A stretch of 47,316 nucleotides of DNA from Candidatus Hopanoidivorans cymbastelae (lineage in GTDB: Bacteria > Actinomycetota > Acidimicrobiia > Acidimicrobiales > Hopanoidiivorantaceae). Of this stretch, positions 1-47,316 are shown piece by piece. Below the pieces are notes generated by a model. The model made no database searches. It was not told the DNA's origin and saw only the letters and a list, made by a program, of their open reading frames with translations. Each line of letters begins with the position of its first letter. Within the stretch, counting starts at the first letter, position 1. The DNA lies in NCBI GenBank assembly GCA_028283145.1, contig JAPYNY010000079.1:1-47316 (forward strand). The letters run 5' to 3'. Made by a program: the position numbers and the translations under genes.

Positions 1-1
1 T

Positions 2-439
2 GAAAATACCACCGCAACGCCACACCCTGCTTCTCTTGAAATCGTGGGCTATGAAAACCACCTAGGCCGTACATTTTTGGGACAAAGCGCCAAGCCCTTC
101 GGAAAGGTCAAAAACGGGCACGGCAACAACAACGAGGACAAAACCGAAGGCGCCATGAAAGGCCACGTAATCGGCACATACTTGCATGGGCCTCTCTTTC
201 CCAGAAATCCGCTGCTCGCAGACCTAGTTTTGCTGTGGGCTCTTTCATGTAGATATGACAATATTCAACTCCCGCCTTTGGAAGACGGCTGGGAGCAAGC
301 AGCCCATGCATCTGCTATGACTCGGTCGAAAACAGGCAAGCACCGACGTGGTAAAGCACTGCCTGGCAACTTGTCTAACGGTAGCCCTAGTCCCTCATGG
401 CGAACCCCAAAAGTATCCAAAAGTATAAGGAAGCAATAA
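2..439 (+). CDS. gatD: GatD subunit of lipid II isoglutaminyl synthase, 3' part only
   Basis: This is the C-terminal part of a CobB/CobQ-like glutamine amidotransferase; the frame is open to the left edge, so the start lies outside the window. The visible part carries the GYENHLGRT block, the KNGHGNNNEDKTEGA block and GTYLHGPLFPRNP, whose His is the expected catalytic His of the class I amidotransferase triad. The nucleophile Cys would lie upstream of the window. GatD supplies ammonia to MurT, which amidates the alpha-carboxyl of D-Glu in lipid II in actinobacteria and Gram-positives. The last ~45 residues are a basic, low-complexity tail not expected in the family. A murT gene is expected just upstream but is not visible. 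Confidence 0.88.
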   Translation, partial: ENTTATPHPASLEIVGYENHLGRTFLGQSAKPFGKVKNGHGNNNEDKTEGAMKGHVIGTYLHGPLFPRNPLLADLVLLWALSCRYDNIQLPPLEDGWEQAAHASAMTRSKTGKHRRGKALPGNLSNGSPSPSWRTPKVSKSIRKQ

Positions 440-522
440 TTTTTTCAAAAGCTTGTGTAAAATAAGAAGGTTTATATTTTCCCAAATAATTCGCTAGTTT
501 ATAAAACCATCATTATTATAGT

Positions 523-551
523 TTGATAGAATTTTCCGTTTCAATCATAGT
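523..551 (+). promoter_or_regulatory. Candidate sigma70-type promoter for the LRR protein
   Basis: A TTGATA box (523-528) is followed by a 17-base spacer and CATAGT (546-551) in an AT-rich gap. Transcription would start only a few bases before the TTG start at 565, so the message would have almost no leader. No Shine-Dalgarno sequence is visible there, which fits leaderless translation. Based on box similarity only. Confidence 0.4.
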
Positions 552-564
552 AAAGTGACGTAAT

Positions 565-2499
565 TTGCCAGCCAACAAAAAAAAAGCGGTTCACTTGGAA
601 AAGCCAAGTTTTGAGCCACGCAGGCTTAACCGGCGGAACCCAACCACCAAGCCTGGCACGCGGGCAAGGCTGCCAGTTGCATTGCTGGTTGCTATGCTTT
701 TCGTTGCCCTAGTTTCCATCAGCTTGACTTCACCCGCCTCGGCCCAATTTCAAAGCCTCTTTCAGCCAGTTGACGAAGAATTGAATCCGCTGTCATGTCG
801 GCTTGGGGTATTCGTGGCGGATTCTTCAGAAACCCCCGACCTTGTAGCAGACTGCGAGGCTCTGGTGGAAATCCGAAACCATTGGACCAACCAGCCACAA
901 AATTCAAATTTGCACCCCAGCCATCCACTGCTCACTTGGGGCAAGGGAGGAACAAAGAATATTGAAACCTGGGAAGGGGTAGTCATCCAAGGCGGGCGCG
1001 TAACGCAAATACTGCTTCCGTTTGATTACGGAGTTCAAGGATATTCCCCTCTCCAACTCTCAGGAACTATTCCAGCACAGTTGAGCCAGCTTACAGAACT
1101 CACTCATCTCAATTTCAACCACAACCGGCTGACTGGAAACATTCCCACTGAACTAGCAAATCTTGCCAATCTGAGGGAATTGCGCCTAGACAATAATCTT
1201 CTGGATGGAAACATCCCCCCAGAGCTTGGCCAGCTCAGCAGCCTGCGAGTGCTTACACTATCCGACAACAGGCTTTCAGGCGGCATTCCGGCCGAGCTCG
1301 GTCGGCTGCGTCAACTCGGTAAACTTGGATTGAAGGGCAACCAACTCAGCGGGGAAATTCCAAGTGAGTTGGCAGGGGCGCCGTTGGAGTTGTTTTTCTT
1401 TTGTGGCAATGCGCTGTCGGGGCAACTTCCCAGTGCCTTTGTAGACAGAATGCTCAGGAATCAACTCATCACTGACGCTACCATAGGCCTCGCTGCCCTC
1501 TCAGAAATACCAACTTTGGAAAGAATATGCCAATCGTCATTATTAGGAGAATTTACTGAGGGCGGACCAGTCGACCTCGGACAAGATCCAACTCAGACAA
1601 CTTTCGGAAATCGGCCCTCTGGGCAAGCACCTGCTCAACCAGAACAGGAGCAGCCGCCTTCCACAACAACTACGACTACAACTGTACCGCCAAGTCAATC
1701 AGAACCGACAGAGCCTGAAGAGGACGATGGCGGTGGCAACGGAGGTGATAATGGCAGTGAGGACGACAACGACGATAACGGGAACAATGGCAGCCAAAAC
1801 AACGGCGGGGGCAACAACGGGAACGGCAATGGCAATGGCGGCAGCAACGGCGGCAGCCCAAATTTGCCGACCATCAACGGGCCGGAAAATGGCAGTGGTG
1901 CTTCGGGACGGTCTGAATGGCGCATCACCACAGTCAGGATATCAGATGCAACCTCAACTGAAATCTTGCGAGAGTTGGGGCTGTTTGAGGACGGGGTGCT
2001 CTGGCAATGGGACACGACCGAACAGCGGTGGCTGTCCTATATAAAATTCTCCCCGTCGCGGCCGATAGAAGAAGGCACAGGCTTGGCTTACCAAACTAAC
2101 CCCGCCCGTAATAATGGACCTTATAGAAGCGTTGGCCCGGCAGATGAGGAAGTTGCTCTGGAGCTGCAGAACGGCTGGAATATTCTGGCGGCACCAGAAA
2201 ATTTGGCTAAATCAAATGGCCGGCCAGGAGTCTTCTTCATAGACGACAGCTTGGTCGGCTGCAATGAGTCTCAGTTAGGCGTGCTGGCCGTTCTGCGGTT
2301 TAACTCTGTGGAGAGAACCTACGACTTAGAACTGCCTTGCAATTCAACTTTGGAGAGCAGAATAACTTTGGAATCATCCGATTACAACCCCCTTGTGAGG
2401 ATAAGCCAAGGAGATGGCATCTTCATTTATTTCAGAACGATTCTGCCAATTGAAGTATCTTGGAATCAGCTGACCAAAAAATACCAGCCTGTCACCTGA
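565..2499 (+). CDS. Secreted plant-type leucine-rich-repeat protein
   Basis: A 644-residue protein from a TTG start; no in-frame ATG or GTG lies further upstream. A basic N-terminus leads to a hydrophobic segment (~37-55) and an ASA-Q signal peptidase site near residue 60. Residues ~70-165 resemble the N-terminal cap of LRR proteins, with DCEALVEIRNHW and WEGVV. About five 24-residue repeats follow (~165-290) with the pattern LxxLxLxxNxLxGxIPxxL, the plant-specific LRR class. Then come a Pro/Thr linker (TTTTTTTVPP), an Asp/Asn/Gly-rich low-complexity stretch (~385-440), and a C-terminal domain (~450-644) rich in Trp and Tyr with a GWNILAAPE motif. No sortase motif or C-terminal membrane anchor is seen, so it is probably released or held by the C-terminal domain. 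The binding partner is unknown. Confidence 0.85.
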   Translation: MPANKKKAVHLEKPSFEPRRLNRRNPTTKPGTRARLPVALLVAMLFVALVSISLTSPASAQFQSLFQPVDEELNPLSCRLGVFVADSSETPDLVADCEALVEIRNHWTNQPQNSNLHPSHPLLTWGKGGTKNIETWEGVVIQGGRVTQILLPFDYGVQGYSPLQLSGTIPAQLSQLTELTHLNFNHNRLTGNIPTELANLANLRELRLDNNLLDGNIPPELGQLSSLRVLTLSDNRLSGGIPAELGRLRQLGKLGLKGNQLSGEIPSELAGAPLELFFFCGNALSGQLPSAFVDRMLRNQLITDATIGLAALSEIPTLERICQSSLLGEFTEGGPVDLGQDPTQTTFGNRPSGQAPAQPEQEQPPSTTTTTTTVPPSQSEPTEPEEDDGGGNGGDNGSEDDNDDNGNNGSQNNGGGNNGNGNGNGGSNGGSPNLPTINGPENGSGASGRSEWRITTVRISDATSTEILRELGLFEDGVLWQWDTTEQRWLSYIKFSPSRPIEEGTGLAYQTNPARNNGPYRSVGPADEEVALELQNGWNILAAPENLAKSNGRPGVFFIDDSLVGCNESQLGVLAVLRFNSVERTYDLELPCNSTLESRITLESSDYNPLVRISQGDGIFIYFRTILPIEVSWNQLTKKYQPVT

Positions 2500-2604
2500 C
2501 AAAACCAAGCTAGTGGCCGGCTATCGGCAACCGACCTCCGACCACGGGCCCCGAGCATCGGAAACCCACCAGCCAGACCAATAGCTGACGGCCCCTCACA
2601 AAGG

Positions 2605-3246
2605 TCAGCCAGACAGCAAAACTTCTAAAACTATCTCAGCTTGCTGCTGTGGAGTGCCATGGTTGGGTTTGAGATGAACTTCGGGTGATGACGGGATTTC
2701 GTACGGGTCGTCAATGCCGGTGAAGCCTTTGATCTCACCCGCCCTGGCTTTGGCATACATCCCCTTGGGGTCACGCCGCTCGCAGACTTCCAGCGGCGTA
2801 TCCACAAATACTTCAACAAAGCGTAGATCGGCTGCCTCGTGAATGTGTCGGGCCTGCTGACGGGCCTGTCTGTAGGGGCTGATCACCGGCACCAACGCCA
2901 CCAAACCCGCATCGGCAATCAACCTGGCTACTTCCGACACTCGGCGTATGTTCTCATCTCTGTCTTCAGCTGAAAATCCCAAGTCGGAATTCAGTCCGTG
3001 CCGAAGATTGTCGCCGTCCAGCAGATAGGCAGCTTGCCCCGATTCAATCAGCAGGCGCTCCAACTCCACTGCCACAGATGATTTTCCCGAGCCAGACAAG
3101 CCGGTAAACCAGACAGTTGCTCCAAATCCCCCAGCAACTTCCCAGCGTCTGTCCCTGGGCAGCAAAGAGGCGTGCCAGACTACCTCCCTTGCGGAAGTTT
3201 GGGGGACAGAGGAAGCATCAGGCGTGGAGGAAGCTTCGGAGTTCAG
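2605..3246 (-). CDS. cysC: Adenylylsulfate (APS) kinase, probable CTG start
   Basis: Phosphorylates APS to PAPS, the universal sulfate donor. Walker A is GLSGSGKS, followed by [16 protein letters not shown] and the [17 protein letters not shown] lid region, all typical of CysC. The first canonical start is TTG at 3165, but the frame is open upstream and contains EVVWH, matching the VVWH box that APS kinases carry before the P-loop. No ATG, GTG or TTG precedes it. A CTG at 3246-3244 overlaps the cysN stop in a CTGA arrangement, and GGGAGAG (3258-3252) sits five bases before it. I therefore prefer the CTG start (213 residues) over 3165 (186). Last gene of the cysDNC operon. The product is certain; the start is inferred. 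Confidence 0.92.
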
Positions 3247-4505
3247 TCAGACTCTCCCAAGATCATCCCGCCTGCCACGGTAGCGTTGGTGACTTCATCC
3301 ACCAGAATGAAGCTGCCCGTGGCGCGGTTGCGACGATAGGTGTCAAAAAATAGCGGTGCCGTAGTGCGCAACCTTACACGACCAATCTCATTGAGTGCCA
3401 AAGAGTTGGCTTCCTCCACGCGATGCAAGGTATTGATGTCCAGGCGGTACTTCACTTCCTTCACCATGGCTCTGGCCCAACGAGTGGTGTGCTTGATGGC
3501 ATAGGTAGCGCGCTCAAACAACTCAGCTTGCTCAGACATCCAGCAAATCATGACATCAATATCCTGGCTGACCTTCGGATGATTGCCCTCACGGCAAATC
3601 ATGTCGCCACGGGAGATGTCGATGTCATCCTCCAGCAGCACGGTTACAGCATCTCCAGCTTGGGCTTCCGCAACACTGCCGTCAGCGGTGTCTATCCCGG
3701 CAATCCTGGTGGTGAAGCCAGACGGCAAGATCATCACCTCATCACCAGGGCGCAAGGCTCCGCTCACCACAGTGCCAGCGTAGCCCCGATAGTCATGAAA
3801 TTCATCTGAATGAGGACGCAATACGTATTGGACTGCGAAGCGGGGGTCTATCAAGTTGCGGTCGGAAGCAATGTGAATCTCATTCAGATGGTGAAGCAGC
3901 GAAGTGCCCTCATACCAAGGCATATTCTCCGAACGCTCCACCACGTTGTCACCCTTGAGAGCTGAAATGGGGATGATGCACAAATCTGGAATTTCTAACT
4001 TCTCGGCAAACTGGACAAACTCTTCTCGCACCTCCTCAAAGGCGGCGAAGTCATAGTCCACCAAGTCCATCTTGTTGACGCAGAGCACTAGGTGCGGGAT
4101 ACGCAACAACGACGCCAAAAAAGCGTGCCGGCGAGACTGCTCCACTACCCCATTGCGCACATCCACTAGCACCAAGGCCAAGTTGGCTGTGGAGGCGCCA
4201 GTTACCATATTGCGGGTGTACTGGATGTGTCCGGGGGTATCGGCGATGATGAACTTGCGCCGGGGCGTGGAAAAATAGCGGTGCGCCACGTCGATGGTGA
4301 TGCCCTGTTCTCGCTCGGCGCGCAGCCCGTCTGTCAGCAGCGCCAGATTCACATAGTCGATCCCCATATTCTGGGAGGCTTGCTCCACCGCTTCCATCTG
4401 GTCGATGAAGATGGATTTGCTGTCGTACAACAACCGACCGATGAGCGTTGACTTGCCATCATCAACTGAGCCGGCGGTGGCGATGCGAAGCAATCCGGAA
4501 GTCAT
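3243..4505 (-). CDS. cysN: Sulfate adenylyltransferase subunit 1 (GTPase)
   Basis: The GTP-hydrolysing subunit of ATP sulfurylase, which couples GTP hydrolysis to the unfavourable sulfate + ATP to APS reaction carried out by CysD. The G motifs of the EF-Tu superfamily are clear: GSVDDGKST at 12-20, DTPGH at 89-93 and NKMD at 144-147, followed by beta-barrel domains 2 and 3. At 420 residues it is a stand-alone CysN, not a CysN-CysC fusion. It lies 43 bases after cysD in the same direction, and its stop overlaps the likely start of cysC by four bases. This points to a translationally coupled cysD-cysN-cysC operon. Confidence 0.97.
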
Positions 4506-4548
4506 GTCGTCAAAGCTTGGGATACCTTGGGGCTAGAAGTATCCCTGC

Positions 4549-5481
4549 CTAGAAATATCCCTGACGTTTGCGGTCTTCCATGGCAGCTTCTGAGAAGCGG
4601 TCGTCCGCCCTGGTAGCGCCTCGCTCGGTGAGACGGCTGGCGGCTACTTCGTCAATTATCTTCTCCACGGTGTCGGCGTTTGACTCAACTGCGCCGGTGC
4701 AAGTAGCGTCCCCCACCGTACGATAGCGAACCATAGTTTCAAACGGCTTTTCGTCGGCTGCCAGGGTAACGAAGGGCGACACTGCCAGCAACATGCTGTC
4801 TCGCTCAAAAACTTCTCGGCGGTGCGCGTAGTAGATGGAGGGCAGGGCTATGCCCTCTTGTGCCACATACTGCCAGACGTCCAGTTCAGTCCAGTTGGAA
4901 ATGGGAAAAACCCGGATGTGTTCGCCCTTCTTGTGGCGGCCGTTGTAGAGATTCCAAAGCTCAGGTCGCTGGTTTTTGGGATCCCACTGCCCGAATTCGT
5001 CCCGGAAGGAAAACACCCTCTCCTTGGCACGGGCCTTCTCTTCGTCTCTGCGTCCGCCCCCGAAGACCGAGTCAAATCCATGCTCTTCAATGGCATCCAG
5101 CAAGGTAACCGTCTGCAGGCGATTCCTGGAAGCTCTGGGGCCTGTGTCATCAACCACTCGCCCTTGGCGGATGGACTCCTCCACCGAAGCCACCACTAAA
5201 CGGGCGCCCAGGGAGGCAATGAGATCGTCTCTGAACCCGATGACCTCCGGGAAGTTGTGCCCAGTGTCCACATGCATAATAGGGAAAGGCAGCTTGCAGG
5301 GCCAAAATGCCTTGGAGGCGATGTGCACCATGACAACTGAATCTTTGCCCCCTGAACAAAGCAGAACCGGCCGCTCAAACTCCGCTGCAACCTCCCTGAA
5401 GATGTGGATGGCTTCCGCTTCCAGAGCTTTGAGATGGGCTAGCTCCTTGTGGCCGATGTGGGCTTGGCTAGAGTTACTCAC
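4549..5481 (-). CDS. cysD: Sulfate adenylyltransferase subunit 2
   Basis: Catalytic subunit of ATP sulfurylase, which joins sulfate to ATP to give APS. It belongs to the PP-loop ATPase superfamily: the SGGKDS pyrophosphate-binding loop is at 43-48, and the conserved FPISNWTELDVWQY and AVSPFVTLAADEKPFETMVR-type segments follow. Its 310 residues are the family length. The start is GTG at 5481, first gene of cysDNC. AT-rich sequence directly upstream, including CATAAT six bases before the GTG, suggests a promoter very close to the start. It is divergent from cysQ. Confidence 0.96.
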   Translation of the reverse strand: MSNSSQAHIGHKELAHLKALEAEAIHIFREVAAEFERPVLLCSGGKDSVVMVHIASKAFWPCKLPFPIMHVDTGHNFPEVIGFRDDLIASLGARLVVASVEESIRQGRVVDDTGPRASRNRLQTVTLLDAIEEHGFDSVFGGGRRDEEKARAKERVFSFRDEFGQWDPKNQRPELWNLYNGRHKKGEHIRVFPISNWTELDVWQYVAQEGIALPSIYYAHRREVFERDSMLLAVSPFVTLAADEKPFETMVRYRTVGDATCTGAVESNADTVEKIIDEVAASRLTERGATRADDRFSEAAMEDRKRQGYF

Positions 5482-5550
5482 TCAATAATTATGCTATATA
5501 AGCTTGAGATTTATGATCTACGTTGCGCCTCAACCCCATAGAACCCAGTT
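5482..5550. promoter_or_regulatory. Divergent promoter region between cysD and cysQ
   Basis: A 69-base gap separates the two divergent starts, so both promoters and any sulfur-responsive operator must lie here or inside the gene ends. The cysD side is AT-rich (ATAATTATGCTATATAAG at 5485-5502), with a possible -10 almost touching the cysD start. No convincing -35 or palindromic operator was found. Confidence 0.35.
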
Positions 5551-6366
5551 GTGACTATCTCTCCCCCACCGGCCCGAACTGCCAGTGCTGAAGACCACCT
5601 TTTGGCCCACGAATTGGCTGAAGAGGCGGGCAAGCTGTTGATGCGCCTGCGTGCCAGCGCACCTGTGGGGTTGACAGCAGAACAAAGCGTTGAGTTGAAG
5701 CGCCAAGGCGACCAAGCATCGCATGAGTTTCTGACCAAAGCTTTGCAGGCAGCTAGACCTGATGATGCAGTTTTGTCAGAGGAGGGTAAGAACGACCCCG
5801 CTAGATTGACAGCGCCAAGAGTCTGGATTGTCGACCCGCTGGACGGCACCCGTGAATTCGGGGAACCTCCTAGAGATGACTGGGCTGTGCACGTAGCACT
5901 TGTGGCGCAAGAACAGCCAATAGCAGGCGCTGTTGCCCTGCCCGCCAGGGGCTTGACGCTTTCAACCGCCAGCGTGGACAGTATTGCCCCGCCCCAGGTG
6001 GCATCGCCCGAGGCCAACGCAAACTGCAAGCCCAGGATTATCGCCAGTCGGAGCCGGCCTGGCCCTATTCCACAAGCCTTGGTGGAAGAACTAGGCGGAG
6101 AGCTGATACTTTTAGGTTCTGCTGGGGCTAAAGCTATGGAAGTGGTGCTGGGCAGAGCCGATATCTATGCCCACACGGGCGGGCAATATGAGTGGGACTC
6201 TGCCGCGCCTGCAGCCGTGGCGCAAGCAGCGGGATTGCACACCTCACGTATAGACGGCAGCCCATTGCGCTACAATCAGCCCAATCCCTATCTCCCGGAC
6301 CTATTAATCTGCCAGCCAGAATGGGCCGCCAAAGTCATTGCCATCGCTGCGGCAATCTTGGGGTAG
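5551..6366 (+). CDS. cysQ: 3'(2'),5'-bisphosphate nucleotidase, CysQ-like
   Basis: Member of the inositol monophosphatase superfamily. The metal site is visible: SEEG at 76-79, DPLDGT at 95-100 and the late YEWDSAAP block that supplies the third acidic ligand. With 271 residues and divergent to cysDNC, the likely role is removal of 3'-phosphoadenosine 5'-phosphate left after PAPS is used, or tuning of PAPS itself. The start is GTG at 5551; a Shine-Dalgarno sequence is not evident. An inositol-1-phosphatase activity cannot be excluded from sequence, but the location supports CysQ. Confidence 0.88.
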   Translation: MTISPPPARTASAEDHLLAHELAEEAGKLLMRLRASAPVGLTAEQSVELKRQGDQASHEFLTKALQAARPDDAVLSEEGKNDPARLTAPRVWIVDPLDGTREFGEPPRDDWAVHVALVAQEQPIAGAVALPARGLTLSTASVDSIAPPQVASPEANANCKPRIIASRSRPGPIPQALVEELGGELILLGSAGAKAMEVVLGRADIYAHTGGQYEWDSAAPAAVAQAAGLHTSRIDGSPLRYNQPNPYLPDLLICQPEWAAKVIAIAAAILG

Positions 6367-6413
6367 ACAGCAGCCGGGTTTGACAGCAAGCTCCAAGTGG
6401 GAAAAGCAGCAAA

Positions 6414-7073
6414 ATGAGGCTGATCATTGCCCGATGCGTGGTTCATTACACCGGCAGGCTGTCGGCTCATCTGCCTGAAGGCTTGCGTTTGATAATGGTC
6501 AAAGCCGACGGATGTGTGTCGGTTCATTCAGACGTGGGGGCTTATAAACCGCTCAACTGGATGAACGCGCCCAACAATATCACTGTCTCAGATGACGTCT
6601 GGGAAATTTCAAATCCCAAAGGGGAGTTGCTGCGCATTGAACTCAAGGAAATTGTCTCTGATGCCGATTTTGAGTTTGACCGACATCCCGGGCTTCAGAA
6701 AGACGGAGTGGAAGCCCATTTGCAGGAGTTGCTGGCCGACTCGCCTCAAGCTTTGGGTGAGGGTTTTAAGCTCATCAGGCGGGAACATCCCACTCAAGTT
6801 GGCCCAGTGGATTTGCTCTGCACCGATGCGCAGGGCAACTCAGTGGCAGTTGAAGTCAAACGCCGCGGCGAAATCGACAGCGTGGAGCAGTTGAGCCGCT
6901 ATTTGGAATTCATGAAGGACGACCCGCAGCTTAAGTCTGTGCGCGGGATGTTAGTGGCACAAGAAATCCGCCCCCAAGCCAAGGAGCTAGCCAAAAAACG
7001 CGGCATTGACTGGCTAATTGTGGACTATGACGAACTGCGTGGCATGGAGCCTTCAAAACCCCGCCTGTTCTAA
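6414..7073 (+). CDS. nucS: Mismatch-specific endonuclease NucS/EndoMS
   Basis: NucS cuts both strands at mismatches and serves as the non-canonical mismatch repair enzyme of many actinobacteria, which lack MutS and MutL. The N-terminal DNA-binding half has the KADGCVSVHSD and AYKPLNWM blocks. The C-terminal RecB-like nuclease core has D133 (GPVDLL), E147 and K149 (VEVKRRG) and a following QLSRYLEF motif. Its 219 residues match full-length family members. It starts at ATG 6414 with a purine-rich GGGAAAAG upstream. Its presence supports the actinobacterial assignment. Confidence 0.95.
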   Translation: MRLIIARCVVHYTGRLSAHLPEGLRLIMVKADGCVSVHSDVGAYKPLNWMNAPNNITVSDDVWEISNPKGELLRIELKEIVSDADFEFDRHPGLQKDGVEAHLQELLADSPQALGEGFKLIRREHPTQVGPVDLLCTDAQGNSVAVEVKRRGEIDSVEQLSRYLEFMKDDPQLKSVRGMLVAQEIRPQAKELAKKRGIDWLIVDYDELRGMEPSKPRLF

Positions 7074-7165
7074 ACCAAATCTGCCTTAGAACATACTTGC
7101 CTAGCTGAGTTGCCTACACCTGCTTGCGCCAAATTCATGGTGCTTAATTTGTACGCTTAGTTGTA

Positions 7166-9325
7166 GTGGATATGTCTCAGTCCGATTCCGAAGGGGCTCA
7201 GCACGATTCTGTAAATTTATCTGACGAGGAATCAGCAGAGTCCGGCGAACCAACCCCCTTTTCCGAGCAACTGCCAGATTCCGATGAGCAGCCACCAGAT
7301 CAACCCCCTGACCCAATCGCTGAGGAATCCGCTGAGCAGCCCGCGAAGCGCAGTCGAACCAAGCGAATTTTCTTCTGGCTGGCTGTGTGTGTCGGCTCGC
7401 TGTTGATATTGGCTGTTGGAGGAAATTTGGCGGCCTATGGAATTGACACTCGGGTACATAATGGCCAGGTACTCAGAAACGTCACGCTTTCCTTTGAGGA
7501 CGGCACCACTCCCGACATCGCCATCGGAGGTCTGTCAGAAGACGATCTCCGTCAGCTCCTCGAAGACTTGGCCGCACAACACGGCCAGCGCACTGTGGAA
7601 TGGAGCCTTCCGACCGACCCCAGCCGAACTGTTACAACCACCATGTCGGAGTTGAACTTGGGCATTGATGTGGATGCAACTGTGGCAAATGCGATGGCAG
7701 CTGGCAGGTCGGGCAATCTTGGATCGCGGGTTGAGCAGTGGTTGGATGCCTTTTCAGACCCCCATAGGGTATCTGTGTCTTACTTTGCCGAAACCAATCC
7801 CAACTCCCCTGCCTTGGCCGATGTAGAAGACATAATTGTAAGCGAACCCACCGACCCGAAGATTGAATTTGCCGACACCAGCGGTGCAATTATCTTCACA
7901 CCAGGACAAGATGGCAGCATCATCTGCGCTTCTGACATAGTCAGCCAGGTCATCGCAGTGGCCGACCCTAAGGCACAAAAAATCAACGTCGGTGAAATCC
8001 CAACCACCACAGTCCCAACCCGTTTCAGCAACCAAGCCCTGACCGCCAGCATCTCCGAGCTGAACCGCAAAACAGCTCGGGGCCTGACTGTGACTTCCAA
8101 GACTCCCCCCAGTGTGTCGCAGCCTAGCGTGTCGCGTCAGTTCACTTCGGCTGAGATTCGCAGGTGGCTCGAAATTGACCTTGAGTTGCGCCCCACGCGG
8201 CTGCCTGAGCTTTCCTGTGCAAACCTGTCTGAATACAACTCCAACCAAAGCGCGGAAATAAAAATAGCGCTGGCCGACCCCCAAGCCGTGCATACGGCCT
8301 TTGAAGAACGCTACTCAGATGACATCGTACCGGGCAACTTTGGAGTCATCACTGTGCTCAACGACACTCCGGTAGCTCCTTTCCCTGAACCTGGTTATCG
8401 TTGCTGCGATGAATTTGACACCGATGGCGTGCTGCACACCATCTTCTCCGACCAAGACGACGCTTCCTTGGAAGTGCCCTTCAGGCAAGACCCAGAGCTG
8501 TTGCCGGACTTCGCTCAAGACGGAGAAATCAAGGTCAAAGTGGGTGAGTTCACCACCATGCACCAGCCGAATGAGCCCAGGGTCACGAACATCCAGCGCT
8601 TTGCCGACTTGGTGCGTGGCGCCATCATTGAGCCTAGCGAACTCTTCTCGCTCAACGACCACGTGGGCGAGCGCACCGAGGAGAAGGGTTTCGTGGAAGC
8701 GGGCGTGATTTACAGGGGCATCTTCCAGACCGATGTAGGTGGCGGCGTTTCTCAATTCGCCACGACCTTCTTCAATGCGGCGTTTTTTGCAGGGCTTGAC
8801 TTCAGGGAGTATATGAGCCACAGCCTGTATATCTCCCGCTACCCCTATGGGCGCGAAGCTACCATTTCATGGCCTTATGTGGACCTGGTGGTGGAAAATA
8901 CGACACCTTATCCCATTTTGATTTGGACATCATATACCGACACTTCCATCACCGTCACCATGTATAGCACTAAGTCACTTGAAGCTGAACAGACCGATCA
9001 AATTGAGGTGGAGGAGGGCGTCTGTGTCCGCGTCTATACCGAGCGAACCAGAACCTACTTGGATGGCCGCCAAGCCCCACCAGACCGCGTTACAGCACTG
9101 TATCGCCCCGAGGAGGGGATTACCTGCACTGGCGAACCCTTTGTGCCAGCTCCAGACTGCGATGACAACGAAATAGGCGTTGACACAGATGACGACGGCT
9201 GGCCCGACAGCTGCTCGGTGTGTCCCACAGGACAGATTGCCGACCGAAGCGAACCCCGCAATGACGTGTGCGTGCCCGCTCCGGCACAGGGGCGGACAGA
9301 AGAAGCTCCGGCACAAACTCAGTAA
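7166..9325 (+). CDS. Membrane-anchored VanW-family envelope protein
   Basis: A 719-residue protein with an acidic Ser/Glu/Pro-rich cytoplasmic head (1-62), one transmembrane helix (~68-92) and a large outer part. The outer part begins with regions resembling the peptidoglycan-binding PG_binding_4 domains of VanW/YoaR proteins. It ends in a VanW domain (~495-630) with ERTEEKGFVEAGVIYRG, DVGGGVSQFATTFFNAAF and the PYPILI block. A short tail carries six Cys and a DTDDDGWPDSC segment resembling a thrombospondin type-3 calcium-binding repeat. The substrate of VanW domains is not established; a cell-wall role is inferred. The start may be GTG 7166 or ATG 7172. Confidence 0.88.
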   Translation: MDMSQSDSEGAQHDSVNLSDEESAESGEPTPFSEQLPDSDEQPPDQPPDPIAEESAEQPAKRSRTKRIFFWLAVCVGSLLILAVGGNLAAYGIDTRVHNGQVLRNVTLSFEDGTTPDIAIGGLSEDDLRQLLEDLAAQHGQRTVEWSLPTDPSRTVTTTMSELNLGIDVDATVANAMAAGRSGNLGSRVEQWLDAFSDPHRVSVSYFAETNPNSPALADVEDIIVSEPTDPKIEFADTSGAIIFTPGQDGSIICASDIVSQVIAVADPKAQKINVGEIPTTTVPTRFSNQALTASISELNRKTARGLTVTSKTPPSVSQPSVSRQFTSAEIRRWLEIDLELRPTRLPELSCANLSEYNSNQSAEIKIALADPQAVHTAFEERYSDDIVPGNFGVITVLNDTPVAPFPEPGYRCCDEFDTDGVLHTIFSDQDDASLEVPFRQDPELLPDFAQDGEIKVKVGEFTTMHQPNEPRVTNIQRFADLVRGAIIEPSELFSLNDHVGERTEEKGFVEAGVIYRGIFQTDVGGGVSQFATTFFNAAFFAGLDFREYMSHSLYISRYPYGREATISWPYVDLVVENTTPYPILIWTSYTDTSITVTMYSTKSLEAEQTDQIEVEEGVCVRVYTERTRTYLDGRQAPPDRVTALYRPEEGITCTGEPFVPAPDCDDNEIGVDTDDDGWPDSCSVCPTGQIADRSEPRNDVCVPAPAQGRTEEAPAQTQ

Positions 9326-9407
9326 CAAGCCGTGGGCGCGCCTAGATGCCGCCGACTCGGCCAAAAAACTGTGGGCACAGTTAAAACCCCCACTAAAGTA
9401 AAGGAAA

Positions 9408-10007
9408 ATGGAGCCAGAGCCAAAGCCAGAATCACCCAGCGATTGGCGACCGCTGGACGACCTGGACAATATAGTTGACCGCTCTTGGGAGAAACTGCGC
9501 GGCAATCCGTTTTGGGATCGTATCTTTTACACTGCTTCCAGCTTGGGTGACTGGAGTTTGCTGTGGCAACTGCTGGGGGCTTTGCTCAGTGTCAGAAGTG
9601 CTAGGCACAAGCAGAATTTTCGGCGCTTGTCCATAGCTTTGGGGTTGGAATCGGTGTTGGTCAACTTGGTGGTGAAATCCTTTTTTCGTCGGCACCGCCC
9701 GCCTCCGCCTGGTGACCGACCTCTGAATCTGCGTATCCCTGTTACGTCAAGTTTTCCTAGCGGCCACGCTTGCAGCGCTTTTCTAGCGGCAACACTGCTG
9801 GCAGAAGCCAGCAAGAGGCGTTGGCCGTTCTGGCTTTTGGCAGCGGTGGTAGCTTGCAGCCGTATTCACGTGAGAATTCATTACGCCTCAGACGTAGCTG
9901 GGGGCGCAGCCTTGGGACTTCTGCTGGGGAAACTGGTCAAGATGGTTGCTCCCCTAAGCCAAGCAACTTCCACAAACCCCACCCCTAGGAGCAGTTCTCA
10001 TGTCTGA
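9408..10007 (+). CDS. PAP2-family membrane phosphatase
   Basis: A 199-residue phosphatidic acid phosphatase type 2/haloperoxidase family protein. The three catalytic motifs are present in order: KSFFRRHRP (90-98), PSGH (117-120) and SRIHVRIHYASD with the His nucleophile at 158 and Asp 162. Hydrophobic stretches around 48-62, 75-92, 121-134 and 139-151 indicate membrane embedding. Such enzymes dephosphorylate lipid phosphates such as undecaprenyl pyrophosphate or phosphatidate. AAAGGA lies just before the ATG. Its stop overlaps the next start (ATGTCTGA), so it is translationally coupled to the sulfotransferase, hinting at a shared lipid substrate. Confidence 0.9.
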   Translation: MEPEPKPESPSDWRPLDDLDNIVDRSWEKLRGNPFWDRIFYTASSLGDWSLLWQLLGALLSVRSARHKQNFRRLSIALGLESVLVNLVVKSFFRRHRPPPPGDRPLNLRIPVTSSFPSGHACSAFLAATLLAEASKRRWPFWLLAAVVACSRIHVRIHYASDVAGGAALGLLLGKLVKMVAPLSQATSTNPTPRSSSHV

Positions 10008-11268
10008 AAGCCAACCATTCCAACGCCCACCCGATATCCGTCTGCACGATCTGGCCAACCCAGACTTCACAGACGATCAGCTGGAGATCATCAAGGCAAG
10101 CGCTGCCATGGCAGAAGGTATTTCGTTTTCACTGGATGGTCTCATGGCAGCTGCCAAACAACAAGCCGGCCTTGACGACTTCGGTGAAGATGAATTCGCT
10201 GAACCGCTTGAAGTGCTATGTCAATCCATTGAAACCGAGGGACGGCTCAGCCCAATGGGGAAATTGAGTTTGTGGTCACAGACGACCGCCTTTTTGGTCA
10301 ACCGCCTGCGCTTGGAAGACCTTTTTACCCGCCATCCTGAAGCTGCCGACCAGGAAGTTATCGCGCCCATCATCATCGCCGGTATGCCCCGTTCGGGCAC
10401 GACCCACTTGCACAATCTCATCGCCGCCGACAAATCCCTGCGGTCTTTACCTTGGTGGGAAGCTCTGGAGCCTGTAGCGCCTCCCGATGAGACCACCATA
10501 GACGGCCGGGTGGAGCGGGCTCAGCAGGGCATTGACCAGCGCAACTATTTTCTCCCCCATTTTGACCGCATGCATGAAATGACATGGGATCACGTGCATG
10601 AAGAAATCCACCTGCTGGGCATGTCGGGTTCAACCATGCTGTTTGACACTCTGGGAGTGCTGCCTAGTTGGCGTGAATACTACAAGAAATCAGACCAAAC
10701 CCCCCACTATCGCTATCTGAAGCGCGTTTTACAGGGCTTGCAGTTTTTGCGCGGCGGAGAGCGCTGGATTTTGAAGTCGCCACAGCATCTGGAACAATTC
10801 AAGCCTCTGACTGCTGTCTTCCCAGATGCAACTTTCGCTCTAACCCATCGCGACCCGGTCTCCATCACAGCTTCTTTTTGCACCATGATTTGCTACAGTT
10901 CCCGGCTGAGCGCCGAGTTGCCCGTAGACACGCATCGCATAGGGCAATGGTGGGCGCAGCTGATTGAAGACATGCTGACAGCCTGCACCCGCGACCGCCA
11001 CTTGCTACCCCAGGAACGCTCCCTGGATATTGTCTTTCATGAATTCATGACTGACGACATCGCCACGGTTGCCCAAATTTACAAGATCGCCAACCAGCCC
11101 TTCACAGCCGAAGTGGAACAAGCCATGAAAGACTATATGGACACCCACCCACGCGGGCGCCACGGTCGGGTGGCTTACGACATCACAGATTTTGGCATTG
11201 ACCCGGCCGAGCGGCGGGCGGCTCTAGCTGAGTATGTAGAGCGTTTTGGAATTCAGTTGGAAAGCTAG
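10000..11268 (+). CDS. PAPS-dependent sulfotransferase family protein
   Basis: A 422-residue soluble sulfotransferase. The 5'-phosphosulfate-binding loop is AGMPRSGTTHLHNL (PRSGTT at 130-135), and the 3'-phosphate-binding segment is ALTHRDPVSI near residue 280. The length and the N-terminal helical extension resemble the actinobacterial Stf-like group that sulfates lipids and small molecules. The gene overlaps the PAP2 phosphatase by eight bases. The PAPS-producing cysDNC and PAP-removing cysQ lie 4-7 kb away, so donor supply and by-product removal are close by. The acceptor is unknown; a membrane lipid is an inference from the coupled PAP2 gene. Confidence 0.9.
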   Translation: MSESQPFQRPPDIRLHDLANPDFTDDQLEIIKASAAMAEGISFSLDGLMAAAKQQAGLDDFGEDEFAEPLEVLCQSIETEGRLSPMGKLSLWSQTTAFLVNRLRLEDLFTRHPEAADQEVIAPIIIAGMPRSGTTHLHNLIAADKSLRSLPWWEALEPVAPPDETTIDGRVERAQQGIDQRNYFLPHFDRMHEMTWDHVHEEIHLLGMSGSTMLFDTLGVLPSWREYYKKSDQTPHYRYLKRVLQGLQFLRGGERWILKSPQHLEQFKPLTAVFPDATFALTHRDPVSITASFCTMICYSSRLSAELPVDTHRIGQWWAQLIEDMLTACTRDRHLLPQERSLDIVFHEFMTDDIATVAQIYKIANQPFTAEVEQAMKDYMDTHPRGRHGRVAYDITDFGIDPAERRAALAEYVERFGIQLES

Positions 11269-11269
11269 G

Positions 11270-11491
11270 CTAGTTTGGCGAAGCTACCTCAATAGGATCG
11301 CCTGTTTCGCGAGCACCCGAGATGAGCAAACGCAAATCCAACAGCATGTCAGACATCTCATTGGCCGAGACGATGTTGCGGGCTGGCAGTTGCGTCAGCT
11401 TTCCATCAATCAGCGCTATGGCATCATCTAGCAACTTGCCGTAATTAACAGACTCCAGTTGAGTTTGATTTAGCTTCAGGGTGTCGTTCAT
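11270..11491 (-). CDS. Small hypothetical protein
   Basis: A 73-residue acidic, probably helical protein (KLLDDAIALIDGKLTQLP, SDMLLDLRLLIS). It has an ATG start, and its stop is one base from the sulfotransferase stop in convergent orientation. No signal peptide, membrane helix or familiar motif is seen. The tight fit against its neighbour and the amphipathic pattern suggest it is real. Function unknown. Confidence 0.55.
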   Translation of the reverse strand: MNDTLKLNQTQLESVNYGKLLDDAIALIDGKLTQLPARNIVSANEMSDMLLDLRLLISGARETGDPIEVASPN

Positions 11492-11586
11492 ATATTGTCT
11501 TTCAGTCTATTGACATTCTCATGATTAAAGCTGCTTTTGTTGAGAGTTCTTTAAGGAGTTAGTAAAGATTCAGGCATATAGCCTGG

Positions 11587-12576
11587 TCATACCCCTTGCG
11601 GGCTGAGCAGTTCAATGGCTTGCGCATCCGTCATCTGCGGGGGGCACATCGGAGCCAAAGCAGTCGTTGTGACTCCGTTGTCAACGTAGCGAGCTATTTT
11701 CTGTCGGCACTCCTCAGGCGAGCCGTGAATGATCAGATCGTCCACCACCTCATCGGGGATGGCCTTCAGCGCACCAACCCGATCGCCTGAATCCCAGAGT
11801 TCCCAATGCTTTGCCAGAGCTTCGCTGCGACCCAACCACTGGTGAAATGCCTTGTAGACCGGCACATTCACATAGGCTGCCAGGTTGCGACGGCCCATCT
11901 GGCGCGCCAAGTCAGTATCTTGCGTTGGGCAGACAAACAGTCTGGCCACGATTTCCGCCTCGGGGTTGATTTCGCGGGCTATTTGGGATACTTTGGCTGT
12001 GTCTTGGGCTGACAGCCAATTGAGAATGACCCCATCGCTCTCGCGGGCCGCCAAGCGTATCATTCCAGGGCGCAATGCTGCCACGAAAATGGGTACAGGC
12101 TCGGGCGGCAGAGCAGCCAACCTGAAACCTTTGACTGAGAAAGTTTCATAGTCCTCAGTGACTTTTTCACCTGCCAAAGCCAACCGCAAGAACCGCACAG
12201 TATCTCGCACCCGTTGGTAGGGCTGTTCAAACGCAACGGCATTCCAGCGCTCCACAATTACATTTGAAGAGGCGCCCACGCCCAGCACGAACCTGCCGGG
12301 AGCTGCTTGGGCCAAAGAGGCTGCGGTTTGCGCCAACAAAGCTGGCCCGCGAGTAAACACTGGCGCTATGGCAATACCTAGGCGAAGTTTCGGAGCCCAG
12401 ACCGAGGTCAAAGCCAGTGGAGTAAAACCGTCAGCGGCAAAAGACTCAGACGACCAAGCATCTGTGTAGCCCAAGTCTGGCAGGGATGAAATCAGCTCTT
12501 TTTGCTGTGCCAGTCCCCCTGCCGCTGGGAATGGGACGGTTATGCCATATCGTGACAATTTCTTTCTCCTAGCCAT
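11587..12576 (-). CDS. LLM-class F420/flavin-dependent oxidoreductase
   Basis: A 329-residue luciferase-like monooxygenase-fold protein. Features include the N-terminal YGITVPFPAAGG strand, GYTDAWSSESFAADGFTPLA, and APGRFVLGVGASSNVIVERWN, the usual cofactor-contact region of the family. In actinobacteria most such proteins use F420, and NpdG, which reduces F420 with NADPH, is encoded in this window (31728-32411). The substrate cannot be told. The start may be ATG 12576 or TTG 12558; the latter has AGGAGA directly upstream (inside the longer reading). Divergent from the next small gene. Confidence 0.87.
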   Translation of the reverse strand: MARRKKLSRYGITVPFPAAGGLAQQKELISSLPDLGYTDAWSSESFAADGFTPLALTSVWAPKLRLGIAIAPVFTRGPALLAQTAASLAQAAPGRFVLGVGASSNVIVERWNAVAFEQPYQRVRDTVRFLRLALAGEKVTEDYETFSVKGFRLAALPPEPVPIFVAALRPGMIRLAARESDGVILNWLSAQDTAKVSQIAREINPEAEIVARLFVCPTQDTDLARQMGRRNLAAYVNVPVYKAFHQWLGRSEALAKHWELWDSGDRVGALKAIPDEVVDDLIIHGSPEECRQKIARYVDNGVTTTALAPMCPPQMTDAQAIELLSPQGV

Positions 12577-12642
12577 TTTTTGGGGACAATGTCAGACCCC
12601 CCTTTCATAATAGTAATTAAGGAGCCAGCCCAAGAACCAAAT

Positions 12643-12664
12643 CAGAAACATTTCAGAAACATTT
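12643..12664. repeat. Tandem 11-base direct repeat
   Basis: CAGAAACATTT occurs twice in succession in the AT-rich leader upstream of the small gene at 12705, followed by a partial third copy. It could be an activator or repressor half-site pair or simple slippage. Confidence 0.5.
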
Positions 12665-12704
12665 CAAAATAAAAGCAAAAAAGAACAGACGAAAGCTAGC
12701 AGCG

Positions 12705-12926
12705 ATGAAAACAATTACCAGCACCAAAAAGCCCAACCCAAACAAGAGGAAAAAGCAACCCCAGAAAAACCTGACTTCAGCTTGGGTCGAACAACAGCAG
12801 CTCATTGAGTTACCCACCGAGTGGGAGATAGATCCTCAGACTCGCAAAATCGGCTTGGAAGCCATTGCCCATATTCGCACTATTTTGAGTGCCTCACCCG
12901 ACACCAGCAAACCTTCCCCGAATTAG
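12705..12926 (+). CDS. Small basic hypothetical protein
   Basis: A 73-residue protein with a Lys-rich N-terminus (KKPNPNKRKKQPQKN) and an ordered-looking core: ELPTEWEIDPQTRKIGLEAI followed by AHIRTIL. The core resembles short actinobacterial proteins of unknown function with a W-x-I/L-D-x-x-T-R pattern, but I cannot name a family with certainty. It ends five bases before the probable start of the nuclease gene, so the two are likely cotranscribed. Confidence 0.6.
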   Translation: MKTITSTKKPNPNKRKKQPQKNLTSAWVEQQQLIELPTEWEIDPQTRKIGLEAIAHIRTILSASPDTSKPSPN

Positions 12927-12931
12927 CCGCC

Positions 12932-13612
12932 GTGGCTGGGGCATCTGTTCAAGTGCTCAAACTAACCGGGAAAGCTTCGGGGCGCGCCCAGGTGTTCTTA
13001 TGGCTGATTGCCTCGGCCCTGGTTTTGGCGGCAGCAACAGCAGCCTCAGCTTGCAGTCAGCCATCTCACATCAACAACTCACAAACCCAGCAAGACAATA
13101 CCCAACAAGGAGGCCCTATAGCAGCAGTTTCTACCATACATCCAGCAACCCAAGAGATTTTCACCCAAGCAGCCTTTGCGCCCGAAGACTCCTACAGCAC
13201 CACAGTTTCCAAGGTGCTAGACGGCGATACCATCGTGGCGCCTATAGATGGCAAGGAGTGGAACATCCGACTCATCGGCATTGACACTCCTGAAGCCAGT
13301 ACCCGTGAGCAAGAGTGCGGAGGAGCCGAGGCCACTGCCTTTTTGGAGGAGCTTATTCCTCCTAGAACTCAAATCCTGCTGACCCGAGGCGAAGAAGCCT
13401 ATGACATATACGACAGGCTCTTAGCTTATGTTTTCAGAGCCAGCGACAACTTGTTTGTCAACCTCGCCATGGCAAAATACGGGATGGCCTCAGAACTCTC
13501 ATTCGACCTCAACACGCAATTCCTGCCTCATTTCAAAAGAGCCGAATCCGAAGCCAGACAAAACCAGCTTGGAGTTTGGGGGCAGTGTGGCGGCACTGAC
13601 ACTCCGCTCTAG
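12932..13612 (+). CDS. Secreted thermonuclease (SNase-like) protein
   Basis: A staphylococcal-nuclease-fold protein of 226 residues from GTG 12932, which follows the upstream stop by five bases. A longer reading from GTG 12821 would overlap the upstream gene and encode an unlikely N-terminus. A hydrophobic segment (FLWLIASALVLAAATAA) is followed by Cys, a loose lipobox, so it is either a lipoprotein or exported. A Gln/Ser/Thr linker precedes the nuclease domain: VSKVLDGDTIVA, IRLIGIDTPEA, a DRLLAYVF strand and QNQLGVWG at the end. These match the calcium- and phosphate-binding Asp/Arg segments of SNases. Likely an extracellular nucleic acid scavenger. Confidence 0.88.
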   Translation: MAGASVQVLKLTGKASGRAQVFLWLIASALVLAAATAASACSQPSHINNSQTQQDNTQQGGPIAAVSTIHPATQEIFTQAAFAPEDSYSTTVSKVLDGDTIVAPIDGKEWNIRLIGIDTPEASTREQECGGAEATAFLEELIPPRTQILLTRGEEAYDIYDRLLAYVFRASDNLFVNLAMAKYGMASELSFDLNTQFLPHFKRAESEARQNQLGVWGQCGGTDTPL

Positions 13613-13663
13613 CTATCACGTAACTGGAGCAATTATCGCACTTTGAAAATTACGCTTAGAAAA

Positions 13664-14983
13664 ATGGCAGATGCCAACCACGCTGCGGGCACACGCACGG
13701 CGGATGTGCTTACTACAGATGTGCTCATTGTCGGAGGCGGACCGGCCGGCGCCTCAGCTGCTATCAGCCTGCGGCAAAACAGCTCATTTGACGTAACTTT
13801 GGTTGACAAAGCTGAATTCCCGCGAGATAAAGCTTGTGGAGATGGCCTTTCACCTGGAATTGTGCACCTTGCGCGAGAGTTGGGGGTTGAAACTCTTTTT
13901 GAAAATTATCCGCTTTGCGACAGCTATACCATTGTCGGCCCTGACAGTACGACAGTTTCCGGCACTATCGGAGCGGTAGTTTCAGCAACCGGCACGACTG
14001 CCCCCGGTGGCTATGTCATACCTAGGGAAATTTTTGACGCAGCCTTGTTGGCCAGATCTGAGGAATGCGGAGCCAAAGTCCTGACTGGGCACTCCTTCAA
14101 GTCCTTGCTTCAAGATGATGAAGGCGTTACCACTACAGTTGCCGCATCACAAAAAGACGAGCTGCTGATCCGCTCTCGAGTAGTGCTTGGAACAGACGGA
14201 GCCAACAGCCGGGTACGTTCAGCCCTTGGTGTCCCAGCCACGCCGAAAAAGCGCACCGGCATAGCCATGCGAGCCTACGCAGAATTTGCGCCTCATTCCA
14301 AACACGATATGAACCGGCTTTGGATTGTGTTTCACAGGGATTTGCTGCCGGCCTACGCCTGGCTGTTCCCATTTGCCAATAGTCACACCGCCGGCAACAA
14401 CGACAGCGAAGGCGTGGCTCAGATGGCCAATATCGGAGTGGGCTGCCTAGTCAAAGACCGCGAAACTTCCAGAGCTTGGTTTCTTCAGCAACTGGAAAAT
14501 TTCGCCCGGCAGTTAGAGCAGCACGGCATTTATTTTTCTTCAATCTCAAGTGAAAAAACCTACTTGCTTCCCCACGGCGGCAAACTGCCCAAGCTAGCTC
14601 ACAACCGAACTGCTTTAATTGGTGATGCGGCATCCATGATCAACCCACTCTCAGGTGAAGGCATCTACTACGGCATGTCGGCAGGTCACATGCTCGCACA
14701 AATCTTTTTTGCAGAAAACACCTACTCCTCCCACAATGAGCAGGCTGCTTTGAAAAAGTGGGAAGACTCCGTGCGACAGAGGTTTGCCAAGCACCTGCGG
14801 CATAACTACATCGGGCACCGGCTCATGCGCCATCCCAAATGGGCCAACACGCTGACTCAAACCATCGCAGCCGACCCGAAAGTCGCCGACAAGGCCATTG
14901 ATCTAATGCTGAAAGAGGGAACTCTGAATTTTGCCAGCTTCGCCAGAGTCTTGCGTAAACTCTTCAGGACTTCAAACAAGTAG
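13664..14983 (+). CDS. Geranylgeranyl-reductase-family FAD oxidoreductase
   Basis: A FAD-dependent protein of ~439 residues. The dinucleotide site is DVLIVGGGPAGASAA, followed by the family marker FPRDKACGDGLSPG, GTDGANSRVR and the second FAD motif ALIGDAASMINPLSGEGI. This group reduces polyprenyl chains or isoprenoid double bonds, for example in menaquinone or lipid tails, though many members are uncharacterised. The start may be ATG 13664 or TTG 13643; ATG is preferred because the preceding residues do not look conserved. It stands alone in the plus direction, about 50 bases after the nuclease gene. Confidence 0.88.
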   Translation: MADANHAAGTRTADVLTTDVLIVGGGPAGASAAISLRQNSSFDVTLVDKAEFPRDKACGDGLSPGIVHLARELGVETLFENYPLCDSYTIVGPDSTTVSGTIGAVVSATGTTAPGGYVIPREIFDAALLARSEECGAKVLTGHSFKSLLQDDEGVTTTVAASQKDELLIRSRVVLGTDGANSRVRSALGVPATPKKRTGIAMRAYAEFAPHSKHDMNRLWIVFHRDLLPAYAWLFPFANSHTAGNNDSEGVAQMANIGVGCLVKDRETSRAWFLQQLENFARQLEQHGIYFSSISSEKTYLLPHGGKLPKLAHNRTALIGDAASMINPLSGEGIYYGMSAGHMLAQIFFAENTYSSHNEQAALKKWEDSVRQRFAKHLRHNYIGHRLMRHPKWANTLTQTIAADPKVADKAIDLMLKEGTLNFASFARVLRKLFRTSNK

Positions 14984-15097
14984 GGCTTTAGGCTTAAAGA
15001 AAGTCAAAATTTCTGTTGCCACTTCGCTTTTCAGCCTTAGCACGATATCTACCATAGCCCCCACCCCCTGTCATCTACCTGCCATCCCACCCCTGCC

Positions 15098-15919
15098 ATG
15101 TCGATAGCTGAACAACTAGGATACCCAGCCGACTCAAAACTTCTGCTCATTACATGTGGCAACCTAGGTTGCTCCCACGCAGCCAACGTATCGGTCTATG
15201 AAGCTCTGCATTCAGGCATAGCTGCTTGCGCCTCCTTGATGATTCCATGCCCTTGGTCCCGAGAGGCGGCAGCCAACTATCGGGGGGAAGTAATCGGAGT
15301 TGAGCTCACCCTCAACGCCCCATACGACACTTATCGCTGGGGTCCGCTGACCTACGCCCCTTCCCTTTTGGATGGTGACGGCGGCTTCCCCAGAACTCCT
15401 AGCGACCTTTGGGACCATGCCGATACCGACGAGGTCTCACGAGAATGCAGAGTCCAAATTGAGCGGGCTATCCTGTGGGGTTTTGACGTGAGCTATTTGG
15501 GCGTTGCTCTGAACGTTCTATCTCCCAGACCTGAATTTTTTGATGTATATCTTGAACTAGCTGAAGAGTTCAACCTGCCTATTCGACTTCAGGGAAGTGA
15601 GAAGGACTATGGCTTCCCCTTTAAACAACTAGCTTGGGAGCGCGGAATTTTCTTTCCAGACCAGGTTGTCCAACTGCGTCAAGGTGACTTAGGCAAGGCA
15701 TTTACTGAAGTCTTGGAAAATTTGCCTGCCGGAATTACCGAAATTCTCCTGCATCCTGCCTTGGACACCGACGAACAACGTGCTTTAGACCCCAACTGGT
15801 CTCACGCTCAGAAAGAACATCAACTCGCCTCACACAATGCCACCACCAGAGAGCTGCTGGCAACTTCAGACGCTGTGCTCATCAACTACGATTTATTGAG
15901 ACAAGCTCAGCGCCGATAG
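15098..15919 (+). CDS. ChbG/YdjC-fold protein lacking the metal site (pseudoenzyme)
   Basis: A 273-residue protein with the overall YdjC/ChbG carbohydrate deacetylase layout: first strand and helix (LLLITCGNLGCSHAANVSVY), GVELTLN, the RWGPLTYAPSLLDGDGGFPR segment, ILWGFDVSYLGVALN and ILLHPALDTDE. In active members the first motif is NADD-G, the second has G-x-H-x-x-L, and the third is T-H-L-D-S-H-x-H. Here these read TCGN-G, GVEL and SYLGVALN, so the Asp and His metal ligands are all gone while the surrounding scaffold is kept. Deacetylase activity is therefore unlikely; a binding or regulatory role is possible. The preceding leader is C-rich with no Shine-Dalgarno. Confidence 0.8.
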   Translation: MSIAEQLGYPADSKLLLITCGNLGCSHAANVSVYEALHSGIAACASLMIPCPWSREAAANYRGEVIGVELTLNAPYDTYRWGPLTYAPSLLDGDGGFPRTPSDLWDHADTDEVSRECRVQIERAILWGFDVSYLGVALNVLSPRPEFFDVYLELAEEFNLPIRLQGSEKDYGFPFKQLAWERGIFFPDQVVQLRQGDLGKAFTEVLENLPAGITEILLHPALDTDEQRALDPNWSHAQKEHQLASHNATTRELLATSDAVLINYDLLRQAQRR

Positions 15920-15921
15920 AA

Positions 15922-16003
15922 CTCTCAGCCGCCCCTCAGCAGAACTCCCCCACAGACACTCCAGCCCCGCGCCTGCTCACCCAAAAATCTCCCCCTCGCA
16001 AAT
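15922..16003 (+). terminator. C-rich, G-poor stretch, possible Rho loading region
   Basis: The gap between the YdjC-like gene and the phosphotransferase gene is strongly C-rich and G-poor on the plus strand, without a hairpin and T-run. That bias is what Rho utilisation sites show. It could be a Rho-dependent terminator or simply an unstructured leader. Confidence 0.25.
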
Positions 16004-17101
16004 ATGGCAGAACTTTCTATTCCCCGCTTGTCAGGCTGGCTCAAGCATAATCTGGTTATTTCACACCTGCATTCCAGCCAGCCGATAACAGAAGTCAAAG
16101 TGGGCGAGATTGCCACACCCAAAAGCGGCTACTCAGCTGAAACAATTATTTTCCCAGCTGAAGTAACCCAAGGCGACACTTCCCACCAGATGACTTTTGT
16201 ACTAAGACGAGAAACTCCAGATGATGCCGTCTATCCAGCTCAATCTCCCGACATTGAGGTTGAAATTTCCATCCAATACAGAGCCATGCAAGCAGTTGCC
16301 AAAACCTCTTGTGCTCCAATTGCCCCGCTCCACCACTACGAACCCGACCCACAAGTGCTAGGGGCGCCATTCTTTGTGATGGGTTTTGTGCCAGGCGAAG
16401 TGCCCGTAGAAGACCCAAACTACACCACCTCAGGATTTTTCTTTGAAGCTGCACCAGAACAACGAAGGCGAATGATTCTAGGCGGAATCAAGACCATGGC
16501 CGACATCCACAGCATCAACTGGCAGGATGCTGGCCTGGATTGGCTGGTGCCTGAGGGTGCTATTCCTGGCACTGCCAAACAGTTGATGCTCTGGGAAAAT
16601 GCTGCAGTTAAAGCTCTAAACGGCAGAGAGCATCCCAGCTTGAAACGCGGATTTGAATGGCTACAGGAAAACCTTCCCCAAGACTCGCCCGTGGGAGTTG
16701 GTTGGGGCGATGCTCGCTTGGGCAACATTATTTGGCAGGACTTCAAACCCGCCTGTGTAACAGACTTTGAAGCTGTTGCCATCACTCCGCCTGAATTTGA
16801 TCTGGGTTGGTGGCTGATGTTTGACCGCTGGTCACATGACCATATCGGCGGGCCCCGACTAGAGGGCGAACCAACTTTAGAAGAACAGCGAGAACACTAT
16901 CTGAGTTGTGCCGAAGCCAGCGGCATCCAGATCAACCCTGACAACATCTTCTTTCATGAGGTATTTGCAGCCACCCGATACACCGCCATAGTAGTCAGGG
17001 TGATGAATCGCTCAGTATTGCGCGGAGAATTGCCGGCTGATAATATTTTCTGGCTGAAAAATCCTGTGGTTGACTGCCTGGATGCTTTGCTGCCCGACTG
17101 A
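16004..17101 (+). CDS. APH-like phosphotransferase family protein
   Basis: A 365-residue kinase-like protein of the aminoglycoside phosphotransferase/ACAD10 type. The N-lobe shows SGYSAETIIF and TFVLRRE, the nucleotide-binding strand with its Arg in place of the usual Lys. The linker is FFVMGFVPGEVP. The catalytic loop is GVGWGDARLGNIIW, standing for HGDxxxxN with His replaced by Trp as in this subfamily, and the metal-binding DFE replaces DFG. The subfamily is common in actinobacteria near acyl-CoA metabolism genes; substrates are unknown. The C-rich leader has no clear ribosome binding site. Antibiotic resistance is not implied. Confidence 0.85.
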   Translation: MAELSIPRLSGWLKHNLVISHLHSSQPITEVKVGEIATPKSGYSAETIIFPAEVTQGDTSHQMTFVLRRETPDDAVYPAQSPDIEVEISIQYRAMQAVAKTSCAPIAPLHHYEPDPQVLGAPFFVMGFVPGEVPVEDPNYTTSGFFFEAAPEQRRRMILGGIKTMADIHSINWQDAGLDWLVPEGAIPGTAKQLMLWENAAVKALNGREHPSLKRGFEWLQENLPQDSPVGVGWGDARLGNIIWQDFKPACVTDFEAVAITPPEFDLGWWLMFDRWSHDHIGGPRLEGEPTLEEQREHYLSCAEASGIQINPDNIFFHEVFAATRYTAIVVRVMNRSVLRGELPADNIFWLKNPVVDCLDALLPD

Positions 17102-17154
17102 CCAGCCTGGCAAACTGACCAACCCCGACTAAATTTATCCCCGGCTGACCAGAC

Positions 17155-17619
17155 TTAGCCGTCCGTCTCTGCCAGACGAGCTGGGAAGCCTCCTGAAGCA
17201 ATCGGGCTCCAGTTGTCAATTCTGACTTTAATGAGCGACTTGTCCTGGTGTTGCATGGCTTCTTTATATTCATCCCAGTCGGGGTGCTCACCGCTGATGC
17301 AACGGTAATAATCCACGAGCCCCTGCATAGCTTCGGGCATATCCAGCACCTCGGCTACGCCGTCAACTTGCACCCACTCTCCTCCGAAATTATCTGACAG
17401 CACGCATACCGAGACCTGAGGGGTGCGCTTGGCGTTCACAACCTTGGCCCGCTCAGGGTAGGTAGAAATCATGATGTGTCCTTCAAAAAGCCCCATTATC
17501 ACAGGCGACATCTGGGGCCTGCCGTCAGCTCTGAAAGTTGTCAGGATGCCGTTGTGTCTAGGAGCTATGAACTCCTCAAGCTCTTGTTGGTTGACTTTTT
17601 TGTTTTTGGCAATGTACAT
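17155..17619 (-). CDS. PPOX-class F420/FMN-binding split-barrel oxidoreductase
   Basis: A 154-residue pyridoxamine 5'-phosphate oxidase-like protein with EEFIAPRHNGILTTFRADG, PQMSPVIMG and the second-half YPERAKVVNAKRTPQVSV strand pair, typical of the actinobacterial group that binds F420 (or FMN or heme). ATG 17619 is preferred because it lies one base after the stop of the SCP2 gene and begins the conserved region; a longer frame reaches 17700 but overlaps that gene. It is the last gene of a probable mca-SCP2-PPOX operon. Substrate unknown. Confidence 0.85.
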   Translation of the reverse strand: MYIAKNKKVNQQELEEFIAPRHNGILTTFRADGRPQMSPVIMGLFEGHIMISTYPERAKVVNAKRTPQVSVCVLSDNFGGEWVQVDGVAEVLDMPEAMQGLVDYYRCISGEHPDWDEYKEAMQHQDKSLIKVRIDNWSPIASGGFPARLAETDG

Positions 17620-17620
17620 G

Positions 17621-18034
17621 TCAATTATCCTTTGTAAGTTGATCGACTGCTTGTTTGAAATCCTTCCATTCGGGCTGTTCATACAAGGGGCGCAGCCCAA
17701 AAACTAAAACCCCGTAATCACCCTCAACCTTAAGCCAGCCTTGCATGTAGCCAACTTCTGCTTCCGCTTCACCTTTGACAATTGCCAAAGCCTGTGGCAG
17801 TTTGCAAGCGACTGAACAGCTGGCTTCGGGCAGCTTGCCTAGGCCCAACTCAACTAACCGACCATCCTTCAAGGCAGCGTGGAAACGCATGGGTGGCTTT
17901 TTGGAAGACTTGCCTGTGGCAAACTCAAAATTTACCACTGCCGACATTCCCGTCAAGCCGGGCAAAACCTTAGCTGCATCCAAAACCCGCTCAAGCCATG
18001 GCTCAGACAGAAAATCTTCCACTGATGGATTCAA
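17621..18034 (-). CDS. SCP2 sterol-binding-domain protein
   Basis: A 137-residue protein matching the SCP-2 lipid-carrier fold: AVVNFEFATGK, MRFHAALKDGRLVEL, the PEASCSVACKLPQALAIVKG strand-helix and EVGYMQGWLKVEGDYG. Such domains bind lipids or acyl-CoA in a hydrophobic tunnel. The start is TTG 18034 with GCGAGG seven bases upstream, a usable Shine-Dalgarno. It lies about 110 bases after mca and one base before the PPOX gene, so the three are probably cotranscribed. Confidence 0.82.
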   Translation of the reverse strand: MNPSVEDFLSEPWLERVLDAAKVLPGLTGMSAVVNFEFATGKSSKKPPMRFHAALKDGRLVELGLGKLPEASCSVACKLPQALAIVKGEAEAEVGYMQGWLKVEGDYGVLVFGLRPLYEQPEWKDFKQAVDQLTKDN

Positions 18035-18145
18035 AACTGCCTCGCTTTAACGGGGGAGATAACAACGACAACAACAGCGGCGGTCATAGCAATGCGTCTG
18101 CCAATGCCACCGCCACCAACCCTAATCACCACACACCAGCCCCAA

Positions 18146-19132
18146 TCACACAGCCCTGTCTGACAACTGTCGTGGGCGATGCGCCTCGGAGTTGCAACCC
18201 GCTCCCAGTTGGCTGGCACCATGCTGGCAGTCATAAATCCCGGCAAACAAATCATCCTCTGGAAATTCAGTTGAAACATGCGACCTAGCCAAGATGTAAT
18301 CTTCCCAAGGATATACATCCTTGGCAACATCTCTGGGCAGGCCAAACCAAAACGGGGAATCAGGAGACACTTGGGTGGCGTGCGCCAACAAGGCGTCACA
18401 ACGACGGTCAAACCAATCTCGCACTTCTATTTTGGTGGTAATCCGATGATCTTGTGATGGGCGCTTAAACCACCGCTCGTCAAAGGGCGATTCCAACCCC
18501 AGTTCCTTGAACTTGTTGTGGGTAGCTTCCACACGAGCTCGGCTCCAAGGAGTGTAATACAGCTTGCTGGGCTGCCAGGCTGCCCCTGCCTCAGGATAGG
18601 CCTCAGGGTTCCCGGCAGCGTCAAAAGCTAAAACGGAAATGTCGTGCACTCTGACGTGGTCGGGATGGTCATATCCACTTTGATCGTCGGGGTAGGTGAG
18701 AATTACATGGGGCCGCTCAACTCTGATGATCTCAACCAGACGCCCCACTGCCTCATCCAGTGGAGCAGCCGCAAAACATTCAGGATGTGAGTTGGCCTCG
18801 CTGTCTTTCATGCCGGAATCTCTGTAGCCCAGCATGTAGGTTTTCTGATAACCAATAATCTCAACTGCCGCCGCTAACTCCTGGCGACGCACTTCAGCCA
18901 TATTCTCACGAATTTCAGGCAGATTCAAGGCTTCGTTCAAGACATCGCCTTCTTCGCCACCAGTACAGCAAACCAGAGTGGCCTCAACGCCTGAGTCGAC
19001 ATAGCGAGCGACCGTGCCCGCGCCTTTGGAAGATTCATCATCGGGGTGGGCATGGACGCTCAGCAACCTTCCGTTTCCACCAACCAACCCTTGGTGCACC
19101 AAGCTGTTGTCGCTGCTGTTGGGTAAGCTCAT
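18146..19132 (-). CDS. mca: Mycothiol S-conjugate amidase
   Basis: Cleaves mycothiol conjugates, releasing a mercapturic acid for export and GlcN-inositol for recycling; this is the actinobacterial detoxification route. It is a zinc amidase of the LmbE-like family: HAHPDDE carries the first ligands, HPDH the later ones. CCTGGEEGD, YRDSGMKDSEAN and KLYYTPWSRAR follow the Mca rather than the MshB pattern. ATG 19132 has GGCGAGA just upstream and is preferred; ATG 19171 is possible. The C-terminal ~35 residues, with two Cys, extend beyond the usual end. mshC in this window supplies the same thiol pathway. Confidence 0.92.
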   Translation of the reverse strand: MSLPNSSDNSLVHQGLVGGNGRLLSVHAHPDDESSKGAGTVARYVDSGVEATLVCCTGGEEGDVLNEALNLPEIRENMAEVRRQELAAAVEIIGYQKTYMLGYRDSGMKDSEANSHPECFAAAPLDEAVGRLVEIIRVERPHVILTYPDDQSGYDHPDHVRVHDISVLAFDAAGNPEAYPEAGAAWQPSKLYYTPWSRARVEATHNKFKELGLESPFDERWFKRPSQDHRITTKIEVRDWFDRRCDALLAHATQVSPDSPFWFGLPRDVAKDVYPWEDYILARSHVSTEFPEDDLFAGIYDCQHGASQLGAGCNSEAHRPRQLSDRAV

Positions 19133-19256
19133 GTTCTCGCCGGTGACTTTTGTAAAGCCTGTGCTTTTCATAGAGATTTAACGCTACCGCAGCTTGGCCC
19201 GATGGCAGTTAAATCACAGGGTTGTGATGGTTCCAGAAAACTACGCTGCCAAAAAG

Positions 19257-20492
19257 CTATGATTCCAAAGCATCAATTGGGATCAACTCGTGCTGTCCAG
19301 TGTCTTCATCCCGGTTGAAAACCCAACCGAAATATTCAGCTAATGCTTCGCGGCCCTCTTCTGGCCCATGCGCTATGACTTCATCGCCGACTTCCAATTT
19401 TTGGACGCCTGTCGGGCGGTAGATATATCGTTCGCCTCGCAGGATGGCAAACACCACAAAGCCAGGCTCGGTTGGCAGCGCCAACTCCCGCAAAGTTTTC
19501 CCAGCAGCAGGCGAGTTCTCGCGCACGACCAGCCGCACCACAACCTCATCTGACTCTCCGAGCGCCAGCCGCACGATGGGGTGCACATCATCTTCCCGCT
19601 CTACCAGCCAGACCATCTGCTTGGCTTGGTCTCCGATGTCTTCAGCTGCTGTAGCCACCATCAACAACCCCCGCAGCAGTGAAGGGTCGATGTTTTGGGA
19701 ACTGGCACGCAATACCCAAAGCTGCAGTTGCGCGTTCATCTCATCTAGACGCCCTTCCAGGTGGTGAACCTCAGACGCCAGACCTTTGTCGTCAAACACC
19801 AGAGCTGAATAAGCCAAGCCGACCGCGATCTCAGACAAATTCTTCATCTCCACCAATGCATCTGCAGCCCTGTCTAGATCGGTAATCCAGATGTGACCTG
19901 TCTGTTTGGGAAGCTCCCACTCAGCGGCTGCGGCCAACTCTCGCAGGGTGTGGATTCCCTCTGGCGGCCCTCTCAAAATCAAGACATCGCCAGTATGAAG
20001 CACTAAGTCACCGCCGATATTTGTAACCCACTGGGTCTGGCGCCTGACTGCCATAATGCGCATGCCCGTTGCTACCGGCAACTCCAGCGCAGCCAATGAC
20101 ATGTTGGCCATTGCCGATTGCTCTTCCACCAAAACCCTGTGGGAGACTTCGCGTGCGTCCGACAGGTTGGCTACAATTTCCTCGGGAATGCCAAGTCGTT
20201 TGACGATAATAGCGGCGATGTCTTCAGCATCGTTGGCGATGCGCTCGATCGCACTCACCACTTGCAGCACCGCAGCCATAGCTTCGGCTTCGCGGGGATC
20301 GCGCACAGCCATGATGCAGACTTTGCGCATTTGCTGGACCAGGTCGCTCATCTCCTGTTCCAGCTTGCTGACCTCCTCACCCATCTGGGAGTCGCCGAAA
20401 TATAAAGCGGCGTAAGCAATATCAACCATCAACTCGCTCAGGTCTTTGGCCTTGGCCAACATCTGGCGCAGATTACGGGGGTTATCTTCCAT
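19257..20492 (-). CDS. Double PhoU-RCK_C regulator, partner of the SLC41/MgtE-type transporter
   Basis: About 411 residues built as a tandem duplication: PhoU-like helices, an RCK_C (TrkA-C) beta domain, then again PhoU-like helices and RCK_C. The PhoU starts VDIAYAALYFGDSQMG and VGLAYSALVFDDKGLA align with each other, as do the RCK_C pieces GMRIMAVRRQTQWV and GFVVFAILRGERYIY. RCK_C domains sense ligands such as nucleotides or ions. ATG 20492 is preserved behind AAAGAGAAAG; a longer reading from 20585 would translate a repeat-like leader. It sits directly downstream of the SLC41/MgtE-type gene, which suggests cytoplasmic gating or regulation of that transporter. Confidence 0.83.
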   Translation of the reverse strand: MEDNPRNLRQMLAKAKDLSELMVDIAYAALYFGDSQMGEEVSKLEQEMSDLVQQMRKVCIMAVRDPREAEAMAAVLQVVSAIERIANDAEDIAAIIVKRLGIPEEIVANLSDAREVSHRVLVEEQSAMANMSLAALELPVATGMRIMAVRRQTQWVTNIGGDLVLHTGDVLILRGPPEGIHTLRELAAAAEWELPKQTGHIWITDLDRAADALVEMKNLSEIAVGLAYSALVFDDKGLASEVHHLEGRLDEMNAQLQLWVLRASSQNIDPSLLRGLLMVATAAEDIGDQAKQMVWLVEREDDVHPIVRLALGESDEVVVRLVVRENSPAAGKTLRELALPTEPGFVVFAILRGERYIYRPTGVQKLEVGDEVIAHGPEEGREALAEYFGWVFNRDEDTGQHELIPIDALES

Positions 20493-20508
20493 TTTTGCTT
20501 TCTCTTTA

Positions 20509-20603
20509 AGGTTAGACGGGACGGGATGGTTATTTAGCAGGCCGGGCGGGTTAGACGGACCGAGCAGGTTAGACAGGCTAGACAAACCGAGCGGGTCAGA
20601 CAG
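20509..20603. repeat. Degenerate short repeats (GGTTAGAC type)
   Basis: Between the transporter stop and the PhoU/RCK_C start, the plus strand has several copies of GGTTAGAC or close variants, separated by GGGCGG and CCGAGCGGG-like pieces. The pattern is degenerate and of irregular period. If the longer start of the neighbouring gene were used, it would encode a Ser/Asn/Leu/Gly/Pro-rich leader. Confidence 0.6.
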
Positions 20604-20624
20604 ATGGACTCACACCACGGACAC

Positions 20625-21989
20625 TTAAACTATGCCCAAAAGGTCGATGGCCAAGATCAGCACAAAAGCTCCGACCAGGTCCAGCACAGCTGTGATTATC
20701 GGGATGCCATAAGTGTCGGGATTGACTCCCACCCGCACTGAAACCATCGTGCCGTAATAAGCCACCGCAGCAACCACAGCCACTACGACAACGCCCCCCA
20801 GCAGCACTACTCCCAGCAGATCCAAAATCCCAGGGCTGGCGACACTGAAAATCTCAGCAGAAGCCTCAACTACCAGGGCCAAGATTATGTAGCCCGGCAG
20901 CGCCAAGAGCGCAATACCCACTAAATCAGCGCGCGCCCGGCTGTCTGGGAGTTTGTTCGGTTGGGCAACTCCGAGATGGAACTTGGTTGACAGCCGACTG
21001 GACAGTATCGCCCCTAACGACCCTGCCACAGCCAGATATCCGGGCAGCAGGATCAGCAAGCTGGGGAAAAGCGCCAGTTTGTCCAAGCGGCTCTCAACCA
21101 CGATGCCAGCGAACATGTCAAATATGATGGCTGCCAGCAGCACTGGAATCGACTCATTCAAAATTCTGCGCAGCGAGTTGCTGGCACCCTGCCATATCAA
21201 CACCGCCAGCCCGGTGGCAATGCCGAAATAAATTGGAGTCAGCAAGTTGGCAAAGCGCTCTATGTCAAAAAACCAAATGGTTACAAACAGCGAGGGCAAG
21301 GTGATCACATCTCCTGCGCTAGTTACCAGCGGGACAGTTACATTGTCGGGATCCCAGCGGTAGCGCACCGACAACATAGCCAGCAATAACGCCACTGCCA
21401 ATACCACGATGGACGCCAGCACCCCTCCAGTTACGCTGATGGCAATGAATTCGGCTGCGGAAATGGAACCTGACACGCCGAAAACCACCGCAAAAGCCTT
21501 GCCCAACAGCGCCAGCGCTACCGACATCAACAGATTCAACAGCAGCGAACTGACAATATTTTCACCCACCACGCTGGCAGGGCGAAAGCTCATGCGATAG
21601 GTGCCGGCGTGAATGGCAGTGCCGAGCCGCGCTCCTACAGCTCCAAAAATATTGCCCCGCAACGCTATGGCAGCCGGCACCATCAGCAACAGACCGGGAA
21701 GTTCCTCCAGCCGGTCGGTGTTCTTGCCCAGTAAAACTCCTGCCACAACGCTACTGACCGACAACAATGCCAGCGATACTAAAGTCTCACTGGCGCCCTC
21801 CTTGGTGTAGCCGACCAGTCTGGCTGCGGTATTTGCAAAAGCCCTGCCGGAGAGAAGTTGCCTGAAAGTTGGAAAGTGCCTGAGAAAGGTTGGGAAACGG
21901 CGGTTTTTGCGGTTTTGGGCTGTTGTGCGGCTCATGGTGAATGTTCGCCCCGTTGTGAGCGAGTCACGATTTGTGTCGGCTTCAGCCAT
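20625..21989 (-). CDS. SLC41/MgtE-type divalent cation transporter
   Basis: An integral membrane protein of ~454 residues with two homologous MgtE-type membrane domains, the first around LPGLLLMVPAAIALRGNIFG and the second around LFPSLLILLPGYLAVAGSLG. It lacks the cytoplasmic N and CBS domains of classical MgtE, so it resembles eukaryotic SLC41 carriers. The PhoU-RCK_C protein encoded downstream may replace those regulatory domains. ATG 21989 follows AAGAG and overlaps the stop of the upstream gene (ATGGCTGA), so translation is coupled. Mg2+ is the likely substrate; other divalent cations are possible. Confidence 0.85.
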   Translation of the reverse strand: MAEADTNRDSLTTGRTFTMSRTTAQNRKNRRFPTFLRHFPTFRQLLSGRAFANTAARLVGYTKEGASETLVSLALLSVSSVVAGVLLGKNTDRLEELPGLLLMVPAAIALRGNIFGAVGARLGTAIHAGTYRMSFRPASVVGENIVSSLLLNLLMSVALALLGKAFAVVFGVSGSISAAEFIAISVTGGVLASIVVLAVALLLAMLSVRYRWDPDNVTVPLVTSAGDVITLPSLFVTIWFFDIERFANLLTPIYFGIATGLAVLIWQGASNSLRRILNESIPVLLAAIIFDMFAGIVVESRLDKLALFPSLLILLPGYLAVAGSLGAILSSRLSTKFHLGVAQPNKLPDSRARADLVGIALLALPGYIILALVVEASAEIFSVASPGILDLLGVVLLGGVVVVAVVAAVAYYGTMVSVRVGVNPDTYGIPIITAVLDLVGAFVLILAIDLLGIV

Positions 21990-22917
21990 CGCCAACTCTT
22001 TTGCCCAACTTTGTCAGAATTGATTGACACTGCTGCCAGGCGTCAGTCAAAATGTCGGCTACGCTCAGCACTTCGTCAATACGGCCAGCAACTTGGCCTG
22101 AAAACGCAAAGGCTGCCTCCATCTCACCCCCGAAGTAGAGCTTCATGAGATTGTCCAAGCCGGGCATGGCAACGTTTTCTGCATGTTCAATGGCGGTGGT
22201 TCGGTCAGTTCGCAGCACTCGATAGCTGGGGCGTCCTGCTCGATTCAGCAACACGGTGTCGGTTTCGGCTGCCCCTACGACAGCTTGTTTCCAGTTAGGG
22301 TGCACCGGCGATTCCTGGGCGCTGAGCATGCGTGTGCCCATCTGCACTCCTTCAGCCCCTAGCGCAAGCGCAGCTGCCATGCCAAGGCCATCGCAAATCC
22401 CTCCAGCTGCCACCACTGGAATATCTATAGCCCGACAAACAGCTGGTACCAGCACCATTGAAGAAGCACCCTTTTGGTTCTTGAAGCCACCGCCTTCAAT
22501 GCCTTCCACCACTACTCCGTCAACTCCCGCCTGAGCTGCCCTGACAGCACCCGCCACGGTCGGCACCACATGAAACACGCAAATGCCAGCTCGCTTCAAC
22601 GCCGAAGTCAATACCCTGGGGTCACCCGCTGAAGTCGTGGCAAACTTGACCTTGTTGGCCACTACGAAATCCACTATCTCGTCCATGTCCGACACCAGCA
22701 TCTGAGCGATATTCACACCCCAAGGCCTGTCGGTCAGGTCGCGCATCTTGGCGATTTCCTCTTTGACTTCATCCAGTTTGCCTGAGCTGGTCTCCACAAT
22801 TCCCATTCCGCCCGCATTGGAAACAGCGGAAGCCAGCTGCGCCCTGGCTATGTAGCCCATCGGCGCCTGAATGACGGGAATCTCAATGCCCAGCAGTTCG
22901 GTAATTGCGGTTTTCAT
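21982..22917 (-). CDS. Nitronate monooxygenase family flavoprotein
   Basis: A 311-residue TIM-barrel FMN protein of the 2-nitropropane dioxygenase/FabK-like group. The N-terminal GIEIPVIQAPMGYIARAQLA, the central GVDGVVVEGIEGGGF and the phosphate-binding VVAAGGICDGLG and GAEGVQMGTRML segments are all present. Family members oxidise alkyl nitronates or act on enoyl thioesters; the specific substrate is not evident. Its stop overlaps the start of the transporter gene by eight bases, so the genes are coupled, although no functional link is obvious. Confidence 0.88.
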   Translation of the reverse strand: MKTAITELLGIEIPVIQAPMGYIARAQLASAVSNAGGMGIVETSSGKLDEVKEEIAKMRDLTDRPWGVNIAQMLVSDMDEIVDFVVANKVKFATTSAGDPRVLTSALKRAGICVFHVVPTVAGAVRAAQAGVDGVVVEGIEGGGFKNQKGASSMVLVPAVCRAIDIPVVAAGGICDGLGMAAALALGAEGVQMGTRMLSAQESPVHPNWKQAVVGAAETDTVLLNRAGRPSYRVLRTDRTTAIEHAENVAMPGLDNLMKLYFGGEMEAAFAFSGQVAGRIDEVLSVADILTDAWQQCQSILTKLGKRVGDG

Positions 22918-22982
22918 GGTTATGCGGTTTTCATAGCCGCGAGCTAGCTATGGCTAGAGACCGCGTCCGCGCCGACCGGCGG

Positions 22983-24164
22983 TCATCCATCATTTTCATT
23001 TGATTTTTGCTGGCTTGTCTTGCGTCTGCGAAACGCTTTCCCCGTCAAGATGTGCCTGCCGATAAACCTAAACTCCACCCGTTTGGTGCGGCTCGTGCGA
23101 AACAGCCGGAAACCTTTGAAATCCTCAATTAAATCGGATGACCATTTGGCGTAGGGGGCATCTACCACCACGCACAATGTCCGCAGCGGCACATCATAGT
23201 TGACCCGCCAGCCCGCAAAATCTTTCCAAGCCTGCCCCTGGTCTTCCACCAAGGGAATGCCAGCTTCCTCCATTTCCTCCCAAAGCTGATCAAATTCTCG
23301 GCGGGTAATGCTTATCGGCGAATCGGGCTTGGGGTTATGGTCGTAGGCAATGTTGAAATAGTCTGTAATCCTGCGCAACGCCACATAACCCGACCTAAGG
23401 CACAGGCGCGCTCGCGGCGAGGGAGGCACATCAACAGCGGCTTCCACAAAGGCGGCTGTATCCAACACATTGCCGGCAGTGGTTATCCATGACTGATAAG
23501 GGGTCGGCGAACGGAAAAAGACCAAAGAGGGGTAACTCAGATGAGATTCCTCATTGATGACAAACCATCGTTCCCACTGTTCCCAAATTTCGTCCATTCT
23601 GCTCAAGAAGTCAACCTCGTGAAATCGGCGAATCACAGCACCGACCTCAGGCGGAGACCCAGCTCTGATATTCCACAGGGAGCAAAGCGTTTCGCGCTCA
23701 CGAAACATGGTGTGCATGGTGGGCAAAAAACTAATCATCAAAGCTACTAGACCCAATCCGATGAGACCTTCAATGACTGCCAGAACCAAAGCTGGGAACT
23801 CCTCGGCATTGCGAAAGCCCAAAGTTGTAATTGACGACCCGCTTAGGGCAAAAGCATCTCCCAAGGGACGCACCCCAATGCCCCAGAACATGCATCCAAA
23901 GCCAGCGATTACACCAAATGCCCAGATGATCGGGAGCGACATCAAAGTTGTCGGGGCAAATCTGGCCAAGACCGCATCACGAGCTTCGTAGCTTGTGAAA
24001 CGACTGCTTCCAAAAATGAAGAACCTCCTCATGAACAAGAAAAATAATCTGGTCAGGACTACCTTTTCGCCTCGCGGCACCACGACTGTACGGATAGCTG
24101 AGAGCATGGTGGCACACACAAGCAAGATTCCCGCGATAAAGAAGACGATATGGAGAACTCTCAT
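22983..24164 (-). CDS. Ion-channel-like membrane protein with long cytoplasmic domain
   Basis: About 393 residues from ATG 24164; a longer frame to 24290 would add a basic, unlikely leader. Helix 1 (IVFFIAGILLVCATML), helix 2 (~70-95), a re-entrant-like SGSSITTLGFRN and helix 3 (VLAVIEGLIGLGLVALMI) form the membrane part. The loop plus following helix resembles the pore loop and inner helix of two-TM potassium channels, but the filter reads TTLGFRN instead of TVGYGD. The remaining ~230 residues are soluble, rich in Trp and charged residues. I know of similar actinobacterial proteins annotated as ion channels, but conduction is unproven. Confidence 0.7.
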   Translation of the reverse strand: MRVLHIVFFIAGILLVCATMLSAIRTVVVPRGEKVVLTRLFFLFMRRFFIFGSSRFTSYEARDAVLARFAPTTLMSLPIIWAFGVIAGFGCMFWGIGVRPLGDAFALSGSSITTLGFRNAEEFPALVLAVIEGLIGLGLVALMISFLPTMHTMFRERETLCSLWNIRAGSPPEVGAVIRRFHEVDFLSRMDEIWEQWERWFVINEESHLSYPSLVFFRSPTPYQSWITTAGNVLDTAAFVEAAVDVPPSPRARLCLRSGYVALRRITDYFNIAYDHNPKPDSPISITRREFDQLWEEMEEAGIPLVEDQGQAWKDFAGWRVNYDVPLRTLCVVVDAPYAKWSSDLIEDFKGFRLFRTSRTKRVEFRFIGRHILTGKAFRRRKTSQQKSNENDG

Positions 24165-24296
24165 AAGTGTTAATTGTGCCGTTAATTTTTGTTTGGGGTT
24201 GGTTTTGCTGCGAGCCTGCCTGTCGGCCCGTTCTGAAACCTGCCCGTTGCGGCGTCCTGAAAGCCTCCTGCCACGCAGCCCAAAACCCACCAGTTA

Positions 24297-24326
24297 TTGA
24301 AATGAATGCCCGCTCTGCTCTATAGT
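24297..24326 (+). promoter_or_regulatory. Promoter of the Rieske oxygenase gene, leaderless arrangement
   Basis: TTGAAA (24297-24302), an 18-base spacer and TATAGT (24321-24326) each match the sigma70 consensus in five of six positions. Seven bases separate the -10 box from the ATG at 24334, which places the expected transcription start at or next to the A of the ATG. There is no room for a Shine-Dalgarno sequence. Confidence 0.6.
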
Positions 24327-24333
24327 TGCGTTT

Positions 24334-25749
24334 ATGACTACAATCACAATTGGCCACGAACTGACAGACGAAGCGCCTGTCGGTGCCGCCATCGGCAAGG
24401 TTGGCGCCAAACGCACCCCAACCAAAGTCCCCGCCTACCGATATATTTCGCCTGAATTTGCGGCCCTGGAAATGCAGAAGATGTGGCCTAAAGTATGGCA
24501 GCTGGCTTGCTCAGTCAGCCACGTGCCCAATCCAGGCGACTACTATGTCTATTCCCTGGGGAATATCTCAGTCCTAATCGTGAGGGATTCACAAGGGCAA
24601 CTCAGGGCATACCAAAACGTCTGCCGGCATAGAGGCAATATCTTGTGTTCGGGATCTGGTGAAGGTCTGGATGTCATTCGCTGTCAATATCACCGCTGGG
24701 CTTGGACATTGGAAGGCCAGCTGCGCGAGGTGCCCAGTCGTAAGGGCTTTGGTGCGCTGCGAAATGACGAGCTGCCCTTGTTTGAAGTGGCCATTGACAC
24801 TTGGGGCCCGCTGGTTTTCATCAATCTCAACCCCGATTGCGAGCCGCTGTCTGATTGGCTGGAAGTCATCCCGCAGCTCAGCCAGTGGGCCAACTTTGAC
24901 GACTACGTCTGCGCCTACGATCTTTCGGTGGCTTTGCCCTGCAACTGGAAGACGCTGATTGAGGCTTTCAGCGAAACCTATCATGTCCAAGGCATTCATC
25001 GGGAGATGCTGCCCAGTTGCGATGATGTGAACTCACAAAATCGCCTCTACGGGCGCCACGGCTCGCTGTATCAGCCCTACGGCATTCCCAGCCCCAGGCT
25101 TCGTGACGGAGCCACCAATCAGGAAATCTGGGAGTCATTGGTGGTAACCCAAGGCGCTCGCTATGGTGCTGACAGCAATGAGCCTGGCGAATGTCCCGGC
25201 CCGGAAGACGGCCAAAGCATGCGGGAAATGCTGGCTCAACTGGTGCGCGAGCGCGCCGAGCAACAAGGATGGGATGCCGTCAACTTCACCGAATCGCAGT
25301 TGTTGGATTTGTTTCAGTTCAACTTTTTCCCCAACTGCAGCGTCATTATCATGAGCGATTCAGCTACCGTGCTGAGAGCACGCCCTGGCAACCATCCCGA
25401 TGCAGCAAGCCTGGATTTGCTGCATTTTGACAGGCGTAAGACTTCGCAGCCCGCCCCGGAGCGTCCGATGATAGCTACGCTTGACCCCGACAGCGCTGAT
25501 TTGAATCTTGTTTTCAATCAGGATGTAGAGAACTTGAAGCGAGCTCAGCTGGGACTGCACCAGCCAGCTTTGGAACACGTGGTGTTGTCCAGGGAGGAAA
25601 TGCGCATCATCAACTTGCATCACCAACTAGAAGAGTTTCTGGGCATCAATCCAAGCGAAATTTCAGAAGGCAGCTGGGAGGAAATCCTAGAGTTGCGTGC
25701 GCAAGGTCGCAACGAAATGGAGCCTACGGGCTTTAAAGCGCCTTGGTGA
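24334..25749 (+). CDS. Rieske non-heme iron oxygenase, alpha subunit
   Basis: A 471-residue ring-hydroxylating oxygenase-type protein. The Rieske [2Fe-2S] ligands are C97, H99, C117 and H120 (NVCRHRGN and CQYHRWAW). The mononuclear iron site region NWKTLIEAFSETYHVQGIH gives His 217 and His 222; the third, acidic ligand of the family lies further along. FNFFPNCSVIIMSD is typical of the catalytic domain. No reductase, ferredoxin or beta subunit gene is adjacent, so it must borrow electrons from elsewhere. Substrates of this group include aromatic acids, betaines and sterols; none can be chosen here. Confidence 0.88.
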   Translation: MTTITIGHELTDEAPVGAAIGKVGAKRTPTKVPAYRYISPEFAALEMQKMWPKVWQLACSVSHVPNPGDYYVYSLGNISVLIVRDSQGQLRAYQNVCRHRGNILCSGSGEGLDVIRCQYHRWAWTLEGQLREVPSRKGFGALRNDELPLFEVAIDTWGPLVFINLNPDCEPLSDWLEVIPQLSQWANFDDYVCAYDLSVALPCNWKTLIEAFSETYHVQGIHREMLPSCDDVNSQNRLYGRHGSLYQPYGIPSPRLRDGATNQEIWESLVVTQGARYGADSNEPGECPGPEDGQSMREMLAQLVRERAEQQGWDAVNFTESQLLDLFQFNFFPNCSVIIMSDSATVLRARPGNHPDAASLDLLHFDRRKTSQPAPERPMIATLDPDSADLNLVFNQDVENLKRAQLGLHQPALEHVVLSREEMRIINLHHQLEEFLGINPSEISEGSWEEILELRAQGRNEMEPTGFKAPW

Positions 25750-26139
25750 TGTGTGGGGCGCTCGGGATGCGGGCCCAGAGTGCGCCCGATCCTCATTCTG
25801 CGCCCAAGCGATGAATGCGCTGTTGTAGGGCCCCATTCTCCACGTCTAAATTTAACAGGTGCACTCAAGTGCCCTGCCTTTCCTTTTTTGTGCTTTGCTA
25901 ACTTCGTGCTAGACTCTGTTTGTCGTCTCTAGCGACACAAACGTACGATGTGCTATCCGGTCCAAAGATGGCAATCTGAGCGTCTCCGCCCGCGACACAA
26001 GCCAACTCGGCCGAACAAGGGTGCTGCTGGTATCAGTTCAATGATAGGTACCCCTACCCTCACGCCCGAAGGCGGCAGCTACCCGCATTTGAACAACCCT
26101 TGCCGGGACAGCATCAGCCGCGGAAAGCCGGAAGAAGCC
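25750..26139. other. 390-base gap between the Rieske gene and the HigB-like locus
   Basis: No gene is supported here. It has a possible weak terminator (25856-25890) and an imperfect inverted repeat at about 25919-25943 (GTTTGTCG and CGACACAAAC arms around TCTCTAG). The frame of the toxin gene is open back to an ATG at 25948, but the encoded sequence there is Arg/Pro-rich and does not resemble the family. Confidence 0.5.
25856..25890 (+). terminator. Weak hairpin plus T-rich tail after the Rieske gene
   Basis: GCACT-CA-AGTGC can form a five-pair stem, extendable with mismatches. A T-rich run (CCTTTCCTTTTTTG) begins about nine bases later. The spacing is longer than in classic intrinsic terminators. 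Confidence 0.3.
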
Positions 26140-26478
26140 GTGGAGATAAAATACGCAGACAAGAAGCTGGAACAAACTATCAGCAACCCCAGAAAACTTA
26201 AGAAAGACCACGGAGCGGATGTTCAAAAGCTAGTGCTGGAATGACTTGAAGACATGGAATCGGCTGAAACCCTAGCCGAATACATGTACTACCCAAGGAA
26301 ATGCAAAGAACTGGCAGGCGACCGCAAAGGCCAATTCTCAGTTCGGCTAGACAGCAAAAAGAGGCTCGTATTCACACACAATGAGCAGGTAACGCCTCTA
26401 AAGCCAGACGGCGGACTGGACTTGCACAGGGTGACAAAAGTCAAAATTCTTGAGATAGTGAACTATCACCGCAAATGA
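26140..26478 (+). pseudogene. higB: HigB-like (RelE/ParE family) toxin with in-frame TGA
   Basis: Read through one TGA, the frame gives a 112-codon toxin-like protein. It starts VEIKYADKKLEQ (GTG 26140 behind GGAAGAA), has AETLAEYMYYPRKC, then GDRKGQFSVRLDSKKRLVF and KVKILEIVNYH at the end, matching the ~110-residue HigB-type RNase toxins paired with HigA. TGA at 26242-26244 falls inside KLVLE*LEDMESAETL, where relatives have an R-L-x-x-L helix; CGA to TGA is one transition. Codons on both sides stay in frame and look conserved, so decay is recent. A separate downstream product from ATG 26263 or 26287 would lack the first third. The intact antitoxin-like gene follows 33 bases later. Confidence 0.82.
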
Positions 26479-26511
26479 CATGCTAGGCTTAGCACCAAAG
26501 AGAAGAAATTG

Positions 26512-26904
26512 ATGAGCGAGAAATACTGGATCAATCGAGATTTCGTGCTGTCTAACGGTATGACAGTCGGGGAAGCACTGGACCACCCCGGCTATCCCCA
26601 CGAGCCAGACAAATACGACTGGTACACCATTCCCGGATCAACCCTTGAGGAGATGCTGGAAGAGCGAAACATGACCGTCTCCGATTGCGCCCAGCGTTGC
26701 CAACTTCCAGCCGCGGACATCCGCGGAGTGATAAAAGGCGACGTGGCAATAACCGAAACGATTGCTGCGGGCTTGGAAAAAGGCGGACTGGGGACTCGCC
26801 AGTTCTGGCTGAACCGTCAACGCAACTACGAAAGAAAAAAAGCCCGAGTGGAGAAGAAAAGACAAGCGCAAAACCAAAAACTCCGCCCCGCTGCAGCTCT
26901 ATAG
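26512..26904 (+). CDS. higA: HigA-type antitoxin with HTH domain
   Basis: About 130 residues from ATG 26512, behind AGAGAAG (a TTG three bases upstream also reads in frame). The N-terminal ~45 residues are of unknown fold. An XRE-type helix-turn-helix follows: PGSTLEEMLEERNMTVSDCA, RCQLPAADIRGVIKGDVAIT and the family marker RQFWLNRQRNYE. The tail is highly basic and Lys/Arg/Gln-rich. Antitoxins of this kind bind their own promoter and neutralise HigB. As the adjacent toxin frame is broken, this gene may persist as a regulator or be on its way out. Confidence 0.85.
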   Translation: MSEKYWINRDFVLSNGMTVGEALDHPGYPHEPDKYDWYTIPGSTLEEMLEERNMTVSDCAQRCQLPAADIRGVIKGDVAITETIAAGLEKGGLGTRQFWLNRQRNYERKKARVEKKRQAQNQKLRPAAAL

Positions 26905-27258
26905 CCCAGCGCAGCAGCAAGCTGCTAGTGCGCGCTGCTGCCGTCTGAGCTTTCGGCAGCAAATTTCTGGTCTGACGCCGATGCTGGCAAACATAGCCAA
27001 ATCCAGATCAGAAAAGTTATTTGGCTGACTAGAAATTCGGAAAACTCCGGATTCTGTCAGCAGCACTCTGTGGTGTCGACGGCATAGGCGGACTGCATCA
27101 GAAGCGCAGGGCACACCGGCAGAGCCAAATCGTTTCAGAGTCTTAGGGATCTGCTCAACACAAGGCTGCTATGGCACCCTACTGCCACATGAACTCCAAC
27201 CAAGGTAAGTTGAATACATAAATCTCTGTAATTTCCATCTTTAGCAGCCAGCCGCCAA
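26905..27258. other. 354-base gap with no supported gene
   Basis: A GC-rich inverted repeat (GCAGCAGC at 26911-26918 and GCTGCTGC at 26934-26941) could form a stem after higA but has no T-run. A minus-strand open frame (26899-27114) contains an ordered-looking stretch (RVLLTESGVFRISS, DLAMFASIGVRPE) but no start signal or neighbouring partner; it may be a gene remnant. The last ~60 bases before 27259 are AT-rich and probably hold the ribokinase promoter. No tRNA fold was seen. Confidence 0.5.
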
Positions 27259-28200
27259 ATGTCTGAGTTACCAACTTCCAGCCGCGGGCAAGTATTCGTG
27301 CTGGGCAGTCTCAATATGGATATCGTGGCTACCGCTAGTCATCACCCGCAGGTGGGTGAAACTGTCTTGGGAGAGACGCTCAATTATTACCCAGGCGGCA
27401 AGGGACTGAATCAGGCGGTAGCAGCGGCGCGCGATGACTTCCAATCCCCTTTCCCAACTGCAGCCATGCTAGGCGCAGTGGGAAACGACTCCTTCGGCCA
27501 GCAACTGCTGCAGTTGGCAGGCAATGAAAACATTGAAACATACCATCTTTTGACCCGGAGGGAAACTCCCTCCGGAGTGGCGTTAATTACTGTCGCTGAA
27601 TCCGACAACACAATCGTTGTCATCCCAGGCGCCAACGGAACTCTTACGCCGCAGGACTTTAGGGAATTGGCGTTCTCGGTAAATGACGTTTTGCTGGCCC
27701 AGTTTGAAATTCCAAAGACAACGATAGTCGCACTTTTTGCCCAAGCCAATGCAGCTGGAACCACCACTATCCTGAATCCGGCTCCGGCGTCTGAAATCCC
27801 GCCTGATTTGCTTGGATGCATTGACTTTTTGGTGGTGAACGATACAGAATTGGAACTGCTGACAGCGTCCAACCCCTCTCCCGGCCCAGCCCAAGCAAGA
27901 TCAGTGTTGGGCGAATCCATGAAAGCCGTCATTCACACTCGTGGCTCTCAAGGGCTTGTGGTTGCTACGCACGACAGCCAATTTGAACTGCCGGCACACG
28001 ACGTCACAGTCGTTGACACCACCGCTGCCGGGGATTGCTTCTGCGGAGTGCTGGCGGCCAGCCTTTTGCGCCGAGAAAGCCTTGAAACAGCCGTGGCCAG
28101 AGCCAATGCCGCGGCCGCACTTTGTGTTCAATCTTCAGGCGCTACACCTTCCATCCCCACAGGCCACGAAACTTCCAATTTTCTAGCTAACTTTGGATAA
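27259..28200 (+). CDS. rbsK: Ribokinase (PfkB family)
   Basis: A 313-residue PfkB sugar kinase. Ribokinase features are GSLNMDIVATA at the N-terminus, the first PfkB signature YYPGGKGLNQAVAAAR with the substrate-binding GGKG-N, NPAPA in the middle, VVNDTELELL, and the anion-hole and catalytic-base motif DTTAAGDCFCG, where the usual TGAGD reads TAAGD. It would phosphorylate D-ribose to ribose 5-phosphate; related sugar substrates are possible. No ribose transporter is nearby. No ribosome binding site is obvious before the ATG. It sits between two accessory blocks. Confidence 0.87.
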   Translation: MSELPTSSRGQVFVLGSLNMDIVATASHHPQVGETVLGETLNYYPGGKGLNQAVAAARDDFQSPFPTAAMLGAVGNDSFGQQLLQLAGNENIETYHLLTRRETPSGVALITVAESDNTIVVIPGANGTLTPQDFRELAFSVNDVLLAQFEIPKTTIVALFAQANAAGTTTILNPAPASEIPPDLLGCIDFLVVNDTELELLTASNPSPGPAQARSVLGESMKAVIHTRGSQGLVVATHDSQFELPAHDVTVVDTTAAGDCFCGVLAASLLRRESLETAVARANAAAALCVQSSGATPSIPTGHETSNFLANFG

Positions 28201-28234
28201 GCTGCAAGCAAAAACTCTGGAGGATGCAGTTGCG

Positions 28235-28241
28235 AAAGGAG
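28235..28241 (+). promoter_or_regulatory. Strong Shine-Dalgarno for the CorA-like gene
   Basis: AAAGGAG lies seven bases before the ATG at 28249. It is one of the clearest ribosome binding sites in the window and contrasts with the weak or absent ones of many neighbours. Confidence 0.7.
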
Positions 28242-28248
28242 TGCTCGC

Positions 28249-29577
28249 ATGAAAACATTTACGGATGAAGAAAGCAATTTTGACCTCATTAACAGAGGTG
28301 ATAATCCTGAGTATTGGGAGGGGCCCAGTCTGGCTGTGTGGATCTATAACGATGAGGCTTCCGAACTTTTTGTTTCAGGCTATTACGAAAATTTAATGTT
28401 TTGGGAAAAACTGACAGGCTGGAAGCCGCTTTTGGACAAAAATCAGAAACTATTGAAAACCGTTGAAAGTAAACTGGCAAGCTGCAACCACATTCTTATT
28501 GAGATGGACGCCGACAGCGATAGTCATTGGCCTGAAGCAAGCAAGTTGGCAGAAGTCATTTTTTCGCATATTCCAAACCCTCCTGGCGACTTGAATGAAC
28601 TACCTATCTATGATTCGGTTTCGCCAACCAGCAACCAACTTCCGGAACTTGACTTTTTTTCAAAAGGCAGCAAGCTATACGATCTCGCTACTACAAACCT
28701 GCCGAACCGACAATTTTACGATGTGCCTTTGTCTATGTGCCGAAGACATGGCAGAGTAGTAACCAGCGCCCACTGGACATTATGCATCTGGGAAACTCCC
28801 ATCGAGCAGGATTTGGTTAACTGGGAACCCGACCAGCAACGCTGGCCACATGATGGAATTCCCAGATTTGCTTACCAGATTGAGCGGGACATACCGTTTG
28901 GAAATGCCAAAAGCAACCTGCGAAAACTGAATGAATTAGCTCTGTTAGCGATTATCGAGCGAATCGTTGTGAATGAAAACAATAGTCTTCAATATGAGTT
29001 CAAAACAGAAATTGAATTGCTGGAACAATCCATGCTCAAAATGCTGGAAAATCCAAAATCAAGCAAGTTTGAAGACATTCGCACAACGCTTTCAGAATTG
29101 AGCACATATCTTGAAATGGCACGGGAAAACCATACCAGATTGAAGCAAAGATTGGAGGTGGGCGATATCAGAAAGGCTTTGAATGAAACTAGTTCATACA
29201 GCGGTAATACTTTGCAAGAAGACATTGATGAGCTTGACAGAAGAATTTCTGAAGGGCACAAGAGTCTGCTGGCGCTTATTAAATTCATCCCAGTGCTTCA
29301 AAATGAAATAAGCGTTAAATTCCGCCAGTATGCTTCGAGTTTTGCCATTGTTTTTTCGCTGGCCACTCTTGCGGTTACAATTTATGGAGACAACGTAAGA
29401 GAAGCTACTTTGCCCAGCAACAACGATACATGGTTCATTTTAATTGTCATTTCAGTAATATTTTTAGCTCTAGGAATTATAGGTGTGCCAGCCAAAAATA
29501 TCATCAAACTCATCGATGACAAAATAAGAAAATCAATCAAGGCAATTGGGAAAGCTTTCAGGCGATCGGGTCATTAG
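28249..29577 (+). CDS. Unfamiliar protein with CorA-like C-terminal topology
   Basis: 442 residues that I do not recognise as a named family. Residues 1-230 are a soluble alpha/beta-looking domain rich in Trp and Asp (for example SLAVWIYNDEASELFVSGYY, WTLCIWETPIEQDLVNW). Residues ~230-355 are long charged helices, probably coiled coil. Two membrane helices follow (FAIVFSLATLAVTIYG and FILIVISVIFLALGIIGV) with a short loop and a basic tail. This order (soluble domain, long helix, two TMs, first TM ending in YG-x-N) is that of CorA channels, with YGDN in place of YGMN. The gene is visibly AT-richer than its neighbours and has a strong ribosome binding site, suggesting transfer. A membrane effector of a defence module is possible but unproven. 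Confidence 0.65.
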   Translation: MKTFTDEESNFDLINRGDNPEYWEGPSLAVWIYNDEASELFVSGYYENLMFWEKLTGWKPLLDKNQKLLKTVESKLASCNHILIEMDADSDSHWPEASKLAEVIFSHIPNPPGDLNELPIYDSVSPTSNQLPELDFFSKGSKLYDLATTNLPNRQFYDVPLSMCRRHGRVVTSAHWTLCIWETPIEQDLVNWEPDQQRWPHDGIPRFAYQIERDIPFGNAKSNLRKLNELALLAIIERIVVNENNSLQYEFKTEIELLEQSMLKMLENPKSSKFEDIRTTLSELSTYLEMARENHTRLKQRLEVGDIRKALNETSSYSGNTLQEDIDELDRRISEGHKSLLALIKFIPVLQNEISVKFRQYASSFAIVFSLATLAVTIYGDNVREATLPSNNDTWFILIVISVIFLALGIIGVPAKNIIKLIDDKIRKSIKAIGKAFRRSGH

Positions 29578-29661
29578 CGCGTTTTGCATCCTCAGAACCA
29601 AAAATGCTTCCAAATCCTGCCTGTGCAGCCTTGGCGGGCTAATCTCTGATTAAAACCAAGA

Positions 29662-29670
29662 CCCCCCCCC
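29662..29670 (+). repeat. Nine-C homopolymer before the methyltransferase
   Basis: Nine consecutive C residues lie immediately 5' of the ribosome binding site GAGAAGAG (29671-29678) and 12 bases before the ATG at 29683. The tract is outside the coding frame (an in-frame TGA at 29647 closes it), so length changes would alter leader spacing or structure, not the frame. Confidence 0.85.
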
Positions 29671-29682
29671 GAGAAGAGCATC

Positions 29683-30519
29683 ATGTCCAACTGGAAATTG
29701 TTCTATGGCGATTGCAGTGAAGAACTCAAGAACATCGCTGACAACTCAATTGACCTGATTGTCACCTCACCGCCCTATGCCAACCAGCGCTCAGCCACTT
29801 ACGGGGGCGTAAAGCCTTCCGAATACGTGGAGTGGCTGCTTCCGATTTCCAGCCAGTTGCTGCGCACTCTAAAACCCAGCGGCACTTTTGTCCTGAACAT
29901 CAAGGAACCGGCCGTCAACGGAGAGCGCCACATAATGGTCCTGGAATTGATTTTGGCGATGAGGGAGCAGGGTTGGCTGTGGACTGAGGAATTCATCTGA
30001 CACAAAAAGAATTGCTATCCGGGCAAGTGGCCCAACCGCTTCCGCGACGCCTGGGAAAGACTGCTGCAGTTCAACAAGCAGAGCAAATTCAAGATGAATC
30101 AGGAAGCCGTTATGGTGCCTGTCGGAGACTGGTATGACGCCCGCGTGCGAAAGCTGTCTGAAACCGACCGCGTGCGCGATGAATCCAAGGCTGGAAGCGG
30201 TTTCGGCAAAAAAGTGGAAAACTGGGTTGGACGAGAAAAAGTGTATCCAACGAATGTGTTGCACAAAGCCACCGAATGCGCTAACCGCAACCACAGTGCT
30301 GTGTTTCCGCTGTGGCTGCCAAGCTGGTTCATTGACCTGTTCACCGACCCTGGCGACTGGGTGCTTGACACTTTCATCGGCTCAGGCACTACGGCTTTTG
30401 CAGCTTTGGAAAAAGGGCGCAACGTAATTGGCATTGAAAAGCACAAGCCTTACTTTCAAGAGCTTCAAGACAAACTTGAGCAAAGCTGCACCAAGCTTGT
30501 TAGTCAGCTAGCAGCGTGA
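29683..30519 (+). pseudogene. Beta-class DNA methyltransferase (m4C or m6A) with in-frame TGA
   Basis: Read through one stop, the frame encodes ~278 residues of an amino-methyltransferase in the beta motif order. Motif IV comes first (DLIVTSPPYANQR) and motif I last (DTFIGSGTTAFAALEKGRNV with the acidic NVIGIE), with the target-recognition part between. TGA at 29998-30000 interrupts TEEFI*HKKNCYPGKWPN, where homologues have Trp; TGG to TGA is one transition. Both parts stay in the same frame and are well conserved. The fragments 29683-30000 (catalytic SPPY) and 30094-30519 (SAM-binding) could in principle be made separately, but the first lacks motif I. No restriction enzyme gene is adjacent. 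The stop is nine bases from the convergent mshC stop. Confidence 0.85.
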
Positions 30520-30528
30520 AAAGCCTCG

Positions 30529-31650
30529 CTAGGAGTTGTCCAGATTGACTCCGAGCAACTGCGCTGCTTCAGACACTCCCTGACCTAAGCCAACTGCCTT
30601 GTCAATGGCTTCAATGGCCCAGTCGGAGTGCAGGTCGTCATCCAAAGCTGCCTGAACATCCTCTAAACCCCCAGACCCTGCCCCGGCAGCCTGCCAGCGT
30701 TGTAGTCTTTCCGTGGCTTCATCCATCAACTCATCATGCCACTCCCAGGAATGCCTGTAGTGATGCGCCACCACCGCCAAGCGAATGGCCTGAGGATCCC
30801 AGTCTTTCAGCAAATCACTCACAAACACCAAATTCCCCAAAGACTTAGACATCTTCTCTCCGCCCAGACAAACCATTGCCTGGTGCATCCAATGGCGCAC
30901 AAACGTCTGTCCTGAAACCGCTTCCGACTGAGCCCTCTCGCACTCATGGTGAGGGAAAATCAAATCGCTGCCACCACCATGCAAATCAATCGTGGGTGCT
31001 AAATCTCGCATAGCCAAAGCAGAACATTCAATATGCCAGCCTGGGCGCCCCGGCCCCCACAGCGAACCCCAGACCGGCTCATCAGGCAAAGACGGCTGCC
31101 AGAGCACAAAATCCAGAGGGTCTCGCTTGTTGGGATCGTCGGGGTCGCCGCCCCGCTCGGCCGACAGCTTCAGCATTTCAGCCCTGCTCAGACCGCTCAG
31201 TTGCCCGAACTTGTCGTAGCTGGCAACTTCAAAATAGACCCCTCCCCCGGATTCATAGGCATGACCGCTATCCAGCACCATCCCGATGAAACCGCGAATG
31301 TCGGTAATGGCTGAAGTAGCGCGCGGCTCGCTCCAACACGGCAGCAACCCCAGCGACTTCATGTCGGAATCAAACCTGGCTGTCTCAGCGGCTGCCAAAT
31401 CCAAGTAGTGCACTCCCAGCTGGCGCGCTTTGGCCAAAATGTCGTCATCCACATCGGTGATGTTGCGCACGCAACGGGTTTCATGCCCCAAATCTCGCAA
31501 GCGCCGTTGCAGCACGTCATAGGTGATATAGGTGGCAGCATGCCCGATATGGGTGGCATCATAGGGTGTAATGCCACAGGTATACATGGTTACGACATGC
31601 CCCGGCATAAAAGGCACCACCTCACCAGCAGCGGTGTCAAAGAGCTTCAT
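30529..31650 (-). CDS. mshC: Cysteine:GlcN-Ins ligase (mycothiol biosynthesis)
   Basis: ATP-dependent ligase that joins cysteine to 1-D-myo-inosityl glucosamine in mycothiol synthesis. It is a CysRS-like class I protein: zinc-binding TCGITPYDATHIGHA with the HIGH motif, GWHIECSALA, FPHHECERAQSEA and KMSKSLGN. The 373 residues lack the anticodon-binding part of a true cysteinyl-tRNA synthetase, and TPYDATHIGHA is the MshC form. It is the third gene of a probable fabI-npdG-mshC run. With mca in the window it shows the organism makes mycothiol. Confidence 0.94.
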   Translation of the reverse strand: MKLFDTAAGEVVPFMPGHVVTMYTCGITPYDATHIGHAATYITYDVLQRRLRDLGHETRCVRNITDVDDDILAKARQLGVHYLDLAAAETARFDSDMKSLGLLPCWSEPRATSAITDIRGFIGMVLDSGHAYESGGGVYFEVASYDKFGQLSGLSRAEMLKLSAERGGDPDDPNKRDPLDFVLWQPSLPDEPVWGSLWGPGRPGWHIECSALAMRDLAPTIDLHGGGSDLIFPHHECERAQSEAVSGQTFVRHWMHQAMVCLGGEKMSKSLGNLVFVSDLLKDWDPQAIRLAVVAHHYRHSWEWHDELMDEATERLQRWQAAGAGSGGLEDVQAALDDDLHSDWAIEAIDKAVGLGQGVSEAAQLLGVNLDNS

Positions 31651-31727
31651 CGCAACTTGGCAGATCGGAATCCAACTGTGCCGCGGCCAAACTTAGCCAA
31701 CTGAGAAAGCCAACCTAGACAGACAAC

Positions 31728-32411
31728 TTAGACGTTGCCAAGGCCGGTGAAACGCAATCCAACTCTGGTTTTGTTGCGGACATTCAGCTGCAACAACACA
31801 GCCGTGAAGGCTTCCACCGGCCCAGCACAAGACATCCCACCAACTTGCAGCCCTCGCAAACCCGGCACCTGCCCGATTAGCTCAGAAGTTGTATCAGCGG
31901 CTTCTTGGCTGTCCGAACAAATCAACACATCACATTCCACGGCCTCCCCCAACTCCCCCAACTCTTTAGCTGGCACATGATGCAGGGCTGCAGCCACCTT
32001 TGATTCGGGCAACACCGCCTGGATACTCTCGCCAATGGAACCTCTGGGGAGAATCAGCGGCTGGAATTCTCCATTGACCCGCATCAGAGCGTTGCACATA
32101 GAAATCACGACCTTCCCAGTTAGATTATGGCTCAACGACGCTGCTGTCTCCTCAGCCCCCTCCCAGGGAGTCGCCACCACCACCACATCGCAAGTTGAAG
32201 CCAAGGCGTTGTCTCCCCCGCTCAGACAAGCCAGTTGAATGCCATGGCTGCTCCAATGCTCTCGCAAGCCTTGGCTGATCTCCTGCCCTCTTTCAGCCAG
32301 CCTGGATCCGATGACGGTGTCATAGCCAGCCTTGGCCAACCTCACGGCGAAACCCTTGCCAGCCGGGCCAGTGCCGCCCAGAATACCTATAGATGTCTCC
32401 ACAGATGTCAT
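31728..32411 (-). CDS. npdG: NADPH-dependent F420 reductase
   Basis: A 227-residue Rossmann protein that exchanges hydride between NADP(H) and F420. The N-terminal IGILGGTGPAGKGFAVRLA is the nucleotide-binding loop, followed by GYDTVIGSR, DVVVVATPWEGAEE and the FTGLG end. It provides reduced F420 for proteins such as the LLM and PPOX oxidoreductases in this window, which argues that F420 is in use. Starts at ATG 32411, 36 bases after fabI, with AAAGGA upstream. Confidence 0.9.
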   Translation of the reverse strand: MTSVETSIGILGGTGPAGKGFAVRLAKAGYDTVIGSRLAERGQEISQGLREHWSSHGIQLACLSGGDNALASTCDVVVVATPWEGAEETAASLSHNLTGKVVISMCNALMRVNGEFQPLILPRGSIGESIQAVLPESKVAAALHHVPAKELGELGEAVECDVLICSDSQEAADTTSELIGQVPGLRGLQVGGMSCAGPVEAFTAVLLQLNVRNKTRVGLRFTGLGNV

Positions 32412-32446
32412 AACGTGTTATAGTCCTTTCTTTTGATTATGCGTCT

Positions 32447-33214
32447 TTATGCGCCCATCGCGTGGTAGCCGCCGTCAACATGGATGATTTCCCCTGTTGT
32501 AGCAGGAAACCAGTCTGAAAGCAAAGCTACACAGGCCTGGGCAACAGGCTGGCTGTTTTTGATGTCCCACCCAAGCGGGGCACGTTGAGTCCAAGCGTCT
32601 TCAAATTCCCCAAAGCCAGGGATTGACCGGGCAGCCATCGTCCGAACAGGCCCAGCCGCCACCAAATTCACCCGTATGTTCTGATCTCCGAGATAGCGCG
32701 CCAGATAGCGACAGGTTGATTCAAAAGCCGCCTTGGCCACGCCCATCCAGTCATACACAGGCCACGCCACCGAAGCATCAAAATCCAGACCTACTATGCT
32801 GCCGCCGTTTGACATGAGCGGAACCGCAACATCGGCCAGCGACTTCAAGGAATACGCCGAAATTTGAAGAGCTGTGGAAACATCCTCCCAAGGAGCGCTC
32901 AAAAAGTTGCCGCCCAGACAACTCTCGGGGGCAAAGCCGATGGCATGCAATGCGCCCTGCAAACCGCCGCCCTTGCCAAGCTCCTGCCTGACCGCTGCAA
33001 CATGGCTCGGTTGGGTTACGTCCAATTCCAAAACCTGTGGTGTTTCAGGGAGTTTTCGGGCGGTGCGTTCGGTGATGCTCAAACCCCTGCCGGCTCCGGT
33101 CAGAATTATTTCCGCACCCTCCTGCTGAGCCAATTCAGCCACCCCATAGGCCAGTGAAGCCTGGGTCAGAACCCCTGTGACCAAAATGCGCTTGCCGCTC
33201 AGGATGCCCATCAC
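32447..33214 (-). CDS. fabI: Enoyl-ACP reductase, FabI/InhA type
   Basis: A 255-residue SDR-fold enzyme that reduces trans-2-enoyl-ACP with NAD(P)H, the last step of fatty acid elongation. Features are GKRILVTGVLTQASLAYGVA, HAIGFAPESCLGG, and the InhA-like block VGLDFDASVAWPVYDWMGVAKAA split over the catalytic Tyr-x6-Lys (YDWMGVAK), then VAAGPVRTMAARSIPGF and IHVDGGYHAMGA. Starts at GTG 33214 or ATG 33211. The resemblance to InhA agrees with an actinobacterial host. Confidence 0.94.
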   Translation of the reverse strand: MMGILSGKRILVTGVLTQASLAYGVAELAQQEGAEIILTGAGRGLSITERTARKLPETPQVLELDVTQPSHVAAVRQELGKGGGLQGALHAIGFAPESCLGGNFLSAPWEDVSTALQISAYSLKSLADVAVPLMSNGGSIVGLDFDASVAWPVYDWMGVAKAAFESTCRYLARYLGDQNIRVNLVAAGPVRTMAARSIPGFGEFEDAWTQRAPLGWDIKNSQPVAQACVALLSDWFPATTGEIIHVDGGYHAMGA

Positions 33215-33271
33215 ATCTATGGTAATTCAGAGTCGGTCTGCGACCAGCCCATCAGCCAGCCAGCCAACACT

Positions 33272-34735
33272 CTAGAAGCAGTTAGACCTGACATACGGAT
33301 AAGGGTCGACATAATTCCCCTTGCCACCCAAGTGGAATTCAAAATGCAGATGCGGTGGGGTGGTTATGGCGTTGCCGGTGTTGCCCAGATAGCCCACCAC
33401 AGTGCCCGCTTCCAGCCAGTGCCCACCCGCTGGTCCCACATTTTCGTAGCTGTCCAAGTGAGTGTAATAATAGTAGTTGCCGCTATCGGCTGTGATGTGA
33501 ACCGAGTTGCCCCCCACGCTGTTGAACTTGTGGATCACCCAGCCGCTTTCAGTTGAGACCAACGGCGTTCCTCTGGGAGCAAACAGGTCGTTGCCTTTGT
33601 GCCAGCCGCCGTAGGCTCTAGGAGCTCGCCAATCTTTATAGTGGGTAAACGGCCCAGCCACGGGGCAAACCCAGTTCGGCCCTGAACGAATGGTGATTTC
33701 GCCCGTGAAAGTCGCCCTGCTGCTAGAGGCGGCAGCTTGTTTCGCCCGCTCAGCTTCCAACAAAGCCCGAGCCTTGGCTGCGGCAATTTCTGCCTCCAAG
33801 CGAGTTTCCTCTTGCTCCAAGGTAGGCAGGCTGGCTTGAAGTCTGGCTAGCACACTCTCCAAGCCGGCAAGTTCTGCGTTCAAAGCGTTGAGGTCACTTC
33901 GGAGAGAGTTGCTGACTTCAGCCAAATCCGCAAAGGTGGCATTCAGGCTTTCAACCGCTTCTTGCGCCTCAGCGTCTCGCCGGGCTTGCAACTCCTGCAG
34001 TTCCTGCAGCCTTTGCCTGCGAATTTCCAAGTCGTCTAGGGCAAGACGATAGTCATCAATCAGGTCTTGGTTGCCTTGACTGATGAACTGCGCCAGCGCG
34101 TCCAGGAAAATCTGTCGGGCCACGTCTTCGCTGTCAAACAGGGAGGGAGCCTGCCCAGCATAGATATAGCGGGAAATAGCCAACTCCTCGATGTCGTCAT
34201 GCAGCCCTAGTATCTCAGCTTCGGCTTCATCGATATCGGCTTCTAGTTCGTTGGCTTCGTCTTGTAGAAGATGGAGGTCGGCGTGGATTTGGCCATAAAC
34301 CTGCGTTGCGGCATCGGCTCTTTGCTGAGCTTCGTCAACCAACTGCTGTGATTCGTTAACCCGCTGGCGGGCAGCCGCAACTCTGCTCTCGGCGGCATCC
34401 ACCTGAGCGCTGGCATCTCTTATCTCCTGGCGCAGTTGTTCTTGTTCGCTGCGGACGCGGTCTAGCTCGTCTTGCTGTGCTACCGCTGAAGACACGCTGG
34501 CTAGACAGATCACCACCAGCACAGCTAAAGCGGCAAGGAGGGCGGAAGTGGGGCTAGCGCCTCTGCTGGAAGGGCCGGGATTAGCGCCTTTGTTGGAAGG
34601 GCCGGGGCTGGCACTTCTGCTTGAAGGGCACCAAGGCTGCCTGTCGCTGCGAAACTGGGTGTCGCGCCGACGCTGTCCGCCGCAAGACTTCTGCTGAGTA
34701 GAAGAGGGCTTCGAATGGGAGGGATTCAGATGCAT
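33272..34735 (-). CDS. Secreted M23-family peptidase with long coiled coil
   Basis: A cell-wall hydrolase or amidase-activator type protein of 487 residues. A basic, repeat-containing head (see 34548-34628) precedes a signal segment (LLAALAVLVVICLASVSSAVA, cut in the annotation at A-Q). A long Glu/Gln/Arg-rich coiled coil follows (~95-360), then a LytM/M23 domain: GWHKGNDLFAP (zinc HxxxD), YYYYTHLDSY, and the second-site PPHLHFEFHLGG. Architecture matches EnvC/RipA-associated daughter-cell-separation proteins. ATG 34735 is chosen because GAGAGG lies just before it and a possible promoter overlaps the earlier starts at 34753 and 34762. Confidence 0.87.
   Translation of the reverse strand: MHLNPSHSKPSSTQQKSCGGQRRRDTQFRSDRQPWCPSSRSASPGPSNKGANPGPSSRGASPTSALLAALAVLVVICLASVSSAVAQQDELDRVRSEQEQLRQEIRDASAQVDAAESRVAAARQRVNESQQLVDEAQQRADAATQVYGQIHADLHLLQDEANELEADIDEAEAEILGLHDDIEELAISRYIYAGQAPSLFDSEDVARQIFLDALAQFISQGNQDLIDDYRLALDDLEIRRQRLQELQELQARRDAEAQEAVESLNATFADLAEVSNSLRSDLNALNAELAGLESVLARLQASLPTLEQEETRLEAEIAAAKARALLEAERAKQAAASSSRATFTGEITIRSGPNWVCPVAGPFTHYKDWRAPRAYGGWHKGNDLFAPRGTPLVSTESGWVIHKFNSVGGNSVHITADSGNYYYYTHLDSYENVGPAGGHWLEAGTVVGYLGNTGNAITTPPHLHFEFHLGGKGNYVDPYPYVRSNCF
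34548..34628 (-). repeat. 27-base tandem repeat, three copies, inside the M23 gene
   Basis: Copies at 34548-34574, 34575-34601 and 34602-34628 differ at a few bases. On the coding strand they encode the nine-residue unit PGPSNKGAN / PGPSSRGAS in the cytoplasmic head before the signal segment. The unit is a multiple of three, so copy-number change would keep the frame. Confidence 0.85.
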
Positions 34736-34755
34736 GCCCTCTCGCTTGAACATTA

Positions 34756-34784
34756 ATACCAATTCTAATTTTGCATCTTGTCAA
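34756..34784 (-). promoter_or_regulatory. Candidate promoter of the M23 peptidase gene
   Basis: A perfect TTGACA (minus strand, 34784-34779) is followed 17 bases later by TGGTAT, a weak -10. Transcription would then begin downstream of the ATG at 34753, which supports the start at 34735. Confidence 0.3.
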
Positions 34785-34849
34785 AATTGGCACAATCTAG
34801 CTTTACCGAAATCCCAGAGCAGATCGAGCTTCAGTTGACGGAACTCTCT

Positions 34850-35899
34850 TCAACTGACGAGACTCTTTTGTTCGTCGCTTTCGTCTTCTATGTCTCCAAT
34901 CAGCGATTCCAAAATATCTTCCATAGTGATCAGTCCAACGACCACTCCATTCACTGAGCGCACTAGGGCAATATGTTCGCTTTCCCGCCTCATTCTTACC
35001 AACACATCTTCCAAAAGCTCCCCCGCCGAAACCGAGGGCAACGGGCGCAACAGGGAACTGGGCAGCGGGGAGCTACGCTGAGCTTCTTGGATTCTTAGCA
35101 AATCCTTGGCGTGAACAAAACTTGTGGCATCATCTAGGCTCTGCGCATAGATAGGCAAGCGGGAGTGCCCACTGGACACCAACGTCTGCTCCAACTCGGC
35201 CACCGTAGAATCCCTGCGAGCCGATACCACCTGAGAGCGCTGCACCAGATGGCTGGCCACGGTCTGTTCCCCAAAATCCAAAGCCCCCGTGAGCAGGGCA
35301 TGTTCTATATCGTCTATCGCACCTTGATGTCTGGAACGTTCCAGCATGCTGGCAAGCTCGGCAGGAGTTCTGGAATCGTCAACTTCGGTAGGCGGAGTGA
35401 CGCCCAGCATCCGCACACCCCGGCTGCCAAGCCAATTGATGAAGACAATAATAGGTTTGAAAGCCGCCACGAACAACCTGTGGGGCGGCGCTACCCAGAG
35501 TATCATCTTGACCGGAGTGGCCACGGCCGCATTCTTGGGTATCATCTCCCCCAGCACCATCTGCAACACGACCATCGTGCCCAAAGCTATGGCTCCAGCC
35601 AGTCCATGAGCGATTGAGCCTCCCAGTCCTTCCACCGCATCTTGAAATATGTTGGCAAGAGCCGACTCGGCAATGTATCCCAAAGCCAAAGATGTAATGG
35701 TTATGCCCGTCTGCGCACCGGCAAGTTGGCGTCCTAAGTCGCTGGTTGAGACCAGAGCCAGCCGCGCCCGGCGATTGCCCTCTTCGGCTAAGCGCTCCAG
35801 CGGCGAGCGAGGAGCAGCTACCAGAGCGAATTCAACGGCTACAAAAAATCCGTTCGCAGCTATGAGCAAAGCTGCCAGTATCAACTGGAAGGCTGTCAC
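34850..35899 (-). CDS. CNNM/CorC-type membrane protein with CBS pair (second of two)
   Basis: 349 residues: an N-terminal DUF21/CNNM membrane domain (FQLILAALLIAANGFFVAVE, then GITITSLALGYIAE and the LGEMIPKNAAV block) and a CBS-domain pair (SHLVQRSQVVSARRD to LITMEDILESLIGDIEDE). It lacks the C-terminal CorC_HlyC domain of the paralogue next door. Its start overlaps the stop of that gene by four bases (ATGA), so they form an operon and may heterodimerise. The family exports or regulates Mg2+ or Na+; substrate not proven. Confidence 0.88.
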   Translation of the reverse strand: MTAFQLILAALLIAANGFFVAVEFALVAAPRSPLERLAEEGNRRARLALVSTSDLGRQLAGAQTGITITSLALGYIAESALANIFQDAVEGLGGSIAHGLAGAIALGTMVVLQMVLGEMIPKNAAVATPVKMILWVAPPHRLFVAAFKPIIVFINWLGSRGVRMLGVTPPTEVDDSRTPAELASMLERSRHQGAIDDIEHALLTGALDFGEQTVASHLVQRSQVVSARRDSTVAELEQTLVSSGHSRLPIYAQSLDDATSFVHAKDLLRIQEAQRSSPLPSSLLRPLPSVSAGELLEDVLVRMRRESEHIALVRSVNGVVVGLITMEDILESLIGDIEDESDEQKSLVS

Positions 35900-37290
35900 G
35901 ACAGGCTCCCTGGCCTTGGGGGAGACGGCTGGGCTTGATCGCCCTGGGAAGCGGGGCTTGAAGCAGCACTAGACCCATCCGCTGACTGAATTGAAGTCAA
36001 TGGCGGCCGATACCTGAGCCAGGCAATGCGATAGCCGTCCATCTCAACAATCTCCCAGCGCCAGCCGGCAATGAAAACTATCTCGCCTTCTGAGGGAATT
36101 CGCTCCAGTTCATGCAGCACAAAGCCGGCGATGGTTTCGTAATCACCCGGTGGCATCTCAAAACCCGCTGCCTCCAGAACTTCATCAGCCCTGAGCAAGC
36201 CTGAAATGACATTTCCTGAACTACCAGCTTCGGAGGGCTTGACCTCCTCATCGTATTCATCGACGATCTCGCCCACCAGCTTCTCCACGATGTTCTCAAA
36301 GGTAACGATGCCAGCCATGCCGCCGTGCTCGTCCAACACCACAGCCATCTGAAAGCGCCGCTTTCTCATCTCCCCCAAAAGCGACTGCAGCGCCACGCTG
36401 GGTGGCACCGCAAAGGCCTCGGTGCAGAACTCTTCCACCCGTCTGCTTGAGCGCTCCCCCGGCGGCACTTCAAAAACCGACTTCACGTGCACCAACCCGA
36501 CGATGGCATCCAGATTGAGCGAGCCTTCAGCTTCAGTCACCACAGGAAACCGTGAAAAGCCGGTTTCAAGGGACAGCTCAGCCAAGTCAGCTGCGGTGGC
36601 TGAATGGCCCACCGCTACCACCTCCACCCTAGGGATGAACACGTCAGCGGCTGTCTTGGTGCCAAACCTGAGCGAAGCCATCAGCAACTCCACGTCGGCT
36701 GGGTCGATCGTGCCCCCCTCGCCTGAGGACTTCACCGCATACTCCAAATCCTGCACCGACACAACCGAATCGTGAGGCGTTGAGGGCGACAGGCCAAAAA
36801 CCTTCACGGCTTTTTCAGACAAATTGTTGAGCAGCGACGTCACAGGGCCCACCACGGTTGAAAAAACACGCATGGCGGGGCCTAGAAGCGAAGCGGTGCG
36901 CAACGGCTGCCCGATGGCATAAAGCTTGGGGATCTGCTCGCCAAACACCAAATGAGCTGTCGTAGCTATGGCCAATGACAAGATGATGGCCGCTCCGTGA
37001 GATAAATTTTCGCCGAACAGCGGCTCAATCACAGGCTCAAACAACTGCACCAAGATAGGTTCAACGACGAAGCCCAACAGCAGTGCCGACAGAGTTATGC
37101 CAAACTGCGCCGTGGAAAGATAGAAAGTGAGGCGGTCAAAAAGTCCGTTGATCAGCCGGACTCGGCGAGGGCGCTTCAAAGTTTCCAGCTGGGAGCGGTC
37201 CAAAGCCAGCAGCGAAAATTCGGATGCCACGAAGAAGGCGTTGGCCGCAATCAGCGCCAAGGCAATGAACATGCCAGCAACAGGATTCAT
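35896..37290 (-). CDS. CNNM/CorC-type membrane protein with CBS pair and CorC domain
   Basis: 464 residues: DUF21 domain (FIALALIAANAFFVASEFSL, GITLSALLLGFVVEP, FGEQIPKLYAI), CBS pair (FIPRVEVVAVGHSA to GIVTFENIVEKLVGEIVDEY) and a C-terminal CorC_HlyC domain (LLRADEVLEAAGFEMPPGDY, TIAGFVLHELERIPSEGE). It is the full-length form of the pair. Starts at ATG 37290, with a 132-base AT-rich gap divergent to the ABC exporter. A role in magnesium or cobalt efflux and resistance is inferred from the family. Confidence 0.9.
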   Translation of the reverse strand: MNPVAGMFIALALIAANAFFVASEFSLLALDRSQLETLKRPRRVRLINGLFDRLTFYLSTAQFGITLSALLLGFVVEPILVQLFEPVIEPLFGENLSHGAAIILSLAIATTAHLVFGEQIPKLYAIGQPLRTASLLGPAMRVFSTVVGPVTSLLNNLSEKAVKVFGLSPSTPHDSVVSVQDLEYAVKSSGEGGTIDPADVELLMASLRFGTKTAADVFIPRVEVVAVGHSATAADLAELSLETGFSRFPVVTEAEGSLNLDAIVGLVHVKSVFEVPPGERSSRRVEEFCTEAFAVPPSVALQSLLGEMRKRRFQMAVVLDEHGGMAGIVTFENIVEKLVGEIVDEYDEEVKPSEAGSSGNVISGLLRADEVLEAAGFEMPPGDYETIAGFVLHELERIPSEGEIVFIAGWRWEIVEMDGYRIAWLRYRPPLTSIQSADGSSAASSPASQGDQAQPSPPRPGSLS

Positions 37291-37422
37291 ACGTTAGATG
37301 CCAGAAACTTTAAATCCTAAGATGCCAAGTTAAACTCAAAATATTGCTTGTTTCAATCTTCATCAATAGGCAAAACCTAAACTAAATCTAGCCAAATTTG
37401 TCAAAAACATTGCGCATCAACC

Positions 37423-39579
37423 TTGTCAGACCTTAAAAATAGCGAACTCAGCGATGTCGGGTTGGCCAGCAGGAATTCGTCAGTTCCGCACACTGCCGAA
37501 ACTCAAAACTCGCAGACGCCGGACGCCCAGGACTCAGCCTTCCAGGAGCCAGCCCCCAGCGCAAACGCTAACCGATACGAACCCGTAACAGCCGTCAGGC
37601 GGTTCCCTCCGCCGGTAGCTGATATCCATCCCGACCGCTCGCTGGGCTGGCTGAAACGCCTGTGGCCGCTGGTAGCTGCTCACAAGCCCTTAGTTGTCAT
37701 AGGCGTTATTGGAGGCTTGGTTGGGCTCGGCACTCAAGTGGCTGTTCCTCTGGCAGCCCGCCAAGCCATTGACGTAGCCGAAGCGGCCGCATCTGGTTCT
37801 TTAGCTTTTTGGATTTGGATGCTGGGGGCGTTGGGAGTGGCCCGAATCATCTTCAGCATCGCCTACCGATACTCCCTGTTCAAACTGGCTTTCCGCATTG
37901 ACACCGAACTTCGGATTTTGATTTACAACCATCTGGGCAGGCTGTCCTTTTCCTACTATGACCGCACGCAGTCGGGCGATGTCATCTCACGGGCCAACAG
38001 CGACATCCGCTCCATTCAAATCTTCTTTTCCTTTGCGCCGATTGCTGTGATTGCCATCTTGTCGTTTGTCTTTTCCTTCACCGCCATGCTGTTGATCCAC
38101 GTGCCGCTGGCCTTGGTAGCCATGAGCACGCTGCCTTGGGTGCACTACTTCGGGATGCGTTTCCGCCGCGTGGTGTTTCCGCTGTCTTGGATTGCTCAGG
38201 CTCGCATGGCGGAAGTGGCTGCCATCGTGGACGAAAACGTCAACGGAACTCGCGTGGTGAAATCCTTTGCCGCCGAAAAACAGCAAATTCGCATCTTGTC
38301 CAAGTCGGCTCAGCGGCTGCAGTGGGCTGCTACCGCTACCGCTGAAGCCAGAGCCCGCTTCAACCCCCTGATTGAGGCTCTGCCACGCATTTCCATGGCG
38401 CTGATGCTGCTGTACGGCGGCTGGCTGGTGATCGAAGACCAGACCACTGTCGGTACTTTATTTGCCTTCATGGCTTATGTGCTTATGTTGCAGATGCCGT
38501 TCAGGTTGGTGGGATTTTTGCTGACGCAGGGCCAGCGGGCCGCCGCTTCCGCCAAGCGCATATATGAAGTGCTGGATGAACAGCCCGAGGTGGTGGAGGC
38601 GCCTGATGCGCAGACACTCGAGCAATGCGACGGAGAGCTACGTTTCGAGGATGTCTGGTTTGCCTATCCGCAATACCCTAAGGCAGATGAAGACTTGGAG
38701 GCAGATGAAGCCCCGGAAACCACCGAACCCAGCCAGAACGGCCAGGGTAGCCAGAACGGCCAGGCCGGCCAGGGCAGACAAGCCAGCCAGGATGTGCTGC
38801 GGGGCTTCAACCTGCACGTCAAGCCAGGAGAGACAGTTGCCCTAGTGGGCGCAACCGGCAGCGGCAAATCCACTATCGCCCGACTGCTGGCTCGCTTTTA
38901 CGACATTGACCGCGGGGCCGTCTTGGTGGACAGCCAGGATGTGCGCGACCTGCAGGTTGCCAGTTTGCGCCATCACGTGGGCATGGTTTTTGACGAGCCA
39001 TTCCTGTTTTCCGAATCGCTAGCCGACAATATTGCCTACGGGCGCCCTGACGCCAGCCAGCCAGACATTCAAGCAGCTGCCAAAGCAGCTCAGGCACACG
39101 ACTTCATCCAAGCTTTGCCCAAGGGATATGACACTGTGGTAGGAGAAAGGGGCTATACCTTGTCTGGCGGGCAGCGCCAGCGGGTTGCCTTGGCTAGAAC
39201 TCTGCTGGAGCGACCCCAAATCCTGATCTTGGATGATGCCACAAGTGCTGTGGACGTCCATGTTGAGGCGCAAATTCACTCCGCTCTCAAACAGCAGCTA
39301 AAGGGGCGCACCACTATCCTCATTTCGCACAGGCTCTCTACTATTGCCTTGGCCGACAGGGTTGTGCTGCTGCGCGACGGGAAAGTCTCAGCGGAGGGAA
39401 CCCATGAGGAGTTGCTTGAGTCGGAGCCGTATTATGCTCAGGTGCTGACAGATACTTCGGCTGACTCCAACGCCGCCGGGGCTGCCATCACCGTTGCCGC
39501 CGCCGCCAACACCGCCGCCGCTGCTACCACCGCCACGCCCGCTCAGATGCCAGCAACCCCGCTTGAAGGGCCAGCCTAA
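37423..39579 (+). CDS. ABC exporter half with degenerate catalytic site (subunit A)
   Basis: 718 residues from a TTG start: an unstructured head, a six-helix ABC exporter membrane domain (~95-400) and a nucleotide-binding domain. Walker A is GATGSGKST (~476), the signature LSGGQRQR (~580) is canonical, but Walker B is ILDDATSA, with Asp where the catalytic Glu should be, and the Q-loop position reads FDEPF. This is the usual degenerate partner of a heterodimeric exporter. A linker made of an 18-base repeat (SQNGQG) and an Ala/Thr-rich tail are additions. The next gene is the partner. Substrate unknown; drug or lipid export is common for the family. Confidence 0.9.
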   Translation: MSDLKNSELSDVGLASRNSSVPHTAETQNSQTPDAQDSAFQEPAPSANANRYEPVTAVRRFPPPVADIHPDRSLGWLKRLWPLVAAHKPLVVIGVIGGLVGLGTQVAVPLAARQAIDVAEAAASGSLAFWIWMLGALGVARIIFSIAYRYSLFKLAFRIDTELRILIYNHLGRLSFSYYDRTQSGDVISRANSDIRSIQIFFSFAPIAVIAILSFVFSFTAMLLIHVPLALVAMSTLPWVHYFGMRFRRVVFPLSWIAQARMAEVAAIVDENVNGTRVVKSFAAEKQQIRILSKSAQRLQWAATATAEARARFNPLIEALPRISMALMLLYGGWLVIEDQTTVGTLFAFMAYVLMLQMPFRLVGFLLTQGQRAAASAKRIYEVLDEQPEVVEAPDAQTLEQCDGELRFEDVWFAYPQYPKADEDLEADEAPETTEPSQNGQGSQNGQAGQGRQASQDVLRGFNLHVKPGETVALVGATGSGKSTIARLLARFYDIDRGAVLVDSQDVRDLQVASLRHHVGMVFDEPFLFSESLADNIAYGRPDASQPDIQAAAKAAQAHDFIQALPKGYDTVVGERGYTLSGGQRQRVALARTLLERPQILILDDATSAVDVHVEAQIHSALKQQLKGRTTILISHRLSTIALADRVVLLRDGKVSAEGTHEELLESEPYYAQVLTDTSADSNAAGAAITVAAAANTAAAATTATPAQMPATPLEGPA
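38731..38784 (+). repeat. 18-base tandem repeat inside the ABC exporter gene
   Basis: Units at 38731-38748, 38749-38766 and the more diverged 38767-38784 encode SQNGQG-like hexapeptides in the nucleotide-binding domain, between its first strand and Walker A. The first two differ in only two bases, so duplication is recent. Confidence 0.8.
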
Positions 39580-39598
39580 TGGGCAAAGGGGCAGTGTA

Positions 39599-41641
39599 AT
39601 GGGTTTCGGAGGCGGACATTTCTGGGGTGGCGGGCCCTCCTCGGCGCAGTCCAATACTGCTGCGGGGCTGCCATTTTCAGGCATCCCGGTGGAAATGGCC
39701 GACAGGGCCAAAAAACTCCTGGAAGACGAGCCCGAGCATCCAGAGCCGGAGGTTGAATTCTCACATCGCCCACCCAAAGAGCATTCTCTAACGCTGCGAA
39801 GTTTCCTGTCACCTTTCAAAGCCCAGATCGGCCTGGTCACATTCCTGGTTGTGCTGGAGACACTGGCCATCCAGTCTGGGCCACTGCTTATCCAGTTGGG
39901 CATTGACCAGGGCGTAAAGACCGGTCAATTCAGCCGAGTGGTCTGGATTGCGGTGATTTTCCTGATTTTGGTTGTGGTGCAAGTGATAGCTGGGTTTGCC
40001 AGAATCGCCTTTGCTGGACGTTTGGGAGAACGGCTGATGTACAAGCTGCGGGTGCGCATCTTTTCACATCTTCAACGCCTGTCTTTAGACTTTTACACCA
40101 AGGAAAAAGCTGGCGTGCTGATGACGCGCATGACCAGCGACATCGAAACCCTCACAGTATTGTTCCAAGAGGGCCTGGTCAGCATCGCCGTTCAATCGCT
40201 GACTTTGATCGTGATCACAACGGTGCTGTTCATCTACAATCCCGTGCTGGCCGCGGTTACCGTCTTTGTGGTGATTCCCTTCACCTTCGCGCTGTCGGTG
40301 TGGTTCAGGCGGCGCTCAGACATCGGCTACACCCGTGTGCGCGACCGCATTGCTGCCGTGCTGAGCAACCTTCAGGAAAATCTTTCGGGCATCAGAGTCA
40401 TCTCCGCTCATAACCGCCACAGGCACAACAGCATCGTGCACCGCAATGTCGTGGGCGACCACGAAGAAGCCAACCTGGATACCGCTCGCGTCAATACTGT
40501 CTATGGCTCGGTTACTGAGGGGGTGGGCATCATCGGGCAAGCTATCGTGCTTTGGGTGGGCGGTTGGATGGTGTCAAACGGCGACTTGACAGTTGGGGAG
40601 TTGACCGCCTTCGCCCTATATCTGACAGCTTTTTTCGCCCCTATCCAGACCATTGTCCAGCTTTACAACACCTATCAGCAAGGCCAGGCTTCGCTCAAGA
40701 AACTGCGTGGCTTCTTGGAAGTGGAACCAAGCGTGCTGGAAGCCGAAGATGCGGCTGAGCTTGCCGCCATAGAAGGACACATTTCGCTGCGACACGTAAA
40801 CTTTGGCTACCAGGCCGATGAGCCTGTGCTGACTGATGTCAACTTGGAGATTCCCGCCGGTGAGAGCTTGTCAATTGTGGGCCCGACAGGGGCTGGCAAA
40901 TCTACAGTCGCCAAACTTATCTGTCGCTTTTATGACCCCCAAGAAGGCGAAGTCAGTATTGACGGCGTTGATGTGCGTGAAGTTTCGCTGGAGTCTTTGC
41001 GCAAGCAACTTGGAGTTGTGCCCCAGGAGCCATTCTTGTTCAACGGCACAATCGGCGAAAATGTGGCTTTCTCCAACCCCGACGCTTCAGAAGAAGACAT
41101 CTGGCAGGCTTGCCAAGCCGTGGGGCTGGACGCACTGATCCAACGTCTTCCCGAAGGCTTGGACACGCCATGCCACGAAAGAGGCGTGTCGCTGTCTTCA
41201 GGTGAACGGCAACTGCTGGCTTTAGCTAGAGCCTTTCTGGCGCAACCACGTGTGCTGGTGCTGGATGAAGCCACTTCGAATCTGGATTCACATTCTGAAA
41301 AGAAAGTGGAAGAGGCACTGGATGTCATCCTGGAAGGACGCACAGCCGTCATCATCGCTCACCGACTGACAACTGCCATGCGCGCCGACAGGATTGCGGT
41401 GGTAGATGACGGGCGCATAGTTGAAGTCGGCAGCCACCAGGAACTGCTGCAGCTGGGGGGACATTACGCTGCCATGCACCAGCGACACGCAATCAGTGCC
41501 AGCCTTAACGGAGCCGCCGCTGACAGGGCTGCCGATGCCGGCCAGAACGGTGCCAGTGCTGACGCGGGTGCAACCGCCGGGCAAAACGGCTCAGCAGCCG
41601 ACCAACTTGTCACAGCACCTACTCAGACAAGTGGCAGTTAA
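39599..41641 (+). CDS. ABC exporter half with canonical catalytic Glu (subunit B)
   Basis: 680 residues from ATG 39599, behind AAAGGGG; an open frame extends to 39494 inside the previous gene but encodes a Pro-rich artefact. Six-helix membrane domain (~65-365), then an NBD with Walker A GPTGAGKST (~428), Q-loop VPQEPFLFNGT, signature LSSGERQ (~531, weaker than LSGGQ) and Walker B VLDEATSNLD with catalytic Glu. Its NBD provides the working Walker B and the weaker signature, complementing subunit A. The tail repeats an AGQNG motif. It overlaps the next ATPase gene by 11 bases. Confidence 0.92.
   Translation: MGFGGGHFWGGGPSSAQSNTAAGLPFSGIPVEMADRAKKLLEDEPEHPEPEVEFSHRPPKEHSLTLRSFLSPFKAQIGLVTFLVVLETLAIQSGPLLIQLGIDQGVKTGQFSRVVWIAVIFLILVVVQVIAGFARIAFAGRLGERLMYKLRVRIFSHLQRLSLDFYTKEKAGVLMTRMTSDIETLTVLFQEGLVSIAVQSLTLIVITTVLFIYNPVLAAVTVFVVIPFTFALSVWFRRRSDIGYTRVRDRIAAVLSNLQENLSGIRVISAHNRHRHNSIVHRNVVGDHEEANLDTARVNTVYGSVTEGVGIIGQAIVLWVGGWMVSNGDLTVGELTAFALYLTAFFAPIQTIVQLYNTYQQGQASLKKLRGFLEVEPSVLEAEDAAELAAIEGHISLRHVNFGYQADEPVLTDVNLEIPAGESLSIVGPTGAGKSTVAKLICRFYDPQEGEVSIDGVDVREVSLESLRKQLGVVPQEPFLFNGTIGENVAFSNPDASEEDIWQACQAVGLDALIQRLPEGLDTPCHERGVSLSSGERQLLALARAFLAQPRVLVLDEATSNLDSHSEKKVEEALDVILEGRTAVIIAHRLTTAMRADRIAVVDDGRIVEVGSHQELLQLGGHYAAMHQRHAISASLNGAAADRAADAGQNGASADAGATAGQNGSAADQLVTAPTQTSGS
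41515..41600 (+). repeat. Degenerate repeat in the tail of ABC subunit B
   Basis: Two related segments encode D-A-G-Q-N-G-A-S-A and T-A-G-Q-N-G-S-A-A in an Ala/Gly/Asp-rich tail. QNG also recurs in the linker repeat of subunit A, suggesting the same kind of sequence is expanded in both. Confidence 0.5.
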
Positions 41642-42440
41642 TCTGCAAGCTGTCACCGTAAGGCGGGGGGAGAAAATCCTCCTGAATGAGATCACCTGGG
41701 AAGTTTCAGTTGGGGAACGCTGGGCGATTCTGGGGGCCAACGGCGCCGGCAAGACAACTTTGCTGAAAGTGATCTACGGGGAGTTTTTCCCCACCACCGG
41801 CACTGCCAGCATTTTGGGACACCGACTGGGACATGTGGACTTGAGAAAGCTGCGCCAATCCATCGGTCTGACCGGTGCCTTTTTGGAGGCCAGTTTTCGC
41901 CCCGAGATTTCTGCTGCAGAAGCTGTCATGTCAGCCAAGCATGCAGCCAGGGAAACCTGGTGGCACAGATATTCCAAAGCTGACGAAAGCAAAGCACAGG
42001 AGTTGCTGGGCTTGGTGGGCTGCGGGCATCTTGCGGCTGCCAGCTTGGGAGACTGCTCTTCGGGAGAACGTCAACGGATCTTGCTTGCCAGAGCGCTTAT
42101 GCCCCAGCCCCAGCTTTTGATTTTAGATGAACCCATGGCCAACTTGGATGTGGCCGGGCGCGAGCAGTTGTTAGGAGTCTTGGCCGCTGAAAGCAACTCA
42201 GGCAATGCTGGAGCGAGCATTTACAGCGCCAACCCGAATTTGACCTCCCTGCTGGTAACCCACCACACCGAAGAAATCCCCTCCAGCACAACCCACCTGC
42301 TTTTGCTGAAGGATGGTCGGACAATTGCCTCAGGCAAGATAGACCAGGTGTTTACGCAGGAAAATCTCAGCCTATGCTTTGGGTTGAAACTTAGCTTGGA
42401 GCACAGCCAAGGTCGCTGGCGCTGCTGGGCAACTGTCTGA
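41631..42440 (+). CDS. Soluble ABC ATPase
   Basis: About 269 residues from GTG 41631, overlapping the stop of the exporter gene; a longer frame from 41421 lies inside that gene. No membrane segments. Walker A is GANGAGKTT, the signature CSSGERQR, Walker B LLILDEPMANLD and the switch His is in VTHHTEEI. The RLGHVDLRKLRQSIGLTGAF stretch marks the stand-alone actinobacterial ATPase group. It may energise another transporter or act alone; translational coupling to the exporter suggests a joint role. It is the last gene before a convergent boundary. Confidence 0.85.
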   Translation: MAVNLQAVTVRRGEKILLNEITWEVSVGERWAILGANGAGKTTLLKVIYGEFFPTTGTASILGHRLGHVDLRKLRQSIGLTGAFLEASFRPEISAAEAVMSAKHAARETWWHRYSKADESKAQELLGLVGCGHLAAASLGDCSSGERQRILLARALMPQPQLLILDEPMANLDVAGREQLLGVLAAESNSGNAGASIYSANPNLTSLLVTHHTEEIPSSTTHLLLLKDGRTIASGKIDQVFTQENLSLCFGLKLSLEHSQGRWRCWATV

Positions 42441-42481
42441 GGCGCAAAACTGTCTGATACTGGGGCATTGCGGACACTAAG

Positions 42482-42532
42482 GACTGCGCAAGCACCAAGA
42501 CTGCACAAACACCAGCGCCGCGCAAGCACCAA
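42482..42532. repeat. 17-base tandem repeat, three copies, between convergent genes
   Basis: Copies at 42482-42498, 42499-42515 and 42516-42532 share GCGCAAGCACCAA-type cores. They fill most of the gap between the ABC ATPase stop and the thiN stop (42535). The unit is not a multiple of three, in contrast to the repeats inside genes. Confidence 0.85.
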
Positions 42533-42534
42533 GG

Positions 42535-43176
42535 CTACACCAGACGGCCTTCGTGCTCATGAACCACCACCAAAGTGCCCGACTTCACTCTCACGCTAGC
42601 TTGGTAGCCCATCAGTTCATTGCTCACCCCACGGCTGGAACCTAGCTTTAGAGTGTCGGAGTTGAGTTCCCAGCGCAAGCCTCTGGTAATGACACCTTCC
42701 GCATCTCCTCCCCAAGGAATAAGCGAAACATACTGCCCCGCCAAGCCTTCCAGCATTATCCGCTGTTTCGCTACATGAACTATGGCTGTGCCCATCTGTG
42801 CCACGACCTGAACTTCTTTCGGCAAGGCAGCCAGCATATCCACATTGGACAAAAAGTGATCCAGGCGACCGCCGTGCCCGCCAATCATGGCAATGCTGGT
42901 GGCTCCGTGCTCCAGCGCTGCTTCAAAAGCCAACTCCAAATCTGTGGCATCCTTGTCGGCTTCAAATTTGCGGATCTCAGCACCCGTTCTTTCAGCGTGG
43001 CCGATGGCGCTGAGCGGAGTTGAGTCCAAGTCGCCGACCAGCAGGTTCACTTTGACTCCATGGGCTTGGGCCAGCAACAGCCCCGCGTCGGCGGCGATCA
43101 CATAGTCGGGCGGCGTCGGCAACATCCGGGAGATGAGAGGCAAGCGATCCCCATTGGCAAAAACCCAAACTTTCAC
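42535..43176 (-). CDS. thiN: Thiamine pyrophosphokinase
   Basis: 213 residues that convert thiamine and ATP to thiamine diphosphate in the cytoplasm. Typical motifs: GDLDS (~49), KDATDLELAFEAA, and the substrate-binding GGHGGRLDHFLSN. The C-terminal beta domain covers ~140-213. Lies alone on the minus strand, convergent with the ABC genes and divergent from ddl. No thiamine riboswitch is visible in the 47-base gap upstream. Confidence 0.9.
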   Translation of the reverse strand: MKVWVFANGDRLPLISRMLPTPPDYVIAADAGLLLAQAHGVKVNLLVGDLDSTPLSAIGHAERTGAEIRKFEADKDATDLELAFEAALEHGATSIAMIGGHGGRLDHFLSNVDMLAALPKEVQVVAQMGTAIVHVAKQRIMLEGLAGQYVSLIPWGGDAEGVITRGLRWELNSDTLKLGSSRGVSNELMGYQASVRVKSGTLVVVHEHEGRLV

Positions 43177-43223
43177 TTATGCCATATTAACACCAGCATC
43201 GCGGCGCCAGCCAAAACCCGCTA

Positions 43224-44354
43224 GTGAAACCCGCTAGCCAACCCCATGCTGCTAAGCTGATTTCCAACGTGGCTCAAAATTCTGGTCAAGATCTTCTAGT
43301 GGTGCTTTTTGGAGGAGAATCACCCGAACATGAAGTGTCGTGCAAGTCTGCTTTCAACATTGTCTCAAATACCGATCCAGAACGATTCAAGGTTGAGCTT
43401 TTGGCAATTACCCAAAGCGGAGATTGGGTGCGACCGTCCCGCGATTTTGCCCCAGATAGCTCCGGGCCGCCCACTAGCCGGCTTTATGCTCAAGGTGAGT
43501 CGGTCAATGTCTGGGATGAGTTGGGGCGCATCCAGGCGCAAAATGGCGTGGTTTTCCCAGCGCTCCACGGACCAGGCGGTGAAGACGGAACAGTCCAAGG
43601 CCTTTTGGAACTAGCTGATGTGGCCTATATTGGCGTTGGCATCAAGACATCAGCAGTCTGTATCGACAAAATTGCCACCAAGCAGGTTCTGCTAGGAGCT
43701 GGACTCCCAGTAGTTCCATATAGGGCCATGGCCGCAAACCAGTCCGATGCTCTGCCAGACATAGCTGAACAGCTTGGGTATCCGATTTTTGTCAAACCCT
43801 CAAACATGGGCTCTTCCATTGGAGTTGGCACAGCCAAAAACTCCCAGGAGCTTGAGGAGGCAGTGGCTCTAGCATCTGGCTACAGCAATTCGGTGGTTTT
43901 GGAACCAGCTGTCGTTGGGCGTGAAATTGAATGTGCGCTGCTGGGAAACCACCAAGATGAATTGAAGTCATCTCTGCCATGTGAGGTAATCCCTGGGTCT
44001 GAGTTCTACACCTACGAAGACAAATACCTAAATGACCGGGCGCAACTGCTGGCCCCAGCTCCGTTGAGTCAGCAAGACCAAGCTGCCTTCATGAAATTGG
44101 CCATTGAAGTTGGACGGGCAGTTGGGGTTGAAGGGCTGTCCAGAGTGGATTTCCTTTGGGACGAAAAACAGGGCCCGTTTATCAACGAAATCAACACCAT
44201 GCCGGGTTTCACATCCTTATCCCTGTATCCGCAAGTCTGGGAAATCTATGGTGTAAGTTTCCCAAAGCTAGTGGAGAGACTATATGAGTTAGGCAGGCAA
44301 GCTCATGGCTCCCGTGCTGAACTCCGCAAGAGTTGGAGAACAGACACCGCCTAA
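43224..44354 (+). CDS. ddl: D-alanine-D-alanine ligase
   Basis: 376 residues of the ATP-grasp ligase that makes the D-Ala-D-Ala end of peptidoglycan precursors. Motifs: VLFGGESPEHEVSCKSAFNI, GGEDGTVQGLLEL, VKPSNMGSSIGVG (ATP-grasp), and EINTMPGFTSLSLYP with the metal-binding Glu and Asn. Start GTG 43224 gives a short leader; GTG 43269 is an in-frame alternative nearer the conserved start. Together with gatD and the M23 and VanW proteins it adds to the wall-related content of the window. Confidence 0.93.
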   Translation: MKPASQPHAAKLISNVAQNSGQDLLVVLFGGESPEHEVSCKSAFNIVSNTDPERFKVELLAITQSGDWVRPSRDFAPDSSGPPTSRLYAQGESVNVWDELGRIQAQNGVVFPALHGPGGEDGTVQGLLELADVAYIGVGIKTSAVCIDKIATKQVLLGAGLPVVPYRAMAANQSDALPDIAEQLGYPIFVKPSNMGSSIGVGTAKNSQELEEAVALASGYSNSVVLEPAVVGREIECALLGNHQDELKSSLPCEVIPGSEFYTYEDKYLNDRAQLLAPAPLSQQDQAAFMKLAIEVGRAVGVEGLSRVDFLWDEKQGPFINEINTMPGFTSLSLYPQVWEIYGVSFPKLVERLYELGRQAHGSRAELRKSWRTDTA

Positions 44355-44375
44355 GCCCGAGGTCTAGGTATGCGG

Positions 44376-45458
44376 CTAGACCCGCGCCCGTAGCGCCCGC
44401 AGCCACCTGAAAAACCGCCTGGCTGTGGCTGCTCCCCAGTTGTCGTGATCTTCGCCCCAACCCTGTCGGTCAAGGGTGTCTTGCGTTTCTCCCCACTGCC
44501 ACCTAGTCAGGCAATTCCAAGTGAATAAATTGGGGTTCAGATGCACCCCCAGCTTGTTGACGCACTCCCCCACTGCCACTAGAGATCTGCCAAGCTCATC
44601 AGTGGCTTCAAGGCACACCTTGGTAGGGGCATCACCTGTGCCTCGTTCCAGAACTATCCGTTTGCCGCTGGCAGGCACGAGCTTGGAATACACCCCGTCG
44701 CGCAACAAGTGCCCATGAATGGGCAGACAATCCGCAAACGGATTATTGGCTGAATAGGCATCGGAGTCTGTGTGGCTAGAGTCGGTCTGGCTGGAATCTG
44801 CGTGGCTGGAGTCGGTCCGGCTGGAATCTGCCTGACCATTGGATTCGCCTCCGCCAAAAACCATGCCGATCATGTGAAAACCGTCTTGGGGAGAAGCCGT
44901 GGCATAGCTGTAGCCCCCTCGGGGCGAATCGCCTGGCAAGCCCTCGCCAAACTGAGACCGCAACCCCCAGGAGCGATCCCTGAACCCATAGCTGTCAACC
45001 GCAATCTCTTCTCCCTCCAAGACAATTGTGCCGGTGTATCGACCCGGCTGATCCAGATGGGATTCGCCTAGATAGTTGGGGGCACAAAGGCCTGTGAAGG
45101 TGAGATCCACCTGAAGGTCATCCCCGTCAGGATCCCGGTAGCCAATCTGATATTGCGCCAGCGGCTCTATACAGCGATAGCGGATGCCGTTGGGCAAACA
45201 GATGTCTGACAGGTCGGCGTCTTGGGGCAGTGGAAGATGCCAGAAATTCTTTCCATAGCGGATATTCCAAGGGTCACAGCCAGTGTCATCCCAGAAAAAA
45301 GCCCCGCCTGCCGTAATATTCTGGTTACGACGAAAAAACGGATAGAGCTGTCCTGAAAGTCTCCGCTCGGGCACGGAGAAGGTGAACCAGCAAGTCTCCG
45401 TCCAATATGGGTCGTCGCTGGCAGGGGGATGGAATTGGTCGTCAGGATGTGGTTTCAT
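44376..45458 (-). CDS. Lipocalin-like/AttH-CrtC-type protein of unknown function
   Basis: 360 residues, beta-rich, with many Trp, Tyr and Asp. Segments ETCWFTFSVPERRLSGQLYP and SYGFRDRSWGLRSQ resemble the paired beta-barrel domains of AttH/CrtC-like hydratases and the uncharacterised actinobacterial proteins of the DUF7064/7065 type; the assignment is by pattern only. No signal peptide. An inserted run of D-S-S-x-T-type pentapeptides (~208-230) comes from a 30-base DNA repeat. ATG 45458. A lipid-modifying or binding role is a guess. Confidence 0.6.
   Translation of the reverse strand: MKPHPDDQFHPPASDDPYWTETCWFTFSVPERRLSGQLYPFFRRNQNITAGGAFFWDDTGCDPWNIRYGKNFWHLPLPQDADLSDICLPNGIRYRCIEPLAQYQIGYRDPDGDDLQVDLTFTGLCAPNYLGESHLDQPGRYTGTIVLEGEEIAVDSYGFRDRSWGLRSQFGEGLPGDSPRGGYSYATASPQDGFHMIGMVFGGGESNGQADSSRTDSSHADSSQTDSSHTDSDAYSANNPFADCLPIHGHLLRDGVYSKLVPASGKRIVLERGTGDAPTKVCLEATDELGRSLVAVGECVNKLGVHLNPNLFTWNCLTRWQWGETQDTLDRQGWGEDHDNWGAATARRFFRWLRALRARV
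44770..44829 (-). repeat. 30-base tandem repeat, two copies, inside the AttH-like gene
   Basis: Copies at 44770-44799 and 44800-44829 differ at three bases; each itself looks like a doubled ~15-base unit, and a further partial copy precedes it. On the coding strand it encodes repeated ADSS/TDSS pieces (SSHADSSQTDSSHTDS). The length preserves the reading frame. Confidence 0.85.
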
Positions 45459-45628
45459 ACTTATGGTTTAGCAGACTTGGCCAGCGGATTGCGAAATCGC
45501 GCGGAAGCGAAAACCAGTCAAACAGCCAAATTCAAGGAGCTGCCAAAAGCGCCTAGAATCCAGTGCCAGTTCAAAATCAGGCCTCAAATCAAATAGGCTT
45601 AATCTTTGATAGGCGAAATGAAACTATA

Positions 45629-47316
45629 GTGACTCAAAATATCCCAGCCGCTTTAGACGGCAAGCGTATCGGCATAACCGGCGCAACCGGCTTTTTGGGC
45701 ACAGCCATTGCTGAGCGTTTGTTGCGGTGCGTGCCCGGCTGTGAGCTTATATTGTTTGTGCGCCCAGGACGCTTTGGGGCGCAGCGGAGAGCAGAGCGCG
45801 AAATCTTTCGCAATAGCGCGTTTGACAAGTTAAAGAGCCAGTTGGGCGTAGACGGTTTTACCGACTGTATTTCCAAGCGCGTGCAGGTGATAGCTTGCGA
45901 TATTTCCCAAGACGACCTGGGCGTACCAGCAGCCAGCCCCGATAACCCAAGCACCCCCAAGGCCAACGGCAACGGCGCGCCCAACAGCGAGACCGCTTCC
46001 GCCAGCGAAGCCCAGGCTGGCTTGGCAAGTTGCGACATCCTGATTCACTCAGCAGCAGCCGTAGCTTTTGACAACCCGCTTGACCAAGCGGTCGAAACCA
46101 ATCTGGCAGGGCCTCTTCGCCTGCTGGAAGCTCTGCATGCTACGGGGTCAAGTCCGCATTTTGTGGCCATCTCCACTGCCTATGTCTCAGGCAGTCGCAA
46201 AGGTGAAGCCTCAGAGCAGTTGATTGCCACCACGCCCTTTGCCGTAGCGGTGGACTGGGAAGCTGAAATGGAATCGGCTAGGCGACTTCGGGCGCGAGTG
46301 GAAGACGACAGCCGCGAACCCCATCGCCTGGAAGAGTTCTCCAAAGAGGCAGCCAAGCGCTTGGGTGCCGCCGGCACTGCTGCTCTAGCTACGCGGCGCG
46401 AGCAGTTGCGCAAACGCTGGGTGGAAAAAACCCTGATTGAAGCTGGTCGCACCAGGGCTGCTGCCTTGGGCTTCGCTGATGCCTATACCTTCACCAAAGC
46501 TCTGGCAGAACAGGTGCTGGCTGAGCGCCGAACTACCCCTGACAATCAGATCCCGCTCACTATCGTGCGACCTTCCATCATTGAGTCGGCGCTGGCTGAG
46601 CCCTATCCAGGCTGGATCAGGGGTTTTCGCATGGCTGAACCCATAATCATCAACTACGCCCAAGGTCTGTTGCAGGATTTTCCAGCCATACCTGAGAGCA
46701 CTATTGACGTCATCCCGGTGGATCTGGTGGTAGCGGCTGTGTGTGCTGTGGCTGCATCTGAGCCACCGAAGGAGCCTGAGGTGCTCCACGTCTGCTCAGG
46801 CGCCACCAACCCGTTTTCTTTTCAAGACCTGCATGACTGGAGTTACGACTGGTTCGTGGAAAATCCCGTCTATGACGATCACGACCAGCCAATTTCTCCA
46901 CCCAAGTGGTCTTTCCCAAGCCGCACGGGTGTGGCCGAAAAGCTGAAGCGGGCTCAGATGACGCTTCATGCTACCGAACATGTCCTGCGGATGCTTCCTG
47001 TGCGAGGCAAGGCAGCTGAGTTTTATGCCGAAATTGAAGAACGGGGAGAAAAGCTGGACCGAATCGCTGAATACGTGGAGTTATATGGCATGTATGTGGA
47101 GTGCTACGCCACTTTTCGCACCGACAAGCTATTGGAGTTGTGGGAGTCCCTGAGCGATTCCGACAAAGCGGAGTTTTGTTTTGACCCGCGGGTGGTGGAT
47201 TGGCGCACATATCTGACTGAAATTCACCTGCCGTCCATCATCTCTACTGCCCGAATCAAGACCAAGCCCTCCAAAAAGCACAGCTTCAAAGAGATGGGTG
47301 GGGCACGGGCTTCGGT
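45629..47316 (+). CDS. Fatty acyl-CoA reductase-like SDR protein, 3' end beyond the window
   Basis: The frame is open from GTG 45629 (AGGCGA upstream) to the right edge, 562 codons without a stop. The N-terminal Rossmann domain has GITGATGFLGTAIAERLL, HSAAAVAFDNPLDQAVETN, ISTAYVSG and a Tyr-x3-Lys catalytic pair in DAYTFTKALAEQVLAE, followed by IVRPSIIES. This is the extended-SDR acyl reductase type (FAR), which reduces acyl-CoA to aldehyde or alcohol for wax or ether lipids. It has a low-complexity insert (ANGNGAPNSETASASEA region, residues ~100-128). A C-terminal extension continues beyond the window, so further domains may follow. Confidence 0.85.
   Translation, partial: MTQNIPAALDGKRIGITGATGFLGTAIAERLLRCVPGCELILFVRPGRFGAQRRAEREIFRNSAFDKLKSQLGVDGFTDCISKRVQVIACDISQDDLGVPAASPDNPSTPKANGNGAPNSETASASEAQAGLASCDILIHSAAAVAFDNPLDQAVETNLAGPLRLLEALHATGSSPHFVAISTAYVSGSRKGEASEQLIATTPFAVAVDWEAEMESARRLRARVEDDSREPHRLEEFSKEAAKRLGAAGTAALATRREQLRKRWVEKTLIEAGRTRAAALGFADAYTFTKALAEQVLAERRTTPDNQIPLTIVRPSIIESALAEPYPGWIRGFRMAEPIIINYAQGLLQDFPAIPESTIDVIPVDLVVAAVCAVAASEPPKEPEVLHVCSGATNPFSFQDLHDWSYDWFVENPVYDDHDQPISPPKWSFPSRTGVAEKLKRAQMTLHATEHVLRMLPVRGKAAEFYAEIEERGEKLDRIAEYVELYGMYVECYATFRTDKLLELWESLSDSDKAEFCFDPRVVDWRTYLTEIHLPSIISTARIKTKPSKKHSFKEMGGARAS

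Follow-up and report, generated by a model that had tools for sequence, protein, structure and literature searches.

A YdjC/ChbG-fold protein without any metal ligand, and apparent repeated loss of the metal site in its orthologues across the host order

In the 47,316 nt stretch of contig JAPYNY010000079.1 from Candidatus Hopanoidivorans cymbastelae that was analysed here, in the following called the window, an open reading frame of 273 codons (15098..15919, plus strand, start codon ATG) encodes a YdjC/ChbG-fold protein in which no metal ligand remains. The gene is orthologous and mostly single-copy in the host order, Acidimicrobiales, and repeated losses of the metal site seem to have occurred at one locus while the gene remained under selection. 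We consider it probable that the window protein has given up metal-dependent deacetylation and is kept for a non-hydrolytic role, the binding of a ligand or a partner.

The assignment to the family is clear. The window protein matches PF04794 (YdjC) with an E-value of 7.9e-31 and 108.3 bits against a curated cut-off of 29.7, and this is its sole Pfam match at E <= 0.001. By sequence it is not a member of the NodB (CE4) family, to which its structural likeness is modest (Z about 12-13). The solved structures nearest in sequence are 8jqe (phmmer 5e-33) and 2e67. Retention of the fold, asserted in an earlier note on this DNA, is supported by an AlphaFold2 model built on a 14-sequence alignment (mean pLDDT 86, pTM 0.86), which has a predicted ChbG-like fold. 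The model superposes on 8jqe_B with a Z-score of 34.0 (rmsd 1.9, 269 residues), followed by 2i5i_A (Z 30.7), 2e67_A (Z 29.7) and 7vi8_B (Z 27.5), and the next entries have Z <= 17. No signal peptide is apparent by eye. Named relatives at 53-57% identity are MAGs assigned to Acidimicrobiia, Acidimicrobiaceae, Acidimicrobiales and Actinomycetes; distant marine relatives, e.g., Pelagicoccus and Allomuricauda, share 31-43% identity. A viral origin or carriage of the window ydjC was rejected, as a search of viral contigs yielded no relative.

We compared the active site residue by residue with the ChbG of Klebsiella pneumoniae (kpChbG, 7vi8), whose fold the model of the window protein shares. According to PMC9402603, D11, H61 and H125 of kpChbG hold the Zn2+ ion, D10 is the proposed base, H206 the proposed acid, and R223 is among the contacts to acetate. 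The three ligands align with N22, E69 and A137 of the window protein, D10 with G21 and H206 with H219, while A237 is the probable equivalent of R223, judged from the alignment. Accordingly, the motif CDDLG of homologues reads TCGN-LG, the base Asp and the metal Asp having become G21-N22 (15158..15163). GVHLTL reads GVELTL, with E69 (15302..15304) replacing the metal His. SHLDSH reads SYLGVA, in which Y133...A137 (15494..15508) replaces the HxxxH motif; A137 occupies the metal-His position, and the extra His has become Y133. The presumed acetate-contacting Arg is replaced by A237 (15806..15808). Only the general-acid His remains, H219 in an HPA motif (15752..15754; all on the plus strand), shared with kpChbG. 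The window protein has therefore lost five of six catalytic residues: the Asp/His/His ligands, the base Asp and the acetate Arg. The earlier note was right that all metal ligands are replaced on a YdjC scaffold, but in describing the loss of the active site it overlooked the retained acid.

The solved members of the family differ from the window protein at exactly these positions. CmCBDA (8jqe/8jqf), of the same family and fold, has the motifs HADD, GVHL and HIDSH, and according to the PDB titles its structures contain Mn2+ or Ni2+ and glycerol. TTHB029 (2e67) and EF3048 (2i5i) belong to the YdjC family as well, and their active-site residues are reported as conserved in PMC9402603, unlike those of the window protein. 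Most likely, the window protein no longer carries out metal-dependent deacetylation.

The changes fall on the catalytic sites more often than expected by chance. Intact relatives have 108 sites that are at least 95% conserved; the window protein departs from them at 20, and five of the six catalytic sites belong to these 20 (hypergeometric p = 0.0007), although the six sites are conserved by construction because the intact set was chosen by these same sites. Of the 33 metal-intact ingroup rows, 31 have Arg at position 237. G21, N22 and E69 of the window protein are also found in the genus sister (L003), which differs in S137 and N237; the sister keeps H133, and H219 is present in both genus members.

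The orthologue is widespread in the host order. Of 59 relatives, 50 carry it, as do 255 of the 298 genomes sampled from the order (206 of the 227 more complete ones); the two samples overlap. Our alignment comprises 111 homologues, of which 103 are ingroup; L045 (128 aa) and L129 (a 13-aa fragment with a stop in the match) were dropped beforehand. All three metal ligands are retained in 33 ingroup rows, two in 28, one in 29 and none in 13, and the base, ligands and acid are all kept in 26; these fractions over 103 rows overstate the loss, as the choice of rows partly favoured families in which losses occur. In a fairer sample of 50 genomes, about one per family, 28 have all three metal ligands and 22 lack at least one, and base, ligands and acid are all kept in 22.

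From other orders of the class we sampled 13 orthologues (56-73% identity to the intact orthologue L004), 10 with all six residues and three with one change, from a hand-picked set that includes low scorers (20 stretches fetched, of which two gave no match and five no close orthologue, at 35-37% identity). A further set of other-order orthologues was intact throughout, but it was drawn from the highest scores of an HMM search, which biases it to intact motifs. With all six residues in 10 of the 13 orthologues, an intact active site was most likely ancestral. The three single changes (acid to Ser in L171, metal Asp to Glu in L172 and acid to Arg in L173) may represent the beginning of the same process of loss.

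We mapped the residues on a tree of 125 rows computed without the catalytic columns, from which L066, L133, ten paralogues and four duplicates of rows already included were omitted. Parsimony required 13, 11, 14, 5, 11 and 12 changes between intact and lost states at positions 21, 22, 69, 137, 219 and 237; with regain forbidden, each site needed 8 to 26 independent losses. The counts are approximate, since the tree is a quick one and support is weak at many of its forks. On these sequences, the catalytic residues were lost many separate times within the host order and not in a single derived clade. The window protein and its sister are placed beside a group of seven rows with the pattern ENN...N (SH-aLRT 83), within a clade of 12 rows (87). 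N22 occurs in all 12 rows of this clade, so the earlier expectation of changes shared by a clade holds locally, but the loss itself recurs across the order. An independent-pairs comparison of the loss of metal ligands with that of acid, base and Arg had only three supported pairs and no statistical power.

These patterns bear on whether the protein might still be an enzyme. One alternative is that the barrel was repurposed for metal-independent chemistry, using the kept H219 together with the new polar residues E69 and N22. The retention of H219 in both genus members, the HxxxH motif retained in many relatives and the strong conservation around the site would fit altered chemistry, and PMC10967932 describes a NodB-fold enzyme, 3CL6, as non-metal-dependent, in which one MT2 His and the two MT1 Asp residues are missing. 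However, replacements at position 22 vary widely by lineage (N, G, Q, E, S, H, C, L, R, F, P and Y), which is hard to reconcile with one new chemistry, and the acid His itself is gone in 67 of the 125 rows. We therefore regard a metal-independent enzyme as unlikely.

A migrated metal site, in which other residues such as E69 and H219 would bind the metal and the deacetylase would still be active, appears quite unlikely too. E69 and H219 are common to the window protein and its sister, which also has H133, and a review cautions about migrated catalytic residues (PMC10211241). Against this, positions 133 and 137 of the window protein are Tyr and Ala, the base and the acetate Arg are lost as well, and H219 occupies the position of the acid, not that of a metal ligand. 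A non-hydrolytic binding role remains our preferred reading.

The earlier note had favoured selection over decay, and for the metal-lost relatives the codon analysis agrees. We computed pairwise codon models for 480 pairs and restricted the summaries to dS 0.1-3; a few failed fits at saturated dS were not used. For 35 metal-lost pairs (28 rows), dN/dS (omega) ranges from 0.020 to 0.176 with a median of 0.041, compared with a median of 0.062 for 11 metal-intact pairs. In the 29 pairs (16 rows) that retain no more than one metal ligand, omega is 0.02-0.10 (median 0.035), and in the ENN...N group, whose seven rows mostly belong to family f56, the replaced residues are nearly fixed at an omega of about 0.02-0.05. 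The pair of window protein and sister gave no usable omega because dS is saturated, but fixing omega at 1 gives a much poorer fit (2 delta lnL 229), and the two genes differ at 91, 42 and 174 first, second and third codon positions over 273 codons. Purifying selection on the metal-lost relatives is strong; for the window lineage it is shown only indirectly, due to the saturated dS. Catalytic motifs are missing, as in pseudoenzymes, and in the metal-lost relatives the gene is retained under purifying selection.

A gene that has no role left and decays slowly as selection relaxes would fit the faster relative drift of metal-poor members. The ratio of YdjC to neighbour drift in metal-poor versus metal-intact pairs is 1.22 versus 0.90 for PIG-L, 1.46 versus 0.97 for LLM and 0.93 versus 0.66 for SNase, i.e., YdjC drifts about 1.35-1.5 times faster relative to these neighbours once the metal site is poor, and constraint is therefore partly relaxed. 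In addition, ydjC is missing from 43 of the 298 host-order genomes, hence its role is dispensable in places. The low omega values and the excess of third-position differences between window and sister speak against decay, and 49 of the 50 best matches listed among relatives have long open frames, with a stop in none of them. Taken against the low omega, the faster drift, the absences and the one match with a stop indicate that constraint is eased but still present, and decay without any remaining role is very unlikely. The match with a stop is L129 (genome G221), an in-frame TAG in an orthologue from family f33, whose copies are among the most diverged; it is possibly a genuine pseudogene.

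That misassembly, a frameshift or wrong homology created the motif differences is scarcely credible even for a draft genome (90 contigs, 2.33 Mb, 88.8% complete), since G21, N22 and E69 also occur in the independent single-contig genome G001 and the alignment is free of frameshifts over the whole window protein.

To see which segments are kept, we compared the conservation of metal-poor rows (at most one ligand, n = 42) with that of metal-intact rows (n = 33). Mean conservation falls from 0.76 in metal-intact to 0.61 in metal-poor rows. The least extra drift upon loss of the metal site is found in the helical stretch of residues 101-126 (15398..15475) and in the helix of residues 144-160 (15527..15577), both with a ratio of 0.92. 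Residues 81-98 (RWGPLTYAPSLLDGDGGFP; 15338..15391) follow with 0.87 and residues 51-56 with 0.86. In the model, segment 81-98 is a loop leading from strand 66-70, which bears position 69, to helix 101-105. From this pattern, the catalytic centre may be less important than a ligand-facing loop and outer helices.

Loci with and without the metal site have the same gene neighbourhood. Of 69 metal-lost loci, 43 have a gene for an SNase-family nuclease directly upstream of ydjC on the same strand, compared with 19 of 33 metal-intact loci (Fisher p 0.67; one of 103 loci was set aside for its short flank). The median gap is 58 bases, and the two genes may form an operon. At the sister locus 60 bases separate SNase from ydjC, and 37 bases downstream lies an APH-family gene. 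In the window, the SNase-family gene (12821..13612, plus strand) is separated from ydjC by one inserted gene, encoding a geranylgeranyl-reductase-family FAD protein (13643..14983, plus strand), for which no match was found within the sister G001 stretch. Downstream of ydjC, PIG-L and a small SCP2-like gene are often present in convergent orientation; here they are a PIG-L deacetylase-family gene (18146..19171, minus strand) and a gene at 17621..18034 (minus strand) whose product is SCP2-like by eye and has no Pfam match. The likeness of the neighbourhood in intact and lost forms favours an unchanged biological role. We also tried to derive a function from the neighbourhood, but the conserved SNase, PIG-L, SCP2-like, LLM oxidoreductase and PhoU/TrkA genes suggest no obvious pathway. 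Close to the left end of the window, a leucine-rich-repeat protein (LRR_1) is encoded at 565-2499.

Pseudoenzymes are usually described as paralogues alongside an active copy. Compensation by an intact paralogue was rejected for the window genome: it has one PF04794 gene, and no second one was found in this draft, 88.8% complete. ChbG-like second copies that keep the DD/H/H/H motifs do occur in other genomes of the host order, namely G004 (L134), G054 (L136), G095 (L137) and G154 (L140), and the main ydjC copies of G004 (L051) and G054 (L023) are intact.

Purifying selection, the same neighbourhood and the predicted fold together suggest that selection keeps something other than metal-dependent deacetylation. 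The earlier note had thought of a sugar-binding or regulatory protein. In the reading that we prefer, a vertically inherited YdjC-family gene sits at the same locus as its intact orthologues, and the intact ancestor would have had a further role besides catalysis. This further role might be the binding of an (amino)sugar ligand or of a protein partner via loop 81-98 and helices 101-126 and 144-160, and binding would be what selection preserves. If so, the catalytic centre can go repeatedly while the gene stays. More tentatively, deacetylation may never have been the main selected function of YdjC in the host order, the non-catalytic role being present already in the intact ancestor; we regard this as possible but rather less than probable. 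Genomes keeping such an ancestral role would then lose the metal site in parallel in many lineages.

Among related barrels, pseudoenzymes have been described. The CE4 proteins BA0150 (4m1b) and BA3943 (7bkf) and the probably inactive 2vyo have a deacetylase barrel with catalytic residues lost (PDB titles and PMC10967932), and this kind of protein is therefore known as such. CE4 is, however, a separate family, related to the window model only in structure (Z about 12-13), and these cases are individual proteins, whereas the YdjC gene described here is an orthologous gene losing its site repeatedly across an order. The putative polysaccharide deacetylases BA0330 and BA0331, reported in PMC4505593 as inactive yet important to the cell, are similar in this respect, but they belong to a different family and are lipoproteins, unlike the window protein, which lacks a signal peptide by eye. 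In a limited search of the literature we found neither YdjC pseudoenzymes nor a vertically inherited YdjC gene whose site is lost again and again within an order.

If a non-catalytic role was indeed the main selected function from the start, the parallel losses would be a natural replicate series of transitions from enzyme to pseudoenzyme, all within one gene and at one locus. The same protein is available with its site intact, half lost or fully lost, which is material for asking which function came first and in which order the residues are lost. For a good part of the host order, labelling matches to PF04794 as deacetylases would mislead.
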